64,000 bases of DNA from Reichenbachiella versicolor (lineage in GTDB: Bacteria; Bacteroidota; Bacteroidia; Cytophagales; Cyclobacteriaceae). The notes beneath the pieces are model-generated. The model had not been told where the DNA came from. It did not search any database and was given only the letters and a program-made list of their open reading frames with translations. The stretch covers positions 186,001 to 250,000 of the forward strand of contig NZ_QFZQ01000001.1 of the NCBI RefSeq assembly GCF_003171675.1, read 5' to 3'. Of the stretch, positions 1-64,000 are shown in pieces (position 1 is the first letter of the stretch; each line of letters opens with the position of its first letter). The position numbers and the translations under genes are program-made.

Positions 1-82
1 CTTCATTGTGATTGGTAATCAACTCGCCACCTTAATTCATTTCGATAATTTAAGTAAAAAAATACTGGGACGAAAAAGATAA
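1..82 (+). CDS. C-terminal end of an unidentified protein (partial)
   Basis: An open frame enters from the left edge and stops with TAA at 80-82, giving 26 residues. The visible tail is hydrophobic, then basic (ends KKILGRKR), as in the last segment of a membrane protein with a positively charged cytoplasmic end. A hairpin at 119-143 follows, consistent with a real gene end. Too little is visible to name a family, and chance openness over 80 bases cannot be excluded. Confidence 0.4.
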   Translation, partial: FIVIGNQLATLIHFDNLSKKILGRKR

Positions 83-118
83 GCTCCTAAATGAAGGGTG
101 ATTCATTAAGATTCTTTT

Positions 119-143
119 AGAAAAGTATGCATCATACTTTTCT
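119..143. terminator. Hairpin, probable terminator of the gene entering from the left
   Basis: An 11-bp perfect stem (AGAAAAGTATG at 119-129 with CATACTTTTCT at 133-143) closes a 3-base loop. The 3' arm itself is T-rich but no longer U-run follows. The rest of 83-357 shows no convincing gene. Confidence 0.45.
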
Positions 144-357
144 TAGTTCAGTTGAAGTTGTTATTCTGGAATTTTCCTATGAGGGCATTTCTTTTTATAA
201 GTATTTTTTTCAGCCCTTAATGAGTTGTATGCTATTTGTTTTCGCGTCTTTTTGACGAATAATATTACTGGTTTGTCGATTAATTGAATTTATTCTACTT
301 TTCTAGTATGAAATTGCTTGCTTAAGATCGGTAAATTAGAAATACCCTTTTGGCTTC

Positions 358-1755
358 ATGACATACTCAACTATCTTAAAACAAGCTATTCTTATTATAG
401 TCGTATTGGCTGTAGCAATTTACTCGGCAAATGCGCAAGAGCACCCACTCTCCAAACACGATTCTGCTCTGGTAGTGTCTTATACCCAGGCTTATGAATT
501 GGAGCTCCAAAACAACGTAAATTTCAAAGAAGCTTCTAGATACTTGAATGAAATTGCCTTTATCTACTGGGAGCATAATCAATATGAAAAGGCTATTGAA
601 TATTATAAGGAGTCTGTTGAATTGAATGAGAAAATCGAGAATGAGAATGGAATCGCCATGATTCATAATAATCTAGGTATGCTGCATGCGGATATTATGG
701 ATTATGAAAAGTCTTATGAGTACTTCATGTTGACCTTGGCAGCTCGTCGATCCAAAAATGAAAAAATAGGCATGATATCGGCCATGATCAATTTATCTGT
801 GGTCTTGAATAATCTAAAGAGGTACGATGAGTCTATTGATTTTCTACAGCAGTCTCTCAAGCTAGCGCGTGAGATGGGGGATGTACATCAAATGAAAAGT
901 TGCTATGGTATGCTGTCGGAGACCTATGAGAAAGCGGGAAATGTCGATCAGTCCATTTACTATTTTAATTTGTACAAGACCTTTACCCAAATGATCCAAA
1001 ATGAACAGATCAATCAAGTCATGGAGGATTATTCTGAAGAGAAACTTATCAAACAACGGCTGGAAATAGAGAATAATGAAAATCGACAGAAGTTAGTAGA
1101 GAAGCAAGCAGAATTAAATTTGATAGAGACTAAAAAGAATCAATTTGAACAAGAGCTAAACTCCTACGATAGTATCACTAGATCTTTATATGCAGATCTT
1201 GGACAGAAAGAACTTCAACTTGAATTGCTCACTAAACAATCGCAAATAGAGCAGCTTAAAGCTCAACAGCAGATTAATCAGCAAAAAGCAGAGAAAGAAG
1301 AGGAAAAAAGGAAGCTTCATTATGCATTGATTTTTACACTGATTGTTTTAATCATCTTGTTCTTCCTTGTCAGAAGTAAAAGGAGAACCAAAAAATGGGC
1401 AATCTCAACGGCCGAAAAAAATAAGGTAATCGAACGCCAAGGAAATGAGTTGAAAGACTTGAATGCAAACCTTCAGGTGCTGGTAGAGCAACGTACGAAG
1501 AAGCTCAAACTTGCCAATGAAAAGCTTAGTGAATTTATTTTTTCGAATAGCCATATTATTAGGAGACCAGTAGCTAACATCAAGGGGATTGTCAATTTAT
1601 TGAATCAAAATGGTGTTGATGAAAAAAATGCGCAGCTCATAGAAATGTTGGACGCAAGCAACAATGAACTAGACGAGGCACTTACTCTCTTCAATGAAAG
1701 CCTTACACTTAGCGAATCTACTCTGGATGAAACTAACCATGATACTGATAGTTGA
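358..1755 (+). CDS. TPR / coiled-coil membrane protein with a histidine-kinase-type dimerisation helix but no ATPase domain
   Basis: 465 residues. An N-terminal hydrophobic signal (about 8-26, ending SANAQ) is followed by TPR-like helices (about 40-215), a charged coiled coil (about 220-320), one membrane segment (about 321-338) and a cytoplasmic tail. The tail has a second coiled coil and FSNSHIIRRPVANIKGIVNLL-type sequence around His399, which resembles the H-box region of Bacteroidota hybrid TPR histidine kinases. The protein ends about 50 residues later, so the catalytic HATPase domain (N, G1, G2 boxes) is absent. This is not an obvious frameshift: the next base begins a new gene with its own signal peptide (TGA then ATG at 1753-1758). 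It may be a phosphotransfer or scaffold protein served by another kinase; that role is inference. Confidence 0.7.
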   Translation: MTYSTILKQAILIIVVLAVAIYSANAQEHPLSKHDSALVVSYTQAYELELQNNVNFKEASRYLNEIAFIYWEHNQYEKAIEYYKESVELNEKIENENGIAMIHNNLGMLHADIMDYEKSYEYFMLTLAARRSKNEKIGMISAMINLSVVLNNLKRYDESIDFLQQSLKLAREMGDVHQMKSCYGMLSETYEKAGNVDQSIYYFNLYKTFTQMIQNEQINQVMEDYSEEKLIKQRLEIENNENRQKLVEKQAELNLIETKKNQFEQELNSYDSITRSLYADLGQKELQLELLTKQSQIEQLKAQQQINQQKAEKEEEKRKLHYALIFTLIVLIILFFLVRSKRRTKKWAISTAEKNKVIERQGNELKDLNANLQVLVEQRTKKLKLANEKLSEFIFSNSHIIRRPVANIKGIVNLLNQNGVDEKNAQLIEMLDASNNELDEALTLFNESLTLSESTLDETNHDTDS

Positions 1756-3489
1756 ATGAAGATATTAACCACACTCGTATCCCTAGCGTTTTTAGTTCAG
1801 ATGGCGTACTCGCAGTCTGATACACTTCAGTCACCAGCTTATACTGGTGAGGATGGTAAAATATATTGGAATAAAAATGCTCCCATTTATCTGCGGATAG
1901 CAAGTACACCAGATGAGAAAGGAGTCTTGTTGAAAAGCGAAGATCAGTCTCAGTATTCTAATCCTATTTATTTAGACACGGAAGGGGTCAATTATATCAG
2001 AACTAGAAATGCTGTAAACAATCAAACCAAGGAAGTAGTCTTGCCACACCAAGAAGTAGCTTTGCCTATTTATGCTGATGGTACTGCACCTATTTCAAAA
2101 GCCACCTTTCAAAATGCGATTAGATATACCAACAATGGAATAGAGTATTTGGGGAAAGGAATCAGGATAGCCCTATCAGGAGCTGATAATCAATCTGGGC
2201 TGAAAGAGATTTATTACGCCAAAGGGCAAAATGATTTTGAGCTTTATACAGATACTATTGACTTTGTAGATGCTTCTGGTTCATCGTCGTTAAAGTTTTT
2301 TGCGGTGGATAATGTTGGAAATAAAGAGAAGGAGAATCAGGTTAACTTGGTATTAGACTATGCTCCACCAAAAACAACTCTAAGTTATTTAGGACCACAA
2401 ATAAATAACACTTTCACTTTTAAATCTAAATTCAAGTTTGAAGCTACGGATAGTTTATCAGGTGTATCTTCTATTTTTTACAAGTTCGATAGTGGCGATT
2501 ATCAAATCTATACTAGGAATATCGAGATAGATCAATTGAGTGATGGGTATCATCAGATCACTTACTACTCTGTAGATAATGTGAACAATAGAGAAGAAGA
2601 AATTAGCTACGAGTTTTATTTAGACATTTCTTCACCTATAACCTCTGCTGTTATACTAGGAGATAGATTTATTGTCGAGGATAAGATTTACTTCTCAGGG
2701 AGGAGTAAACTTAAATTGACTGCAGTAGACAATAGAGCAGGAGTGAAGGAGATTAAGTATAGTATCAACGAAAAGGATTTTGTGGATTACACTAAACCGT
2801 TTTATCTCCCTAGTCGATCAGGAATACATAAGATTCGATACTATTCTGTAGATAATTTTAATAATAAAACAAACAGTCGGAACAGTACAAATGGATTTCA
2901 AGAGTTTAAGCATATAGCTACTAAAGTCTATGTAGACCTTACTGGACCGGATTTGAGTTTTGACTACGAGGGTCCAGCACTGGTTGCAAGAGATACTTTG
3001 TTTGTTTCCTCAGATACTAAGATCATTTTGAAGGCTACAGATTCTGAATCTGGAATGCGAAAGATAACCTACAACTTAGGTGAATCTGCGGTAGAGTATG
3101 ATTACAAAGATCCATTCCAGTTCAAAGAAAGTGGGTATCGTTCTGTAGACTATTATGGATATGACAATGTCAATAATAGAAATGTATCTCATCTAAACAT
3201 CTTTGTCGATAGTACAGGGCCTCATCTGATATCCTCTTTTAGTAGGAAATTTGATGAAGGTAATAGCGACCGCTATCTTTTCCATTCTAGTGTCAAGGTG
3301 TATTTAGCAGCTCAAGACGATCATACAGGACTTCAGGATATATCTTATTCTCTAAACGGAGGAGCTGAGGTGTACAACTCCGCAATCATATCATTAAAGA
3401 AGAATGGCGTTTATAAAATAAAAGTTACGGGTAGTGATTTACTAGGAAACGAAACCGAAAAGGAAATAGAGGTTGAAATAAACAAGTAA
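1756..3489 (+). CDS. Secreted repeat protein with OmpL47-type beta domains
   Basis: 577 residues with an N-terminal signal (about 1-19, ending AYSQ). The body holds about five repeats of roughly 90 residues, each with a core of type D-x-x-SG-(L/V/M)-x-x-I-x-Y followed by a segment reading Y-(Y/F)-(S/A)-V-D-N-x-x-N, for example around residues 150, 235, 330, 430 and 530. This pattern matches the OmpL47-type beta-sandwich seen in surface proteins. It starts directly after the stop of the TPR gene, so the two are almost certainly translated from one message and probably work together at the cell envelope. No type IX sorting domain is seen at the C-terminus (ends EIEVEINK). Confidence 0.75.
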   Translation: MKILTTLVSLAFLVQMAYSQSDTLQSPAYTGEDGKIYWNKNAPIYLRIASTPDEKGVLLKSEDQSQYSNPIYLDTEGVNYIRTRNAVNNQTKEVVLPHQEVALPIYADGTAPISKATFQNAIRYTNNGIEYLGKGIRIALSGADNQSGLKEIYYAKGQNDFELYTDTIDFVDASGSSSLKFFAVDNVGNKEKENQVNLVLDYAPPKTTLSYLGPQINNTFTFKSKFKFEATDSLSGVSSIFYKFDSGDYQIYTRNIEIDQLSDGYHQITYYSVDNVNNREEEISYEFYLDISSPITSAVILGDRFIVEDKIYFSGRSKLKLTAVDNRAGVKEIKYSINEKDFVDYTKPFYLPSRSGIHKIRYYSVDNFNNKTNSRNSTNGFQEFKHIATKVYVDLTGPDLSFDYEGPALVARDTLFVSSDTKIILKATDSESGMRKITYNLGESAVEYDYKDPFQFKESGYRSVDYYGYDNVNNRNVSHLNIFVDSTGPHLISSFSRKFDEGNSDRYLFHSSVKVYLAAQDDHTGLQDISYSLNGGAEVYNSAIISLKKNGVYKIKVTGSDLLGNETEKEIEVEINK

Positions 3490-3528
3490 ACTATTATACT
3501 CTTCGAGGATTTCTTGAAAGGGAAATTA

Positions 3529-4455
3529 CTAATTGTTATTCAGTGTATTCAGGTATAATTGTCTTCTGGACCCACCATCGTTAAAGATTGACCTGATACG
3601 CTCTCGTTGACCTTTGGTAAACATAATCATTGATTCATCATAGACTCTATCCATGAAGTTCATAAACATGTCGTTGCTGCCACATGAGCTCTGAGGGTAC
3701 GTTGGATTACCGGTATACTGGGATAACTGAACGGGGGTGTCATCCACCATATCACCTTCTTCGCAGTCTCCATCTTTACCATATATGTGTAACAGACTTA
3801 GCCAATGTCCTATTTCATGAGTCGCCGTTCTGCCGTAGTTGAGGTTGGGTGCTATTGGAGGGAGTGTCCCAAATGCTCTTGGGTCTATAACCACTCCATC
3901 TATCCTAGGGTCACAATCAGGGAATTGGGCATACCCAGCCAATACAAGATTTCCATGACGGTCGCTAAGATCGGCTATCCAGATGTTCAAATACTGATCA
4001 CGAGGCCATGCATCTTGACCACCTTGATTGGTATTGTACAATTTGAGGTCTTCGAAGGAAGTCTCATCAGCTATTGTTTTACCATCCCATCCAGTTACTT
4101 CGCTTGAAGTTCTAACGATACCCGAAGTCAAGTTCCCTTCTGGATCTTTTTCCGCCAGATGAAATTCTATTCCCACATCAGCTACTAGGTCGATAAACTC
4201 AGATGGCGCATTGGTATGATCTGGGTTTTGTCTTCTATAATCTTGGTTGAGAACTTCGATTTGTGATTTGATCTTCTCGTCACTGATTTCAAAAGGGGCA
4301 GGAGAATAATTAACTACATGCACCACTATCGGAATCCTGATTATCTCGTTACTGGGAATTTCTGCAGGTATTTTTGTAGGCTTGACCTCAGTATCCTTGG
4401 AACATGAAGAAAGGAGTATTGCTAAAACTAGCATTGCAATTTCAGACCTAATCAT
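3529..4455 (-). CDS. Secreted lipoprotein zinc metalloprotease, M43 (pappalysin-like)
   Basis: The start at 4455 (MIRSEIAMLV) is preferred over an upstream ATG at 4587 because it places a lipoprotein signal with lipobox LLSSC at the N-terminus; 308 residues result. The zinc site reads HEIGHWLSLLH at residues 213-223, i.e. HExxHxxSxxH, with Ser where M43 enzymes normally have Gly. A Met-turn-like MNFMD segment follows near residue 265, and paired Cys residues lie around the site as in the family. It should be an extracellular or surface-anchored peptidase. No type IX sorting domain is present; the lipid anchor would replace it. Confidence 0.8.
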   Translation of the reverse strand: MIRSEIAMLVLAILLSSCSKDTEVKPTKIPAEIPSNEIIRIPIVVHVVNYSPAPFEISDEKIKSQIEVLNQDYRRQNPDHTNAPSEFIDLVADVGIEFHLAEKDPEGNLTSGIVRTSSEVTGWDGKTIADETSFEDLKLYNTNQGGQDAWPRDQYLNIWIADLSDRHGNLVLAGYAQFPDCDPRIDGVVIDPRAFGTLPPIAPNLNYGRTATHEIGHWLSLLHIYGKDGDCEEGDMVDDTPVQLSQYTGNPTYPQSSCGSNDMFMNFMDRVYDESMIMFTKGQRERIRSIFNDGGSRRQLYLNTLNNN

Positions 4456-4583
4456 GGGGTAATCTACTTTAGAACTAATCAAATTGAATACAAGGATAGT
4501 TAAGCAATATTGAGTAACGTTTTCTCTTCCTTTCGAAATACTAGTAATGTCCTTGAGCAAAAACAATATTACTAATCGACAAC

Positions 4584-4781
4584 TCAAAGGTCATGTTCTT
4601 TAGAGAAATTTAAGGCTAAAAACATTTCTACTCCGGCACAAGGGGTCGGCTTAGGAGTCTTTTCACATTGGAAACCAATACTTGAAATGTACTCTCCAGA
4701 GAGTAGGTTGTCAATAGGAGCTTGAGCATTGATACTCAAAAATGAACTTATAAGAATTATAAAAAGTATGTGTCTGTTCAC
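4584..4781 (-). CDS. Small secreted protein, unknown (65 aa)
   Basis: An N-terminal signal (about 1-20, ending SINAQ) precedes a 45-residue mature part with two Cys (QCEKTPKPTPC). It lies 128 bp upstream of the metalloprotease gene on the same strand. It may be a genuine small secreted protein or the 5' remnant of a longer gene; nothing in the sequence identifies a family. Confidence 0.45.
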   Translation of the reverse strand: MNRHILFIILISSFLSINAQAPIDNLLSGEYISSIGFQCEKTPKPTPCAGVEMFLALNFSKEHDL

Positions 4782-4898
4782 GGTAGTTCTTCAATATTCC
4801 AGTCAAATCTATCACTATACTATTGATATCTGGATCAAGCTGTCACAACTCTTCCAATTATTTGAAGACACATTAAGTAAAGCTCGACCGAACTAGAT

Positions 4899-5372
4899 TC
4901 AAAATACATCTGTAGTAAACCCAACTTCTTTACCTACTTTTTGAATGAACTTTTTGGCGGCTCTTGTATTGCCGTGAATAGTATAGATCGTACGACCATT
5001 GGTGTCATGTAGCTTCAATACTTGAAACATACCGAAGTATTTGGGTTTCGTCATATCCTCCCATGAATAGCTTTTACTATTTCTCCCATGAGTGACAGTA
5101 AAACCATTTTCATGATAAGTAACTCTTGCGGACTTATACCTTGATACCAATATGCCTACATATGAACTATATCCTGCGAAAAAAATAATAACAGGAATAC
5201 CTCCAATAGATACAAAGCCTTCTGATATTACAACAATAGCAGCCCACAGACAACATAGGAGAGTGATACAACAAAGTATCATCACAACGAAATAAGTAAG
5301 TATTTGAATTATTAGTGGGTTGGGTATAGTTACCTTGTTTTTGAAGGAATTCCTTTCAGTATCTCTATTCAT
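4899..5372 (-). CDS. Membrane protein with two TM segments and a PH-like tail, unknown
   Basis: 157 residues. Two long hydrophobic segments (about 18-48 and 53-72) are followed by a roughly 80-residue soluble domain that begins after a basic stretch (SRYKSARVTYHENGF) and has the strand pattern of bacterial PH-like domains (YSWEDMTK, then LKLHDTNGR). No enzyme motif is visible. It lies alone between other minus-strand small genes. Confidence 0.6.
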   Translation of the reverse strand: MNRDTERNSFKNKVTIPNPLIIQILTYFVVMILCCITLLCCLWAAIVVISEGFVSIGGIPVIIFFAGYSSYVGILVSRYKSARVTYHENGFTVTHGRNSKSYSWEDMTKPKYFGMFQVLKLHDTNGRTIYTIHGNTRAAKKFIQKVGKEVGFTTDVF

Positions 5373-5564
5373 TGTGATTAATTACTTCTAATGCTCATAA
5401 CGTTGAGTTACTTGATTTGGTACAAGCAATAGATATTCAAGATACAATCTACAAAAACTGTCGATTCCCATCACCTACATGTTTTTACTAATAGAAAAGA
5501 ATCTACCTAACCTACCTCGTTACTATTGAGAGATAGAATAGTAAAAAGTAAATAAAAAGGAGGG

Positions 5565-6074
5565 CTACCAGTGAAATTCCCTGTCTTTGATAGGTAAATG
5601 TTCTGGAACATAAATGTCCGTAATTAGAGTAGACTTGTTGGAGAACTGTTCATGTTCAAACTGGACAGTAAGCTGTTCCTCTGATAGCCTTAGTATTTTG
5701 AAATACTTATGTTCTTCCTCAATATTCATAATGGAAGGCAATCGTTTGCTAGTCCATTTAATATAGAAGTACCCTTTCTGATCTTTGATGAACTTCCAGT
5801 CGGCATATATAGTCTCACCACAGTCTCTGTGATCACCAGAGTTATCATGCATGGTCATGTCAGACTTATAAGTCTCCCTATGCGAAAGGAAGCAATCTCC
5901 CATATTTATTCGGGTTTTATTATTGAATCTACGGGCAAGTTTCCAAGTTTTCGATGAGTCACCTGTTAGAAGAAATTTAGCATTTGTGGGAAGTTTAAAT
6001 GTTCCTAACTCAGTCTTTGAACAAGCCAATTGAAAAAGGGATACTGCTAGTAGAAGGATTAGATTTCTTTTCAT
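5565..6074 (-). CDS. Lipocalin-like lipoprotein, unknown function
   Basis: 169 residues with a lipoprotein signal and lipobox QLACS near residue 18. The mature start has KTWKLAR, followed by alternating short strands ending in LRLSEEQLTVQF. This 'strand-KxWxL ... FxIxxLTxxxLxL' arrangement is typical of the lipocalin-like proteins common in Bacteroidota. It is likely anchored in the envelope; ligand unknown. Confidence 0.6.
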   Translation of the reverse strand: MKRNLILLLAVSLFQLACSKTELGTFKLPTNAKFLLTGDSSKTWKLARRFNNKTRINMGDCFLSHRETYKSDMTMHDNSGDHRDCGETIYADWKFIKDQKGYFYIKWTSKRLPSIMNIEEEHKYFKILRLSEEQLTVQFEHEQFSNKSTLITDIYVPEHLPIKDREFHW

Positions 6075-6195
6075 TGATAGAATGGTTTTCTACTGAACTA
6101 ATACAATTATATGTGGATACTGGGCTCGTTAATTTACTCATATTTAATTCTTTATGAAAGTAAAAAAGCATCCTGTTAATGAGGGGGACACCTCA

Positions 6196-6468
6196 TGGTT
6201 GATGAATTGTAACGTCTGGTTGGTCACCTGTAATGCTTGGTTGATGAAATGTAACGTCTGGTTGATCACATGTAACCCTTGGTTGATGAATTGTAACGTC
6301 TGGTTGGTCATAAGTAATGTCTGGTTGATGAAATGTAATGTCTGGTTGATCGCATGTAACCCTTGGTTGATGAATTGTAACGTCTGGTTGATCACATGTA
6401 ATGCTTGGTTGATGAGATGTAACGTCTGGTTGATCACATGTAACCCTTGGTTGATGAAATGTAACAAC
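6196..6468. repeat. 21-bp minisatellite, 13 copies with an 84-bp higher-order unit
   Basis: Thirteen consecutive 21-bp units, each starting TGGTTG, run without gaps. Units alternate between four sub-types (A-B-C-D) that recur in the same order three times, so the array is built from an 84-bp super-unit plus one extra unit. Because 21 is a multiple of 3, long frames stay open on both strands (126 aa on plus; 108 and 96 aa on minus) and encode simple 7-residue repeats. None of these frames shows evidence of being a gene beyond being open. Confidence 0.9.
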
Positions 6469-6533
6469 ACTGTTTTTGATCATCTGAAAACAAAGGGTAG
6501 GCCTAGAACCATAATTCTTAGAAGTGAAAAGTA

Positions 6534-6560
6534 GAGGAGCTGATACTAATCAAGCTCCTC
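6534..6560. terminator. Hairpin after the minisatellite
   Basis: Perfect 8-bp stem GAGGAGCT / AGCTCCTC with an 11-base loop. No U-run follows, so it is only a possible terminator. The 6535-6853 stretch holds this and the next hairpin but no recognisable gene. Confidence 0.35.
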
Positions 6561-6593
6561 TGGTGGTCCAAAGTATATGATCTTTTAGTTTTG

Positions 6594-6622
6594 TCATGAG
6601 TAAATCTTGCATTTACTCATGA
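6594..6622. other. Perfect 12-bp inverted repeat
   Basis: TCATGAGTAAAT at 6594-6605 pairs perfectly with ATTTACTCATGA at 6611-6622 around a 5-base loop. No T-run follows on either side, so it may be an operator-like dyad or an RNA hairpin rather than a terminator. Confidence 0.4.
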
Positions 6623-6853
6623 TAGATTATTGATTCAGAATGTAGTTTCGGGTCTATTGTACATTCTAGGAATTCGTATGGCAATTGCTTGAATAGTTCA
6701 AGCTATGAGACTTAACGATTCATAGTTTTTCTTAGTCAACTGCAGGTATCTATATGGGGATATGGACAGGAATATAAACACACCGCTAGAACCTATCTGA
6801 GTGTATGAGATAGACCTAATAGTAGACTAAAATACAGTAAACTATTGCTTGAG

Positions 6854-7246
6854 TCACTGAGACTGTATCCTGATCTTTTCTTCTTCGAAGCCAATAATGT
6901 AGTTTTCTATGACTTTCAATACGAACTCCATACTGGTCTTGACATCGGTGTCATCGAACTTGAGGATCTCATATCGGGTCAGTTCAAGCTTTCTCTGACG
7001 GGTTTGGTCATCAGCGTCCGTCTTGGATTCTGCATCCGAACCTCCTTCTATTTCAATGATTAGCTTCAGCTCGTGTGAGTAAAAATCTACTATGTAACCT
7101 TTGAGTGGTTTTTGATAGTGGAATGGATAGCCCATCATTTTTTTACCGCTTAGCTCCTGCCATAGTAATTCTCTGGAAGAAGTGGCATTGAGAGAAAGGC
7201 CTTGGGGGATTTGTTCTACGTCTTTGTTGTAGGATTTGGTATTCAT
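6854..7246 (-). CDS. DUF559 (Vsr-like endonuclease fold) protein
   Basis: 130 residues. The core matches the DUF559 pattern: an early ELLWQELSGKK helix, then YPFHYQKPLKGYIVDFYSH, then LIIEIEGGSD and a late YEILKFDDTDV strand. In the PD-(D/E)xK fold of this family the catalytic acids are the Asp of YIVDFY and the Glu of the IEIEGG strand, and both are present. Such proteins are often spread by horizontal transfer; function is generally unproven. Confidence 0.75.
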   Translation of the reverse strand: MNTKSYNKDVEQIPQGLSLNATSSRELLWQELSGKKMMGYPFHYQKPLKGYIVDFYSHELKLIIEIEGGSDAESKTDADDQTRQRKLELTRYEILKFDDTDVKTSMEFVLKVIENYIIGFEEEKIRIQSQ

Positions 7247-7367
7247 TGGTTTGGGTAGTTTGGTTTATAATTAAAGTTAGGTGATTTATTCCAATATTGA
7301 GATTGGATATTGAAAAAACGTTGTGAACTATGGTGTATCTGACAACTTTTTTCTATTCACATAACTT

Positions 7368-7398
7368 TTAGGTGTGTTTCCTACAAATTGTATCTTCG
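7368..7398 (+). promoter_or_regulatory. Candidate Bacteroidota promoter of the Crp/Fnr gene
   Basis: A -7 element TATCTTCG (7391-7398) fits the Bacteroidota TAnnTTTG type. The -33 region about 19 bases upstream reads TTTTAG, a weak match to TTTG. The predicted start of transcription would lie about 20 bases before the ATG at 7424. Confidence 0.35.
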
Positions 7399-7423
7399 TA
7401 TGCTACCCTGAAATCGATATGTC

Positions 7424-7996
7424 ATGAATCAGAATTTATATGAATACCTGAGTTTGTGTTTTCCTTTAACACCCAATGAGCTCAAAGAGGTAGGTTCACT
7501 GTTCCGTCTGGAATCGTATAGTAAAGGAGATTTTTTCTTGAAGCAGGGGCAGTATTGTAAAGCTCTCAATTTTGTACAGCGTGGGTATATGAGGTTTTAT
7601 GCTTTGAAAGAAGGCAAGGAAGTCACACAATGGATATCTCCTAGCGGTTATTTTGTGACAGATCTCAATAGCCTTCTTTTTGGAGAGCCTTCAAGGTGGA
7701 ATATTCAAGCCTTAGAAGATACGGAGATGTATAGTATCAGTAAGTCGGATTATGAATCATTGGGGGAGAAAATCCCTAATTGGTCCAAAGCCGAGAAGAG
7801 CTTTATAGGAAGGTGTTTTGTGACTTTAGAGAACCGCGTACATGATCTGATATCACTAAGTGCAGAGGAGAGGTATCATAAGTTGATCGGACAAAATCAT
7901 AATTTACTTAATGAGGTGCCTCTTCAATATGTCGCTTCTATGCTGGGTATGTCTCCAGAAACACTAAGTAGAATTAGAGCTAAGATGCTTTCTTGA
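7424..7996 (+). CDS. Crp/Fnr-family transcriptional regulator
   Basis: 190 residues, full length for the Bacteroidota class. An N-terminal cyclic-nucleotide-binding-type jelly roll (about 15-110, with YSKGDFFLKQGQ and VQRGYMRFY) is followed by a dimer helix and a short helix-turn-helix at the C-terminus (PLQYVASMLGMSPETLSRIR). No Cys cluster for an FeS centre is seen, so it is not a classic Fnr. An SRPBCC gene follows 68 bp downstream on the same strand and may be its target or partner. Confidence 0.85.
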   Translation: MNQNLYEYLSLCFPLTPNELKEVGSLFRLESYSKGDFFLKQGQYCKALNFVQRGYMRFYALKEGKEVTQWISPSGYFVTDLNSLLFGEPSRWNIQALEDTEMYSISKSDYESLGEKIPNWSKAEKSFIGRCFVTLENRVHDLISLSAEERYHKLIGQNHNLLNEVPLQYVASMLGMSPETLSRIRAKMLS

Positions 7997-8064
7997 CATT
8001 TGTCAAGCGATGTTCTATTTCCCCACTTTTTATTTGTCATTGATTCTGAACATTCAAATAATTA

Positions 8065-8496
8065 ATGATGGCAAAAAAAGAAATACATACCTCTATTCAA
8101 ATTTTTGCACCTATAGAACGTGTATGGCAGGTATTAACAGACTTTGAGAATTATAAGTCATGGAATCCGTTTATTGAGTCAATAGAGGGGAATGTTGAAT
8201 TAGGAAAGACGATTCGAGTTCGAGCAGGAGGAATGAATTTTAGTCCCATAGTGTTGGACTTTGATGCTAATGATCAATTGAAGTGGAGAGGAAAGCTTGT
8301 CGCTGATGTGCTGTTTAGCGGAGAGCATTATTTCAGAGTGGAAAAAGTAAATGATGCAGAAACTACTTTCCTGCATGGAGAGTACTTTCAGGGGATATTG
8401 GTGTCGATTCTTAGTGGCAAACTAGAGGATACTCGATTGGGCTTTGAAAGTATGAATCAAGCGCTGAAAGAGGAGTGTGAAAGAAAAGGGATTTGA
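8065..8496 (+). CDS. SRPBCC (START/Bet v1-like) domain protein
   Basis: 143 residues. The sequence follows the SRPBCC layout: IQIFAPIERVWQVLTDFENYKSWNPF near the start, central strands, and a long C-terminal helix (LGFESMNQALKEECER). The fold forms a hydrophobic cavity for small lipophilic ligands; the ligand is unknown. Two consecutive ATG codons at 8065 and 8068 make the exact start uncertain by one residue. The preceding Crp/Fnr gene is the likely operon partner. Confidence 0.8.
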   Translation: MMAKKEIHTSIQIFAPIERVWQVLTDFENYKSWNPFIESIEGNVELGKTIRVRAGGMNFSPIVLDFDANDQLKWRGKLVADVLFSGEHYFRVEKVNDAETTFLHGEYFQGILVSILSGKLEDTRLGFESMNQALKEECERKGI

Positions 8497-8543
8497 TTTT
8501 GCCTTTTTGGTTTGTATCGGCTGTAAGCGATAGTCATACAAAA

Positions 8544-8575
8544 AAAGAGTCTGCTGTAGGTACGGCAGACTCTTT
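8544..8575. terminator. Bidirectional terminator between convergent genes
   Basis: Perfect 11-bp stem AAAGAGTCTGC / GCAGACTCTTT with a 10-base loop, preceded by an A-run and ending in a T-run. It serves the plus-strand SRPBCC gene and the minus-strand PepSY gene. Confidence 0.8.
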
Positions 8576-8600
8576 GATTGAATAGCTAATTGAAAAAACC

Positions 8601-9836
8601 TTATGAGCTTAATATTAATTTGGATTGCTCATAGGCAAAAATGAGTGCAACTGATAGTGCAAATAATGGTAGCATGATGCCTAGGGCTATAATGATGATG
8701 AATAATCCTACGCCTACTGAGAACTGGGCTGGTACTACTGGTACGCTCCATTCTCCTTTTCGCTTCCTGAGAAGGTAAGTGTACAAACCTGATATGCTCA
8801 TCACCAATAGCATAAATGCAACTACTAGCATCAAATACCAGTTCCATGGCCCAAACTCTCCTTGATGAAAAGCCATCACCCATAGCCTTCCTTGCATCAT
8901 TATACCGATGTCTGACCACGCTAGTTTGGCTACAGGTTTTCCAGAGTATTGGTCGAAATGGAGCTTTCTCATAGAGGATAGCTCGCTTGTTCTATTGGAT
9001 ACGCTGAATACAGCCTTAGGAGAGAGGGGGAGGTGGAGACTTATTTCTCCAGGTAGATCCAGCTCTCGGGCTATCATTGCCATTTGATCTAAGGTCAATG
9101 GTTCGCCTTTGATTTCAGAAGTGAAAGCTCGCCCATCCCACGTTTTAGGGAAACCTGTATTTGTTTGATCTTGTACCCATTTGAAGTTGCTGCCAAAGAC
9201 ATCCGTCCAAGGTAGCCCCCCTGCGAGTACTAATAGAAGCAGGATTGAAAACCAAAATCCTGTGACGGCATGTATGTCTCGGTAGAGCAAACGCTTTGAA
9301 CCGTCAGTTCGAATGGTGAAAACACCTTTTAGCTTCCATCCGTCCTTGGGCCACCAGATATAGAGCCCTGTCAGTATCAGTACCACCATCCAGCTAGCGA
9401 CTAGTTCCACTACTTTGGTTCCGTACTTACTCAGTAGCAGCTCTCCATGCAGTTTTCTGATCAAGTACATGTCGGTGTTTTTGGTGACTACCTCGCCGTT
9501 GACAGACCCATCTACCGGACTGATGAAAAGACTAGACTTACCAGAGAATCTACCGGATATGAATTCTGTCGCTTTATTTTGATCAGCGGTGATGATCATG
9601 GCGTTGGGAGGTTTGATTGCGTTTTTCTTAGCGATCTCCCATTGCTCTTGATAGCTCACTAGGTGAGGCTCAGCAGGCACTTCTTTCAGACTATCATACA
9701 TGGGTTTTTCATAGTCGCTTTTAAATAGATATACTATACCTGTGATAGAAAGCAATATGATGATAGGCAGCGAAACAAGACCTGCTATGAAGTGCCATTT
9801 CCATAGCCACTGATGTAGTAAGTGCTTCGTGTTCAT
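8601..9836 (-). CDS. PepSY-associated transmembrane protein (iron/siderophore-uptake type)
   Basis: 411 residues with about four membrane segments (about 15-37, 140-163, 190-212, 335-355, plus a hydrophobic C-terminus near 375-405). HQWLWKWHFIAGLVSLP at the N-terminus, YRDIHAVTGFW and KLHGELLL are typical of the PepSY_TM family, whose conserved His residues are thought to bind haem or take part in reduction of imported ferric chelates. The start codon overlaps the stop of the upstream TonB receptor (ATGA, 9833-9836), so the two are translationally coupled and belong to one uptake operon. Confidence 0.85.
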   Translation of the reverse strand: MNTKHLLHQWLWKWHFIAGLVSLPIIILLSITGIVYLFKSDYEKPMYDSLKEVPAEPHLVSYQEQWEIAKKNAIKPPNAMIITADQNKATEFISGRFSGKSSLFISPVDGSVNGEVVTKNTDMYLIRKLHGELLLSKYGTKVVELVASWMVVLILTGLYIWWPKDGWKLKGVFTIRTDGSKRLLYRDIHAVTGFWFSILLLLVLAGGLPWTDVFGSNFKWVQDQTNTGFPKTWDGRAFTSEIKGEPLTLDQMAMIARELDLPGEISLHLPLSPKAVFSVSNRTSELSSMRKLHFDQYSGKPVAKLAWSDIGIMMQGRLWVMAFHQGEFGPWNWYLMLVVAFMLLVMSISGLYTYLLRKRKGEWSVPVVPAQFSVGVGLFIIIIALGIMLPLFALSVALIFAYEQSKLILSS

Positions 9837-12139
9837 TTCTGTGCGAATTTGTACCCGATTCCTACATTGAAGTTTCTAGGATTTCCGAGTGAGTAAGACT
9901 CCCCCCATTGGTTAGATCTAGCTACTGTGGCATAGAGCTCATCCGTTGCGTTGATGATATTGGTCCATATATCAAATGCCTTCCATTCATAGCCCAGTCT
10001 GAGGTTGAAAATATCGTAGCCTTCGTATGACTTGGAGTGTACAGCGTCCATATAGTATTCACCGACATGCTGCCATTCTACACTTGCTCTGAAACCCTTT
10101 AGGTACTCAGGTTTGTAGGTAATCTGCGCATTAGCTGTCCATTCGGGGGCTTGTGGCATGCTTTTATTTGAATAGTCGATACCTGATTCTTTATAATCTA
10201 GGAATTTGTGAATCGCATTTGTTCCACTTACTCTGATGAGAATAGAAGGTATTGGTTGTACTTGCAGGTTATATTCCACTCCTTGATGAGTCGTACTGCC
10301 AGCATTTTTACGGATTCTAGTGCCATCATCTAGTAATACACTGATGATTTCATTTCGACCATCCATTTGGTAAATCGTAGCTTCAAGTCTTGCTGTATTA
10401 TTGGCGAATGCTACCCAGCCACCAAGTTCATAACTATGGTAATAAACAGGTTTCAATGTAGGGATTTCATTCCCTCGGTATAGCTCACCTACTTGAGGAG
10501 GTACAAACCCTTGACTGTAGTTAGCATATATCCCACGATTGTTTTCTAGATCGTAGGTGAATCCAACTTTTGGAGTAAACTGACTGAAAGAATTTTTTCC
10601 ATCCAATACAGCTGTATAGGCATTGCTGTCTAGTGCATTTTCAAATTGGTAATTGAAATGATCAAATCTCAACGCGGCAATAAGGTTAAGATTGTCGACT
10701 AGTTCCACCTTGCCTTGAATATATGCTGCGGTATTCACTAAGTCTGCTTGATAGTCGGCTAGCAAACTATCAGTCTCTATAAATGAGTCATATATACCCT
10801 CGTTGTTTTTAGAGATTTCGATATAGTTAGCTTCGTATGTATTGGGACTATAGTCGACACTTACTCCTCCGATCAGACTACTATTCATCCAATTGAAGTC
10901 TTGCTTGTGCTGGGAGATGAGGCCGAAACTATTGAAGCTATTGTCATTGATTTCGCCATGAGCCAGGTTTGGGTTTCCCGCCGGAATCCAAGGTTTGAAG
11001 TCATCTTTTACCCTGTATGATGGGTTTTGCTTGACAGAGTTGTTTCTGTAGTAACCAGTAAAAGTTGATTTAGCATGATCATTCCAGTAGTGATTGACGG
11101 CCAGTTTGGTACGGATGGCATCCACCTGTCTATTGGTGAATGTTTGCTCTGATTCATAAGATTCACTGAAAAATGCTGCGCTGTCAATAGAGCCGGACAT
11201 TTCTGAATAGTAATCGATCAGTGTATTACTCCATACTATCTCAGTGTTTTCATTGACAAAGTAATTAGCAGAAAAACTCAAAGCCAACTTATCGAAATCG
11301 CTGTGCTCTCGGACACCATCTCGCTGGTCTGCATAATACCCTGCTACTCTTACACCTACTTTATTGAAGGTATTTGACGCATAGAAATCAGTTCTTTTGT
11401 ATCCTATGTCATTGCCTTGGATACTGATACCAGCAGTTGGGCGGTAAGATGGCTTTTGAGAGATGAAGTTCACCGCTCCACCGATCGCTTCACTACCATA
11501 GATACTTGAGGCAGGTCCTCGGATGATCTCAATGTTTTTTACTTTGGCCATATTCATTTCCAGTAAGGCATTGTGATTGAATACTCCAGATGCTCTGATA
11601 GGCACACCATCTTCTAGGTATAGATAAGATGCTCCATAGTCAATCGGTCTTCTAATACTCATTGTGTGCTGTTCATTGCCCAAGTCTACCATGTAGACCC
11701 CAGGGTTTTGATTGAGTATTTGGTCTATCGTGGTGGGCTTATTGTCGTCTATGGTTTTAGCAGTTACACTAGAAATGGCGATGGGGGCTTCTGATCGCTT
11801 TTCTTGTTCTCTGTTGGCACTGACTACGACTTCATTGAGAGACAGGACGTCTGTTTCTAGCCCTATCACAAGTCCTTTTTCTGCAGTAGTCATTTGAGGT
11901 TTATATCCCATGATATACACCTTCAGCTGGTCCCTTCCAGATTTTGCTTTGATGCTGAACTTTCCCTGTATATCAGTCAATACAGTTTGTTGGTTGTCTT
12001 CAGATAGATTGGACACGTATGTAAATGGTATTGCTTCACCTGTTTCTCCATTCGTTACAGTTCCAGTTATGATTTGTTGGGCATAGGTAGTAGTCATCCA
12101 TAAACACAGTATGGCTGTGATGATGTATTTGAAATTCAT
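9833..12139 (-). CDS. TonB-dependent outer-membrane receptor, probably for a metal chelate
   Basis: 768 residues. Order: signal peptide (1-20, ending TYAQ), a carboxypeptidase-regulatory-like beta domain (about 22-105), the plug (about 120-230, with NPGVYMVDLG and IEIIRGPASSIYGSEAIGGAVN) and a beta-barrel ending in an aromatic-terminated strand (VGIGYKF). It is not a SusC-type receptor: there is no SusD partner and the length is that of siderophore or metal receptors. Its neighbours, the coupled PepSY protein and the upstream Cys-rich small protein, support uptake of iron or copper. The exact ligand is not readable. Confidence 0.85.
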   Translation of the reverse strand: MNFKYIITAILCLWMTTTYAQQIITGTVTNGETGEAIPFTYVSNLSEDNQQTVLTDIQGKFSIKAKSGRDQLKVYIMGYKPQMTTAEKGLVIGLETDVLSLNEVVVSANREQEKRSEAPIAISSVTAKTIDDNKPTTIDQILNQNPGVYMVDLGNEQHTMSIRRPIDYGASYLYLEDGVPIRASGVFNHNALLEMNMAKVKNIEIIRGPASSIYGSEAIGGAVNFISQKPSYRPTAGISIQGNDIGYKRTDFYASNTFNKVGVRVAGYYADQRDGVREHSDFDKLALSFSANYFVNENTEIVWSNTLIDYYSEMSGSIDSAAFFSESYESEQTFTNRQVDAIRTKLAVNHYWNDHAKSTFTGYYRNNSVKQNPSYRVKDDFKPWIPAGNPNLAHGEINDNSFNSFGLISQHKQDFNWMNSSLIGGVSVDYSPNTYEANYIEISKNNEGIYDSFIETDSLLADYQADLVNTAAYIQGKVELVDNLNLIAALRFDHFNYQFENALDSNAYTAVLDGKNSFSQFTPKVGFTYDLENNRGIYANYSQGFVPPQVGELYRGNEIPTLKPVYYHSYELGGWVAFANNTARLEATIYQMDGRNEIISVLLDDGTRIRKNAGSTTHQGVEYNLQVQPIPSILIRVSGTNAIHKFLDYKESGIDYSNKSMPQAPEWTANAQITYKPEYLKGFRASVEWQHVGEYYMDAVHSKSYEGYDIFNLRLGYEWKAFDIWTNIINATDELYATVARSNQWGESYSLGNPRNFNVGIGYKFAQK

Positions 12140-12254
12140 CTTTGTTGATAATTTTTTATCGGAACAATGCGATAGTCATATCTTATCTATTACAAGGTAT
12201 AGATATGAAAGACCGACATTGATCTCTATTATTAAATTGAAATTTTAGTAAGAC

Positions 12255-12301
12255 AGCTAGAGCATAGGGAGGTTACGAGTACCATATACAATGCTCTAGC
12301 T
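12255..12301. other. Long-loop hairpin between the Cys-rich gene and the TonB receptor gene
   Basis: Perfect 11-bp stem AGCTAGAGCAT / ATGCTCTAGCT around a 25-base loop, in the 197-bp gap inside the likely operon. It could act as a partial terminator or mRNA processing site that sets the ratio of the small protein to the receptor. Confidence 0.45.
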
Positions 12302-12336
12302 AATTGGTTGAATGACTTGTTATTGCCATTCTTTAG

Positions 12337-12726
12337 TCATGTGAGGGAATTGATTTTTGGAGGTCTGAAGATGCCTTCAGGAAGCATAGTGTCATGAAAT
12401 ACACTGAGATATTCAGAGTTTAGATGGTTTAATTGATCGAAACATCTTGATAAACCTTCGAAGCTGCTTTTAGTATAGTAGTAAGACACTTCAAGTTTCT
12501 CTTTCTTACCAGAGGGGGCTTGTTTCTCCTCTTTCTCTTGTGCTTTTTTGAGCTTTTCGGCCAGATAACATTTACCATTACACATGGACATAGGCTTTTC
12601 TCTATTGATACAGAGAACCTCTGCAATGAAGCTTTGATTGATTTTGAAATCAATCATGATGCTAACCTGTTTGAGGTAGGGCATCGTCATCGCTAATAGC
12701 ATCAGTATGGGTAGTGCTCTTTTCAA
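12337..12726 (-). CDS. Small membrane/secreted protein with a conserved Cys cluster, metal-uptake associated
   Basis: 129 residues from a TTG start; no in-frame ATG lies upstream, and a strong promoter sits 18 bases before the TTG. The N-terminus is hydrophobic (ALPILMLLAMTMPYL). A Cys cluster follows: Cys39, Cys49 and Cys53 in the context CxNREKPMxxCNGKCYLA. A highly charged helix (KLKKAQEKEEKQ) comes next. Proteins of this design recur upstream of TonB receptors in Bacteroidota, and I infer a role in metal sensing or handling. An alternative start is the ATG at residue 9. Confidence 0.65.
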   Translation of the reverse strand: MKRALPILMLLAMTMPYLKQVSIMIDFKINQSFIAEVLCINREKPMSMCNGKCYLAEKLKKAQEKEEKQAPSGKKEKLEVSYYYTKSSFEGLSRCFDQLNHLNSEYLSVFHDTMLPEGIFRPPKINSLT

Positions 12727-12743
12727 GTTGCCAGAGAATGGCG

Positions 12744-12773
12744 CGAAGATAATAGATCAACTTAAAAATCAAA
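12744..12773 (-). promoter_or_regulatory. Strong Bacteroidota-type promoter of the metal-uptake operon
   Basis: On the minus strand TTTG (12770-12773) is followed after 18 bases by TATCTTCG (12744-12751), an excellent match to the Bacteroidota -33/-7 pair. Transcription would start only about ten bases before the TTG start codon at 12726, which supports that unusual start. Confidence 0.6.
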
Positions 12774-12860
12774 TAGAGAAAGGAAACAAGAGCGGGGAGT
12801 ATGTATTTCTTTGAGCTTATGATGAATGAGCATTTTCTCTGCCATAAGCTATAAAAACAA

Positions 12861-12892
12861 AAATAGCATCGAGATATACCCCGATGCTATTT
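12861..12892 (-). terminator. Terminator of the lipoprotein gene at 13028-14185
   Basis: Perfect 11-bp stem AAATAGCATCG / CGATGCTATTT with a 10-base loop; on the minus strand it is followed by TTGTTTTTAT. It could also stop transcription from the plus side. Confidence 0.75.
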
Positions 12893-12896
12893 AAAT

Positions 12897-12947
12897 TTTA
12901 ATCGCAGGGTGATAGCCTTTTGGGTTTAATTCCCGATCCTTGGGTCG
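12897..12947 (+). repeat. Short interspersed repeat, copy 1
   Basis: About 50 bp sharing the ordered blocks AATCGCAGGG, GATAGCC, TTGGGTTTAATTC and GATCCTTGGGTC with copies at 14238 and 17002. All three have the same orientation. This copy sits just 3' of the lipoprotein gene; copy 2 sits just 5' of it. Confidence 0.75.
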
Positions 12948-13027
12948 AGTAGAAATAAAATCCCAAAGATACCCCGTACCCTTGAGTTGGGGAGCTTCAT
13001 TTCTCTTATTACCTATAAGGCTAACCT

Positions 13028-14185
13028 TTACCTTGTCGCTACAATTTCAGCAGATATAGTCAGCTTAGCCTCTTCGAATAGATCATTGCTGTCATGATCA
13101 TTGAATATTTTGGTGTAGAAGATCGCTGTGGTCTCATAACTCCCTGCTGGAAAGTACCTTGAGATAGTAACATTGATACTTGCACTTTCTCCGGGTTTTA
13201 AGCCACCACCAGGAACGACTCTTGAGGCAGTGATGTCTGCAAATGTAGGAGAGGAAGTACTGTTTTCGTACTTGGTAGCTTTATAGAAGGAGATAGGGTG
13301 GTTACCTTGGTTCGTCCAAGTAGTGACATCGCTGAAATAGTGGGCTTCCAATTCTACCGCGTTAGGAGTCGATACACTTGACGATCCTAATTTTACAGGA
13401 TTGATCACATCTACAATGATGGAAGTGGTTTTAAGCTCACCTTCATCATCCTCTACGATGAGACTTAAGGTTTTAGGATACTTAAGATCGAAGCTCATAG
13501 ATTGATCTGTGTATTCTGTACGATCAGTTGAACTTGACTCCTGATTATAGTAAAGCTTACTACCTTCAAAAGTAACCGTTGGTGTCAAGTCAGTGAAGTC
13601 TGTACCTACGGGAACAAAAATATAGATTTTATTTAGCCCAAATTCTTGTACTGAATGATGTATATCTATGTCCTCTGTCAATGCTGGATTTTTGCTCTTC
13701 TCAAATGAAAACCTAGTGATCCTAGGAGTTCGATCGACTGGAGCTTCTTCTTGAAGGACTTGAACGTCATAGTGGAGCAATTCTTCTTTAGTTTCTACCG
13801 AGCTAATGGTGAAAGTATGCGTTTTCCCATCCTCAAATGATAGTTGTTCACTGTTACTAGGTGTGATTTCGAATTTGCTCAGGTTTAGTTCGTCTGAAGT
13901 GATAGAAGCAGATATTTTGTCAAGTCCCACAGTTGAGTGAGATACTGTAATTACAACTTTACCATGTGAGGTTTCTTTATTGTCTTCTATGCTGGGGTTA
14001 GTAATGTCAATCGATACAGGAGTAATTCCAAATAATGGAAAATCAGATAAAAGCGCTTCGTTGATATCAATAGAGCTACTTCCTGTATCACCATCTTCAT
14101 TGGTATCATCACTTGAACTGCATGAAACTAAGCAGTTAAATGCAAGTAACAGGGCTAGGAGGTTAGAGTAATTTTTAAATTTAAT
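13028..14185 (-). CDS. Secreted lipoprotein with immunoglobulin-like domains, unknown
   Basis: The start at 14185 (MIKFKNYSNL) is chosen over 14239 because it gives a clean lipoprotein signal with lipobox CLVSC; 385 residues. After an acidic, Ser-rich linker come about three beta-sandwich-like segments. The first two have the DUF5018-like pattern seen in surface lipoproteins of polysaccharide loci (VVITVSHSTVGLDKI ... FTISSVETKEELLHYDV). The last quarter has an adhesin-like layout (VPGGGLKPGESASINVTI). It is flanked by direct copies of the interspersed repeat and lies divergently from the GH16 gene, so a role in binding the same glycan is plausible but unproven. Confidence 0.6.
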   Translation of the reverse strand: MKFKNYSNLLALLLAFNCLVSCSSSDDTNEDGDTGSSSIDINEALLSDFPLFGITPVSIDITNPSIEDNKETSHGKVVITVSHSTVGLDKISASITSDELNLSKFEITPSNSEQLSFEDGKTHTFTISSVETKEELLHYDVQVLQEEAPVDRTPRITRFSFEKSKNPALTEDIDIHHSVQEFGLNKIYIFVPVGTDFTDLTPTVTFEGSKLYYNQESSSTDRTEYTDQSMSFDLKYPKTLSLIVEDDEGELKTTSIIVDVINPVKLGSSSVSTPNAVELEAHYFSDVTTWTNQGNHPISFYKATKYENSTSSPTFADITASRVVPGGGLKPGESASINVTISRYFPAGSYETTAIFYTKIFNDHDSNDLFEEAKLTISAEIVATR

Positions 14186-14237
14186 CATGGGGTAAATGTG
14201 TTGTTGTGAAAAATTGATTTTACAATCTAGTACGTTC

Positions 14238-14288
14238 ATTCAATCGCAAGGCGATAGCACATTGAGTTTGATTCCCTGACCTTGGGTG
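14238..14288 (+). repeat. Short interspersed repeat, copy 2
   Basis: Same blocks as copy 1: AATCGCAAGGCGATAGC, TTGAGTTTGATTCC and GACCTTGGGTG. It begins about 53 bases upstream of the lipoprotein start at 14185. Confidence 0.75.
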
Positions 14289-14726
14289 TTAGAACTCATT
14301 TGTTTTAAACGGGCGCTAAATTACAATTATTGTTAGCACAGGTGATACTATTTTATGTAAAAAGGCAGGTTTAAAGCTTTAATTTGATAAAGTTTATTTT
14401 GAGTTAAAGATTTAATAATGAGAAGTTCCCTTGAGTGTTGAATCTTTCATGGTCATATGGATTGACTGGTATTTATGTTAAAAACTTTACAGTGATTTTT
14501 CCTTTATGATTTGTCAATTATGTCTACTCAACAGGCGATGGTTCATGACATTAGCCTTTTTTAAGTGAATACATGATTAGAATGATAAAAAACATTATTT
14601 AAATAATGCAAAGTGAATTTTTCTTTGAAGTTACCTTTTGTCTTAATAATCAGTTGTTTGTGTGTAGTAAGTGATTATTCTGCACGGAGCATATGATAAA
14701 GGTGGGAGGTAATATCTAAGACAAAA
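14289..14726. other. Intergenic region between divergent lipoprotein and GH16 genes
   Basis: About 440 AT-rich bases with no credible gene. It must carry the regulatory region of the GH16 gene, but I see no clear operator or strong promoter match. Confidence 0.5.
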
Positions 14727-16931
14727 ATGATGATGATGAAAAAGACTAGATTGCTTAGTGGATTGCTTTGCTTGATTTCTATATCTACTCTGGCAGATCC
14801 ACCAACTCCTCCACCTGGGAAAGTTTGGGTGTTGAATGAATTGATGAGTGATGAATTCGGACCAGAAGGCCCCAACTTGGACGTCTGGAATGTATATGGT
14901 CACGACAGATCTTGGGATCGAACTTCGGCTTTTGATCCCAAAGTGCTGGGTGTTGAGAAAGAGCCTGGAACTGATAATTACATTTTGACTTTGAATCCTA
15001 TCTGGTATTATGAGGATGAAGTCTGGACTCATCCATCTACTGGTCGTACTTACCAGTTTTCAGGAGCGGCACTTGATACCAAGCATAGAGAAACTTATGG
15101 GTACTATGAGATAAGAATCCGACCGTCTGACTTTCCTTTTGGATCAGGTGTTTTTATGAACTCTAGAGGAAATCCTGCAATAGCTTGTGATGATAGATAT
15201 GCATCGGAGTTGGATCTTATTGAAAATATGGGATATACAGGTCCGGGAGCTGGTGAGTTTGATAGTCGTGGAGGTTTCTTTAATTATGTTCAGCATGTGA
15301 ATAGTCATACAAAGAATATCATGACATCTGATGGTTCGGGTAATTGTATCCTAAGTGATAATCCGTGGCAGTCTGCTGGGGCAGATCATTATGATTTAGA
15401 AGATCGTCATGCTTTTTTTACAGTAGGGATGTGGTGGAAGGACGAGAAAACAGCTCATTTCTATAATAATGATAGGCAGTTTAGCACTATTACCCCTGCT
15501 AGAGATTACAACATTCCGATGGTTTTGATTTTGTCTATGGAAACATATACAACAAAAAAGGATGATGAAAATAATGCTGGAAACCCTAAGCCTGCAGAGT
15601 GGATGTGGGATGAGGAGTTTCGTACAAAAGACCAGCGTGCAGTCAAATATGATTGGGTAAGAGCTTGGAAACTTGTAGATATAGATGCTAATCAGATTAA
15701 TGATACTAAAGATAATTTGCAGGCACCGTCAACAACAATAGATACTTATCAAGGAAGAAATATAGAGGCGACTTTAATTTATTCTGTAAAAGCAAATAGA
15801 AAGGTTGTTGCTAAGCTGTTATCTCCAGTTGGTGATGAATTGGACAGACAGGAGTTTAATGTAACTAAGGGTGTGCGTTCGCTTAGAACAAACTTAAAAG
15901 TCGGGGATGAAGTAGCTGTTGCGTCTAATTACAAAGTTAGGTTTGAGATATTGGATGGTACGAATGTCTTAGTCGATGATGAAACACTAGTCAATGTTCA
16001 AGCTACTACTTATACTAAACAGCTTTCGAGTGACTTGTATCCAACATCCCTAGAGCCTCGCCAATCTAGCTATCAGATTCCTGTAGAGTATGAGACTGAT
16101 GAGGAAAGCACTATTAATATTGAATTGAAGAAACCGGACGGAACCTCAGTTGGGATTTTTACTGCTGATGTAGACAAAGGTAAAGGTGTATCAAGGGTTA
16201 ATGTCAGTCTTGATCCAGTACTAGATGCTGGTGATGATTATGTGCTAAAAACTTATATGCACCGAAAGGGTATGGATGAATCGGACCCAATGGCTGTATC
16301 AATAGGTGATGTCAATGTAGATTTAACTGAAGGTGCATGGGGAGATATTAGTATCAATAGCACAACTTCTTCTATCAATATGGATGACACTACTGTAAGA
16401 GTTGACTACACTTACTCTGCTCTTGAAAATGGGGTGTTAGAAATTTCATTTATTGATCCTGATGGTAAAATAGTAGCAACCAAAAGACATATTGAAAGAT
16501 ATGGAGAGAGAACACTGTCGCGGGATATTATTTGGGATAAACAAGACCTTACTCCATCGGATGATTATAAAGTCACTATTTCATATACTTATGATGACAA
16601 TCTTTATCCTGCATTAAAGGATACCGTTTACAATATTTCAGTGCTCAACGATGTTACGGATATTAGTAATTTTAATAGTGAAGAGGTCAATTCGTTGCTC
16701 TCTTACCCAAACCCTACGAATGGAGAAATATCTCTTTCTTTAAAAAATAATTCTGATAGAGTTTTGGCTGTTAGCTTATTTGACTTTAGTGGATCTAGAG
16801 TTGATTTACCATATACTCTTTCTGAGGATAATGAAATTAAGTGCGATCTATCAGTTTACTCCCCAGGAGTGTATGTCATAGAGGTAGCTACAGATAGAAA
16901 AGTGTATTCATTCAAAGTAATTAGGGAATAA
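14727..16931 (+). CDS. Secreted family GH16 glycoside hydrolase with type IX sorting domain
   Basis: 734 residues. A signal peptide (about 1-23) is followed by a GH16 jelly-roll domain (about 35-315). The catalytic motif ELDLIE lies at residues 161-166, with Glu161 the expected nucleophile, Asp163 the helper and Glu166 the acid/base of the beta-bulge type. Trp-rich surroundings (VWNVYGHDRSW, MWWKDEK, YDWVRAWK) fit a sugar cleft. Two or more Ig-like modules follow (about 330-640), then a C-terminal type IX secretion sorting domain (about 657-734: SYPNPTNGEISL ... GVYVIEV). GH16 enzymes cut beta-1,3 or beta-1,4 galactans or glucans; with the adjacent mannosylglycerate operon, a red-algal galactan is likely, but the subfamily is not assignable by eye. 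Confidence 0.85.
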   Translation: MMMMKKTRLLSGLLCLISISTLADPPTPPPGKVWVLNELMSDEFGPEGPNLDVWNVYGHDRSWDRTSAFDPKVLGVEKEPGTDNYILTLNPIWYYEDEVWTHPSTGRTYQFSGAALDTKHRETYGYYEIRIRPSDFPFGSGVFMNSRGNPAIACDDRYASELDLIENMGYTGPGAGEFDSRGGFFNYVQHVNSHTKNIMTSDGSGNCILSDNPWQSAGADHYDLEDRHAFFTVGMWWKDEKTAHFYNNDRQFSTITPARDYNIPMVLILSMETYTTKKDDENNAGNPKPAEWMWDEEFRTKDQRAVKYDWVRAWKLVDIDANQINDTKDNLQAPSTTIDTYQGRNIEATLIYSVKANRKVVAKLLSPVGDELDRQEFNVTKGVRSLRTNLKVGDEVAVASNYKVRFEILDGTNVLVDDETLVNVQATTYTKQLSSDLYPTSLEPRQSSYQIPVEYETDEESTINIELKKPDGTSVGIFTADVDKGKGVSRVNVSLDPVLDAGDDYVLKTYMHRKGMDESDPMAVSIGDVNVDLTEGAWGDISINSTTSSINMDDTTVRVDYTYSALENGVLEISFIDPDGKIVATKRHIERYGERTLSRDIIWDKQDLTPSDDYKVTISYTYDDNLYPALKDTVYNISVLNDVTDISNFNSEEVNSLLSYPNPTNGEISLSLKNNSDRVLAVSLFDFSGSRVDLPYTLSEDNEIKCDLSVYSPGVYVIEVATDRKVYSFKVIRE

Positions 16932-16961
16932 TTAGTGAGGACTAACCAAATTCTAAAAAAG

Positions 16962-16990
16962 AGGAGGATTCAATCAAATTGAATCCTCCT
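16962..16990 (+). terminator. Terminator of the GH16 gene
   Basis: Perfect 13-bp stem AGGAGGATTCAAT / ATTGAATCCTCCT with a 3-base loop followed by TTTT. Confidence 0.85.
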
Positions 16991-17001
16991 TTTAGGTTTA
17001 C

Positions 17002-17055
17002 TTTTAATCACAAGGCGATAGCCTATTGGGCTGAATTCTTCGATCCTTGGGTCAG
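17002..17055 (+). repeat. Short interspersed repeat, copy 3
   Basis: Same blocks as copies 1 and 2 (AATCACAAGGCGATAGCC, TTGGGCTGAATTC, GATCCTTGGGTC). It lies between the GH16 terminator and the 3' end of the glycerate kinase gene. The GGC-GATA-GCC block can form a small hairpin. Confidence 0.75.
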
Positions 17056-17076
17056 AAAATGTCACTTGTGAATGTT

Positions 17077-18201
17077 TTACAGCGATGAATAAATTGATTT
17101 TATCAACTTAGAACTCAGCGATTCTAGATGTTGTGATGCATTATTCATAGCGTCTTTTACATCCTTGGCTTCGTCCATTACGCTCATTACTTGATGTGCT
17201 CTTAGCTGTTTAATTTGTTTTTCTTCGAGATCTATTTTACCTACTAGTACGCCTAGACTTTTACTGAATTTAAGACAAAGTCCAGAGACCCCATCGACTA
17301 CCTTGCCCTCGAGTGATTGATGGTCTAGTTTTCCTTCACCAGTGATGACAAAATCGGCCTCTTTTAGCAGTGCTTCAAATTTTACAATGTCTATTATGGC
17401 ATCAATACCGCGCTGAAGTTTTGATAAGAATAAAGGAATCATAGAGGCAGCTATACCACCGGCTGCACCAGCCCCAGAAATATTGCTAACTTCCATATTG
17501 AAGGCCTGTTGAATAACATGGGCATAATTCTTTAATCCGTCATCTAGACTTCTAATTTCTGATTGGCTCGCGCCTTTTTGAGCACCGTATACATATGCAG
17601 CTCCATTCGGGCCATGCATAGGGTTACTAACATCGCATAGTACTACGAATTCAACATCGGGAGTGAGGATAGCTTTCGAATTGTCAATTCTGTCAATTTT
17701 TATAAGGTTTTCCCCTGTAGGTTTCAAAGTATTGCCATGAGCATCTAAGAATCGATATCCTAAAGCTGAAGCTATTCCAATACCTGCGTCGTTGGTGGCA
17801 CTGCCACCAATGAATAAGTATATGTTCTTAGCGCCGTGTTGCAAAGCATCTTTAATTAATTCTCCAGTGCCCAGTGAAGTGGTATACATACAGTTCCTAT
17901 CTTCCTTATTTAGAAGTTGTAGACCTGAAGCTTTTGACATTTCTATAAAAGCCATATCACCTTTGTACATGTACGGAGCCTTTATTTTATGAAAAAGCGG
18001 ATCATGGACTTCTATTGTCCTACTTTCTAGGCTTAAGCTTTTTTCTATAGCCTCAAGAGTTCCTTCCCCTCCATCAGCCAAAGGTTGAGTTATAATTTCA
18101 GCTTTAGGGAAAGATTTATGAACTCCCTTGGCTATTGCAGCGCAGACCTCTTCGGAAGTCAGGGAGTCTTTGAATTTGTCTGGTGCAATGAGAACTTTCA
18201 T
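17077..18201 (-). CDS. Glycerate kinase, GlxK/GarK family
   Basis: 374 residues, the usual length. The N-terminus MKVLIAPDKFKDSLTSEEV, then QPLADGGEGTLE, FIGGSATNDAGIGIASALG and VITGEGKLDHQSLEGK are signature blocks of the GlxK/GarK kinases, which phosphorylate D-glycerate with ATP, normally to 2-phosphoglycerate, feeding lower glycolysis. It starts 2 bases after the symporter gene, as the last gene of the TonB receptor - hydrolase - symporter - kinase operon. That position explains where its glycerate comes from: hydrolysis of mannosylglycerate. Confidence 0.92.
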   Translation of the reverse strand: MKVLIAPDKFKDSLTSEEVCAAIAKGVHKSFPKAEIITQPLADGGEGTLEAIEKSLSLESRTIEVHDPLFHKIKAPYMYKGDMAFIEMSKASGLQLLNKEDRNCMYTTSLGTGELIKDALQHGAKNIYLFIGGSATNDAGIGIASALGYRFLDAHGNTLKPTGENLIKIDRIDNSKAILTPDVEFVVLCDVSNPMHGPNGAAYVYGAQKGASQSEIRSLDDGLKNYAHVIQQAFNMEVSNISGAGAAGGIAASMIPLFLSKLQRGIDAIIDIVKFEALLKEADFVITGEGKLDHQSLEGKVVDGVSGLCLKFSKSLGVLVGKIDLEEKQIKQLRAHQVMSVMDEAKDVKDAMNNASQHLESLSSKLIKSIYSSL

Positions 18202-18203
18202 AC

Positions 18204-19778
18204 TTATATCATATGTTGAAATGTGATGCTAAACCATAGAATGACTAAAAAGAAGATAAGCAATAAACCTACTTTCGTTTTCTCTTTAAGGATAGTATTG
18301 AGTTCTAATCCTATATCACTCTGAGAGGAGGTATAATTACCCTTAAACAAATTACTAGCCAATAGTCCTATTGTTAGAGTCACAGCTGCTCCGATGGCGT
18401 TCCACCAAAACCAGAATACATTGGGAACAAATAACCACAAATAGATATTGACTGATACTCCAGTTATTAACCCAATGTTGATTCCTTTAGTATTGACCTT
18501 ACGGAGTAATAGGGCTGATATAAAGGTAGCCATAATAGGGCCATAGAAAACGGAGCCTATTTTATTGATCGCCTCAATTACTGTAGGTGCTATTCCTCCA
18601 ACAAAAAAGGCAAAAATGAGACAAAATAATCCCCAAAATAGGGCTGCTATCTTAGAATACTTCATGTATGTTTTGGTATCCAAGTCTTTGTTTCGGTTGA
18701 ATAGGTCTTCTACTGATGCAGCACTTAGAGAGTTGATCGTAGAGCTAAGGGACGACATTGCTCCAGCCAAAATCGTCACCATAAGTATTCCGATAACTCC
18801 ATGTGGTAAATAGTCTCTTATAAATATAGGAACCATTAAGTCTGGTTTTTCACTTGGGATTTTACTCATAAATTCTGGGTTGGATATAGCTAAAGTTCCT
18901 ATCACAAGTCCCATAATACAATAACTAAGTGTGATAGGGAATCTGATTAGACCATTAGCGAGTATGGTTTTATTGACTGTGGCTAGATCCTTGGCTGAAA
19001 ACAATCGTTGTACTTGACTCTGATCTGTTCCATAGTAAGAAATGTACAAGAACATGCCGCCGACTAACATCGGCCAAAATCCAAAACCTTCTCCATCTGT
19101 TAGTCCCAAAGAACCAAAGTCAACTACTTCGAGTCTTGCAGGATCTACATTCGCAGAGAATTCTTCCCAGCCTCCTATTTGATTGAGTCCAGCAAATAGA
19201 CAAATACCTATACCTATCATCAGTATAATCATTTGAATCATATCTCCATAGACCACTGCTTTCATGCCTCCTTGATATGAATAGATCAATGTGACCACAC
19301 CCATTATTACAATAGTGCTCCAAAGGGGTAGTGTCATGACGCTGGTAAGAATCAATGCCGCAGTGTAGATCATTACACTAGTTGCAAAGGCTCTGCTGAA
19401 TTGAAATACTATACTTAAAAGTACTCTCGTAGAAGCACCAAACCGTTTTTCTAAAAATCCATATACACTGACTACTCCTGCTTTGTACATGGGAGGAATT
19501 AATACTACCATCAGCACAATCATGGCTATCGGTACTCCAAATTCATAAGTTAGCCATTTCATGCCTCCACCATTAGATATACCTACAAATGCTGGTGCTG
19601 AAATAAAACTAATGGCTGACAGTTGAGTAGCGACTGTACTCAGGGTAAGAGGAAACCAAGTAAAGCTTTTTCCTCCTAGGAAGTAGTCATTTCCACTTTT
19701 GTTCTTGTTGAAAAGTTTTCCTAGAAACAAGAAACCAATGGTATATGAAGCGATTACTAAATAGTCCAGGTAATTCAT
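18204..19778 (-). CDS. Sodium:solute symporter (SSS family)
   Basis: 524 residues with about 13-14 hydrophobic membrane segments. The N-terminus DYFLGGKSFTWFPLTLSTVATQLSAISFISAPA and the internal SQVQRLFSAKD are typical of the SSS family, which imports sugars, organic acids or related solutes with Na+. The start overlaps the hydrolase stop (ATGA, 19775-19778). Because the hydrolase has no signal peptide, this carrier probably brings intact mannosylglycerate across the inner membrane. Confidence 0.88.
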   Translation of the reverse strand: MNYLDYLVIASYTIGFLFLGKLFNKNKSGNDYFLGGKSFTWFPLTLSTVATQLSAISFISAPAFVGISNGGGMKWLTYEFGVPIAMIVLMVVLIPPMYKAGVVSVYGFLEKRFGASTRVLLSIVFQFSRAFATSVMIYTAALILTSVMTLPLWSTIVIMGVVTLIYSYQGGMKAVVYGDMIQMIILMIGIGICLFAGLNQIGGWEEFSANVDPARLEVVDFGSLGLTDGEGFGFWPMLVGGMFLYISYYGTDQSQVQRLFSAKDLATVNKTILANGLIRFPITLSYCIMGLVIGTLAISNPEFMSKIPSEKPDLMVPIFIRDYLPHGVIGILMVTILAGAMSSLSSTINSLSAASVEDLFNRNKDLDTKTYMKYSKIAALFWGLFCLIFAFFVGGIAPTVIEAINKIGSVFYGPIMATFISALLLRKVNTKGINIGLITGVSVNIYLWLFVPNVFWFWWNAIGAAVTLTIGLLASNLFKGNYTSSQSDIGLELNTILKEKTKVGLLLIFFLVILWFSITFQHMI

Positions 19779-21085
19779 GTATTATACATTAAATCCAGTA
19801 TGGTAGATGCTGTCCAGGAAAAATTCTTACCTCCATATCCTAAAGATAAGTCTTTTGCTACCTCTTTTTGAGGTTCGTAATATTCGCACAAGCCCCATTT
19901 ATTGACTATTTTAAGGGTGTCAGCTTTGACTACATTAGCTATCTCACGATACCCATACTCCATTAATCCATGATAGATCATCCAATTGACATGTGGCCAA
20001 ATGGGACCTCTCCAATATCTTTTGGAATCAAATTCAGGACTGTCTACGTCAAAGCTTGGACATAAATAGTACCCATTATTGTGTAAATGGACTAAATGGT
20101 CTTGAAGATGAGCAGCTTGCTGCCCAGACGCTACTTGAGCAAATAGTGAGACATAGCTCCCTATTTCTTTGTACTCAATTTGTTTCTGTGCTCTTAGATC
20201 ATATGGGACATACATTTTGAGCTTTTCATTCCAAAACTTTGAATTGAAAGAGGTGATACTTTGCTGTTGCCATTCTTTTATTTCACTGGTATCAAAAGAA
20301 AATCTTTCACCTATTCGAATAAGACTGTCATTAGAACGAATCAGAATAGCATTCATCATGTTGTCCTGAATCAGAAATGGACATTCTTCCGCTATCTTGG
20401 GACTATCGTATTGATTTTCTTTTCCAAATAAAAGGAGGTAAACGTATCTGTCATATTGTGCTGCTGTGGGTCTTTCATCAGCTTCTGATACATCTAGATC
20501 TCTTCGTTGATAGTTAGGTAGGCTGCCTTCTTTGATTTCAATTCGGTTTAGAGATTCATCCCAGAGAGGAGAGTTGTCTCGCCCAGATTCCCATGGGTGA
20601 TACATGTACATCAATCCTTCATGGTGAGGGTCTCTGCTATTGTATAAGAATCTGTGAAAGTTGACCACTTTATTAAAAGACTCCTTTACAAAGGCTACGA
20701 GGTTTTCATCGTCTGGGTGCTGAATTAGTAAATTTTCTAGGACGAATCCAATGACAGGAGGATTGGTAATTCCTGATGACTTTGGTTTGTCGGGAGAGCC
20801 TGAATTCACAGAAGATTCCCAGAAGTCAAAATTAGGGAAGTATGTTTTTTCATTTTCAGAGTGAAACAAGATGTGTGGCACCATTCCATTGGCCCATTGA
20901 CCTGATAGTAGGGAGTTAATTTCTTTGATAGATCGATCAAGGTTTTTGTGGCCATTTCCAAGGCTTACAAATCCAGAATCCCAGTTCCACTGAAAAGGAT
21001 AGAGGGTATTGGTAGGAACTGTAAATTCCCCTTTCCAGTTAGTGTCTAAGACTTCGTGTGCTTTTTTGATTAACTCATCAAACAT
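19775..21085 (-). CDS. Mannosylglycerate hydrolase-like glycosidase (GH63 type)
   Basis: 436 residues, no signal peptide, so cytoplasmic. It shows the (alpha/alpha)6 barrel motifs of bacterial GH63 mannosylglycerate/glucosylglycerate hydrolases: YPFQWNWDSGF (29-39), HPWESGRDNSPLWD (163-176), SKRYWRGPIW (354-363), CEYYEP (400-405) and FSWTAS (422-427). Asp170 is the expected general acid and Glu401 or Glu404 the expected base. In the characterised family these enzymes release D-glycerate from 2-O-alpha-mannosyl- or glucosyl-glycerate. A glycerate kinase and a symporter encoded in the same operon strongly support this activity. Mannosyl versus glucosyl cannot be told by eye. Confidence 0.8.
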   Translation of the reverse strand: MFDELIKKAHEVLDTNWKGEFTVPTNTLYPFQWNWDSGFVSLGNGHKNLDRSIKEINSLLSGQWANGMVPHILFHSENEKTYFPNFDFWESSVNSGSPDKPKSSGITNPPVIGFVLENLLIQHPDDENLVAFVKESFNKVVNFHRFLYNSRDPHHEGLMYMYHPWESGRDNSPLWDESLNRIEIKEGSLPNYQRRDLDVSEADERPTAAQYDRYVYLLLFGKENQYDSPKIAEECPFLIQDNMMNAILIRSNDSLIRIGERFSFDTSEIKEWQQQSITSFNSKFWNEKLKMYVPYDLRAQKQIEYKEIGSYVSLFAQVASGQQAAHLQDHLVHLHNNGYYLCPSFDVDSPEFDSKRYWRGPIWPHVNWMIYHGLMEYGYREIANVVKADTLKIVNKWGLCEYYEPQKEVAKDLSLGYGGKNFSWTASTILDLMYNT

Positions 21086-21132
21086 GTGATATAAAATTTT
21101 GATATGATAATGTGACTGTTCAGAGCTAAAAT

Positions 21133-21182
21133 CACCTCCTGACAGGAGAGAATTTATTTCTCTCCTGTACTCAATGGAGGTG
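21133..21182. other. Two-tier hairpin between the TonB receptor and hydrolase genes
   Basis: An outer stem CACCTCC (21133-21139) / GGAGGTG (21176-21182) encloses a perfect 11-bp stem ACAGGAGAGAA / TTCTCTCCTGT with a 5-base loop. It lies in the 132-bp gap after the receptor gene. It may stabilise the receptor mRNA or partly terminate, giving more receptor than downstream enzymes. Confidence 0.6.
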
Positions 21183-21217
21183 GACTACTACATGCTCTTT
21201 GTTAATTCAGCTTCTAA

Positions 21218-23818
21218 TTAGAAGTCGAATGTAGCTCTTAGAAACAATCTTCTAGGAAGAATAGGTCTACCTACAAAATATGCTCCTGCTGTTTGGTTAC
21301 TTCCTTGTCTAGGAGACCCTTCAGTGATTCCATCAGAATCAAATAGGTTGAAAACAGAAGCACTTATTCTAAGGGATTCTCTTTCTCCCATGGTGAAGCG
21401 ATATCCTGCATCTAATCTCACTATTGTATATGGATCTAGTTTGTTATTGTTCGCATCGTCTGCGTACTTTTCTCCTAGATAGTTTGCCGATATGTTGGCG
21501 TCAAATCCTCCAACAGTATAATTGGCACCTACCATACCCATTACATTCGGTTGTCTTCTTAGCTTATTACCTACGAAATCTTCGTTTCCTTCAAATTCTG
21601 TGAACTCGTGATCTTGAAAAGTGAAATTTCCATACAGATTGGCGCCTTTCGCTACATTGTAGTTTGCACTTACTTCGATACCTAGAGTTTGAGTACTCTG
21701 GACACTCACTTCTTCGATTACATTGTTCGGATTATTAGGGTCGTTGACAAAGTCAATGCTTCTTCTATCATTCAATCCAACATAAAATAAAGCTGCCGTA
21801 GTTGAGAATTTAGAACCTCCATATTTGATGCCGAGTTCAGATTGGATAGTTCCTTCTGTTTCATAGGTCTGTGGCACACCTGGGGCTGAAAATCTAACCC
21901 CTCTAAGTTCAGGGAAGAAATAACCTTTTGAGAAGTTGGCATAAAGATTAGTAGTGGTGTTTAGCTTATACAAACCAGCTAAAGCTACTGCAAAATCAGA
22001 AGCAGATACAGTTCCATTTTCAAAAGTATTAGAACCTACACCAGTTTCTCTATTGATTTGACCTTGAGCTCTTTCCCATCTAAATCCTATGTCAAAATTG
22101 AATCTATCAAATTCCATTTGATCAGCTGCATAGAATGCAATTTTAGTGCTTTGATGATATCTATTGGCTGTTTGATTGCCAGAGATAAAACCACTAGTAG
22201 AGTAGTAGGCTGTATCTTCAGCTACTGTAGCAGGATCGTCATATTGAATATTTACTACACGAGGGGCATTACGGAAATCGCCTACAAAATTGGATATCCA
22301 GTTATTGTCCTCTGCTCTAGTATCAGACATAAATGTTCCTACAGTTACAGTATGAATATCTACTGTTTTAGTCAAATTGATTTCAGCGACCATTTCTTCC
22401 ATTGGTCTTTCTCTATCTAGTATTCTGTTTTCGAATAATAGATCACTACTTGCTAATTGAGCTCCATTGTCAGCATAGGTGAACTGTGCATCTGCTGGTA
22501 ATCCACGATCAGACAGGTAGCTAGCTTGATCTTCTGGAACATTATGTACACCATCTCCATCTAAGAAAAGATTAAACCAGTGTTCATATCTAGCTGCTTT
22601 GGTTTTGGCAGAGATCAACCAGTCATCTCCAAATGAATGCTGTAAATCCAGCATCAAATATCCACCTTTAGTTGTTACTCCATTTCCAATTGGAGATTCA
22701 AATCTTCCATTTGGTGTATCAAAAGAATAATCAGTCGCTTGACTTGTCAGTAATGTAAACACTTCCTTACCATCGTTGCCCGTTGGTCTAGACTTGTCAT
22801 CACCATTTAGTGGATATGGAAGGTAGAACTGAACTTTGTCATCGATCATCTGACCAGATACCGTAAACGAACTATTATTTTCGTTGAATAGTTTTTTGAT
22901 ATTGGCTCTGATTTGATAGCCCTTGGTAGTCAATCCTGTTTCAAGTGGACCTTCATCATATCTATAAAACCCAGATACGGAGTAAAGTAAGTCCTCACTT
23001 AAGGGGCCAGAACTCAAGAAGTCCATTTTGGTTCTTCCTCCAGATCCCCATTCTAGCTGCACCTTGTTTTCAGGATCAAAAGATCCAGTTTTACTGGTGT
23101 AATTAATGATACCTGCTACACTTCCTGCACCGAATAGTGTAGATACACCACCTCTTACAAATTCTAGATTTGAGAATCCCATATCTCCTCTAAAGTACAC
23201 ATCATGAGCTGATGAGTTTAATCCGAAAGAACTCAAGACAGGGAGTCCATCGATTTGAATCGGGGTGAACTGATACTGTCCACCAGACGGCATACCTCTA
23301 ACGAATACGTTAGAAGCGACTTCACCACCACCACCTTCTGCGGTGATACCTGGTACTGTTCTCAATATATCAGCTTGTGAGTTAGCAGATAACGTTTCTA
23401 GTTGTTTGGAGCCTATCCGTGTAAGAGAAATTGGAGACTCTTTTTGAGATCTGTCAGCAAAAGTACCCGTTACTATTACCGCATCTAGTGCCATCACATC
23501 ACCTGACAAAGTAAAGTTTTGAGTTATGTTACCACCATCACTACCGTTGATAGCTATTTCTTGACTTGTATATCCAGTAAAGGAAGCAATCAACGTTTGT
23601 TCTCCAGAAGGAGCGTTTGGGATTTCAAAGTTTCCATTGAAGTCAACTACAGAACCTATCAATGTTCCTTTGATAACGACGTTAGCACCGATGAGTAAAT
23701 CTCCGTTTTCATCCTTGACGGTTCCGGAGATTTTGACTTGAGCCATCAGTAAGTTGGTTGTCAACAGCATTGCTAGCACCAATGCGCATTGACTCATAAT
23801 AGAGTTTAGCCTTTTCAT
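21218..23818 (-). CDS. TonB-dependent receptor of the mannosylglycerate operon
   Basis: 866 residues. Signal peptide (about 1-26, ending LLMAQ), carboxypeptidase-regulatory-like domain (about 28-112), plug (about 120-245, with LRTVPGITAEGGGGEVASNVFVRG-type sequence and FVRGGVSTLFGAGSVAGIINY) and a large barrel ending RRLFLRATFDF. No SusD homologue is nearby, so it is a stand-alone receptor, not a SusCD pair. First gene of the operon with hydrolase, symporter and glycerate kinase, it presumably imports the small glycoside through the outer membrane. The 5' region is shared with the divergent AraC regulator. Confidence 0.88.
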   Translation of the reverse strand: MKRLNSIMSQCALVLAMLLTTNLLMAQVKISGTVKDENGDLLIGANVVIKGTLIGSVVDFNGNFEIPNAPSGEQTLIASFTGYTSQEIAINGSDGGNITQNFTLSGDVMALDAVIVTGTFADRSQKESPISLTRIGSKQLETLSANSQADILRTVPGITAEGGGGEVASNVFVRGMPSGGQYQFTPIQIDGLPVLSSFGLNSSAHDVYFRGDMGFSNLEFVRGGVSTLFGAGSVAGIINYTSKTGSFDPENKVQLEWGSGGRTKMDFLSSGPLSEDLLYSVSGFYRYDEGPLETGLTTKGYQIRANIKKLFNENNSSFTVSGQMIDDKVQFYLPYPLNGDDKSRPTGNDGKEVFTLLTSQATDYSFDTPNGRFESPIGNGVTTKGGYLMLDLQHSFGDDWLISAKTKAARYEHWFNLFLDGDGVHNVPEDQASYLSDRGLPADAQFTYADNGAQLASSDLLFENRILDRERPMEEMVAEINLTKTVDIHTVTVGTFMSDTRAEDNNWISNFVGDFRNAPRVVNIQYDDPATVAEDTAYYSTSGFISGNQTANRYHQSTKIAFYAADQMEFDRFNFDIGFRWERAQGQINRETGVGSNTFENGTVSASDFAVALAGLYKLNTTTNLYANFSKGYFFPELRGVRFSAPGVPQTYETEGTIQSELGIKYGGSKFSTTAALFYVGLNDRRSIDFVNDPNNPNNVIEEVSVQSTQTLGIEVSANYNVAKGANLYGNFTFQDHEFTEFEGNEDFVGNKLRRQPNVMGMVGANYTVGGFDANISANYLGEKYADDANNNKLDPYTIVRLDAGYRFTMGERESLRISASVFNLFDSDGITEGSPRQGSNQTAGAYFVGRPILPRRLFLRATFDF

Positions 23819-23992
23819 TCATTATACAGTTAAATAATACATAATTGGGTAATGACCTGACTAAGAGATCATTCTTATAAGACAAAGGAGAATAACTTCC
23901 TGAATGAAATCTTGAAGAATACTATTAAGATGTAGCACTATTCTATCGAAAATGGTCATTATGTTGGCTTGAAATTGAATATATTAGTAGAG

Positions 23993-24859
23993 ATGAGACC
24001 CGATTATGAGAAAATATTAGAGAAGCCAGAGCGATCTTTTATTGCTAAAACTGTCATTCGAGAGAAGAGGCCTACGCTAAGTGATGCATGGCACTATCAT
24101 CCCGAAATAGAAATTTGCTATACCGAAAAAAGTCGAGGAGGAAAGCTGTTTGTAGGAAACCAAGTCAGGCACTATGAAGAGTCTGATATCGTGATGCTTG
24201 GAAGTAATTTACCTCATGGCTTTGTTACCAGTTATCCTTGTCGACAAGTTGTTTTGCAGATGAATTCGGATTTTTTAGGAAGTGAGTTCATTGAAAAACC
24301 TGAGTTAAAATCTATTAAGCAGCTATTTCATAGTGCCAACAGAGGTTTGTTTTTTAATGGCCGCACTAGAAACCGTGCCGTGAAAAAAATTAAAGATGTC
24401 ATACAGTCGGTTGGTTTTGGTCAGTTGGTAAATCTACTCGAGTTACTAAATATGCTAGCCAATTCTCCAGATGCTACTAGTATTTGTACTAAGGAGTATA
24501 TATTGGATGACAATGAATCCAGTTTCGATAGAATGAAAGTCGTTTATGATCACATAATGAACAACTTCAAAGAGGAAGTTGTAATTAGAGAAGTGTCTGA
24601 AAAGTTGAGCTTGAGTGAACCGGCTTTTTTTGCATTCATTAAAAAACATACAAAGAAGACTTTTACACAGCTAATCAACGAGTATAGGGTAAATCATGCC
24701 TGTAAGCTGCTAATGTCCAATGACATGACTATTTCACAAATTGCCTTTGATAGTGGGTTTAATAGTCTTTCTTATTTTAATAGAAAGTTTAAACAGGTAA
24801 TGAATCAAACCCCTCATGATTTTAGAGAGGCTCATTTGGGAATTGTTGAAGGGGAGTAA
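23993..24859 (+). CDS. AraC-family regulator, probable controller of the mannosylglycerate operon
   Basis: The ATG at 23993 (MRPDYEKIL) is preferred; an in-frame TTG at 23969 would add 8 residues. 288 residues. An N-terminal cupin sensor domain (about 15-90: DAWHYHPEIEICYTEKSRGG, VGNQVRHYEESDIVMLGSNLPHG) is followed by a double helix-turn-helix (about 190-280; second helix ISQIAFDSGFNSLSYFNRKFK, closing TPHDFRE). It is transcribed divergently from the receptor gene and upstream of the fucosidase gene, so it may control both. The cupin may bind a sugar; the effector is inference. Confidence 0.87.
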   Translation: MRPDYEKILEKPERSFIAKTVIREKRPTLSDAWHYHPEIEICYTEKSRGGKLFVGNQVRHYEESDIVMLGSNLPHGFVTSYPCRQVVLQMNSDFLGSEFIEKPELKSIKQLFHSANRGLFFNGRTRNRAVKKIKDVIQSVGFGQLVNLLELLNMLANSPDATSICTKEYILDDNESSFDRMKVVYDHIMNNFKEEVVIREVSEKLSLSEPAFFAFIKKHTKKTFTQLINEYRVNHACKLLMSNDMTISQIAFDSGFNSLSYFNRKFKQVMNQTPHDFREAHLGIVEGE

Positions 24860-25048
24860 TATTCAGCTTTTATTGAATTTTTAGTGTATTTCAACATTAA
24901 GAAAGTACTAGGATAGTTATACAGGATAGAACTAGTCTTCGGTGATTATTGGACAATAACAGGGGTATTTCCTAATTTGATGTGTAGGAGTTGTTAAATG
25001 AAATCTAAGCTGTCATATTGCTTTTGAATTCAAAATACCATAACTAAA

Positions 25049-26563
25049 ATGAAATCACTTTACACTCTCTTGACTTTTACCACTCTTTTAGTCTTTTCGT
25101 GTCAAGAATCTAAAGAATCTATCGAAAAGCAAATTACAAGCACTATCAAATACGAGCCAAATTGGGAATCACTGGCGCACCATGATAATACACCAGAATG
25201 GTTTCAAGATGCTAAGTTGGGTATTTACTTTCACTGGGGAGTTTATACTGTTCCTGCTTTTGGAAGCGAGTGGTATCCTTATCATATGTACAGAGAAGGT
25301 TCAGATATGTGGGATTATCATCAGAAAACATATGGTGATCAATCTGAGTTTGGCTATCATCATTTTATTCCAGACTTTAAAGCTGAGAACTTTGATGCCA
25401 AGGAATGGGTAGAATTATTCAAGAAATCAGGAGCCAAATTTGCCGGACCTGTAGCCCAACATCATGATGGTTTTGCGATGTGGGATAGTAAAGTAAACCC
25501 TTGGAATGCTAAGGCTATGGGACCAAAAAGAGATATCACCGGAGAACTTGCTAAGGAGATAAGAGCGAATGATATGAAACTAATTACGACTTTTCATCAT
25601 GCTCGGAATCTTCAACGATATAAAGGTGAAAAGCCCGGTTTTGCTTCTCATTTTATATACAACAAAGAATGGCATACTTCATCAAAAGATCCTGATCTTA
25701 AGAAATTCTATGGTAATGTAGATCCTAAATGGTTTGAACAATACTGGTATGATCAGATTGATGAAGTTGTCAAAAACTATGATCCAGATATCATATGGTT
25801 TGATTCATGGTTAAATTTTATGCCCGGGCATTTGCGTCAAAAGATGGTGGCTAATTTCTTTAACAACGAACTAGAAAACAATCAGGAAGTAGTTATTGCT
25901 TACAAGCAAAATGACTTACCAAGTGATGTAGGAGTTTTGGATATCGAACAAGGAGGACGTAGAGATGTCTCTGAGCAAACTTGGATGACTGATATCACTA
26001 TCAGTATGGAGTCATGGTGTTATGTGGAAGGTCAGACATACAAACCTACTTCTATGGTGGTTCGAAACTTGATAGATGTTGTTAGTAAAAATGGGGTAGT
26101 TCTACTTAATCTTTCTCCAAAATCTGATGGGACAATTCCTGAGGAACAAAAAAGTGTTTTACTTGAAATGGGACAATGGTTTGAGAAACATGGAGAAGCT
26201 GTATTCGATACAAGGCCTTGGATCATGTTTGGTTTTGGAAATGCTCAAGCTGGTCAAGGAAGTCATGGAGGTCAATCAGCTACAGTCGAGTATTCTGCTT
26301 CTGATATTCGATTCACTCAGTCCAAGGATGGTAGAACACTTTACATGTTCTTTTTGGGAGTACCGGCGGAAGGATGGTCGGATAATTTTAGATTGATGGC
26401 AGATCAACGATATTTCCCAGAAGGGACAATTAAAAAAGTATCTTTAATGAATACTGGTGAGGAGCTTGACTATGAACTGGATGGTTGGGGTTTCAGAGTG
26501 AAACAGCCTGCTACGACTAGTATGGATTCTTTAGCGAATGTGGTGAAGATTGAGTTCGAATAA
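25049..26563 (+). CDS. GH29 alpha-L-fucosidase-type lipoprotein
   Basis: 504 residues with a lipoprotein signal (lipobox LVFSC near residue 18). GH29 hallmarks: WFQDAKLGIYFHWGVYTVPAFGSEWY-type N-terminus, GPVAQHHDGFAMWDS, and DIIWFDSWL with the Asp of WFD as expected nucleophile. NGVVLLNLSPKSDGTIP and a C-terminal beta domain complete the family layout. The enzyme would act on the cell surface or in the periplasm to release alpha-L-fucose; some relatives cut alpha-L-galactose, which occurs in red-algal galactans. Substrate is not readable. It follows the AraC gene by 189 bp on the same strand. Confidence 0.9.
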   Translation: MKSLYTLLTFTTLLVFSCQESKESIEKQITSTIKYEPNWESLAHHDNTPEWFQDAKLGIYFHWGVYTVPAFGSEWYPYHMYREGSDMWDYHQKTYGDQSEFGYHHFIPDFKAENFDAKEWVELFKKSGAKFAGPVAQHHDGFAMWDSKVNPWNAKAMGPKRDITGELAKEIRANDMKLITTFHHARNLQRYKGEKPGFASHFIYNKEWHTSSKDPDLKKFYGNVDPKWFEQYWYDQIDEVVKNYDPDIIWFDSWLNFMPGHLRQKMVANFFNNELENNQEVVIAYKQNDLPSDVGVLDIEQGGRRDVSEQTWMTDITISMESWCYVEGQTYKPTSMVVRNLIDVVSKNGVVLLNLSPKSDGTIPEEQKSVLLEMGQWFEKHGEAVFDTRPWIMFGFGNAQAGQGSHGGQSATVEYSASDIRFTQSKDGRTLYMFFLGVPAEGWSDNFRLMADQRYFPEGTIKKVSLMNTGEELDYELDGWGFRVKQPATTSMDSLANVVKIEFE

Positions 26564-26624
26564 ATGATTAATACTCAACTTAGAGTTTTGATACTATTTA
26601 TTCAATCCCATTTTGATATTCTTT

Positions 26625-26632
26625 TAACTTTG
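26625..26632 (+). promoter_or_regulatory. Possible -7 element before the E2 gene
   Basis: TAACTTTG matches TAnnTTTG, but there is no good TTTG at the right distance upstream. The leader to the ATG at 26710 would be about 70 bases. Confidence 0.3.
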
Positions 26633-26709
26633 GGGCTCGATTGAGCGAGACAAGTGATATCAGCTTGATTTGAATTTGAACATTAAATTTCCGCAATAGC
26701 GGTTTAGAT

Positions 26710-28017
26710 ATGACAGTAGTAGAGATGGTATTGCCCCAGATGGGCGAGAGCGTGATGGAAGCCACAATTTTGACATGGACAAAAAAAGTAGGTGATTCTG
26801 TAAATGAAGATGAACCATTACTAGAAGTGGCTACTGACAAAGTTGATACTGAAGTACCGTCCCTTTATACTGGTACAGTAAAAGAGCTTCTTGTGAACGA
26901 AGGGGAAGTGGTTCAAATTGGTAACCCTGTCGCGTTAATAGAAATTGATGGCGAATTACCTGTATCGAAAAAAGAGGAACCAGATGCTGCTAAAGACATT
27001 ATGGAATCAGTAGCACAAGCGACAGATACTGTAGCTCTAGCTGATATGTCTGAGAGAAAGAATTTAATGAAATCTGAAGTTGGCAAATTCTACTCTCCAT
27101 TAGTTCTAAACATTGCGAAAGCCGAAGGAGTTTCTATAGAAGAATTGGATGCACTTGACGGTACAGGAAAGGACGGTCGTGTTACCAAAAGAGATGTTAT
27201 TGCCTTAGTACGGAGTAAAAAGAACAGAGATACTTCCTATCAAGTATCGGTAGGAGAGCCTAAAGGGGCATCAATTCCAGAACCGCAGCAAGTCAACGTT
27301 TTTGATGGCAATGACGAGATAATAGAAATGGATCGCATGCGCAAAATGATTGCTGACCGTATGCTGGATTCTGTAAAGACTTCTCCACATGTGACCTCTT
27401 TTGTAGAAGCTGATGTTACGGATTTAGTAGCTTGGAGAGGTTCAATGAAAAGAAAGTTGATGGATGAAGAAGGTCAAGCATTAACGTTTACACCTATTTT
27501 CTTAGAAGCCATTGCTAAAGCAATTCGTGACTACCCGATGATTAATGTTCAAGTAGATGGTGATAAGATTATTCGCAAAGGAGATATTAATATAGGAATG
27601 GCAGTTGCTCTTCCAAATGGTAATCTAATCGTTCCAGTTATTCATAAAACAGATCAGCTATCGCTCCGAGAATTAACAAGAAAGGTAAATGATCTAGCAC
27701 GTAGAGCTAGAAAAAATAAGCTTACAGCTGATGACTTAGCTGATGGAACTTATACAGTGTCTAATATTGGAGGTTTTGGTAATGTGATGGGTACACCTAT
27801 TTTAGTTCAGCCACAAGTTGGTATTTTAGCGCTAGGAGCGATCACTAAGAAAGCGGCAGTAATTGAAACTCCAGCTGGAGATGCCATTGCAATTAGACAT
27901 AAAATGTTCATGTCTCACTCTTATGACCATAGAGTAGTTGATGGAGCATTAGGAGGTATGTTCGTCAAGAGAGTTGCTGATTATCTAGAGAAGTTTGATT
28001 TAGAAAGAGATATCTAG
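26710..28017 (+). CDS. Dihydrolipoamide acyltransferase (E2) of a 2-oxoacid dehydrogenase complex
   Basis: 435 residues. An N-terminal lipoyl domain has its lipoylated Lys at position 44 (ATDKVDTE). A peripheral-subunit-binding domain follows (about 120-160: SPLVLNIAKAEGVSIEELD ... GRVTKRDV), then a catalytic trimer-forming domain with SHSYDHRVVDG near the C-terminus; His and Asp of HxxxDG are the active-site residues. A single lipoyl domain and the sequence type suggest a branched-chain or 2-oxoglutarate-like E2 rather than a multi-lipoyl pyruvate E2. No E1 or E3 gene is adjacent, so it is an orphan E2 here. Confidence 0.9.
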   Translation: MTVVEMVLPQMGESVMEATILTWTKKVGDSVNEDEPLLEVATDKVDTEVPSLYTGTVKELLVNEGEVVQIGNPVALIEIDGELPVSKKEEPDAAKDIMESVAQATDTVALADMSERKNLMKSEVGKFYSPLVLNIAKAEGVSIEELDALDGTGKDGRVTKRDVIALVRSKKNRDTSYQVSVGEPKGASIPEPQQVNVFDGNDEIIEMDRMRKMIADRMLDSVKTSPHVTSFVEADVTDLVAWRGSMKRKLMDEEGQALTFTPIFLEAIAKAIRDYPMINVQVDGDKIIRKGDINIGMAVALPNGNLIVPVIHKTDQLSLRELTRKVNDLARRARKNKLTADDLADGTYTVSNIGGFGNVMGTPILVQPQVGILALGAITKKAAVIETPAGDAIAIRHKMFMSHSYDHRVVDGALGGMFVKRVADYLEKFDLERDI

Positions 28018-28030
28018 TTTATTGATACTG

Positions 28031-28069
28031 TAGATGTCGAAATTTGAGATTAGTACTTTTCGACATCTA
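28031..28069. terminator. Hairpin between convergent genes
   Basis: Perfect 12-bp stem TAGATGTCGAAA / TTTCGACATCTA with a 15-base loop, overlapping the 3' end of the minus-strand gene. Likely terminator for the E2 gene. Confidence 0.6.
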
Positions 28070-28808
28070 GTTGGTTATAGTATTTGTCAATCTTTTTGGG
28101 AATATCAATGTATAGTTGATAGTTAGCTCCAGTAGCTGCTGCATCTTCTACAGAGTACCCCATATAGAATAGGAAATCCACCATACGGTATTCATCAAAG
28201 CCCATCTTTAGTAAGTCTAATGCTTCGTAAAAGTTGTAATAGGCCTTCATATAAGTTTGGCGCTCTTTAATTTGTTCTTGAGATTCTTTATGGTGGCGCT
28301 TTCTTTGTTTGTATTCTTTGCTGGTAAGTCGATAGATGGCTGTTGCTGGATGAAAAATTGATCCTGCTACACCTAATCGGTAATTCGGTTCGTAAGGTTT
28401 TTCTGGATAACGTACTCCAGGAATATTGTCAACATTTTTTTGAGGTAATGTCAAGACCGTTTCTGAAGCTTCACGATCTCCTTCAACTTGTACCTCATTC
28501 AGTTTTTTCGTTCTTTGTCTGAGCATCAAAATGATAGATTGATTGGAAGAGGTGTCAGATATTACTATAAACTTTTCTTCGTAACTAATATGCCTGAGAT
28601 AAACTGTGTCTTTATGATTGACATTGATAAGAAAGTTGCCATCAATATCTGAAGTGGAAGAACCACCCTTGGAGGTATATACATGCACAGCGTTTATATT
28701 TTCTAAAGACTCAATATCAGCTATGTTGCCTTTTAAGGTAATCTTTTGAGCAATAAGCATCAACGGAGAGGACAGAATAGTAAAGATGACTATGCAGCGT
28801 AGATTCAT
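28050..28808 (-). CDS. Secreted protein with carboxypeptidase-regulatory-like domain
   Basis: 252 residues. A signal peptide (about 1-20) is followed by a CarboxypepD_reg-like beta domain (about 22-105: TLKGNIADIESLENINAVHVYTSK-type start, DIDGNFLINV, VYLRHISYEEK), then a Lys/Arg-rich helical region (KQRKRHHKESQEQIKERQ). The stand-alone arrangement (domain plus helical tail, no TonB plug) is common in Bacteroidota envelope proteins of unknown role. Confidence 0.7.
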   Translation of the reverse strand: MNLRCIVIFTILSSPLMLIAQKITLKGNIADIESLENINAVHVYTSKGGSSTSDIDGNFLINVNHKDTVYLRHISYEEKFIVISDTSSNQSIILMLRQRTKKLNEVQVEGDREASETVLTLPQKNVDNIPGVRYPEKPYEPNYRLGVAGSIFHPATAIYRLTSKEYKQRKRHHKESQEQIKERQTYMKAYYNFYEALDLLKMGFDEYRMVDFLFYMGYSVEDAAATGANYQLYIDIPKKIDKYYNQLDVEKY

Positions 28809-28920
28809 TGTAAAAGCAAAATATTGCTGTTAAGGTAATGAATAATTACCTATGAAAGTTGTCTGCCTTTTATGACTTATATAAACGAATTTAAAGTAGT
28901 TATGAGTATTAAAATAAATG

Positions 28921-30804
28921 CTACTTTGTTGACAATGTAGGGGTTACAACTGTAATGTTAACTAATCCAATAGTGCATAGAGATGGTTCTCCAGAATCAC
29001 AAACTTCATATTCGAATGAGTCAATTCCTTCAAATCCTAAATCTGCAGTGTAGTAATAATTTCCGTCAGTATCTACAGTTAATTCTCCACTTTCAGGAGG
29101 TGAAGGAATAAATATTTCAGGGTTAATATTATCTCCATCTATGTCATACACATAGTCCAATAAATTTCCCATTAGAACTCCATTGGATTCTAGGTATTGG
29201 GTCTTTGCTATAGGTTTATCGTTGATAGGTAATATTGGCACTTCTAAATTGTAAATATTCGAATAATCTAGTCCATCAAAAATTTGAATTTGTATTGTCA
29301 AATCACCGTTGAAATTAGCAGCAGGAATTACAGTTTTACCCAAGGAGGCATAATTGTTTCCAACTAATATTTTTATTTCAAAATCATCTGGAAATGTATT
29401 GTCAGAATCCATTATCAGAATTTTTTCGACTTCTAGGTCAAATTTTTTATCCTCATCAGATTCAAATGGAACATGTCCTAATATCATGGGGATATCGTTA
29501 TTCTTGGTGATATTTACTAAACTGATGTCGTCAGGATCTATGCTGTCATAATGAGAGTCTGTCGATTTTAGGGGATCAATTATAATTTGATAAACAACAT
29601 TTCTATCAGACACTTCATCATCGACGCCTGTAACAGTAAATACATGATCTTTATTCCAATCTTCTGGTTTTACAATTAATAGTTTAGGTGATACGGTTCC
29701 TTCAGATTCATCGTTTGATTTTAGCTTGACTCGTACTTCATGTGACGGCTTACTGGTTAATCTAAAAGTAAAGTTCTCTATTTTCCCGTTTTCACTAGTA
29801 CTTCCTGTGGAAGGGGAAATTATAACATCAGCCAAGTCATCATCAATATTTAGAACTTTTACAGTTTTTATAGGTACATTTTGGTAATTAGCAGCACTTA
29901 GATTTTTATTCACAGATATAGAAACATCAAAGAATTGATCTCCATCTATGATATGGTCATCGATACCTATCATTGTGATACTTTGTGGGATATTCCAGTT
30001 TTCTGTAGTGAATGTCAATGAACTGATATCTGTTAAAGATTCATCAGAAGATGGATTAACAATATCTACAACTACATCAGATTCTGGTTTGGTTGAAAGT
30101 TCAACTTCAAAAGAATCTGTCATATTCTGTTCATTGACTATTGTAACATTGTCAGTCTCACGTACTACTAATTCACCTTGCTCAAATAGGTTTAAAAGTT
30201 TATATAATTGATTCTCTGAATAACCTTGTCGTTGATTTAGTTGGGAAAGCGTATTGGGAGAAATGTTATCGTTGTTTTTGAATTTACCAGATACCGAACC
30301 TCCAACATATAATGAGCCATTTCCTTCTTGACTGAATACTCCTTGTGTTCCACCGAATGTCATATTATCACGGATAACTATAATTCCTTCATTTTTGATA
30401 GAAATTTTATTCGTAGAGGACCAAGACCCAAGAATTACCAGACGCCCACCTTCCTTCACTATTATGTCAACTGAATTGTTTTCGAAGTATAAATCTCCTT
30501 CTATGACTAACAAACCTTCTTTTTCAATTTTTAATTCGTAGTCTGAGTTTACATTACTACCGAACATTAAACGCCCTCCAGCAGAGGAAATATCAGATTG
30601 TAATACTGTTATGTACCCGTATATAGTGATATTTTTCCCTTTCACATTTTTAATGCTTGGAGCCATATTTTCTATCCACGATTTATTTGAAGACCAAGAG
30701 ATACTAGAGTCAGACAATATGCTATTTACTTTCTGTGCATAGGAAGAGAAAGAAAGTAAAAAAAACAGTAGGAACTGAATAAGTAATAGCAAGCCCGTTC
30801 TCAT
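28921..30804 (-). CDS. Secreted multidomain adhesin-like protein (Calx-beta and cadherin-like segments)
   Basis: 627 residues. Signal peptide (about 1-23). The first 190 residues have a parallel beta-type repetitive pattern (IVIEGDLYFENN, RLVILGSWSS, IIVIRDNMTFGG). Two Calx-beta-like repeats follow (about 210-435: DSFEVELSTKPESDVVVDI and NFTFRLTSKPSHEVRVKL). The C-terminus has a cadherin-like/tandem-95 type unit (AKTQYLESNGVLMGNL ... YYYTADLGFEGIDSFEY). No type IX sorting domain is found at the end (TPTLSTK), which is unusual for a protein of this type; it may be truncated or anchored otherwise. Confidence 0.65.
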   Translation of the reverse strand: MRTGLLLLIQFLLFFLLSFSSYAQKVNSILSDSSISWSSNKSWIENMAPSIKNVKGKNITIYGYITVLQSDISSAGGRLMFGSNVNSDYELKIEKEGLLVIEGDLYFENNSVDIIVKEGGRLVILGSWSSTNKISIKNEGIIVIRDNMTFGGTQGVFSQEGNGSLYVGGSVSGKFKNNDNISPNTLSQLNQRQGYSENQLYKLLNLFEQGELVVRETDNVTIVNEQNMTDSFEVELSTKPESDVVVDIVNPSSDESLTDISSLTFTTENWNIPQSITMIGIDDHIIDGDQFFDVSISVNKNLSAANYQNVPIKTVKVLNIDDDLADVIISPSTGSTSENGKIENFTFRLTSKPSHEVRVKLKSNDESEGTVSPKLLIVKPEDWNKDHVFTVTGVDDEVSDRNVVYQIIIDPLKSTDSHYDSIDPDDISLVNITKNNDIPMILGHVPFESDEDKKFDLEVEKILIMDSDNTFPDDFEIKILVGNNYASLGKTVIPAANFNGDLTIQIQIFDGLDYSNIYNLEVPILPINDKPIAKTQYLESNGVLMGNLLDYVYDIDGDNINPEIFIPSPPESGELTVDTDGNYYYTADLGFEGIDSFEYEVCDSGEPSLCTIGLVNITVVTPTLSTK

Positions 30805-30986
30805 AAGAGTTAAGTTGGTTGTGTGATTGGAACAGGTGGGGAATAAATACTACAACTTTTCTTATTAAAGTTGTTTATTTAAAAATACACTGTTTGTGTT
30901 CATTTGACAATACTCTTTAGGAGAATGTGATTAGCTAATTTACGTTAAGTGCCAATATGTTAAAATGTCAATATTATTTCTTAATA

Positions 30987-32909
30987 CTATTCCATAAGTT
31001 CAAAGGCGCTTCTATATGATTCTATCTCATTTACATAATCTAGAAACTGATCATAGAAGTTGTTTTGACCTATGGTAGCACTATCACCGATTACGACCAA
31101 CTTCTTTCTTGCTCTTGTCATAGCTACGTTCATTCTTCTAACATCTGATAAGAAACCAATCTCTCCGTTTTCATTGGATCGAACAAGACTGATATATATA
31201 ATGTCTCTTTCTTGACCTTGAAATGAATCAACAGTGTTTACATTGATCTTTTTTTGCCATATTTCGTCCAGTCCAGCGTCTATTATACTCTCAGATAATA
31301 AATTGGTCTGGGCTTTATAGGGAGAAATGATACCAATATTAGATATTTCATCTTGTTTACTCATTGAATCGATTTGCCCTATATATCCAGTTAAGTGACG
31401 AATAAGCAAAGCTGACTCTTCAGAGTTGAATGAACTTCGAGTTTCTCTATCTACGTCCTCAAAATATCCACATCCTGCTGTGTCTATGAATTCAACGATC
31501 ATATCTCCTTCGAAAATGTTCCAAGACTTTACATATTCATTGGCCACCAGTTCATTTTTGTAGAATATTCTGCTTGAGAAGTTCATTATTTTCTCATTCA
31601 TTCGATACTGTTCGCGAAGCATGATATCCACGTTGTTGTTTTTGATAGCTCGTTCAAATAATGTGACTTCAAGACCTTGTTTAGCAGCTTCGAATGACTT
31701 TATAGTAGGAGGTAGCTGACAGTGATCACCAGCCATAATGACTCTTTGAGTTTTGAGAATAGGAATCCAACATGAAGGCTCCATAGCTTGTCCAGCTTCA
31801 TCAATAAAAACAGTTTGGAAATTCATCCCTTTGATTAGCGAATTATTAGCTCCTACAAGAGTACATGCGATTATTTGAGATTTAGCTATGACATCATTAG
31901 CAATATAGAATTCAAGTTGTTTAGCATCATCACGAAGTTTGTGAGCTTCAGCTTTTATGGCTCTTCGTTGGGCTCTTTCATTATGACCAAAACTTCGTTT
32001 ATACTTTGCTGCCATCGAAAAATACTCTTCCGCTCGTTTACGAAGGTCTTTAAGGTTTTTATAGTCTTTGTGATTTGCAATTTTAGCGTCCATCGTTTTA
32101 CTGAGCATGTCTTCTGTAACTCTTGCGGGATGACCGATTCGTAGGACACTAATCCCTTGATTACCTAGTTTTTCTGAAAGTAAGTCTACCGCAGCGTTAC
32201 TAGGAGCGCATACCATTACTTGTTTTTCAACTTTCAAAGTCTCCATGATAGCTTGAACCATAGTAGTCGTTTTGCCAGTACCAGGAGGCCCATGTACTAT
32301 GGCTAGATCCATAGCATTTTGAATATTTTCTAGTGCATCATTTTGACTATAATTCATTCCAAGGTCTCGAACATACTGCCCTTTAGAAAACTCAGCGGTA
32401 TTATCTCCAAGAATGATTCGTTTAAGTCTATTCAGCTGATCGTCTTTGGTTTTGAGTAGAGACTGAAGAGTCTTCTCCATTTCACGATATGCATTCTCAT
32501 CAAATAGTAGCTGAATACCTAATTTACCATGATGCGTCCATTGAGGAATTTCATCCGCATTCAATGTGATGATCATCTCACTTTTGGTCACGTTGTTTAC
32601 TACTCCATTGACACTTTCATTACCATCACTATCACCAGTACTGCTAAAGAAACTAATAAGCTTTCCAGATTGAAAAAGGTGAGCATCAGTATGTTCAGCA
32701 GGACGCGATACTTTTATGATGAGTCTTTCTCCAGCATCAAAATGGGATTTAATCATTTGGACTGGGTACCAACAAACGCCTTGTTTGCGACGCTCTTTCA
32801 GCGATGTACTCATCATTTTTTGGCGGTACTGTTTGAGGTCTTCTTCTTTTTCTTTAGCTAATAAGATTAGTTGCTTTTTAAGATGATCTTGAATACCGCT
32901 TTGATTCAT
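30987..32909 (-). CDS. UPF1/IGHMBP2-like superfamily 1B helicase
   Basis: Start at 32909 (MNQSGIQDHL) is preferred over 33011 because a TATCTTCG promoter element sits 11 bases upstream and the longer start would overlap the next gene; 640 residues. Motifs in order: Walker A GPPGTGKTTTMVQAI, FIDEAGQAMEP (motif II, DEAG), MAGDHCQLPPT (III), LREQYRMN (IV), VNTVDSFQGQERDIIYISLVRS (V) and NVAMTRARKKLVVIGD (VI). An N-terminal beta domain (1B-like) precedes the ATPase core. It is a 5'-3' RNA/DNA helicase of the family found singly in many Bacteroidota. Confidence 0.9.
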   Translation of the reverse strand: MNQSGIQDHLKKQLILLAKEKEEDLKQYRQKMMSTSLKERRKQGVCWYPVQMIKSHFDAGERLIIKVSRPAEHTDAHLFQSGKLISFFSSTGDSDGNESVNGVVNNVTKSEMIITLNADEIPQWTHHGKLGIQLLFDENAYREMEKTLQSLLKTKDDQLNRLKRIILGDNTAEFSKGQYVRDLGMNYSQNDALENIQNAMDLAIVHGPPGTGKTTTMVQAIMETLKVEKQVMVCAPSNAAVDLLSEKLGNQGISVLRIGHPARVTEDMLSKTMDAKIANHKDYKNLKDLRKRAEEYFSMAAKYKRSFGHNERAQRRAIKAEAHKLRDDAKQLEFYIANDVIAKSQIIACTLVGANNSLIKGMNFQTVFIDEAGQAMEPSCWIPILKTQRVIMAGDHCQLPPTIKSFEAAKQGLEVTLFERAIKNNNVDIMLREQYRMNEKIMNFSSRIFYKNELVANEYVKSWNIFEGDMIVEFIDTAGCGYFEDVDRETRSSFNSEESALLIRHLTGYIGQIDSMSKQDEISNIGIISPYKAQTNLLSESIIDAGLDEIWQKKINVNTVDSFQGQERDIIYISLVRSNENGEIGFLSDVRRMNVAMTRARKKLVVIGDSATIGQNNFYDQFLDYVNEIESYRSAFELME

Positions 32910-32920
32910 ATTTTTTCTTG

Positions 32921-32928
32921 CGAAGATA
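32921..32928 (-). promoter_or_regulatory. -7 element TATCTTCG of the helicase gene
   Basis: On the minus strand TATCTTCG ends 11 bases before the ATG at 32909, so the message would be nearly leaderless. No TTTG is found at the ideal -33 position. It supports the shorter start for the helicase. Confidence 0.45.
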
Positions 32929-32982
32929 CGTTTGATGATTTTATTGTAATCTAAATAGATGTCAATAACACTTGATGATTCT

Positions 32983-33513
32983 TTATTTTTTAACCATAGG
33001 GAAAGGGTCAAAAGGGTTTCTTACAGCATAGCTCAAAAGTTTTTTGGTCATCATGAATTGGAATCCTAGGTATGGGAAATCTGTCTTGAGGATGGAATAA
33101 TATGACCCTTTCATTTTGGACTTCAGCATACCGAAACTAAGGTCTATTTTATGTGCTTTTCGAATAGATTCGGCTAGAGAATTATCAGACGGAGTAATTT
33201 TATGATGGTGCTCGATCATTATTTCTACTACTTTTTCACTTTGTAGTCCGTTTTGTCTCATGTAGGATTTCGCTAAGTCAATACTCGGAGATATATAATT
33301 CATTGAGTGATGTGTCCAGATTCCTAGTTTGTGAAATGTGCATGCGATAGCGAATAGCTCTTCTTCTTTATCCTTAATTTCATGATTGTAGTAAATTAGA
33401 GAAAGGTGATATATCCGATAGACATGATTACGATAAGCATTATAGTCTTTACTTAATGCCTTGGAATAAAACTGAAGAATGCCTTCTATTCTAGATATTG
33501 ATTTATTAGCCAT
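32983..33513 (-). CDS. HD-domain-like protein with an altered HD pair
   Basis: 176 residues, all helical. The layout matches small HD phosphohydrolases: NHVYRIYHLS supplies the first His, ACTFHKLGIWTHHSMNY the place of the HD dyad, and IMIEHHHK a later His pair. The expected 'HD' reads 'HK', so a metal ligand is lost and activity is doubtful. It precedes the helicase gene on the same strand. Confidence 0.55.
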   Translation of the reverse strand: MANKSISRIEGILQFYSKALSKDYNAYRNHVYRIYHLSLIYYNHEIKDKEEELFAIACTFHKLGIWTHHSMNYISPSIDLAKSYMRQNGLQSEKVVEIMIEHHHKITPSDNSLAESIRKAHKIDLSFGMLKSKMKGSYYSILKTDFPYLGFQFMMTKKLLSYAVRNPFDPFPMVKK

Positions 33514-33611
33514 ATTGAACGAAAAAGGCGATTTTTTTTATAAATATTGTTCTTGTAATGTAATTATGCTAGTTTGAAAAATAGTATCTGTAGATATAAA
33601 ATATTCAAACA

Positions 33612-33998
33612 ATGGCGATTGAAAACTTACAAGTAGGGGGAAGAAATATTCTTTATGCCAATTTTGAAGGAATGAAAAGTGAAGACGAGTTGCTAGCTCA
33701 AGCTGCTTATACTGTTCAGACTTTGAAGGTGGCAGAGGGATGCAGGTTCTTTCTTGCTAATTTTAAAGAGGCATCAGTCAATGCAAAGTTCATGGCACAT
33801 ATCAAAAAGGATGCAAAAACTCTTTTAACTAGGTATCCAATAGTCACTGCTATTATAGGAATAGATGGGCTTAAACAGATATTGGTGCAAGGCTATATTC
33901 GATTTACAGGTAGTAAGCTCAAAATATTCAAGACCAAAGAAGAGGCGCTGCAATATCTAGCTACAGCGCCTGAGGCCATAGAAGTAATTAACAATTAG
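33612..33998 (+). CDS. Small SpoIIAA/STAS-like protein, unknown
   Basis: 128 residues, no signal peptide. The strand-helix order (ILYANFEGM, helix, CRFFLANFKEA, helix, IVTAIIGIDGLKQILVQ, IFKTKEEALQYLA) resembles the SpoIIAA/STAS-like fold common in Bacteroidota. It converges with the ssb gene and overlaps it by 4 bases. Confidence 0.55.
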   Translation: MAIENLQVGGRNILYANFEGMKSEDELLAQAAYTVQTLKVAEGCRFFLANFKEASVNAKFMAHIKKDAKTLLTRYPIVTAIIGIDGLKQILVQGYIRFTGSKLKIFKTKEEALQYLATAPEAIEVINN

Positions 33999-34333
33999 CT
34001 TTCATTTTTACTGAGGTTAATCATTTCGTTCAGAGAAATTTCCGTTACAAATTTGGTTTGACCATCTTGTTCGTATTTGCGGTTGGTTAATTTACCCTGG
34101 ATCGCCACTTCATTTCCTTTCTTGAGATGCTTTATTACAAGTTCAGCCACACTATTCCAAGCGACTATATTGTGCCAAGTGGTTTCTGTTACTTTTTCAC
34201 CGTTTTTATTGGTATAATATTCATTGGTGGCTAGAGAGAATGACGTTAGTTTTTTACCTGACTCAAAAGTTCGAAGTTCAGGATCATTTCCTAGTCTGCC
34301 AATGAGTTGTACGTTGTTTCTAAGATTTTTCAT
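33995..34333 (-). CDS. ssb: Single-stranded DNA-binding protein (short form)
   Basis: 112 residues: an OB-fold only. NNVQLIGRLGNDPELRTFESGKK, FSLATNEYY, TTWHNIVAWN and LKKGNEVAIQGKLTNRKYEQDGQ are classic bacterial SSB signatures. The usual flexible linker and acidic tip (DDIPF type) are missing, so it would bind DNA but not recruit tail-dependent partners. It is likely an accessory SSB; a longer housekeeping copy probably exists elsewhere. Confidence 0.9.
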   Translation of the reverse strand: MKNLRNNVQLIGRLGNDPELRTFESGKKLTSFSLATNEYYTNKNGEKVTETTWHNIVAWNSVAELVIKHLKKGNEVAIQGKLTNRKYEQDGQTKFVTEISLNEMINLSKNES

Positions 34334-34491
34334 GATTATGTTTTTAGACAGTTTTTATAATGTTCATTCAATGTGATAATTGATATGGCAAAACTGATTA
34401 GGCGCTAAACGATAATCGGTTCATAAATATTTAAAATCGTTTGTAGTCGTTTGTTGTTGTTTTTAGTCTTGTAGGACAGTAGTTTAACAAC

Positions 34492-34854
34492 ATGAATCAA
34501 ATACAAAGAAAATGTCCTGAATGCGAAAGACCGGTATTCGGAAGGGCAGATAAGAAGTTTTGCTCTGACTCCTGTCGCAATGCTTATAATAATAAGGAGT
34601 CTGCTCAGATAACAAATAAGATGCGAAATGTAAATAATTCGCTACGCAAGAACTGGAAGGTGTTGTCGACTTTAAATAAAACAGGTAAGACTAAAATTCA
34701 AAGACAGAAACTATTGGAAAATGGGTTCGATTTTAAGTTGATTACTAGTGTTTATCAAACTAAGGCTGGTCATACCTATCGGTATTGTTATGATCAAGGA
34801 TATTTAGAGCTAGAAGGAGATTATATCCTTCTAGTCCAAAATCAAGATTTTTAA
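34492..34854 (+). CDS. Small zinc-ribbon protein
   Basis: 120 residues. An N-terminal four-Cys zinc ribbon (CPECERPVFGRADKKFCSDSC, positions about 9-29) precedes a basic helical region (NNSLRKNWKVLSTLNKTGKTK) and a beta-rich end (YQTKAGHTYRYCYDQGYLEL). The ribbon resembles DUF2116-type domains; nucleic-acid binding is possible. It overlaps the convergent downstream gene by 4 bases. Confidence 0.65.
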   Translation: MNQIQRKCPECERPVFGRADKKFCSDSCRNAYNNKESAQITNKMRNVNNSLRKNWKVLSTLNKTGKTKIQRQKLLENGFDFKLITSVYQTKAGHTYRYCYDQGYLELEGDYILLVQNQDF

Positions 34855-35645
34855 AAAGTGACTTTTTGTCCAGGAGACCTAAATACAGTAGCCTGAGGGA
34901 ATAGTGCTTCTATTTTTTTTAAGGATTCAGGGCTTCCTTGAGTAGGGTAGTGGACACCTATATACTTTTTAGCTCCTACGTAGTCTTTTAATAATTCAGC
35001 CCCATAATGGTTAGTTAGATACCAGAACGGAACAATAGCGATGTCTACGTCTTCATAATTAATACGCATATTTCTAAATTGATCAAGCTCCATTTGAGTA
35101 TCTCCAAGGTGTAGAACCTTTTTATCGCCAAGTTGTACTAAGTGTATAAGGTTTTGAACCTTATAGTTCCTTTTACCTCCATGTATAAGGTAAGCTGATT
35201 TAACACCAATACCCTCAACTGTCGTTGATCTCCATCCTTTTTTCCAAGGATACGTAGTGATACGTCCAGCAACTTCTTCAGAAATACTTGCTTGACTTTT
35301 CAAAGAATCAACAACTTGAACTGTAGCGATCATCTTAGCTGATTTATTGGCCATCATATAGTCTGAAGTGATCAATGGATCGAAGTTGTCATTATGAGCT
35401 TGAGTAAATAGGACTAGTTTGACTCCGTTAAAAGGAGCCTGACTATTGATGATTTTTTGAGTTACTTCAGGTGTTGGCGCATCAAAAGTGAGGTTTTCCT
35501 GACCAAATAAAGCATCTATTAATACTTTAGATCCTTTGTTTTCAATCAATACACCTTCACTGGCTATATAAGTCACGGATTGGCAATGAGCTACCAGAGT
35601 AAGTACTGAAAAAAGAGCTACTAGAGATAATTTTAGGTAATTCAT
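34851..35645 (-). CDS. Secreted metallo-beta-lactamase-fold hydrolase (UlaG-like)
   Basis: 264 residues with a signal peptide (about 1-21). The fold layout of UlaG-like MBL enzymes is seen: IENKGSKVLIDALFG, LVLFTQAHNDNFDP (in place of the THxHxDH block, reading QAHNDNFD), LIHLVQLGDKKVLHLGDTQME and the final GVHYP. The metal-binding motif is modified (HxNxD instead of HxHxDH), so activity is uncertain. Periplasmic. Confidence 0.75.
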   Translation of the reverse strand: MNYLKLSLVALFSVLTLVAHCQSVTYIASEGVLIENKGSKVLIDALFGQENLTFDAPTPEVTQKIINSQAPFNGVKLVLFTQAHNDNFDPLITSDYMMANKSAKMIATVQVVDSLKSQASISEEVAGRITTYPWKKGWRSTTVEGIGVKSAYLIHGGKRNYKVQNLIHLVQLGDKKVLHLGDTQMELDQFRNMRINYEDVDIAIVPFWYLTNHYGAELLKDYVGAKKYIGVHYPTQGSPESLKKIEALFPQATVFRSPGQKVTF

Positions 35646-35743
35646 GTGGTAAAAATATTATAATTCTAAAATACGGGGGAATTGGGTTAAGGTATTTGCT
35701 GATTTATTTGTATCAAGTCTAAATAAAATATTAATTTCGCATT

Positions 35744-36076
35744 ATGCATTTAGTTCACAACACAAACAACGCAAAAATTTGGCAATCTGATATTGAAAAC
35801 TGCTTCTATTTTGATTTCAAAGGACAGCAGTATAAGCTCAATGTTTGCGGTTTTATTGCTTTGAAGACTAAACTCATCAATATTGACATTGAAGAAATGA
35901 TTATATCTGATGAACTAGGTGCTGATATTGCTATTGTTCCTTTGTGTAACGATGAAAGACTTTTGGTATTAACAATTGATGAAATTCTGGAGTTAAGAGA
36001 GCTTTTTCCAGGTGCAATGGTTATGTTGGAGTTAAACTCTATACTACATTCTAGGGTCTATTCTTCGACCCTTTAA
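35744..36076 (+). CDS. Conserved small protein of Bacteroidota (DUF6686-like)
   Basis: 110 residues. An opening beta part (ENCFYFDFKGQQYKLNVCGFIALKTKL) is followed by a charged region and LLVLTIDEILELRELFPGAMVMLEL. The pattern resembles a small widespread Bacteroidota family (DUF6686) without known function. No signal peptide. Confidence 0.55.
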   Translation: MHLVHNTNNAKIWQSDIENCFYFDFKGQQYKLNVCGFIALKTKLINIDIEEMIISDELGADIAIVPLCNDERLLVLTIDEILELRELFPGAMVMLELNSILHSRVYSSTL

Positions 36077-36256
36077 TACTACTCCCTTCCTTCTTATGTA
36101 ATTTGGATTAATTCTTTTCAGTTAGTATAAAGCTCAAATTAGCTGATTTTAATCATCTTTTTTACTTAGACTGTTTCCAAATCAGGTTTTAATGCAACCT
36201 GAAGTGTATTTATTGGTTTCATTTGTATAATTCCAATCAACAATAAGATAGGTAAC

Positions 36257-36787
36257 ATGAAGGATCTAATGAGACAAAGAGTAGGGGTGCAAGAGAATAT
36301 TATGTCCCTTCTCAATAAGCAAATAAAAATGGAGGCACAGGCTTCTGCTACTTATTTAGCAATGGCAGCATGGTGCGAGCAGAATAGTTTTGATAATAGT
36401 GCGGCGTTTTTCTATGCACAGAGTAATGAAGAACGTGATCACATGCTTAAAATATTTCACTATGTAAGTGAAGTAGGAGGTGTTGCAGTATCTCCAGAAA
36501 TCTCAGCTCCAAAATCAGAATATGGATCTTTGAGAGAAGTATTCGAGACTACTCTGGAACATGAGATAGCTGTGACAGAATCTATTCATCAAATTGTAGG
36601 AGCTTGTCGTAAAGCGAATGATTATGCTGCGGAAAACTTTTTACAGTGGTTTGTCAAGGAACAAGTTGAAGAAGAATTAACCGTGAAAAGAATTTTAGAC
36701 TATTTCGAGATGTTGGGAGAAGAGCCAATGGCACTTCTTATGATTGACGAAAGAGTAGCTAAAGTATCGGCGAATGGCGCTTATTAA
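36257..36787 (+). CDS. ftnA: Ferritin (iron storage)
   Basis: 176 residues forming a four-helix bundle. Ferroxidase ligands appear at the expected places: MEAQASATYLAMAAW (Glu), SNEERDHMLKIFHYV (Glu, Glu, His), TLEHEIAVTESI (Glu) and FVKEQVEEE (Gln, Glu). FtnA-type, 24-mer iron storage. It has its own terminator at 36813. Confidence 0.92.
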   Translation: MKDLMRQRVGVQENIMSLLNKQIKMEAQASATYLAMAAWCEQNSFDNSAAFFYAQSNEERDHMLKIFHYVSEVGGVAVSPEISAPKSEYGSLREVFETTLEHEIAVTESIHQIVGACRKANDYAAENFLQWFVKEQVEEELTVKRILDYFEMLGEEPMALLMIDERVAKVSANGAY

Positions 36788-36812
36788 AATAATTGATTAA
36801 AATATTATAGTA

Positions 36813-36845
36813 ATTGCCCCTGATTTCTTTGATGTCAGGGGCAAT
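36813..36845 (+). terminator. Terminator of the ferritin gene
   Basis: Perfect 11-bp stem ATTGCCCCTGA / TCAGGGGCAAT with an 11-base loop, followed by a T-run. It also lies downstream of the convergent DUF255 gene. Confidence 0.9.
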
Positions 36846-36873
36846 TTTTTTATTTCTATTCAAATATTATTGA

Positions 36874-38967
36874 TCACTTTCTGATTTGTTTTAAAGCTAC
36901 CTCTACCTTTTCTGTTGGCATTTGACATGATTTGTTTTCACACACAAATATCATTGTTGTTTCCGCCAATAGTTTGCCTTTGAGTAGTTCTAGCGAGCTT
37001 TCTTTTTTTCCCCCCATCAATACTTTATTAGGAATAAATGGTTTAGAAAGTTCTTTCTTCTTTTCTTCAAAGGCTTTTCCCATAATAGCCACTTCAGCAA
37101 AAGGTTTTCCTATCAATAAATAGAGTCTTGCCCAATTACTATAATAGTTCGGATAGGCTCTAATATTTTGTAAAGAGTTGGCGACCATTTGTTTGGCTAT
37201 AACAACTTTAGGTTCATCATAAAAAATCGTACCGATCAGGAAATTTGCTTCAGCGATTGCTGAATTAGAAGCTGGTATGACATTGTCACTGAGCTCCATT
37301 TTACGACTAATTAATTTTTGATCAATGTCAGATGTGTAATGATACATAGATGATGCTTCGTCAAAAAAATGTTGATGAACGTAATCGAGCATTTTCTTAG
37401 CATTGAATAACCATTCTTCATCGAAGGTGATTTGATATAAACTGATAAAACCAAGAATAGTAAAAGCATAATCATCTAAGAAGGCATTAATGCTTGATTT
37501 ACCGTTTTTATAATTTCTCCAGAGTCGTCCATCTTTATTAAGTTGGTTCTTTCGGATAAAGTTACCCGTTTGAATGGCTTGTAATTTGTAGTTTTCGTCT
37601 AAAAAAGCTTCATAAGCATCAGTAAGCCCGATAAGCATTAGTCCATTCCAAGAGGTAAGTACTTTATCGTCTAGTCCAGGTCTGATTCTATTTGATCGGT
37701 GATCAATCAGTTTAGATTTAGCTGAAATAAGAATGCTAGATAATTGATCGGTTGACATTTTTTCACTCTTAGCTAATGTTTCTATATCAGTGGATCTGAC
37801 TAATATATTGTGACCTTCGAAATTTCCACTTTTAGTGATCCCGTAGTATTTCTTGATGACTAAAGCTTCTTCTTCAGACAGTAACTCATCTATCTCTTTT
37901 TTACTCCACACGTAGAATTTTCCTTCTTCTCCGTCGCTATCAGCATCTAATGAAGAGTAAAAACCTCCCGATTCATCCAACAACTCTCGTTGACAGAAAG
38001 AAATTGTTTCTCTGACAGTTTGTTCATATTTATAATCACCAAATGCTTGGAATGCATGGCTATATAGACTTATCAATTGCCCGTTGTCGTACAGCATTTT
38101 TTCAAAGTGCGGTACTATCCATTGATCATCAGTAGAGTATCTCGCAAAACCTCCACCAAGATGGTCATAGATGCCTCCGTCAGCCATGCGATCCAGGGTT
38201 GTTTTTAGAGCTTTTTGTGTTTTACTATCTTCATAAAAATAGTTACTGGTTAATAGAAGTTCTTGAACCGATGGCATTGGGAACTTAGGAGAACCTTTTC
38301 TACCACCATATTGAAGGTCGATAGATTCTATGGCAGTTTGAGCGATTACTTTTAGCTCTTTATCTGAAAACTCTAATGTTGAACTGCTTAGACTCGGTAC
38401 TTCCATTTGCTGTAAGCCTCTCATTATTCCTTCAGCTTGTTCTTCCACTTTCTGTGGGTCTTTTTCTCGAATGTCTGCAAAATAATCCAGTATTTTCTTC
38501 CAGTCTTCTTTTGGGAAATAGGTGCCTGCGAAGATTGGTCTCCCATCAGGCAGAGAGATTACATTTAGCGGCCAACCACCTCTGCCAGTCATAAGCTGTG
38601 CTGCGTCCATGTATATTTGATCGATGTCTGGTCGTTCTTCTCGATCAATTTTGATGGATACATAGCTATTATTCATTTTTTTGGCTACCAGTGTGTCTTC
38701 AAAGGACTCGTGTTCCATTACATGGCACCAGTGACAGGCTGCATAACCTATACTTATGATTATAAGCTTATCTTCTTTTTTAGCTTGTTTTAAAGCTTTG
38801 TCTCCCCAAGGTTTCCAGTCCACTGGATTATGAGCATGTTGAAGTAAATACGGACTAGATTCGTTGATTAGTGAATTTGTATATTGGTTTTTCTTATCCA
38901 TTTTTTGAGAGCAGGAGAAAAAGAAAATGTGTATTAATGCAATGCTTAACGAGATGGGTTTGAGCAT
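36874..38967 (-). CDS. Thioredoxin-domain protein of the DUF255 / YyaL (SPATA20-like) family
   Basis: Start at 38967 ([11 protein letters not shown]) gives a lipoprotein signal with lipobox FFSC; 697 residues. The thioredoxin-like domain at the N-terminus has [10 protein letters not shown] and [18 protein letters not shown], with a CHWC active-site-like motif. A long (alpha/alpha) barrel follows ([38 protein letters not shown]), resembling glycoside-processing toroids. The family's reaction is unknown. Lipidation suggests a periplasmic, membrane-anchored location, which is not the case for many homologues. Confidence 0.85.
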
Positions 38968-39032
38968 GTTTTTGAATTTAGAAATACCGTCTTTCAAATA
39001 GAGTTTTAGATAATCTAACAAGTATAAACAAA

Positions 39033-39067
39033 AACGTCCACGAGCTTAATACTTACTCGTGGACGTT
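39033..39067 (-). terminator. Terminator of tyrS
   Basis: Perfect 12-bp stem AACGTCCACGAG / CTCGTGGACGTT with an 11-base loop; on the minus strand it is followed by a T-rich stretch. Confidence 0.8.
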
Positions 39068-39107
39068 CATTTGAATATCTGTTATTGAAAGTCTATTTAA
39101 CCTTTGA

Positions 39108-40394
39108 TTATTCAACAGTGATTAAAAAGTAGTTTTTCTTTCCTTTCTGAGCTAGAATGAACTTGTTATTTAAAAGCTTTACGTTGACAGCATCTTCAGC
39201 AGAACCGACTTTAGCTTTGTTGATACTTACACCGCCACCTTTAATCATTCTTCTAGCTTCTCCTTTGGAAGGGAAAACTATACCGTTCGTTACTTCAGAA
39301 AGAAGATCAGTTACATTTCCAGCTGCTTCTAGTGCAGCTTTAGTAATTGTGGTTTGAGGAACTCCTTCAAATACAGATAATAAGGTAGCTTCATCGATTG
39401 ATTCTAAATCTTCAGCGGTCGATTTTCCAAATAGAATGTTAGAAGCTTTGACAGCCATATCATAATCTTCTTCAGAGTGAACTCTTACAGTAATATCTTT
39501 TGCTAGAGTTTGCTGAAGTTTTCTCAGATGAGGGGCTTCTTTGTGCTCCTTAATTATAGAGTCAATTTCTTCTTTAGCGAATAGTGTAAATATCTTTATA
39601 TAGTTCTCTGCGTCTTCATCAGAAGCATTTAACCAGTACTGGTAGAATTTATATGGAGAAGTTCTTTCTCTATCTAGCCACACATTTCCCCCTTCAGTCT
39701 TACCGAATTTGGTTCCATCTGCTTTTTTGATCAGTGGAGTAGTGATCGCCCAAGCTTCACCATCACCTTTTCTCCTGATTAATTCAGTACCAGTAACAAT
39801 GTTTCCCCATTGATCTGATCCGCCTAATTGGACTTTACAGTTTTTATTTTGGTTCAACCAGTAAAAGTCATAGCCTTGTACTAACTGATAACTAAATTCT
39901 GTAAAAGACATTCCTGTTTCTAGTCTTGTCTTAACAGAGTCTTTGGCCATCATATAATTAATAGAAATATGCTTACCGACATCTCTAATAAAATCTAGGA
40001 AATTAAAGTTTTTGAACCAGTCAAAATTATTAACTACTTCTGCCGAGTTTTCTCCACAGTCAAAGTCTAAGAATTGCTCTAATTGCTTTTTGACCCCAGC
40101 AAGATTCTTTTGAAGTATGTCCTCTGATAAAAGGTTCCTTTCTTGAGACTTTCCAGAAGGATCGCCCACCATACCCGTAGCTCCACCGACCAAAGCAACG
40201 GGCTTGTGTCCAGATCGTTGCAGATGTACTAAAGTCATGATTTGAACAAGGCTACCAATATGAAGCGAGTCGGCTGTAGGGTCAAAACCGATATAAGCTG
40301 CAGTCACTTCTTTGTTCATTTGCTCTTGCACACCTGGCATCATATCGTGGATCATGCCTCTCCATCTCAATTCCTCAACGAAGTCTTTTATCAT
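39108..40394 (-). CDS. tyrS: Tyrosyl-tRNA synthetase
   Basis: 428 residues, the bacterial TyrS length. Class I motifs: [17 protein letters not shown] (HIGH variant HIGS), [12 protein letters not shown], and [13 protein letters not shown] (KMSKS variant KFGKT). A C-terminal S4 RNA-binding domain follows (about 350-428: [19 protein letters not shown]). It charges tRNA-Tyr in the cytoplasm. Confidence 0.97.
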
Positions 40395-40575
40395 TATTCC
40401 AATATCTTGTTTTACTATTAGAGGTGGATGAACCTCACCAAAATAAGACGCAAATATGTTTGATAGTCTTTATTTTATGGTCGTAAAAGTTATATTTTAT
40501 GTATCATTAAGTAACGTTTATTTTTGTCAAACGAAACTTTCACCAGCGAGTCAATTTATCTTGGAATCTGTACCA

Positions 40576-41769
40576 ATGCCTAAGTGTGCTCAAATATCGT
40601 TCTTGTTGTTTTTTTTAACTGCGAATATCGCATTATCGCAGCCAGCTGAAAAATTATATCAACAAGGAAATCAGGCTGTTTTATTGGGAGAATACTCTAA
40701 AGCATTGGCGTTTTATGCTAAAGCGAATGCGTTAGATGATACTAATTGTAGTTATCTATTCGGTATGGGGCAGACTAAAGAGTTTTTGAATGATGATCTT
40801 TTAGCTCTCGAAGATTACAATGCGGCTTTAAGGATCAATCCACATTATGTGATTGCTCAGTACAAAAGAGCCTTAATATATTTTCGTAGAGGTAACTATA
40901 AGCAATCAATAAATGATTTAACCTATTTGATTAATTCAACTAAGGTCTTCGAGTTTGAAGAATTGGTATTTAGAGGGATTCAATATAAAGGTTATGAAAT
41001 CGAGAATGCAAGAGTTATAAGTTTGAATGAGCTACTAGCTGATATGTACGATCATCGAGCTAAATGTTATAGTAAATTAGGGTTCAGAACGCCAGCTCTC
41101 CTTGACTATAATAAAGCCATAGAGTTTAATGACAACGATGCTAACTATTATGTGAATAGAGCCCAATTTGAACTTGACTCGGGGTTTGAAGCTTGGGCTG
41201 AGCTTGATTTAAGAAAAGCTATAGCTATTAATCCCTCTCATAAACCAGCATTAAAAAGCCTCAAGGTATTAGTTACTAAACAAGAGCGGACAGAAATAGA
41301 TTCACGCTTGTACGGAGAGGGAAATAATGCAACTGCATATTCAGAAAAGGCGAATGATTTTACACAGAAAGGAGAATTTCAAAGTGCATTATTTTATTTT
41401 GATTCCGCATTAAATATTAGACCTGATAACGCTAAGGATCTGATGAATCGTGGAGTAGTGAAGCTTAAGCTGGGAGAACCGATTGAAGCTATCAAAGACT
41501 TTAAGAAATCCGTATTTTATGATAACTCATTGACTAAAAATTTTATTCTAGCAGGGAATTCGTATCAATTTATTGGAAACTATCAGTATGCAATTGAGTT
41601 CTATAAAAAATATTTGGACAATGTAGGACCTGACGCAGGAGTATATTATAATCTTGGATTAGCTTACATGAAATTTCAAAACAACGATGAAGCATGCCAA
41701 ACATTCAAGAAGGCAATTAAGCTTGGAGATAAACGAGCCGAAAAGCCAATGAATGATGTGTGCTTTTAG
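40576..41769 (+). CDS. Secreted TPR-repeat protein
   Basis: Start at 40576 (MPKCAQISF) is preferred because a signal peptide follows at once (ending IALSQ); the upstream ATG at 40456 would add a 40-residue extension. 397 residues. About seven TPR repeats are seen (for example AEKLYQQGNQAVLLGEYSKALAFYAKA-type start, SCNYLFGMGQ-like, and ANDFTQKGEFQSALFYFDSAL). A protein-protein interaction scaffold in the periplasm or envelope; no partner is evident. Confidence 0.75.
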   Translation: MPKCAQISFLLFFLTANIALSQPAEKLYQQGNQAVLLGEYSKALAFYAKANALDDTNCSYLFGMGQTKEFLNDDLLALEDYNAALRINPHYVIAQYKRALIYFRRGNYKQSINDLTYLINSTKVFEFEELVFRGIQYKGYEIENARVISLNELLADMYDHRAKCYSKLGFRTPALLDYNKAIEFNDNDANYYVNRAQFELDSGFEAWAELDLRKAIAINPSHKPALKSLKVLVTKQERTEIDSRLYGEGNNATAYSEKANDFTQKGEFQSALFYFDSALNIRPDNAKDLMNRGVVKLKLGEPIEAIKDFKKSVFYDNSLTKNFILAGNSYQFIGNYQYAIEFYKKYLDNVGPDAGVYYNLGLAYMKFQNNDEACQTFKKAIKLGDKRAEKPMNDVCF

Positions 41770-41791
41770 TGTATAAGACTCACAATCCCAC

Positions 41792-42736
41792 ATGTTTAAA
41801 GTAGAAAAAGTAGCCTATGGTAGATTCAATGCACATAGGTTGGTAGACACGTCAAACGGGCGTTTTTTAGAAGTGCTTTCAGATTTCGGAGCCGGAATTA
41901 ATGATTTAGGAATCACCAATAGTGATGGTAATACTGTTTCTGTTTTATCTGGTTATAGATCAGAAGATGACATTCGATTATTACATCATACTAAGTTCGC
42001 AGGATCTAAGTTGTCGCCCATCCCAAATAGAACAGTAGATGGACAGTTTCAGTTTAATGGTCAGGATTATCAGTTTTCAGTTAATGAATTTGGAAATCGA
42101 AATCAATTACATGGCCTTTTACATAATGTCAAATTTGAGGAGCAGAAAGTAGTAGAAAGTGACGAAAAAGCATTGCTAGAGCTGAAACATGGGTATTTGG
42201 GAACTGCTCAAGGCTTTCCATTTTCTTATACCGTATCAATCATATATACTTTAAATGTATCAGGTGTTGAGATTAAAACTGTTATCGACAATACGGGGTC
42301 AATAGACATGCCAATAGGAGATGGTTGGCATCCATATTTTAAATTTGAAAACCTTAACGAAGTGGAATTGCACATGGGAGCTGCAGAACGTGTAAGTTCT
42401 TTGGTAAACAATCCTCTAAAGCCAGTTCACGGTTTTGAAAATGCTTCCTTAATTGGGGAGTTAGCACTTGATGATTGCTTTAAGGTGAGTGAATCAAATG
42501 ATAAATTCAATGTCCGATTGAAGGATGCTAGAAGAGGATTGGAATTTAGTCTTTGGCAGACCATCGGTGAAGGACAATACAAATACTGTCAGATCTATAC
42601 TCCTCCATCTAGAAAAGAGATAGCAATAGAACCGGTTTCATGTCCCCCAAACGCACTGAATACGAAAGACAGTATAGTGGTACTGTCAGTTGGTCAATCC
42701 AATGAGTTGTCAATAGGGATAAATTTCAATAGCTAG
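41792..42736 (+). CDS. Aldose 1-epimerase (mutarotase-family)
   Basis: 314 residues. Family marks: SGYRSEDDIRLLHH then GSKLSPIPNRTVDGQF (GxxLxPxxNR), NQLHGLLHN (first His), GDGWHPYFKF (second catalytic His) and IAIEPVSCPPNALN (general-base Glu). It interconverts alpha- and beta-aldoses; in this family the exact sugar varies. It follows the TPR gene by 22 bp and overlaps the convergent downstream gene at its 3' end. Confidence 0.85.
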   Translation: MFKVEKVAYGRFNAHRLVDTSNGRFLEVLSDFGAGINDLGITNSDGNTVSVLSGYRSEDDIRLLHHTKFAGSKLSPIPNRTVDGQFQFNGQDYQFSVNEFGNRNQLHGLLHNVKFEEQKVVESDEKALLELKHGYLGTAQGFPFSYTVSIIYTLNVSGVEIKTVIDNTGSIDMPIGDGWHPYFKFENLNEVELHMGAAERVSSLVNNPLKPVHGFENASLIGELALDDCFKVSESNDKFNVRLKDARRGLEFSLWQTIGEGQYKYCQIYTPPSRKEIAIEPVSCPPNALNTKDSIVVLSVGQSNELSIGINFNS

Positions 42737-43388
42737 CAAAAGCGTAAGAGATAATATTGGCTCCCATTTGTAGAGCTTTCAATCTGGTGCCCTCGGAATT
42801 GTCATGGATGATTTGATCCTCCCAACCATTGCCGAGGTCACTTTCATATGAGTAGAAACATACCAAACGTCCTTCGTATATCAATCCAAACCCTTGAGCA
42901 GGCTTTCCATCATGCTCATGAACCTTTGGAAGCCCTTTAGGAAATTTGAATTTGGCATGGTAGATATCATGATCAAAGGGTAACTCTATAAACTCTAATT
43001 CAGGGAAAACCTTTTTCATTTCTAGCCTTATGAAAGGATCCAAACCGTAGTTGTCATCGATATGTAGAAATCCACCACCAATTAAATAGTTTCTAAGGTT
43101 TTCTGCTTCGTCCATAGAAAAAACCACATTGCCATGTCCTGTTAAATAAACGTAAGGGTATAAGAATAAATCAGGAGCACCAATTTCTACTATTTCATCA
43201 TCTTCTGAGATTTGAGTTTTTAATTGCTGATTACAGAATTTTGCAAGGTTCGGAAGTGCTGTTTTATTAGCATACCAATCACCACCACCTTTATATTTAA
43301 CTTTTGCGATCTTGAGATAATGGGTCTGAGCATTTGACGCGCTGAAAGACAACCAAAAAACTATGCAAAGTATAAATCTGAGTGTCAT
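42726..43388 (-). CDS. DUF4159 secreted protein
   Basis: 220 residues. A signal peptide (about 1-20) precedes the DUF4159 core: KVKYKGGGDWYAN, PYVYLTGHGNVVFSMDEAENLRNYLIGGGFLHIDD, IYHAKFKFPKGLPKVHEHDG and FYSYESDLGNGWED. The fold is flavodoxin/GATase-like. It is translationally coupled (4-bp overlap) to the beta-barrel gene upstream; the pair recurs in Bacteroidota and probably works at the outer membrane. Confidence 0.85.
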   Translation of the reverse strand: MTLRFILCIVFWLSFSASNAQTHYLKIAKVKYKGGGDWYANKTALPNLAKFCNQQLKTQISEDDEIVEIGAPDLFLYPYVYLTGHGNVVFSMDEAENLRNYLIGGGFLHIDDNYGLDPFIRLEMKKVFPELEFIELPFDHDIYHAKFKFPKGLPKVHEHDGKPAQGFGLIYEGRLVCFYSYESDLGNGWEDQIIHDNSEGTRLKALQMGANIISYAFASY

Positions 43389-44245
43389 TTACCTATAATT
43401 TTTTCTTTACGACCTTTTTTACTCTGGAATAGGTCTCCAGGTAAGTAAATCTCAATATTGAAATTGACTAACAAGTACCCGTCTGTTTTACCATTTCCAC
43501 GAGAAGCTCCTGGAGACATTATACTTAATGCTTCTTGGTTGATGACAGGTATTTGATCAGATCGGTTTGATAAAAAGCCTTCAACAGTTCCTGTTTCATA
43601 ATTTGTAGAATAGTTGTCAGCTACATCGTCTAGATGCTTAGTAAAGGTAAATCGATAACCAAAATCTATTCCAAGATTCATGAATTCATTGAGCGTCATT
43701 TTTACTCCCAGACCAGTAGGGAGGACTATAGTTGATTTTCCATAGGTATTTCCTTCTGTTTCGATTTCGCGTAGATCATACCATGTACCATTGTATTTAG
43801 CTTTGGGGTTGTAAAACGTTTGACCTACTCCTAAATACACATAAGGTTCATATGTTTTTCGTTTATAATACTTTCCGCCGTATTTGAATAAGTAATAGAC
43901 CCCTTGGATAGACCATTCATGGTTTTTGGATTGGAAAGATAGATTTCGTTGTCTATTGTATGTAGAGTCTTTGGCATTGCTATCCGAACCTTCGATTCGG
44001 TAATAGGTGTATTGAACCCTTGCAGACAGGTGATAAAACAATCTGGCTTCTATACCAAAGTTGAAGTTAGACAAACCATTGCTCATAGGGTGATTATTGG
44101 TCAAGTCACCAAAGTAACCAGAGAACCCTGTTCCAGCATAGGTTGAAAAGTAGCGGTCACGTAGCTGCCAACCCATAAAACTTTGGGCGTGAGCTGTCCA
44201 CAACCCAAACACTAAAACAATTAAAAGAGTGATTTTTCTAATCAT
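43385..44245 (-). CDS. Outer-membrane beta-barrel protein (DUF6089-like)
   Basis: 286 residues. Signal peptide (about 1-20, ending AHAQ). Alternating amphipathic strands with aromatic girdles (RYFSTYAGTGFSGYFGDL, ARVQYTYYRIEG, SIQGVYYLFKY, NLGIDFGYRFTF, YLLVNFNIEIYL) mark a small outer-membrane barrel. First gene of the coupled pair with the DUF4159 gene. Confidence 0.75.
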   Translation of the reverse strand: MIRKITLLIVLVFGLWTAHAQSFMGWQLRDRYFSTYAGTGFSGYFGDLTNNHPMSNGLSNFNFGIEARLFYHLSARVQYTYYRIEGSDSNAKDSTYNRQRNLSFQSKNHEWSIQGVYYLFKYGGKYYKRKTYEPYVYLGVGQTFYNPKAKYNGTWYDLREIETEGNTYGKSTIVLPTGLGVKMTLNEFMNLGIDFGYRFTFTKHLDDVADNYSTNYETGTVEGFLSNRSDQIPVINQEALSIMSPGASRGNGKTDGYLLVNFNIEIYLPGDLFQSKKGRKEKIIGK

Positions 44246-44315
44246 AGGTAATTGTCGATTGGGTAAAATTAAGAGAATACTTCAAAAGCAGTCTCAATTC
44301 TGATAATCAATCTGA

Positions 44316-44924
44316 TCAGCTTTTTTGAATAATAAGTGTAGTCATCGATCTCATTCCATCCACCCATACACTTTTTAAAGGCTCAACAAGCTGAAAATTA
44401 TAGTCCATAAGAATTTTATCTACGATTCGTTGAGTCAGTAGAAATCGAATACTTCCATCTTCCAAGTTCGCAATTCCATTGTCTCCCCAGTTTATATCTG
44501 ATAACCCAAAAACTCCAGTCATTCTAATAAATAGCTGTCCATTGTCAGAAATAGCCTTGTTAAGTTGGTTGAACATGTCCCAAAAGTGCTTTTCAGATTC
44601 AGCAAAATGAAGAACAGCATTGCAAATGATGTAGTCGAATTTTATGTCAACTTGGAGATTAGTTAGGTCTCCCAATGTGAAGTTTGATTTCGGAATAGAG
44701 GGGAATTTTGTCCCAAGAATAAAATGTAACATTCGAATAGCATCCTCATTGATATCGACTCCGTGTATATCGTATCCGTTGTTGAGGAAATAAAAAATAT
44801 TTCTGCCTTCACCACATCCAGCATCTAAGATTTTAGCGTCAGTTGGTATTTTAGCCTTTAAAATTTGATCTAAAAGATATAAGTCAATATTGCCTAGTTC
44901 GTTATTTAGTTGCTGTACGTTCAT
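44316..44924 (-). CDS. Class I SAM-dependent methyltransferase
   Basis: 202 residues. Motif I AKILDAGCGEGRNIFYF, acidic motif II DIHGVDIN and motif IV FDYIICNAVLHFAES are clear for a Rossmann-fold methyltransferase. The substrate is unknown. It is divergent from the WG-repeat gene with a 37-bp gap. Confidence 0.85.
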   Translation of the reverse strand: MNVQQLNNELGNIDLYLLDQILKAKIPTDAKILDAGCGEGRNIFYFLNNGYDIHGVDINEDAIRMLHFILGTKFPSIPKSNFTLGDLTNLQVDIKFDYIICNAVLHFAESEKHFWDMFNQLNKAISDNGQLFIRMTGVFGLSDINWGDNGIANLEDGSIRFLLTQRIVDKILMDYNFQLVEPLKSVWVDGMRSMTTLIIQKS

Positions 44925-44961
44925 TTTGCTAAATTAGCCGCCTTTGAATTAGACCAAAAAA

Positions 44962-47547
44962 TTGTATTTGCGAATTTCTATAATCTTTCTTTTACTCTTA
45001 CCGAGTGCAGTAATTGGCCAAAAATCCAGACAGGCAATCAAATTGCTTGAATCTCAGGAGTACGAAAAACTCATTGAGTTGCAAGAGAAGTCTGTACTAA
45101 AAGATAGTCTGAATCCAGCCACATTTTATGTGTATGCTAGAATTTATACTTCTCAAGAGTATGATGCCTATGATATTGGGATGGCTCATGAATATATTAT
45201 TAAGTCAATTGATTACTTGTCAGAAGCTACAGAGGATCATTTAAAGGAACTGGAACGATCAGAAATATCTAAAGAAGATATTCTTGAACTAAAGCACAAT
45301 ATTGATGAGTTAGCATATAAAGAGGTGGTTCAAGCTGAGAGTATTGAAGCTTGTGAGTTGTATATATATGATTATGCAGATAGTAAATGGTTGTCTGGGG
45401 CTATTGAATTACGAAACCGATTAGCTTTTAAAGAAGCTTCTAGACAGAATACATGGAAAGCGTATCAAACCTTTATGAACACCTATCCAGATTCAAATGA
45501 GTATAATGAAGCTGAGAAAAGGTTTAATGATTTAGTCTATCAAGAAAAAGTTGGTGATGGAGGTCTTAAAGAATGGAAGAAGTTTATAAAAGAGTATCCG
45601 AAGAGTCCATATAGATTAAAAGTTGAGAGTAAAGTCTTTGAGTTTAATTTGGCACGAGTTGATTTTTCAGGGTTAGAGAGCTTTTTAGAAATAGCTCAGA
45701 GTGATGAACTAAAGAGAAATGCTATAGATGTATTATATAGTTGGAATAAACTCAATAAAGGCATTCGAAAGAAGTATACGAATAGGGTGTGGCGTGATTC
45801 AATACAAGTAGTTGAAGCCCTATCTGAAGAAACGATTGTTCCTGTTCTCGATGAGGATAAATTTAGATTTGTCACAGCTAATACAGACCCTTTGAATGGA
45901 GTCACTTTTACTAACGTTGCTCCCGAATATTTATGTGGGAGAATTGATAAGAATCTACTTTTAGTAGAAAATGATAGTGCTAAAATTGTTGTTAATAGGG
46001 CTGGGCAGCAAGTAATCTCAGGTAACTATGAATCAATAGAAGAAAGTGCAGATGGTGTTGTACTTTTTGAGATGAATTCAGGATTTGGAGCTTTTCACGT
46101 ATCAGGGATAGATCTAGTAGAACCAAAGTATGAAGATCTGAAATGGTCAGGTTGTAAGTATTTTATAGCTGAATCGGAAGAAGGAGTGGGATTGTTGGAC
46201 TATATGGGAGGGGAGATATTGCCTCCGAAATATGATGATATTGATACACTTGGTGTGTTTTGGGTACTAACTATTGGGGATAGTTTGTATCTGACGAACG
46301 AATCTTCTCTATCTAAATTTGATCCCATTGCTAATTTGCCTTTTGAGGAATTTGAACAGTTATCTGATGAGTATGTTATTGCATATACGGAAGACAGTGA
46401 ATTGATTATCAATCAAAATTTAGAAATAGTTACTCCAGAAAATACGAATAGAATAAATACACGGTATGAAACTTGGGTGTTTGAGCAAGATTCTAGTTTT
46501 CTTCTTTTTGATCCAAAGTCCAACCAATTAAATCCAACTCGATTTCATGATGTCCAGCAAAATGCAGAATGGATAGGTACAAATAGGTTTGGCAAATGGA
46601 GTGTCAAGCCAAAAAATATTGATAGTGAAGAATTGCTAGCAATAGATTCATTAAAGCTAATTGGTCACAATATAGCAATGGTTTTCAGAGATGAACAAGG
46701 AGTAGCTATTTTTCCAAATAAGGAAACTGTTGAGTTCAAAGACGGAGAGAAGTTAATTGGATTGACTAATTCAGAAAGTTCAGAAAAACACTTTCTGGTC
46801 ATTGATCGTGATGGCAAGAGGTATCTGTATAGAGATGGAGTTAAACTCTTTGCAACTAGTGCAAAAAAGCTGTCTTATGTAACTGATGAGTTCTTTTCTA
46901 TGTATGAAAATGGCAAGTATGGGATGGTTAATGAAAAGGGAGTGCCTATTCTCAGGACCAAGTACGATGCTGTAGGAACAGCTGAAGATGGGTTGGTGTC
47001 AGTTATTTATCGTGGTAAGTTTGGGTGCTTTGATTTAAACAGTCTTGTATTGATTAGTTTGGATTTTGATGAAATGCCTAAACCATATGCAAATGATTTG
47101 ATAGTGGTCAGGCAAGATGGTTTATATGGTATATGGGATAGGGCTAAAAATGTAGTTCTAGAACCAGAATTTGAACAGTTACAGTATTGGACAGATACTA
47201 CAGCCTTAGTGAATGAAGGAGGGTTTTGGGGTATTTTGGATATTAAGAATAACAGGTATTTATTAGAAGAGGTTATATCTTTCGAGAAGGTAGAAGGTGC
47301 TCATCCATCTATCTTATACCGGACAGAGACAGGTTATGGAGTTTATGATCAAGTCAATGGTGTAATTGTGCTGCCTGTCTACTCAGATGTATTGAACTTA
47401 GGTAGTGCAAAAGTTCCGATCTATTTTGCAGAAAAGGCATTTAGTGAGGCTGGATACAATATCGTCGTTTATTATAATGAGAAAGGTGAGAAACTTAAGC
47501 GCGCTGCTTACACAGAAGAACAGTTTGATAGGTTAATCTGTGACTGA
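44962..47547 (+). CDS. Large secreted WG-repeat protein
   Basis: 861 residues from a TTG start (44962 or, equally plausible, the TTG at 44968; an in-frame stop lies at 44950). Signal peptide (ending AVIGQ), then a TPR-like helical half (about 25-260), then many WG-type beta repeats: GAFHVSGIDLVEPKYEDL, GVGLLDYMGGEILPPKYDDID, GKYGMVNEKGVPILRTKYDAV, GLYGIWDRAKNVVLEPEFEQL. WG repeats form propeller-like or solenoid surfaces and are usually extracellular. Function unknown. Confidence 0.8.
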   Translation: MYLRISIIFLLLLPSAVIGQKSRQAIKLLESQEYEKLIELQEKSVLKDSLNPATFYVYARIYTSQEYDAYDIGMAHEYIIKSIDYLSEATEDHLKELERSEISKEDILELKHNIDELAYKEVVQAESIEACELYIYDYADSKWLSGAIELRNRLAFKEASRQNTWKAYQTFMNTYPDSNEYNEAEKRFNDLVYQEKVGDGGLKEWKKFIKEYPKSPYRLKVESKVFEFNLARVDFSGLESFLEIAQSDELKRNAIDVLYSWNKLNKGIRKKYTNRVWRDSIQVVEALSEETIVPVLDEDKFRFVTANTDPLNGVTFTNVAPEYLCGRIDKNLLLVENDSAKIVVNRAGQQVISGNYESIEESADGVVLFEMNSGFGAFHVSGIDLVEPKYEDLKWSGCKYFIAESEEGVGLLDYMGGEILPPKYDDIDTLGVFWVLTIGDSLYLTNESSLSKFDPIANLPFEEFEQLSDEYVIAYTEDSELIINQNLEIVTPENTNRINTRYETWVFEQDSSFLLFDPKSNQLNPTRFHDVQQNAEWIGTNRFGKWSVKPKNIDSEELLAIDSLKLIGHNIAMVFRDEQGVAIFPNKETVEFKDGEKLIGLTNSESSEKHFLVIDRDGKRYLYRDGVKLFATSAKKLSYVTDEFFSMYENGKYGMVNEKGVPILRTKYDAVGTAEDGLVSVIYRGKFGCFDLNSLVLISLDFDEMPKPYANDLIVVRQDGLYGIWDRAKNVVLEPEFEQLQYWTDTTALVNEGGFWGILDIKNNRYLLEEVISFEKVEGAHPSILYRTETGYGVYDQVNGVIVLPVYSDVLNLGSAKVPIYFAEKAFSEAGYNIVVYYNEKGEKLKRAAYTEEQFDRLICD

Positions 47548-47648
47548 CTAAATTTAAGCTTCAACTTTTTAGCTTGTAGTATTGTAATAGCTGCCTAAGC
47601 TGAATCAGGAGCCTATTCTACCATCAAGTTAGTGTTCTTTTTTCATCC

Positions 47649-47686
47649 GATTAAAATGTTGAAATACTTATCCCAACATTTTAATC
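47649..47686. terminator. Bidirectional terminator between WG-repeat gene and tpx
   Basis: Perfect 13-bp stem GATTAAAATGTTG / CAACATTTTAATC with a 12-base loop, between two convergent genes. Confidence 0.75.
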
Positions 47687-47717
47687 AATGAAAAATCTGT
47701 ATGCTATAAAAACACTT

Positions 47718-48215
47718 TTATTTGAGTGATTCTAGAGCTTTGTCATAATCAGGTTCATCTACTGTTTCAGATACTTGCTCCGTGTATATTACTTTTTTGT
47801 CTTCATCCAGCACTACTATTGATCTTGAATCTAATCCTTCCAGTGGGCCATCTACTATTCTAAGACCATAAGTTTTTCCAAAAGTACCATCAACATAGTC
47901 TGAAAGCATGACTACGTTTTCTATTCCTTCAGCTCCACAGAATCTACTTTGAGCAAATGGAAGGTCTTTCGAGATACACAGTACAGTTGTGTTTTCAACA
48001 GAGGAAGCTACTTCATTGAATTTACGAACAGATGTAGCACAAGTACTAGTATCGACACTAGGGAAAATGTTTAATACGAGCTTACCTGAAAAGTCGGATA
48101 ATTTAGCTCTACTTAGATCTCCTTTGACCATTTCGAATTCTGGAGCTGTAGATCCTACTTCTGGTAATTCTCCAATAGTATTAATCTCGTTTCCTTTAAG
48201 GGTTATTTTAGCCAT
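47718..48215 (-). CDS. tpx: Thiol peroxidase Tpx (peroxiredoxin)
   Basis: 165 residues, the family length. Peroxidatic Cys lies in FPSVDTSTCATSVRKF and the resolving Cys in SRFCGAEGIENVVMLSD, both hallmarks of atypical 2-Cys Tpx. It reduces peroxides using thioredoxin. Its own promoter region precedes it. Confidence 0.95.
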   Translation of the reverse strand: MAKITLKGNEINTIGELPEVGSTAPEFEMVKGDLSRAKLSDFSGKLVLNIFPSVDTSTCATSVRKFNEVASSVENTTVLCISKDLPFAQSRFCGAEGIENVVMLSDYVDGTFGKTYGLRIVDGPLEGLDSRSIVVLDEDKKVIYTEQVSETVDEPDYDKALESLK

Positions 48216-48258
48216 GATTTAAATTTATTTTTTAGTAAATATACAATTTGCTCCTAGC

Positions 48259-48729
48259 TCATACTCCGTGGTTGAGAGAAGGTTTAGTTTTTGACCTTAT
48301 TTGATGAGGCTTTCCTATTCCAGTTTCTAGATATTGTTTTAAACTATTTAAAAAGAATTGCCATCCTTTTGAGCATATGTGATAGCAATCAAGCTCTTCT
48401 GCTAGGCCTATGTGTGAGAGCTGAATCGTTGTAGAGTTTGAATTCTCAATCAGTAACCACTTAATAGCCGTGTTGTTCCATTCATCAGTTTTATCAGAAC
48501 TGAAAATATGGTGAGATTCAGTTACTTTCCAAGTTATTTGTTCTGGTGGTTGAAAGTTGACTTCCTTAATAGTCCAAAAAGATCCATTTGAAAATTTTAC
48601 TCTGAATGTCCTTTCATCTATTTGTTCCAAGTCTTCAGTCCACCATTCGTAGATTTTCTTTCTTATAGCATGAAAAGCTTTTTCAATAGGAATAGAAATA
48701 TGAATCTTAGTATGGAATGACTGGTTCAT
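48259..48729 (-). CDS. SRPBCC / AHSA1-like domain protein
   Basis: 156 residues. START-like layout: SFHTKIHISIPIEKAFHAIRKKIYEWW at the N-terminus, PPEQITWKVTESHH, STTIQLSHIGLAEEL and a long C-terminal helix (SKGWQFFLNSLKQYLETG). Typical of AHSA1-type proteins in Bacteroidota; ligand unknown. Confidence 0.8.
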   Translation of the reverse strand: MNQSFHTKIHISIPIEKAFHAIRKKIYEWWTEDLEQIDERTFRVKFSNGSFWTIKEVNFQPPEQITWKVTESHHIFSSDKTDEWNNTAIKWLLIENSNSTTIQLSHIGLAEELDCYHICSKGWQFFLNSLKQYLETGIGKPHQIRSKTKPSLNHGV

Positions 48730-48855
48730 CGCAGTAAGCTAGTTGTTGAAAGTATACTTACAATAAATATACTCAATCAAAAAGCTTGGATATCTACATG
48801 ATATAGTTAAGTGTCTCAAATTCACTATATTTAATAGGAACAACAAGACTAAACT

Positions 48856-50361
48856 ATGATTAATCACCATGTAAGGGTGTATCCATCAAAATTTGATTTG
48901 CCTAAAATTGAACAGCTGGCATATAAGCTAGCTCAAGTAGTTTGTGATCCAGTCCCAATTATTCCGAAGGTAGAAGAAATGGTGATCAATAGAATCATCG
49001 ATAATGCCTCTGTCGGTATTGCTTCGCTCAATAGAATGCCAATAATTAATGCTCGTGGGCAGGCCTTAGGTCATTCTAGACAAAGAGGGGCAACTCTATT
49101 TGGTCTTCCAAATGAGATCAATGTACATGCAGAGTGGGCTGCATGGGCCAATTGTGTAGCTGTTCGTGAATTGGACTATCACGATACTTTTTTAGCTGCG
49201 GACTATTCTCATCCAGCGGATAGTATTCCTGCTATTTTGGCAGTTGCTCAGCAGATGAGGAAAGGAGGAGAAGATGTTTTGAGAGCTATAGTGGCGGCTT
49301 ATGAGGTACACGTTAGTTTAGTCAAGGGAATATGTCTTCACAAGCATAAGATCGATCATGTAGCACATTTGTGTCCAGCACAGGCAGCAGGCGTATGTGC
49401 ACTTTTAAGGTTAAATGAGAGTACAACCTATCAAGCTATACAACAAGCATTGCATGTTAGCATATCTACTCGCCAATCAAGGAAGGGAGATATTTCTAGC
49501 TGGAAAGCATATGTGCCAGCACATGGTGCCAAACTAGCTATAGAGGCAGTGGATCGAGCTATCAGAGGAGAAAAAAGCCCTTCGCCTATTTATGAAGGTG
49601 AGGATTCGGTTTTAGCTTGGATATTAGATGGCCCAGAATCAGATTATAGGGTTCCTCTTCCAGAAAGGGGAGAAGAAAAGAAGGCAATACTCGAGACATA
49701 TACCAAAGAGCATAGTGCTGAATATCAATCTCAGGCATTAATAGACTTGGCATTTCGGATGAGACATAGAGTAAAGGACTTGTCCCAAATAGCAGCTATT
49801 GTTATTGAAACCTCTCATCATACACACTATGTGATAGGAACAGGGTCAAATGATCCACAAAAGTTTAATCCAGAAAGCTCCAGAGAAACATTAGATCATA
49901 GTATCATGTACATTTTTGCAGTGGCATTACAAGATGGTAAATGGCATCATATAGATAGTTATTCACCAGACAGAGCTAAAAGGTCGGATACTATAGAGCT
50001 GTGGAGGAAAGTATCGACTACTGAGAAAGATAGATGGACTAAACTCTATCATGATCCAGATCCGAACAAAAAGGCTTTTGGAGGTAAGGTCACTATTACT
50101 CTGAAAGATGGTTCGACAGTTGAAGATGAAATCGAGAGAGCTAATGCTCATCCGGCAGGAGCGAGACCATTCGAGAGAGACCAGTACATAAGTAAATTCA
50201 AAACTTTAACTGATTCAATTTTGGAACCCAAGGAATCAGAAAAGTTCCTAAAGTTAGTTGAAAGGTTGTCGGGATTGACTTCTGATGAAGTGATGCAAAT
50301 TAATCCAGTGGTCCCAGAAGAGTATTTAATTCAGTGTAACGTCAAAGGGATATTTGGATGA
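48856..50361 (+). CDS. prpD: 2-methylcitrate dehydratase (MmgE/PrpD family)
   Basis: 501 residues. MmgE/PrpD landmarks: [84 protein letters not shown] and [18 protein letters not shown]. It dehydrates 2-methylcitrate to methylaconitate in propionate breakdown. It overlaps prpB by 4 bases (ATGA) and leads an operon prpD-prpB-prpC. No acnD/prpF is adjacent; a general aconitase would complete the cycle. Confidence 0.92.
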
Positions 50362-51251
50362 TACAGCAGGCAAAAACTTCAAAACAGAAACGAGTCGAAC
50401 TTAGAAGTAAAATTGATTCAGGCAAGATATTACAGTTTCCAGGAGCTTTTAATGCTTTAGTAGGAATGATGATAGAGCAATCTGGTTTTGATGGAGTCTA
50501 TATGTCAGGAGCTGTAATCTCTAATTCTTTAGGATTACCAGATATTGGCTTGACAACGCTAACAGAAGTACTTCAATTCTCGAAGCCAATTTGCGCTAGG
50601 GTCACTATTCCATCCATTGTCGATGTTGATACGGGGTTCGGGGAAACAATGAACGTGGCTCGAACTATTCGAGAGATAGAAGAAATAGGAGCTTCTGGGT
50701 GTCACTTAGAAGATCAGGTTAACCCAAAGCGCTGTGGTCATTTGGATAATAAAGCAATAGTATCAGTAGAAGAGATGGTCAAAAAAATAAAAGCGGCCGC
50801 TGATGCTAAAATAGACCCAAATTTCATCCTGATAGCTAGGACGGATGCGGCTACAGTCGAAGGGATAGAAAGTGCTATTGATCGAGCCAAAGCCTATACG
50901 GATGCAGGGGCTGATATGATTTTTCCAGAAGCCATGAGAGACGAAAAGGATTTTGAGAGATTTCGAAAAGAGATAGATCTGCCCCTCTTAGCTAATATGA
51001 CAGAGTTTGGTAAGTCTAAGCTGTTGTCAAAATCGACACTTCAGGAACTAGGTTTCAACATTGTAATTTATCCAGTTTCAATGCAAAGATTGGCGATGAA
51101 ATCAGTGGAACTCGGATTGAAGACCATTATGGATGAAGGAACACAAGGAAATTTATTGCCTGAAATGCAGGATAGAAAGAGACTTTATGAAGTCTTAGGG
51201 TATGAAAAGTACAATGCCTTTGATAATGATATTTTCAATTTTGAATTGTGA
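50358..51251 (+). CDS. prpB: Methylisocitrate lyase
   Basis: 297 residues. Signature KRCGH (positions about 120-124, in [13 protein letters not shown]) with the catalytic Cys, plus VDVDTGFGE and LIARTDA for the Mg2+ site, define the methylisocitrate/isocitrate lyase family at PrpB length. It cleaves 2-methylisocitrate to succinate and pyruvate. Translationally coupled to prpD. Confidence 0.95.
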
Positions 51252-51272
51252 AATGACTTAAAGCAATCAATC

Positions 51273-52388
51273 ATGAACCTAGAAAAAATTAACAAAGGTC
51301 TTAATGGAGTAACAGTCGATTATTCGGCAATATCCAAAGTAATGCCAGAGACCAATTCATTGACTTATCGTGGCTATGCGGTAGAAGAGCTTTGCGAACA
51401 CTGCAGTTTTGAGGAAGTAGCCTATTTACTTATATATGGAGAGCTTCCCAAGCTGGAAGAATTAGAAGAGTTTCAGACTAAAGAACGTGAAAAGAGAAAG
51501 CTATCAGTGGAGCAACTACAGCGCATTCACTATTTACCTGAAGCAGCGCATCCGATGGATACATTGCGTACTTGTGTTAGTTTTTTGGGGTGTGAAGACC
51601 CTCGGCTTTGGGACAATTCTGAAGAAACAAGTATTGATAAATTTCTTAATCTTTTAGCTAAGATTCCAACCATCATTGCAGGTTGCTATCGACACGCTGC
51701 CAATCAAGATATTATTATCCCAAAGCAGAACATAAGTATGGCTGAAAACTTCTTCTATATGTGTTTTGGAGAGATTCCAGCTAAAGAAGTAGTCAAAGCT
51801 TTGGAAGTATCTCTAATACTATATGCCGAACATAGTTTCAATGCTTCAACCTTTACTGCTAGAGTAATAGCCAGTACGACATCTGATATGTATAGTGCAG
51901 TGACAGGTGCTATTGGAGCATTGAAAGGCCCTTTGCATGGAGGCGCGAACGAACAGGTGATGCATATGTTAATGGAGATTGGTTCTGCGAGTAAAGCAGA
52001 AAGATGGTTGGATAATGCATTTGCCGAAAAGAAAAAAGTGATGGGTTTTGGCCATAGAGTATATAAGAATGGAGACTCTCGAGTGCCTACGATGAAAAAG
52101 TATGCTAACCTAATGGCAGATTATATTGGTGATCATCAATGGCGTGATATTTCCGAAGTTCTTGAACAGAAAATGATCAAAGACAAAGGGATTTATCCCA
52201 ACCTTGACTTTCCAGCTGGACCAGCCTATTATTTAATGGGATTCGATATAGATGTATTTACGCCCATTTTCGTGATGAGTCGAATAACAGGATGGTGTGC
52301 ACATATAATGGAGCAGTATGCAGATAATAAACTGATAAGGCCACTAAGTGCATATTCAGGAGTAGAGCAAAGAAAAGTAGTCGTATAG
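51273..52388 (+). CDS. prpC: 2-Methylcitrate synthase (citrate synthase family)
   Basis: 371 residues. Family motifs: AEHSFNASTFTARVIASTTSDMYSAVTGAIGALKGPLHGGANEQV holds one catalytic His region, GFGHRVYKNGDSRVP another, and the Asp lies in LDFPAGPAYYLMG. The short length and operon position identify PrpC, which condenses propionyl-CoA with oxaloacetate. It lies 21 bp after prpB. Confidence 0.93.
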   Translation: MNLEKINKGLNGVTVDYSAISKVMPETNSLTYRGYAVEELCEHCSFEEVAYLLIYGELPKLEELEEFQTKEREKRKLSVEQLQRIHYLPEAAHPMDTLRTCVSFLGCEDPRLWDNSEETSIDKFLNLLAKIPTIIAGCYRHAANQDIIIPKQNISMAENFFYMCFGEIPAKEVVKALEVSLILYAEHSFNASTFTARVIASTTSDMYSAVTGAIGALKGPLHGGANEQVMHMLMEIGSASKAERWLDNAFAEKKKVMGFGHRVYKNGDSRVPTMKKYANLMADYIGDHQWRDISEVLEQKMIKDKGIYPNLDFPAGPAYYLMGFDIDVFTPIFVMSRITGWCAHIMEQYADNKLIRPLSAYSGVEQRKVVV

Positions 52389-52426
52389 ATTTTGAATACT
52401 CGAGGTACTGTAATTGCTTTGTCGGT

Positions 52427-53014
52427 ATGAACTCAGAAAATCAAAATCCTCAACAGGTAGATATTCCAAAGATTTTTAAATGTGATCTTACAGGAGATCA
52501 TTTTGATCACTGTATCCATTGTGAAAGAGAGCTTTTGGACGGAAGCGTGCCATACGTGATAGAAAAAGCAATAAAACCTTATAACGGTTACAAAGCCTAT
52601 TCTACCATATTTGAGTATGCTATGTGTATGCCATGTGCGGTTGGGCTGAGGTCAAAGATTTCAAAAGAGAGTATGGAAAATATAAATCACTATTTCTCTA
52701 CTCAGATCAACTTTGTTGAACGCGCAAAGGTGACTTTTGAATCCGAGAATGTTGATGATTATATGAAACAGTGTCTGATCAAAAACAGATCTATTGACGA
52801 AGTAAACGAATGTCAGATCTACGCTCAGTGTCAAGGAGATAAAATGACCCTAGGAGAATTTCCTTACATGGTAAGTGGTCAGGCTATGGATGAAGTGATG
52901 GACTTACTTTCACAGGAGACAATGGATGAGTTCAACGACTTGAAAGACGAGTTGATCGATGGACCTTCAGAATTTCAAGATTTACTTCAGGGAGGCCCAA
53001 GAGTATTGATTTGA
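52427..53014 (+). CDS. Cys-rich hypothetical protein following prpC
   Basis: 195 residues, no signal peptide. Cys pairs occur as CDLTGDHFDHCIHCERELL (about 19-38), CMPCAVG (about 67-73), and later CLIKN, NECQIYAQCQGDK. The first set resembles a zinc-ribbon. The rest is acidic and helical. It starts 38 bp after prpC and may be cotranscribed. Its 3' end is duplicated, in decayed form, about 9.5 kb downstream at 62340-62567. Function unknown. Confidence 0.7.
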   Translation: MNSENQNPQQVDIPKIFKCDLTGDHFDHCIHCERELLDGSVPYVIEKAIKPYNGYKAYSTIFEYAMCMPCAVGLRSKISKESMENINHYFSTQINFVERAKVTFESENVDDYMKQCLIKNRSIDEVNECQIYAQCQGDKMTLGEFPYMVSGQAMDEVMDLLSQETMDEFNDLKDELIDGPSEFQDLLQGGPRVLI

Positions 53015-53086
53015 AAAAAATACTACTTATTTCTAGTCGTATTCTTTTTAGATAATGTTTGGATTTGCTGAAGGTAAAGTGCTCTC
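52854..53086 (+). repeat. Left copy of the island-flanking direct repeat
   Basis: The last 160 bases of the Cys-rich gene and about 70 bases beyond its stop are matched, with many substitutions and small gaps, by 62340-62567. Shared words include GAGAATTTCCTTA, GAGTTGATCGAT / AAGTTGATCGAT, CCAAGAGTATTGATTTGAAA and GTTTGGATTTGCTGA. Confidence 0.85.
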
Positions 53087-53307
53087 TTAGGGTTTTTGAT
53101 TTTGTAATTTCGGCTGATCCAATCTAGTTAAATATAAACGTAGTCTTAACTATGATCTGTGGATCGTAAAACCTCCATGCAGCATGACGGGAATGGGGTG
53201 TTTGTTACATATCACCATTTGTAATTAATTGTTGTCATTAATAGTATTGTATGTTACAATAAAAGAAAAACTGAGTGTTATATACTCGGTCGTTATATGC
53301 GAGCAAT

Positions 53308-54288
53308 ATGAAGCATCTATTATTACTAACCTTAATCTTCTTCCTTACTCAATATTCCAAAGCTCAATCTTATCGTCATACTGAAGCTTTCTATCGAGTG
53401 ACCAGTACTAACGGACTAAAACTAAGAGAAAAGCCTTCCACGAATTCTAAAGTAATTACGTCAATTCCATATAACAACATTGTAAGAGCTGGCGGAATGG
53501 GAAAGATAGTGTCCGATACTATTGAAAATATTATAGGTACTTGGATGCCTAGTAAATTCAAAGAATTCAAGGGCTATTTATTCAATCCATACATTGATAG
53601 AATTGCAGGTGAAATATTTACTGAAGAAGATCTTGGTATGATATGCTACTATGGCTTAACGGAAATCGAAAGAATTTCCTCTATATATCCAGAACTTTCA
53701 GCCTACTATTACAACAATACGAAAACAACTTTCAGAATTGAGAATATAAATACACTCGATTATCTCACCAAAAAAATGGAGGAGGCACAAGGCAAGCGAA
53801 AAGCTCAAAAAAACACAGAAGAAAGACTTGTATTCATGTCATCACCAACAAAAATAAAAGTCAAGGTGTTTTCTACTGGATTTGGTTTAAGAAGCTCTAG
53901 TAGTAGAGTTCTGAATTACAGCATAGATTCAACTCTATACAAATATTCAATTTTCGCATTATCTGAAACCACGATTAGTAGTAATAAAATTGAACCAATC
54001 GCCAATAAAAGTTATCGAATAATATTAAGACAGAAGAAGGGTGATACGATTACCGACCAAGAAATTTTTTCAATACCGACCTTAAAAAATTATGAGGGCG
54101 AATGTTGTTCAGAACCGATTCACTTCATCGGTATAAAATGGGTTGGAGATATTGATGGTGACCAAAAGTTAGATTTAGAAATTAGTGTCCAAGGATGGGA
54201 ATGGTATACTAACTATATCTATCTATCATCAAGAGCAAAAGAAGGAGAGTTAGTTTCACTAGCAGAACAAATTCAATGGGATAGCTAA
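53308..54288 (+). CDS. Secreted SH3b-like domain protein, unknown
   Basis: Start at 53308 (MKHLLLLTLIFF) gives a signal peptide ending YSKAQ; 326 residues. Residues about 27-90 resemble a bacterial SH3 domain (GLKLREKPSTNSKVITSIPYNNIVRAGG), a peptidoglycan- or peptide-binding fold. The rest has no motif I recognise; the end (VGDIDGDQKLDLEISVQG) has a Ca2+-binding-like DxDxDxxxD loop. First gene of the island; neighbours give no functional hint. Confidence 0.65.
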   Translation: MKHLLLLTLIFFLTQYSKAQSYRHTEAFYRVTSTNGLKLREKPSTNSKVITSIPYNNIVRAGGMGKIVSDTIENIIGTWMPSKFKEFKGYLFNPYIDRIAGEIFTEEDLGMICYYGLTEIERISSIYPELSAYYYNNTKTTFRIENINTLDYLTKKMEEAQGKRKAQKNTEERLVFMSSPTKIKVKVFSTGFGLRSSSSRVLNYSIDSTLYKYSIFALSETTISSNKIEPIANKSYRIILRQKKGDTITDQEIFSIPTLKNYEGECCSEPIHFIGIKWVGDIDGDQKLDLEISVQGWEWYTNYIYLSSRAKEGELVSLAEQIQWDS

Positions 54289-54339
54289 AGAATATAACAT
54301 GCTGTATCAAATCATGGCAGGTCAGCTGTAAACCCAGTT

Positions 54340-54370
54340 GTTTGAAGTCTTCCGAAGGGTGACTTCAAAC
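54340..54370. other. Hairpin at the left edge of the inverted-repeat element
   Basis: Perfect 10-bp stem GTTTGAAGTC / GACTTCAAAC with an 11-base loop, immediately left of the 20-bp terminal repeat at 54387. Confidence 0.55.
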
Positions 54371-54386
54371 TTAAAGATGAACCCCA

Positions 54387-54667
54387 AGTGTCTCCTGACA
54401 CGGCCTGCTAATTAAAAGCATCTCTATATCCAATGCCCTCCTGTCGATTAACATAATTATTTACACTTGATCAAATTAATACTCAGGTACATCAACTATC
54501 CTTGCTTCTATAGGTTTTTAACCAATGTACTTGAAAGGTCGAATAAGCTTAATATCCCATTAACTAACACTTTAGTTTAAAGATAAAACTAGAAAGGCCG
54601 TGTCGGGAGACACTAGAACTTCATCTTCAATTTTAAGTGCCGTTGCACTTACACTTAAAATAACGGG
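54387..54667 (+). repeat. 275-bp element with terminal inverted repeats, copy 1
   Basis: A 20-base left end (AGTGTCTCCTGACACGGCCT, 54387-54406) is repeated inverted at 54595-54614 with one mismatch, enclosing a 228-bp unit. The similarity to copy 2 runs from 54394 to 54667, beyond the right repeat, and includes a hairpin AAGTG-CCGTTG-CACTT. Inside, CAGGTACAT and ATGTACTTG form a further inverted pair. No coding capacity is seen. It looks like a small non-autonomous mobile element or a structured RNA/DNA element. Confidence 0.8.
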
Positions 54668-54807
54668 AGTTTTGGGACAGTCAGGTAGCTATTTTTCCTG
54701 AATTTGCCTTAGCAAGTATCGACGATGAACCAATTGGTTTATTACCTTGCGATTCTGTTCAATCTGGAAGATTAAGTTCAGAGTTAGTAGAGGAACTAAC
54801 TAAGTAG
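54664..54807 (+). pseudogene. C-terminal remnant of an unidentified gene
   Basis: Directly after the repeat boundary an open frame of 47 codons ends with TAG at 54805. It reads FWDSQVAIFPEFALASIDDE and then a 26-residue acidic tail ending ELVEELTK. Normal protein-like composition, no start codon, and a perfect terminator right at its stop suggest it is the 3' end of a gene cut by the element or by recombination at it. Confidence 0.55.
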
Positions 54808-54853
54808 TAATAATGATAGGGAGTCTCAAAGTAGACTCCCTATCATTATTACT
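54806..54853. terminator. 21-bp perfect hairpin terminator
   Basis: A 21-bp perfect stem (54806-54826 with 54833-54853; core GATAGGGAGTCT / AGACTCCCTATC) with a 6-base loop. It lies between the remnant and a convergent lipoprotein gene and can serve both strands. Confidence 0.85.
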
Positions 54854-54860
54854 CATAAAA

Positions 54861-55421
54861 TTACTCTTTTACATAGCTTGTAATATGCAGGCCGCTCAGT
54901 TTTAAATAAATAGTAGTTCCTTCTCCGCTGCCATCAGCCCAAATGCCAAATACCTTACCACTCACTGTTGCTTTCTGGCCTTTATTTAAACACTTATAAA
55001 TATTGTCGCCTTCACAAGATTTACAAACCTCTTTTGGAACTACAAGCTCATTGCTATAACTAAAATCTTCACTTAGAAAGCTTTCCTTCCCTAGAAATTT
55101 ATTTACATCGTAGTTCGAGGAATTATTGGTGAAGGCTCCAACAAAGAAATATCGACCAAAATCTTGTTCTCTCCTACTACCGTATCCCAGCATGCATTGT
55201 CCTGACTCAGCATCAATCATTTCATGAATACCCAGGGTTCGAAGATCCTTTAAAATTACTTCTTTCCCAATTAGACTTTTTGCTTCTTCTTCAGACATCC
55301 CTTTAATTTTTTCATTAATAACTTCCCCTCTAAGCTCACCTAATTTTATTTGATTATCACTACAGGCTGCTAACAAGAAAAGTACAAAAGGCAGCAGAAA
55401 CTTAGCTGTAAATTTAGTCAT
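54861..55421 (-). CDS. Island lipoprotein A (paralogue of lipoprotein B)
   Basis: 186 residues with lipobox LLAAC near residue 20. It shares with the next gene the blocks IKLGELRGEVINEKI, MIDAESGQCMLGYG, RYFFVGAFTNNSS, VPKEVCKSCEG ... CLNKGQKATVSGKV and IYLKLSGL. Three Cys in CKSC...C and a C-terminal OB-like strand pattern are common to both. Function unknown. The pair is flanked by the two copies of the inverted-repeat element. Confidence 0.65.
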   Translation of the reverse strand: MTKFTAKFLLPFVLFLLAACSDNQIKLGELRGEVINEKIKGMSEEEAKSLIGKEVILKDLRTLGIHEMIDAESGQCMLGYGSRREQDFGRYFFVGAFTNNSSNYDVNKFLGKESFLSEDFSYSNELVVPKEVCKSCEGDNIYKCLNKGQKATVSGKVFGIWADGSGEGTTIYLKLSGLHITSYVKE

Positions 55422-55510
55422 AAATGGTCTCAGGTTTTATCAAGTTCAGACAATTGATTAAATGGGAAGAGAATAAGGTTGTCAAACTTACATTTAAAAT
55501 AATGAGGAAA

Positions 55511-56062
55511 TTATTTTGGGTATGGAACAAGTTCGTAGCCGCTTAACTTAATATAGATCCTCGTAATTCCGGGCTCATTTGTATCTCCATTCCACTTCCA
55601 AGCTCGAATCACCTTCCCACTTACTGAAGCTGTAACTCCTTTATTCAAACAATCTTCGAAATTATCACATCGTTTGCAAACTTCTTTTGGAAGCTCTATT
55701 TCATTTTCGAACTTAAAACTGTCTGAAGTAAATTCGTTCGTTGGTATAAAATCATTAATATCATACTCATGAGATGAGTTAGTAAAAGCACCTAGAAAGA
55801 AACGTCCACCAAAACCAAGTTCTTTTTTAGCTCCAAACGCTAGCATACATTGACCTTTTTCTAGATCAATCATCTCATTTACACCTCGGGGAGTCAGGCC
55901 CTTGAGTACTATTTCTTTATTTAACAGTTCTTTAATTGATTCGGGGGTAAAAGTCGAGATCTTGTCATTTAATTGCTCTCCTTTTAACTCTCCAAACTTA
56001 ATTTTATTCTCGCAACCAGTTAAAACGAATACTACGACTAAGAACAGTGACCTTAAAGACAT
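55511..56062 (-). CDS. Island lipoprotein B (paralogue of lipoprotein A)
   Basis: 183 residues, lipobox VLTGC near residue 17. It shares IKFGELKGEQLNDKI, MIDLEKGQCMLAFG, RFFLGAFTNSS, PKEVCKRCDNFEDCLNKG and VSGKV with lipoprotein A; roughly half of the residues look identical, so this is an old tandem duplication. It lies 89 bp upstream of A on the same strand and both may share one message. Confidence 0.65.
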   Translation of the reverse strand: MSLRSLFLVVVFVLTGCENKIKFGELKGEQLNDKISTFTPESIKELLNKEIVLKGLTPRGVNEMIDLEKGQCMLAFGAKKELGFGGRFFLGAFTNSSHEYDINDFIPTNEFTSDSFKFENEIELPKEVCKRCDNFEDCLNKGVTASVSGKVIRAWKWNGDTNEPGITRIYIKLSGYELVPYPK

Positions 56063-56133
56063 TACGATTTACCCTATTTTTTGAATTGATTTAAAAATAT
56101 AAAAGTTAATATTTTTTCACTTATAAATAATAA

Positions 56134-56408
56134 CCTGACACGGCCTGCTTATTAAAAGCATCTCTATATCCAAGTGCCTCCTGTCGATTAACATAATTAT
56201 TTACACCTGATCAAATTAATGCTCAGGTACATCAACTACCCTTGCCGCTATTGGTTTTTAGCCAATGTACTTGAAAGGTCGAATAAGAATAATATCCCAT
56301 TTACTAACACTTTTAGTTTAAAGATAGCACTAGAAAGGCCGTGTCGGGAGACACTAGAACTTCATCTTCAATTTTAAGTACCGTTGCACTTACACTTAAA
56401 ATAACGGG
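56134..56408 (+). repeat. 275-bp element with terminal inverted repeats, copy 2
   Basis: Nearly identical to 54394-54667 (a few scattered substitutions and single-base indels). The right terminal repeat is intact at 56336-56355, but the left one keeps only CTGACACGGCCT, so this copy lacks the outer left arm. Confidence 0.8.
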
Positions 56409-56508
56409 TGTAAAAAGTCCGAGAATAAACTTAACCTTTAGAACAATCGAAATTAAACCTAATTCTTAATTCCGCAAGTATCGGGTTTTATAGGCTTTAT
56501 CATCAAAA

Positions 56509-56516
56509 TATTTTTG
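56509..56516 (+). promoter_or_regulatory. -7 element before the short-chain dehydrogenase gene
   Basis: TATTTTTG matches TAnnTTTG; the region about 18 bases upstream reads GTTTTA, a weak -33. Transcription would begin about 25 bases before the ATG at 56547. Confidence 0.4.
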
Positions 56517-56546
56517 CATTATAATTATTGATCAAAATAACGAAAC

Positions 56547-57278
56547 ATGCAAACATTGGAAGACAAAGTAATATTAATTACAGGAGCGAACAGAGGAATT
56601 GGAAAGTCTCTCGTAAAAGCATCATTAGAAAAAGGAGCGAGAAAAATTTATGCTACTTCCAGAGATTTAAGCAAAATGCCAAATTTTGGAGACGAAAGAG
56701 TTGTAGCATTAGAATTAGACATTACTGATAACGCTCAAATTATAAAAGTTGCAGAAAAAACTAAAGACGTAGAAGTTCTTATTAATAATGCAGGAATTTT
56801 AAGTCAAGGAAATGTTTTAGAGGGAGAAATTAGTGCTTTAGAAAACGATATGAAAGTTAACTATTATGGAACAATAAATATGATGCGAGCATTTGCTCCT
56901 ATTTTAGAGAAAAACACACCTGCTAAAATCATTAATATAGTTTCGATTGTTGCATATTCGCCACTTCCGTCAATTGCAGGTTATTCAGCATCAAAAACAG
57001 CTTTATATTCAGCAACACTTTCAGTAAGAATTGAGCTTGCCAAAAAAGGGGTAACTGTACACGCTATAAATCCAGGAGCAATCGATACAGATATGAATAA
57101 AGGTAGTGAATGGGATATGCCAGCACCAGACGGAGTTGCGACAATAATTTTAGACAAAGTAGAAGCAGGAGAATTGGATATTGTACCTGACGAAATGGGA
57201 CTTGGAATGTTTAATGCTTGGAAAGAATCACCTTCAAAATTAGCTGAAATGTATTCTAATATGTATCACGGAGAATAA
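56547..57278 (+). CDS. Short-chain dehydrogenase/reductase
   Basis: 243 residues. Nucleotide site LITGANRGIGKSLV (TGxxxGIG), NNAGIL, catalytic YSASK (Tyr and Lys), preceded by a Ser in the NIVSIV strand, and NPGAIDTDM. A classical NAD(P)-dependent SDR of unknown substrate. It lies inside the island between two repeat-rich segments and has more A-ending codons than the flanking core genes, consistent with transfer. Confidence 0.88.
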   Translation: MQTLEDKVILITGANRGIGKSLVKASLEKGARKIYATSRDLSKMPNFGDERVVALELDITDNAQIIKVAEKTKDVEVLINNAGILSQGNVLEGEISALENDMKVNYYGTINMMRAFAPILEKNTPAKIINIVSIVAYSPLPSIAGYSASKTALYSATLSVRIELAKKGVTVHAINPGAIDTDMNKGSEWDMPAPDGVATIILDKVEAGELDIVPDEMGLGMFNAWKESPSKLAEMYSNMYHGE

Positions 57279-57326
57279 AAAAAGGACGGAAATTGAGCGT
57301 GAAAAAAGTACGAACGCACAACAATG

Positions 57327-57433
57327 TATATAAAAAATAGCGGTTCAGGTGCAAGCCTGAATCGCTTTTGCGTTTAATTAAGTATATTGCTTTCCAAAAG
57401 GTTCGTGCTTATAAATCCGCTACTTTTCATATA
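57327..57433. repeat. Imperfect inverted repeat with nested hairpin behind the dehydrogenase gene
   Basis: A 17-base arm (57327-57343, ending AAAAAATAGCGG) pairs imperfectly with 57417-57433 (starting CCGCTACTTTT). Between them is an 11-bp hairpin AGCGGTTCAGG / CCTGAATCGCT with loop TGCAAG (one G-T pair). The block sits 3' of the gene and looks like a structured recombination or termination site. Confidence 0.65.
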
Positions 57434-57435
57434 CT

Positions 57436-57453
57436 AGCCGTTACACTCCATTT
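57436..57453 (+). repeat. 18-bp cassette-boundary motif, copy 1
   Basis: AGCCGTTACACTCCATTT, identical to 61016-61033. Each copy lies a few hundred bases downstream of a gene unit, at the far end of a structured non-coding block. Confidence 0.7.
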
Positions 57454-57563
57454 GCTCCGCTTGATCGCAATTGTATTGCGATTTTATTAGTCTACAGCAT
57501 CTGTGATGTGACCTTCATATTTAAACTAATCCAATTCCTTTACTAATATAGTACCATTAAGTC

Positions 57564-57728
57564 CTTAATGGTTACTTTAACAAAGTACAATCACTCATAG
57601 TTTCTAATCTTATATCTGTAAGCCATAAATACAAGTTAACATCAAGATTACCGCAATGCAATTGCTAGATACTTCTCTATTAAGCTAGATTTCAGTCGCA
57701 AAATATTTGCGACCGAGCAGGATTTTAT
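57564..57728 (+). repeat. Left copy of a 150-165-bp diverged repeat
   Basis: Matches 62200-62347 in order and orientation: TTAATGGT, AACAAAGTACAAT, CTAATCTTATA / CCAATCTTATA, AGCCATAA, CGCAATGCAA / CGCGATGCAA, TAGATTT and GAGCAGGA / GAGCGGGA, with one gap of about 20 bases. The pair brackets the defence module. The 57279-57915 gap holds no gene, only this and neighbouring repeats. Confidence 0.7.
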
Positions 57729-57831
57729 GAATATCAAGAATCTATTAGATATAATGGTTATAATCACCATTATACACATTAACATTACAATTACGTTAGG
57801 TTTCATGCAAGAACGACGCGAGCCAACGCAC

Positions 57832-57893
57832 ATTTGGCACATTTACAAGCTCTAACACACAGGCTGACACTTCAGCTTGTAAAAGAGCCAAAT
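57832..57893. repeat. Long hairpin just upstream of the nuclease gene
   Basis: Two-part stem: ATTTGGC pairs with GCCAAAT and TTTACAAGCT with AGCTTGTAAA, separated by a symmetric 3-base internal loop (ACA / AGA), loop 22 bases. It ends 22 bases before the ATG at 57916 and could be a recombination-site-like fold or control translation of the nuclease. Confidence 0.7.
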
Positions 57894-57915
57894 TTTTGCC
57901 AATACACAATGAATT

Positions 57916-59013
57916 ATGGATATAAAAGATACTTTAATAAAAAACAAACCGAGAGAAAAAGCTGGTGCTAGGTCTGCCAGCCGTTTTGATTATCAGAAAG
58001 ATTGGAGTATCTGCCAATTACTTGATTTTCACAATGAGAAAAGTGATTATTTATTTGTATTTGATTATCAAGAAGACCTAATGATAATGGATTCAGAAAG
58101 TACTCCTCAAAAAGTTTCGTTCTATCAAATTAAAGGAAAGCAAAATAAAGCTCATTGGACATTGGGCGAATTGCTTAAAAGCCCAAAAAGTACAAAAGGA
58201 GATGTTCTTCTTTCCATTATTGGAAAGCTATATGATTGCAAAATTAAAGCAGAAAAGAACACAGAATCTCTGAATTTTGTTTCGAATATTGGATTTAAAG
58301 TTGGCGATAAAGACTTTAATTCACTGGATAAAAAAGAAGTATGTGTAATAGAACTAAATGAAACTGACAAGAAAAAAATAAATGAAAAACTAAATATAGA
58401 ACATCCTAGTGAAGATATTTCTGAATATGAAGATATCACCTTCTTGAAAGTTGCAGAATTAAACTTGCATGATAGTCCAACATACACCAAAGGGAAAATT
58501 GCCGATTTTCTTAATGATTCATATCCTAATACTAAACACAATATCCCTCTAATTTATCAACATCTATTCAATGAAGTTAAGCGCAAATCCAATTACAATA
58601 AAGATGTAATATCCTTTGATGATTTAATCAAATGTAAAGCAATTGGAAAATCTTCTTTTCAAGGCATGTTAGATATTTGCGGTACATCAAAGGACTTTGA
58701 ATCTGCTTGGAAGAACATTGAAAAAATATTGTCAAATGAAGGTGTTAAATATTCTAGAATTAGAAAATATAAGAATGCTTGGGATAAAGTTGAAATTGAA
58801 AGAATGGAGCCTAATAATTCAATATTAGCTTCCATAATTAAGAAGATTAAAGAATTAATAAAGCATTTTGAGGAAAATGATTTATTGGATAATGACACTT
58901 TGCTAGAGTGTGTAGATAAAGTATTGTCGAAATATAACCAAGCGCCTATAAACCAAACAATCTATGATGAAATATTTATTGAAGCATTAACATTATGTGA
59001 ACTGTATGACTAA
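57916..59013 (+). CDS. DUF4297 (Cap4-type) dsDNA nuclease, effector of a Lamassu-like defence system
   Basis: 365 residues. The N-terminal 90 residues match the DUF4297 nuclease: REKAGARSASRFDYQKDWSI (family form RExxGxxxxxxxxYQ), FVFDYQEDLMIMD with acidic residues Asp50-Glu53-Asp54, and FYQIKGK with Gln71 and Lys73 of the PD-(D/E)xK site. The C-terminal 250 residues are helical and charged, with no clear family. In Lamassu-Cap4 systems such a nuclease (LmuA) is held in check by an SMC-like partner (LmuB) and is released on sensing phage DNA. The SMC-like gene follows 50 bp downstream, on the same strand. Confidence 0.75.
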   Translation: MDIKDTLIKNKPREKAGARSASRFDYQKDWSICQLLDFHNEKSDYLFVFDYQEDLMIMDSESTPQKVSFYQIKGKQNKAHWTLGELLKSPKSTKGDVLLSIIGKLYDCKIKAEKNTESLNFVSNIGFKVGDKDFNSLDKKEVCVIELNETDKKKINEKLNIEHPSEDISEYEDITFLKVAELNLHDSPTYTKGKIADFLNDSYPNTKHNIPLIYQHLFNEVKRKSNYNKDVISFDDLIKCKAIGKSSFQGMLDICGTSKDFESAWKNIEKILSNEGVKYSRIRKYKNAWDKVEIERMEPNNSILASIIKKIKELIKHFEENDLLDNDTLLECVDKVLSKYNQAPINQTIYDEIFIEALTLCELYD

Positions 59014-59063
59014 TACAAGTGAAAATTTTAAAAAACTTATTCGGAATCTAAGAACAAAGAAAT

Positions 59064-60773
59064 ATGAAAAGATTCGTTTTGTCCGAAATAATGCTCTTGT
59101 CTCACAAAGAAAAGAAGGCGAAAGCAGTGGAACTAAATCCACATCGAACGGTAATTTACGGGAAGAATGATACTGGGAAATCATCCCTTATAAAATCTAT
59201 ATACGAAGCATTTGGAGCAAACCCGAGAAAATCTAATCCTAGGTGGGTTAATTTATCTCCTATAATCATGGTTAGATTTTTAGTTGATGATGTCAATTTT
59301 GTAATCGTTAAGGATTATAAAACCTATGCTATTTTTGATAGGAATGACAATTTAATTGGTCTATTTGATAGCGTAACAAAAGGTTTAGGTCCATTTTTAG
59401 CAAAAATGTTTGATTTTAAAATTCAACTACCTGATAGGAATAATAATATAATAACTCCTCCTCCTGCTTATTGTTTTTTACCATATTATATTGACCAAGA
59501 CTCAAGTTGGCAAGAACCATGGGTTTCTTTTAAAAATCTATCTCAGGTAAAAAAGTACAAAGACCCAATTAGCTATTATCATACTGGAATTCGACCGAAT
59601 GAGTATTACATTACTAAAGGAGAGATTGACCAACACCTTGTAACCGTAAAGGAATTAGAAAGTGAAAAAAAACTAGCTCAAAACATGCTTAAAAAGGTAA
59701 AAGACCAGATGGAACAAGTTGATTTTGCCTTTAGTATGGATGATTTTAAAGAAGAAATAAAAGAGTTATTATTAGAGTCACAAGAGCTGAAAAAAGCTCA
59801 AGAAAAACTTAAAACTAAATTGGTTGATTTTCACAACTTTAAAAATAATTGCGAAACTCAAATTGAAATAACAAAGAAAGCATTGAATGAAGTTCGCAAA
59901 GACTATCAGCATGCTACCTTTTATCAGATTAGTGACCATATCGATTGTCCAACCTGTGGTGCAACATATGAAAACTCCTTTGAGGAAAGATTTGAAATTG
60001 CTCAAGATGAAAATAAATGTAAGGAGTTACTTATTGAACTAAGTAGGGAACTAACTGAATTAGATTCTCATATCGCTAAAGTTAATCAAGCTTATACGAA
60101 TAATAATGAGGAAATTGTAAAGGTTGAAACTGTTTTAGAAAAGAAACAAGGAGGTATTAAGCTAAGGGACATTATCGAAAATGAAGGAAAACGAGAACTA
60201 AAAAAGGTCTTTGATGAAAATATTGATGCTTTGAAGGAAGAGATTTTCGAATTGACTTATCAGGTTAATCAGCTTAATGAAAAACTAAAAGGAATTGAAA
60301 ATAAAGAAAGGAAAAAGGAAATTTTAGAATTTTATAGAACTAATGTTCGGACAAATTTAAGGGACTTAGATGTTTGGTCTATAAGTGAGGAAGATATGAA
60401 GAGTATAAATACTACGATACCAGAAACAGGTAGTACTTTACCAAGAGCATTAATATCATATTATTTTTCAATACTTAAGACAATAAATAAATATGGGTCA
60501 TCTACTTTTTGCCCAATTGTTATTGATTCTCCAAATCAGCAAGCTCAAGACACAGGGCACATTGACCTGATTTATTCTTTCATACTAAAAAATCAACCTA
60601 AAGACAGTCAGATGATTCTTGGTGTTGAAGAATTATACGGGATAGATTTTGATTGTCCTATTGTTGAGTTAAATGAGAGATATAGTCTACTTCAAACTGA
60701 TGAATATAATAGCGTTGATGAAACGATGCAACCATATCTAGACAAAATGTACAATAAAACTGGACTATTTTAA
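59064..60773 (+). CDS. SMC/Rad50-like ATPase with zinc hook, LmuB-like sensor
   Basis: 569 residues. Walker A GKNDTGKSS at 33-41, coiled coil about 190-290, zinc hook CPTC at 295-298 (then GATYENSFEERF), return coil about 310-425, signature-like segment ETGSTLPRALISYY at 454-467 and Walker B CPIVIDSPNQQAQD at 483-496. This short SMC layout with 'IDSPNQQ' is that of LmuB proteins of Lamassu-type systems. No separate LmuC gene is seen between or right after the pair. It probably senses foreign DNA ends or structures and controls the nuclease. Function is by analogy. Confidence 0.78.
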   Translation: MKRFVLSEIMLLSHKEKKAKAVELNPHRTVIYGKNDTGKSSLIKSIYEAFGANPRKSNPRWVNLSPIIMVRFLVDDVNFVIVKDYKTYAIFDRNDNLIGLFDSVTKGLGPFLAKMFDFKIQLPDRNNNIITPPPAYCFLPYYIDQDSSWQEPWVSFKNLSQVKKYKDPISYYHTGIRPNEYYITKGEIDQHLVTVKELESEKKLAQNMLKKVKDQMEQVDFAFSMDDFKEEIKELLLESQELKKAQEKLKTKLVDFHNFKNNCETQIEITKKALNEVRKDYQHATFYQISDHIDCPTCGATYENSFEERFEIAQDENKCKELLIELSRELTELDSHIAKVNQAYTNNNEEIVKVETVLEKKQGGIKLRDIIENEGKRELKKVFDENIDALKEEIFELTYQVNQLNEKLKGIENKERKKEILEFYRTNVRTNLRDLDVWSISEEDMKSINTTIPETGSTLPRALISYYFSILKTINKYGSSTFCPIVIDSPNQQAQDTGHIDLIYSFILKNQPKDSQMILGVEELYGIDFDCPIVELNERYSLLQTDEYNSVDETMQPYLDKMYNKTGLF

Positions 60774-61069
60774 TGCCATCGCTTCACAACCATACACATT
60801 GCCAAGTCGCACAAAAGGCAGACACACAAACCAAAACTTGTCAAAGAGTATGGTTGCCCCACCACACGGACAGACTGCGGAGAATAAAGCACGAAAACCT
60901 AACAATAAATATAGGTCATTTGGCGGATAGTGCTAAATTTGAATTAAGTACAAATAATAAAATATATAGAGGTTTGACAGGTTGGTGTTTTGAAGTGCCA
61001 AACGCCCCATATTCGAGCCGTTACACTCCATTTACACCAGCGTCGGTAATACAAAGAAAGACTACCTAA
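60774..61069. other. Structured non-coding block behind the SMC-like gene
   Basis: No convincing gene. A 9-bp inverted pair CAACCATAC (60787-60795) / GTATGGTTG (60848-60856) encloses a nested CAAGT / ACTTG pair. The block ends near the 18-bp motif at 61016. An open frame across it has no protein-like features. Confidence 0.5.
61016..61033 (+). repeat. 18-bp cassette-boundary motif, copy 2
   Basis: AGCCGTTACACTCCATTT, identical to 57436-57453, about 240 bases behind the SMC-like gene. Confidence 0.7.
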
Positions 61070-61375
61070 TTAGATAGTCTTCCTATATGGGTTTTGTAGA
61101 GTTAAGATTTTTCCAACTGCTCCACCCCCCCCCCACAAAAACTTAAGATTAAAAAGAGCAATCTTTTCAGGAGTATCAAAACACAAGTCTGTATGATACA
61201 AAGCAAAATCATGAACCATTTTTAAGGATTCAATTAATTCCTCAATTCCATGAAATTTGAGATTGCCAATAAATTCCTGCTCAACAGAATTTACAGATTT
61301 AAAGATTTCAGAATCATTAACAGACTCTACATTTTTGCCATTTAGGCATACATTTGAACCATTGGAGTTTCGCAT
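61070..61375 (-). CDS. Small hypothetical protein with a G10 tract in its 3' part
   Basis: 101 residues from an ATG at 61375. The first 80 residues look like a normal small protein (EFIGNLKFHGIEELIESLKMVHDFALYHTDLCFDTPEKI), with helical and acidic character. The coding strand then meets ten G in a row (61125-61134), giving WGGGGAVG, after which the frame runs 15 more residues. Slippage in that run would change the C-terminus. It may be a real gene with altered tail, or a pseudogene. No family recognised. Confidence 0.4.
   Translation of the reverse strand: MRNSNGSNVCLNGKNVESVNDSEIFKSVNSVEQEFIGNLKFHGIEELIESLKMVHDFALYHTDLCFDTPEKIALFNLKFLWGGGGAVGKILTLQNPYRKTI
61125..61134. repeat. C10/G10 homopolymer tract
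   Basis: Ten consecutive C on the plus strand, unusual in this AT-rich setting, lying inside the small ORF at 61070-61375. Candidate slipped-strand switch, or sequencing-length artefact. Confidence 0.8.
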
Positions 61376-61703
61376 AATAATGGATTAATAAATGAATAAA
61401 AAGAGGATAGGTCACTGCGAAACTCCTCAAAGCGGTGCCTTGATTGGTTCTCGGGACTTACACCCGTATGCCTATCCAATATCTTGTGTTTAAACCTGAT
61501 AAATGCAAATTGCACCATTGTGATAATAATTTTAAGAAGTCTCGCATTTCAAAAGTACTGAAAAGAAGGAATAAACCGAGGAAAAAAGACTCTAATCAAG
61601 GAGACGGCACCACACCACTGAGGCGAGCTTAGTAAAACTTCTGAGACTACCTTGCCTTAGATAGAGGAGGTCATCCCACAAATTTATTTTAGGGCAAAAA
61701 AAA
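61376..61703. other. Non-coding region with a 73-base foldable block
   Basis: GGATAGG (61405-61411) pairs with CCTATCC (61471-61477), closing a 73-base block that has an inner CGGG-ACTTACA-CCCG hairpin (61452-61466). It lacks tRNA hallmarks. Its reverse strand contains GGGTGTAAGTCCC, a phrase similar to pieces of group II introns, but no intron protein or domain V is present. The 61444-61632 frame is not supported as a gene. Confidence 0.4.
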
Positions 61704-61711
61704 TCCTGACT

Positions 61712-62082
61712 GCGCATATTTTTTCAAAAACCTTAACCACGCATATTTTCTTAGATCCCAACTACGCATATTTATTTCCCCTAGAAAAAAATATGCGTGG
61801 TTGTGTTTTGAGTTACGCATATATGCGTAGGGGTGTCACGCATATATGCGTGGTTCATTTAAGTCACGCATATTTTTTTTTAACAAAATGATATGCGTGA
61901 TTGTTTTTTGAGTTACGCATATTTTTTTCAAACACACTTACGCATAATTTTTTTTGAAAATCAATCACGCATATTTTGAAAAAGAATCTGACTACGCATA
62001 TTTATTTCGAATTCTTAGTCACGCATATTTTTTCACAAACCTTAACCACGCATATTCTGAAAATAAAACTGACTACGCATAT
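61712..62082. repeat. Array of ACGCATAT sites at 23-28-bp spacing
   Basis: Fifteen positions carry ACGCATAT or a near form. Forward starts: 61712 (GCGCATAT), 61739, 61764, 61815, 61838, 61866, 61915, 61940 (ACGCATAA), 61967, 61994, 62021, 62048, 62075. Inverted ATATGCGT sites: 61791 and 61891. At 61815 and 61838 the sites are full 14-bp palindromes, ACGCATATATGCGT. The last six are spaced exactly 27 bp. Cores are followed by T-runs; spacers differ, although one spacer (TTAACC before the core) recurs. No gene is present. Fits an iterated protein-binding array. Confidence 0.85.
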
Positions 62083-62199
62083 TTTTTAAAAGGCGACTAA
62101 ATAGAATGTTGCTTAGTAAGTTCAACGATACTGAAATACTCACTGAACATCAGGCAATCAAATCTATGAAAGGCATTAATTGGGCTATGATGCTCAAGC

Positions 62200-62347
62200 C
62201 TTTAATGGTGAATCTAACAAAGTACAATTCCTCACTATCTCCAATCTTATACTGATTAGCCATAAGCACACCGCGATGCAAGGGTTAAATATTGCTCTAT
62301 AATCTAGATTTTAGTTGCAAAGCATCTGGAGTCGAGCGGGAGAATTT
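62200..62347 (+). repeat. Right copy of the 150-165-bp diverged repeat
   Basis: Partner of 57564-57728, same orientation; it abuts the decayed gene copy at 62340. See the left copy for shared words. Confidence 0.7.
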
Positions 62348-62567
62348 CCTTATATGGGTAAGTAGCCAAGCGATGGACGAGTTGATGAACCTACTTTCAC
62401 ACGAGACAGTGGATGAATTCAATGATTTGAAGGACAAGTTGATCGATAGGGGTTGAGAATTTCAAGATTTACTGCAAAGTGGTCCAAGAGTATTGATTTG
62501 AAAGCTGCTTTTTCGCAGTCGTATTCCTTCTCAAATAAATGTTTGGATTTGCTGACGGTGCAGTGCC
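62340..62567 (+). pseudogene. Decayed copy of the 3' end of the Cys-rich gene after prpC
   Basis: Matches 52854-53086, covering about the last 53 codons plus 70 bases of 3' flank. Relative to the intact gene it has an inserted G near 62357, which shifts the frame, and a TGA in the reading frame near 62455. It has no start and is not expressed as a protein. It marks the right edge of the island. Confidence 0.85.
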
Positions 62568-62627
62568 TACTGTACCGAAAGCGGGTATTTTTGTGAGAGT
62601 AAGTCATTGATCAAAACTTATCTTTCC

Positions 62628-64000
62628 ATGTCTATTAAGGTTGCACTTCGACACTTTACGAGCTATCAATATGAACATCATATAGAGGTATCTCCTCAAG
62701 TCATCAGGCTTAGGCCTGCTCCACATTCTAGAACACAGGTAAAAGGCTATTCCTTGAACATTAAACCTGCTAATCATTTTATTAATTGGCAGCAGGACCC
62801 GTTTGGTAACTACCTAGCTAGAATAGTATTTCCTGAGAAAATCGATCACTTTGAAGTAGATGTCGAAGTCATCGCAGATATGGTGGTGATCAATCCTTTC
62901 GACTTTTTTATTGAAGAATATGCCGAAAAGCCAGGATTTCAATATGAAGCGGGATTACAAAAACAACTCGTTCCATATCTTGAAATCATAGAGCGTGATT
63001 CAGAATTGATGAAAATGGTTGAAAAAGCCAAGTCTCTACTCACAGAAGATATGAACACAGTGGACTATTTGGTAGCGCTCAATCAATTGGTTTACTCTTC
63101 CTTGAAGTACAACATCCGCATGGAACACGGGGTTCAAAGTTGTGCTGAAACCTTAGCGTTGAAATCTGGATCTTGTCGTGATTTCACTTGGTTGTTAGTA
63201 CAACTTATGCGCCACCTTGGGCTAGCCGCTCGATTCACATCAGGCTACTTAGTACAATTGAAACCAGATGTGAAATCATTAGAAGGCCCGTCAGGTCCAG
63301 AAGAAGATTTTACCGATTTGCACGCTTGGGCAGAGGTTTATATTCCAGGTGCCGGATGGATTGGATTAGATGCTACATCAGGATTGTTTGCAGGAGAAGG
63401 GCATATTCCCTTGGCATGTACACCGCACCCCGAAAGTGCTGCCCCTATAACAGGAACTGCAGAAGCTGTAAAGACTGAATTTCAGTTTGAGAATTCTGTA
63501 AAACGTGTGATAGAAAAGCCGAGGGTAACGAAGCCTTTTACCGATTCACAGTGGAATAGGATAGTAGACTTAGGAGTTCAAATAGATGAAGAATTAGAAG
63601 CGGGTGATGTTCGCTTGACTATGGGGGGCGAGCCTACTTTCGTCGCCGTTGATAACCAAGATGCCCCTGAGTGGAACACAGCTGCAGATGGTGAACACAA
63701 AAGAAAATTATCTAATGAACTTTTTCACAAGCTAAAAGATGAGTTTGGAAATGGTGCATTGATGCAATACGGCCAAGGGAAATGGTACCCCGGTGAGCCA
63801 TTACCAAGATGGAAGCTAGCTTGCTATTGGAGACTCGATGGACATCCGATATGGAACGATGATGAGCTATTGGCAGATTTATCAAAAGACTATGGTGTGA
63901 CAAAGGAGCAGACTGAAGTCTTTATGAAAACATTGGCTCAAAAGTTGAACCTTGATCAAGAAAATATCCAACCTGCCTATGAAGATCCTTTTTACTTCGC
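62628..64000 (+). CDS. Transglutaminase-like / DUF2126 protein (partial, runs off the window)
   Basis: At least 457 residues from the ATG at 62628; the 3' end is outside. An N-terminal beta domain (ALRHFTSYQYEHHIEVSPQVIRLRP-type opening, family 'bacterial transglutaminase N') leads to a transglutaminase-like core with Cys183 (SGSCRDFTWLL), His232 (DLHAWAEVYIP) and Asp248 (GLDATSG). DUF2126 begins near residue 310 (LTMGGEPTFVAVD, then QGKWYPGEPLPRWKL). Full proteins of this fusion are about 1100 residues and usually sit with alpha-E/DUF403 and circularly permuted ATP-grasp genes. Core chromosome gene following the island. Confidence 0.9.
   Translation, partial: MSIKVALRHFTSYQYEHHIEVSPQVIRLRPAPHSRTQVKGYSLNIKPANHFINWQQDPFGNYLARIVFPEKIDHFEVDVEVIADMVVINPFDFFIEEYAEKPGFQYEAGLQKQLVPYLEIIERDSELMKMVEKAKSLLTEDMNTVDYLVALNQLVYSSLKYNIRMEHGVQSCAETLALKSGSCRDFTWLLVQLMRHLGLAARFTSGYLVQLKPDVKSLEGPSGPEEDFTDLHAWAEVYIPGAGWIGLDATSGLFAGEGHIPLACTPHPESAAPITGTAEAVKTEFQFENSVKRVIEKPRVTKPFTDSQWNRIVDLGVQIDEELEAGDVRLTMGGEPTFVAVDNQDAPEWNTAADGEHKRKLSNELFHKLKDEFGNGALMQYGQGKWYPGEPLPRWKLACYWRLDGHPIWNDDELLADLSKDYGVTKEQTEVFMKTLAQKLNLDQENIQPAYEDPFYF

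Follow-up and report, generated by a model that had tools for sequence, protein, structure and literature searches.

Which solute do the proteins encoded at positions 17077 to 24859 of the analysed Reichenbachiella versicolor DNA, a stretch of 64,000 nucleotides referred to here as the window, take up and degrade? A sequence-only reading had proposed a complete, possibly undescribed operon for mannosylglycerate (digeneaside) with its own regulator. Our analysis points to a self-regulated operon that breaks down an alpha-glycoside of glycerate; the most likely substrate is mannosylglycerate, and the estimated probability of this reading is about 0.72. Red-algal digeneaside is a plausible natural substrate. 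The hydrolase class, its location, the co-occurrence of the genes and the presence of an own regulator were borne out, the word complete was not, and the novelty stood only in part.

According to the proposed pathway, the free glycoside would pass the outer membrane via a TonB receptor and would be moved intact over the inner membrane into the cytoplasm by a sodium symporter. There, a GH63-type enzyme with inverting mechanism would release free hexose and D-glycerate. The glycerate kinase would convert glycerate to phosphoglycerate, which would enter glycolysis. Handling of the hexose would fall to two enzymes whose genes lie outside the operon, a ROK kinase and a mannose-6-phosphate isomerase of type I. 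The AraC-type protein, encoded divergently, would bind the glycoside or a product of it, and act at the conserved upstream site of the receptor gene.

Gene content of the locus

The positions of the open reading frames (ORFs), the gaps and the overlap matched those observed initially exactly. The features of the locus are the following:

16959..16993, no strand assigned: terminator-like hairpin with a 16-pair stem (consensus scan)
17077..18201, minus strand: glycerate kinase, GlxK/GarK family (ORF, Pfam, NCBIfam, PDB match 3cwc)
18204..19778, minus strand: SSS family sodium:solute symporter (ORF, PF00474, TIGR00813)
19775..21085, minus strand: mannosyl-/glucosyl-glycerate hydrolase-like enzyme, GH63-type, MGH1-like (ORF, profiles, fold, residues)
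21218..23818, minus strand: TonB-dependent receptor (ORF, Pfam TonB barrel and Plug)
23916..23946, minus strand: putative operator of the AraC-type regulator (pattern shared with relative loci)
23969..24859, plus strand: divergent AraC-family regulator (ORF, HTH_18)

In the order of transcription, from receptor to hydrolase, symporter and kinase, the intergenic distances are 132 bp, -4 bp (overlap) and 2 bp. The hairpin at 16959..16993 is situated in the space that separates the ends of the kinase gene and of a facing gene of 734 aa, possesses the longest stem among the terminator-like hairpins listed, and would stop the operon transcript. The consensus scan detected 13 such hairpins in 16800-25100, against 5.0 +/- 2.2 in shuffles. 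The scan for sigma-70 promoters was uninformative (24 found, 25.8 expected). G+C of the operon genes (0.36-0.40) is similar to that of the window (0.37), and base composition was dropped as an uninformative criterion for transfer.

Hydrolase, hexose and substrate

The hydrolase carries the motifs HPWESGRDNSP, RYWRGPIW, and CEYYEP, and matches the Pfam family MGH1-like_GH (PF22422) over positions 1-356 of the 356 of the profile, with 285 bits (cut-off 27). Its predicted model has a mean pLDDT of 93.3. The top fold match by E-value was the mannosylglycerate hydrolase of T. thermophilus (TTHA0978; 2z07, 4wva-4wvc), with a TM-score of about 0.92 (TMq 0.92 to 4wva_B and 4wvc_A), an rmsd of 1.5-1.7 A, and 38% identity. 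Fold matches 1-20 correspond to mannosylglycerate and glucosylglycerate hydrolases, and among those listed YgjK (TMq 0.70-0.72) and trehalases (0.53-0.60) rank behind. Profile and predicted fold support the proposed mannosylglycerate-hydrolase type. The possible clustering with trehalases or glucosidases was checked by the same means, and the identity as a trehalase or general GH63 glucosidase was ruled out by the fold and profile scores, leaving the initial reading unrefuted. The alignment to the T. thermophilus enzyme begins at residue 7 of the hydrolase, with no space for a signal peptide, and none was seen; therefore, the enzyme is probably cytoplasmic, as had been suggested.

The catalytic pair is kept, with Asp170 as predicted acid and Glu401 as predicted base, equivalent to Asp182 and Glu419 in M. 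hassiacum numbering. In fold and catalytic pair the protein is similar to both the T. thermophilus enzyme and the glucosylglycerate hydrolase of M. hassiacum (5ohc and others). Ten of the eleven substrate residues described as strictly conserved in characterised hydrolases (PMC6608630) are retained. The exception is Gln115, replaced in R. versicolor by Asn108, at a place where a sugar-contacting Gln, present also in TTHA0978, is otherwise conserved. Gln was found in 81 out of 82 relative rows at this position, and the sole row sharing Asn (L003) comes from a member of the same family. In the M. hassiacum enzyme, Gln434 also contacts the substrate (PMC6608630), whereas R. versicolor possesses Phe422 at this position, similar to T. 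thermophilus; Phe occurs in 81 of the 82 relative rows, with a gap in the remaining one.

The operon of R. versicolor harbours neither a sugar kinase nor a phosphomannose isomerase. Elsewhere in the genome, we found a candidate type I mannose-6-phosphate isomerase (manA, 254 bits) and a candidate ROK kinase (glucokinase profile, 224 bits, cut-off 260). Since the candidates for both hexose steps lie outside, the operon was overstated as complete. Related operons include a mannose-6-phosphate isomerase in three out of 82 loci, which favours mannose over glucose. Two of these (L085 and L091) belong to one flavobacterial genus; the isomerase gene follows the kinase gene with zero gap, and the two isomerases, 95% identical, reach 155 and 156 bits against manA (cut-off 116). 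The Opitutus locus (L110) encodes a ROK-isomerase fusion with only 19.5 bits, below the same cut-off. ROK sugar kinases were present in seven of the 82 loci, and do not separate glucose from mannose.

The same operon might serve glucosylglycerate, a possible substrate because characterised enzymes cleave both glycosides; those of T. thermophilus and Selaginella split them with similar efficiency (PMC6608630). The hexose would in that case be glucose, phosphorylated by the ROK protein of the genome, which resembles glucokinases (2qm1, 172 bits), and the ROK kinases of the seven relative loci are compatible with either sugar. An almost tenfold higher efficiency on glucosylglycerate is reported (PMC6608630) for the M. 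hassiacum enzyme, which shares this fold and fits the predicted model equally well by TM-score (up to 0.93). In addition, the top NCBIfam match of the hydrolase is glucosylglycerate hydrolase (NF047898). Its score of 316 bits is, however, under the equivalog cut-off of 550, by which a glucosylglycerate-specific identity was ruled out, and in sequence comparison the T. thermophilus enzyme (310 bits) is nearer than that of M. hassiacum (197-204 bits, 26-28% identity). Phe instead of Gln at position 434 argues in the same direction, as does the isomerase, present in operons of a single flavobacterial genus and, as a more divergent fusion, in the Opitutus locus. We regard glucosylglycerate as a possible but less likely substrate.

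Far less probable is that the Asn108 branch uses a different related substrate, such as a larger glycosylated mannosyl- or glucosyl-glycerate. The rarity of Asn among the relatives agrees with this, and a larger glycoside would also account for the TonB receptor. Nevertheless, all ten remaining residues of the binding list are conserved, the enzymes of the closest Saprospiraceae relatives retain Gln, with same-type receptor and symporter genes alongside where seen, and the active-site tunnel of the family is narrow and suits a small substrate (PMC6608630). It is similarly improbable that the operon recycles a self-made osmolyte, with the transporters recovering leaked solute. Fast-growing mycobacteria probably mobilise their own glucosylglycerate with a homologous enzyme (PMC6608630), but the search for two synthase families in the R. 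versicolor genome gave no match to mannosyl-3-phosphoglycerate synthase (PF09488) and a best score of 48.6 bits to glucosyl-3-phosphoglycerate synthase (NF010496, cut-off 262), and the TonB receptor of the operon points outward. Endogenous osmolyte turnover was rejected on the basis of the synthase searches.

Transport, glycerate kinase and regulation

The symporter of the operon matches PF00474 (SSF) with 143 bits (cut-off 22.8) and TIGR00813 with 210 bits (cut-off 184). In the alignment with 5nv9, inspected by eye, four of the five residues that we take to form the Na2 site of SiaT (Ala56, Leu59, Ala339, Ser342, and Ser343) are identical, Ala339 being replaced by Gly. The kinase matches PF02595 (Gly_kinase) with 429 bits (cut-off 23.3), TIGR00045 with 413 bits (cut-off 168), and the putative glycerate kinase 2 3cwc with 266 bits; its scores are below both E. 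coli-type equivalog cut-offs (287 vs 686, and 284 vs 625).

The receptor contains TonB barrel (114 bits, cut-off 27) and Plug (57 bits, cut-off 23.9) domains, a CarboxypepD_reg-like domain at the N-terminus, and a signal peptide read by eye. It scores below the SusC-type model (TIGR04056, 90 bits, cut-off 368), and it is flanked by the genes for the hydrolase and the AraC regulator, with no adjoining SusD gene. The next-best match to the receptor within its own genome reaches 69.5 bits, and receptors beside the hydrolase in other species up to 1182 bits, the two values coming from different programs. For a solute whose size would allow passage through porins, a TonB receptor is unusual.

The regulator matches HTH_18 with 77 bits (cut-off 33.6). 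The cupin domain previously attributed to it was not detected, as Pfam at E 0.001 gave HTH families only. The start codon taken, a TTG at 23969, may lie too far upstream, and the in-frame ATG at 23993 is perhaps the true start. The putative operator of 31 bp, ATAGAATAGT-N11-ATAGTATTCT, lies 97 bp ahead of the receptor start codon, and by eye comprises two ATAG-led halves 21 bp apart. The pattern precedes the receptor gene in fifteen of the 31 AraC-type relative loci, and in its strict form is absent in sixteen. The AraC-type gene and the likely operator support the proposal that the operon has its own regulator. A 21-bp direct repeat was left unsettled (column correlation 0.65 at 21, 0.72 at 16), and the word ATGAAACC, probably the receptor coding start, was set aside because 30 coding bases had been included on each side. 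We do not extend the regulon outside the operon, since the genome contains 20 sites when at most two mismatches are allowed and the reversed pattern, used as a control, yields 16.

Related systems and distribution

E. coli MngA/MngB splits mannosylglycerate in the cytoplasm after dedicated uptake, under a local regulator, similar to what is proposed for R. versicolor. It differs in relying on PTS uptake, whereas R. versicolor possesses a TonB receptor, an SSS symporter, a plain hydrolase and a glycerate kinase. E. coli is reported to grow on mannosylglycerate, with uptake via MngA (PMC8490865). Within the same phylum and for the same proposed nutrient, Maribacter is reported to carry homologues of digeneaside-degradation genes of Zobellia galactanivorans (PMC8072126), and digeneaside was named as possible substrate for loci of North Sea Flavobacteriia (PMC6298971). 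Given these records in marine flavobacteria, the capability is not new. In the titles and abstract starts listed by searches of open-licence literature no TonB receptor-symporter-hydrolase-kinase operon for mannosylglycerate was described, nor did these searches reveal this operator; the layout and the operator are the part to which possibly undescribed still applies.

Mannosylglycerate and glucosylglycerate are widespread osmolytes, and in the literature searched their uptake as food by environmental bacteria is little described outside E. coli. We tentatively suggest that a class of SusD-less TonB receptors, together with the sodium symporter, may scavenge mannosylglycerate (about 270 Da, porin-sized) at very low concentration, and that the entire cassette of receptor, symporter, hydrolase and kinase, under interchangeable AraC or LacI control, moves among lineages of Bacteroidota, perhaps as far as Verrucomicrobiota. 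If so, mannosylglycerate would be a traded nutrient far beyond red algae. The receptor would be a clear case in which to ask why a TonB system is devoted to so small a solute. A marker set of receptor, symporter, hydrolase and operator would allow the trait to be counted in genomes and metagenomes. Mannosylglycerate occurs in red algae as well as in certain microbes.

The co-occurrence of the genes was evaluated in 395 genomes of the class, including that of R. versicolor, with E limits chosen by us (hydrolase 1e-40, symporter 1e-110, receptor 1e-100). Strong matches to the hydrolase were present in six genomes, to the symporter in the same six, and to the receptor in five of those. Excluding the own genome, hydrolase and symporter occur in the same five out of 394 genomes, and the receptor in four of those five. 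Transport and enzyme genes thus occur together, as the expected conservation implied, which argues that the unit is real.

Gene neighbourhoods were compared in 80 loci, the best of at least 583 when similarity of the hydrolase was the sole ranking criterion, and counts refer to those of the 80 with enough flanking DNA. An AraC gene was near the hydrolase in 29 out of 62 loci (none recognised in 33), a receptor in 46 out of 75 (none recognised upstream in 29), and a kinase in 54 out of 67 (none recognised in 13). The symporter gene was located within 5 kb of the hydrolase gene, on the same strand, in 75 out of 77 loci.

Organisation of the operon and its neighbours

All five genes lie exactly where the sequence-only reading had placed them. 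In Pfam profile searches, the kinase, symporter, hydrolase, receptor and AraC HTH all scored far over their family cut-offs.

Features of the operon (window coordinates)
21218-23818, minus strand, TonB receptor gene
19775-21085, minus strand, GH63-type hydrolase gene
18204-19778, minus strand, SSS symporter gene
17077-18201, minus strand, glycerate kinase gene
16959-16993, terminator-like hairpin with a 16-pair stem, immediately beyond the kinase gene
23969-24859, plus strand, AraC-type regulator gene, divergent from the receptor gene
23916-23946, minus strand, putative operator

Because the terminator-like hairpin stands just past the kinase gene, the genes from receptor through kinase are plausibly carried on a single transcript. 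The 132-bp gap between the receptor and hydrolase genes contains a small hairpin with a T-rich tail (21135-21149), which could make the genes beyond it less strongly expressed than the receptor.

An alpha-L-fucosidase family gene (25049-26563, Pfam) adjoins the regulator and likewise points to a glycan-feeding lifestyle. At 8601-12139, a second TonB receptor gene and a PepSY_TM protein gene share a 4-bp overlap, possibly as a pair for iron-siderophore uptake and reduction. Facing the operon end, 14727-16931 encodes a protein of 734 aa that carries a type IX secretion sorting tail, apart from which no Pfam domain was detected at E 0.001.

Digeneaside degradation genes are recorded for Zobellia and Maribacter in PMC8072126, and PMC6298971 names digeneaside among the possible substrates of North Sea Flavobacteriia loci. 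According to PMC8490865, E. coli takes up mannosylglycerate by a PTS, whereas the window operon encodes a TonB receptor and an SSS symporter. The capability is therefore already known or predicted, and the earlier suggestion of a possibly undescribed unit holds only in part: no description of the TonB-SSS-hydrolase-kinase arrangement with its operator was found in the open-licence literature searched.

Conserved neighbourhood and regulators

Loci in named genomes, numbering at least 583, were ranked by hydrolase similarity alone. In the best 80 of these, the hydrolase gene was followed within 5 kb by the symporter (75/77) and the kinase (54/67), and preceded within 5 kb by the receptor (46/75) and the AraC gene (29/62). 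Receptor, symporter and kinase occurred together in 29 of 54 loci, 15 of which also had the AraC gene, and each remaining window gene was found within 5 kb of the hydrolase in two loci at most.

A class-wide sample of 395 evenly drawn genomes, including that of R. versicolor, was scored on the top 2-4 candidates per genome, with our own E limits for strong matches (hydrolase 1e-40, symporter 1e-110, receptor 1e-100). Strong hydrolase matches were present in 6 genomes, strong symporter matches in the same 6 and strong receptor matches in 5 of those. By coordinates, the receptor adjoins the hydrolase in all five genomes having both, and the symporter lies within 0.7 kb of the hydrolase in 5 of 6, being on a separate contig in genome G199. 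The receptor's next best match within its own genome reached 69.5 bits; matches beside the hydrolase in other species reached up to 1182 bits (different program, only roughly comparable).

Regions from the AraC gene to the next gene in 31 relative loci and the window shared a motif scoring 477 in the best and 422 in the worst of six runs, and six mononucleotide-shuffled sets gave 277-286 (best of two runs each). Across the 21 regions with a recognisable site, the putative operator held 1.24 bits per column and its flanks 0.41 and 0.49, a difference that selection partly builds in. A strict pattern, derived from the AraC-type regions themselves, occurred as one copy in each of 16 of 129 loci, those of 15 relatives and of the own genome, with no further occurrence in the set. 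In the whole genome of R. versicolor its single exact match is the putative operator before the receptor gene. The pattern ends 97 bp before the called receptor start in the window and 89-110 bp before it in 11 of the 15 relatives. Shorter distances were found in L048 (69 bp) and L047 (31 bp); in L039 and L044 the pattern touches or overlaps the receptor start, which may have been called too early.

The AraC gene is replaced in 15 loci, 14 from Flavobacteriaceae and one from Sediminibacterium, by a LacI-family gene that diverges from the receptor gene, and by eye a CGCAAACGTTTGCG-like palindrome is present in 9 of 14 inspected upstream regions of this type. The regulator has thus been exchanged while the catabolic genes were retained. 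In the host genome, the mannose-6-phosphate isomerase gene adjoins a divergent AraC-like gene (L129:742-3079, contig C19) that by eye resembles the operon's regulator.

Other loci vary in gene content. Between hydrolase and symporter, nine loci (L038, L039, L041, L044, L045, L046, L047, L063, L085) possess a gene for a GNAT acetyltransferase of about 200 aa (Pfam in L041 only, BLAST in the others). Upstream of the hydrolase, eleven flavobacterial loci (L079, L080, L082, L084, L086, L088, L092, L093, L094, L107, L108) carry a SIS-domain gene, glucokinase regulatory protein-like, on the opposite strand; in nine of them a different TonB receptor, accompanied by DUF4249 genes, also lies past the kinase on the opposite strand, and in several an isocitrate dehydrogenase-type gene comes next (Pfam in L079 only). 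Past the symporter, a GntP-family permease stands where the kinase would be in L081 (from 12016, BLAST) and L083 (11991-13316, Pfam), which suggests that the acid is exported or exchanged there.

Origin of the hydrolase

The window hydrolase falls within a 49-row group (support 100/100) in which 39 of the 48 others are labelled Saprospiraceae or Lewinellaceae, and it groups with L031, L032, L034 and L036 (100/99); the tree program warned of long branches, L003 and both reference enzymes among them, and flagged four rows for uneven composition. In a set of 59 genomes made up of the own genome and its relatives, hydrolase matches above 60 bits were limited to the own genome, G019 (43% identity, 421 bits) and G009. 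The G009 match (167 bits) is a frame shortened to 253 aa, downstream of a receptor gene with 57% identity. Seven other species of the genus gave no match (five) or weak C-terminal matches only (two). G032 and G034, with weak matches at both ends of frames of ~435 aa, may hold distant relatives of the enzyme. Since the hydrolase sits in a group rich in Saprospiraceae and Lewinellaceae and is scarce among close relatives, horizontal acquisition fits; the base composition of the operon gave no sign of it.

Substrate of the hydrolase

By sequence, the hydrolase is nearest to the T. thermophilus mannosylglycerate hydrolase (310 bits); the M. hassiacum glucosylglycerate hydrolase comes second, its chain 6g3n scoring 204 bits and its other chains 197-200. 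Its structure model is confident (mean pLDDT 93.3, pTM 0.93, input alignment of 14 sequences). The first 20 fold matches are the T. thermophilus and M. hassiacum enzymes, with YgjK and trehalases lower, and by TM-score the model fits both references equally well.

Substrate residues were mapped from the M. hassiacum enzyme as described in PMC6608630. In the window hydrolase both catalytic acids are present, as are 10 of the 11 residues for substrate binding termed strictly conserved there, the exception being Gln115, which is Asn108 in the window. This site is a sugar-contacting Gln in both reference enzymes and 81 of 82 relative rows, and Asn in L003 only (G019, same family as the host). Gln434, another sugar contact of the M. 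hassiacum enzyme in that source, is Phe in the Thermus enzyme, the window hydrolase and 81/82 relative rows, with a gap in the remaining row. Since the same paper reports similar efficiency on both glycosides for the Thermus and Selaginella enzymes, the binding residues hint at the identity of the sugar without fixing it.

Of the 82 loci examined, 7 had a ROK kinase gene, which in five cases stands between the genes for the symporter and the glycerate kinase. In two Winogradskyella loci a mannose-6-phosphate isomerase gene begins directly past the kinase gene, and an Opitutus locus encodes a single protein of 894 aa that combines a ROK part with an isomerase-like one (19.5 bits to manA, cut-off 116). 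Because this isomerase serves the use of mannose and not of glucose, mannosylglycerate is favoured for the isomerase-bearing relatives, and for the window by extension only. The window operon has neither a ROK kinase nor a mannose-6-phosphate isomerase gene. Elsewhere, the host genome encodes a type I isomerase, a glucokinase-like ROK protein below the glucokinase model's cut-off, and a second ROK match.

Locus L105 (8974-11659) has a tandem pair of hydrolase genes in one operon, perhaps one per glycoside; their products share 43% and 40% identity with the window enzyme.
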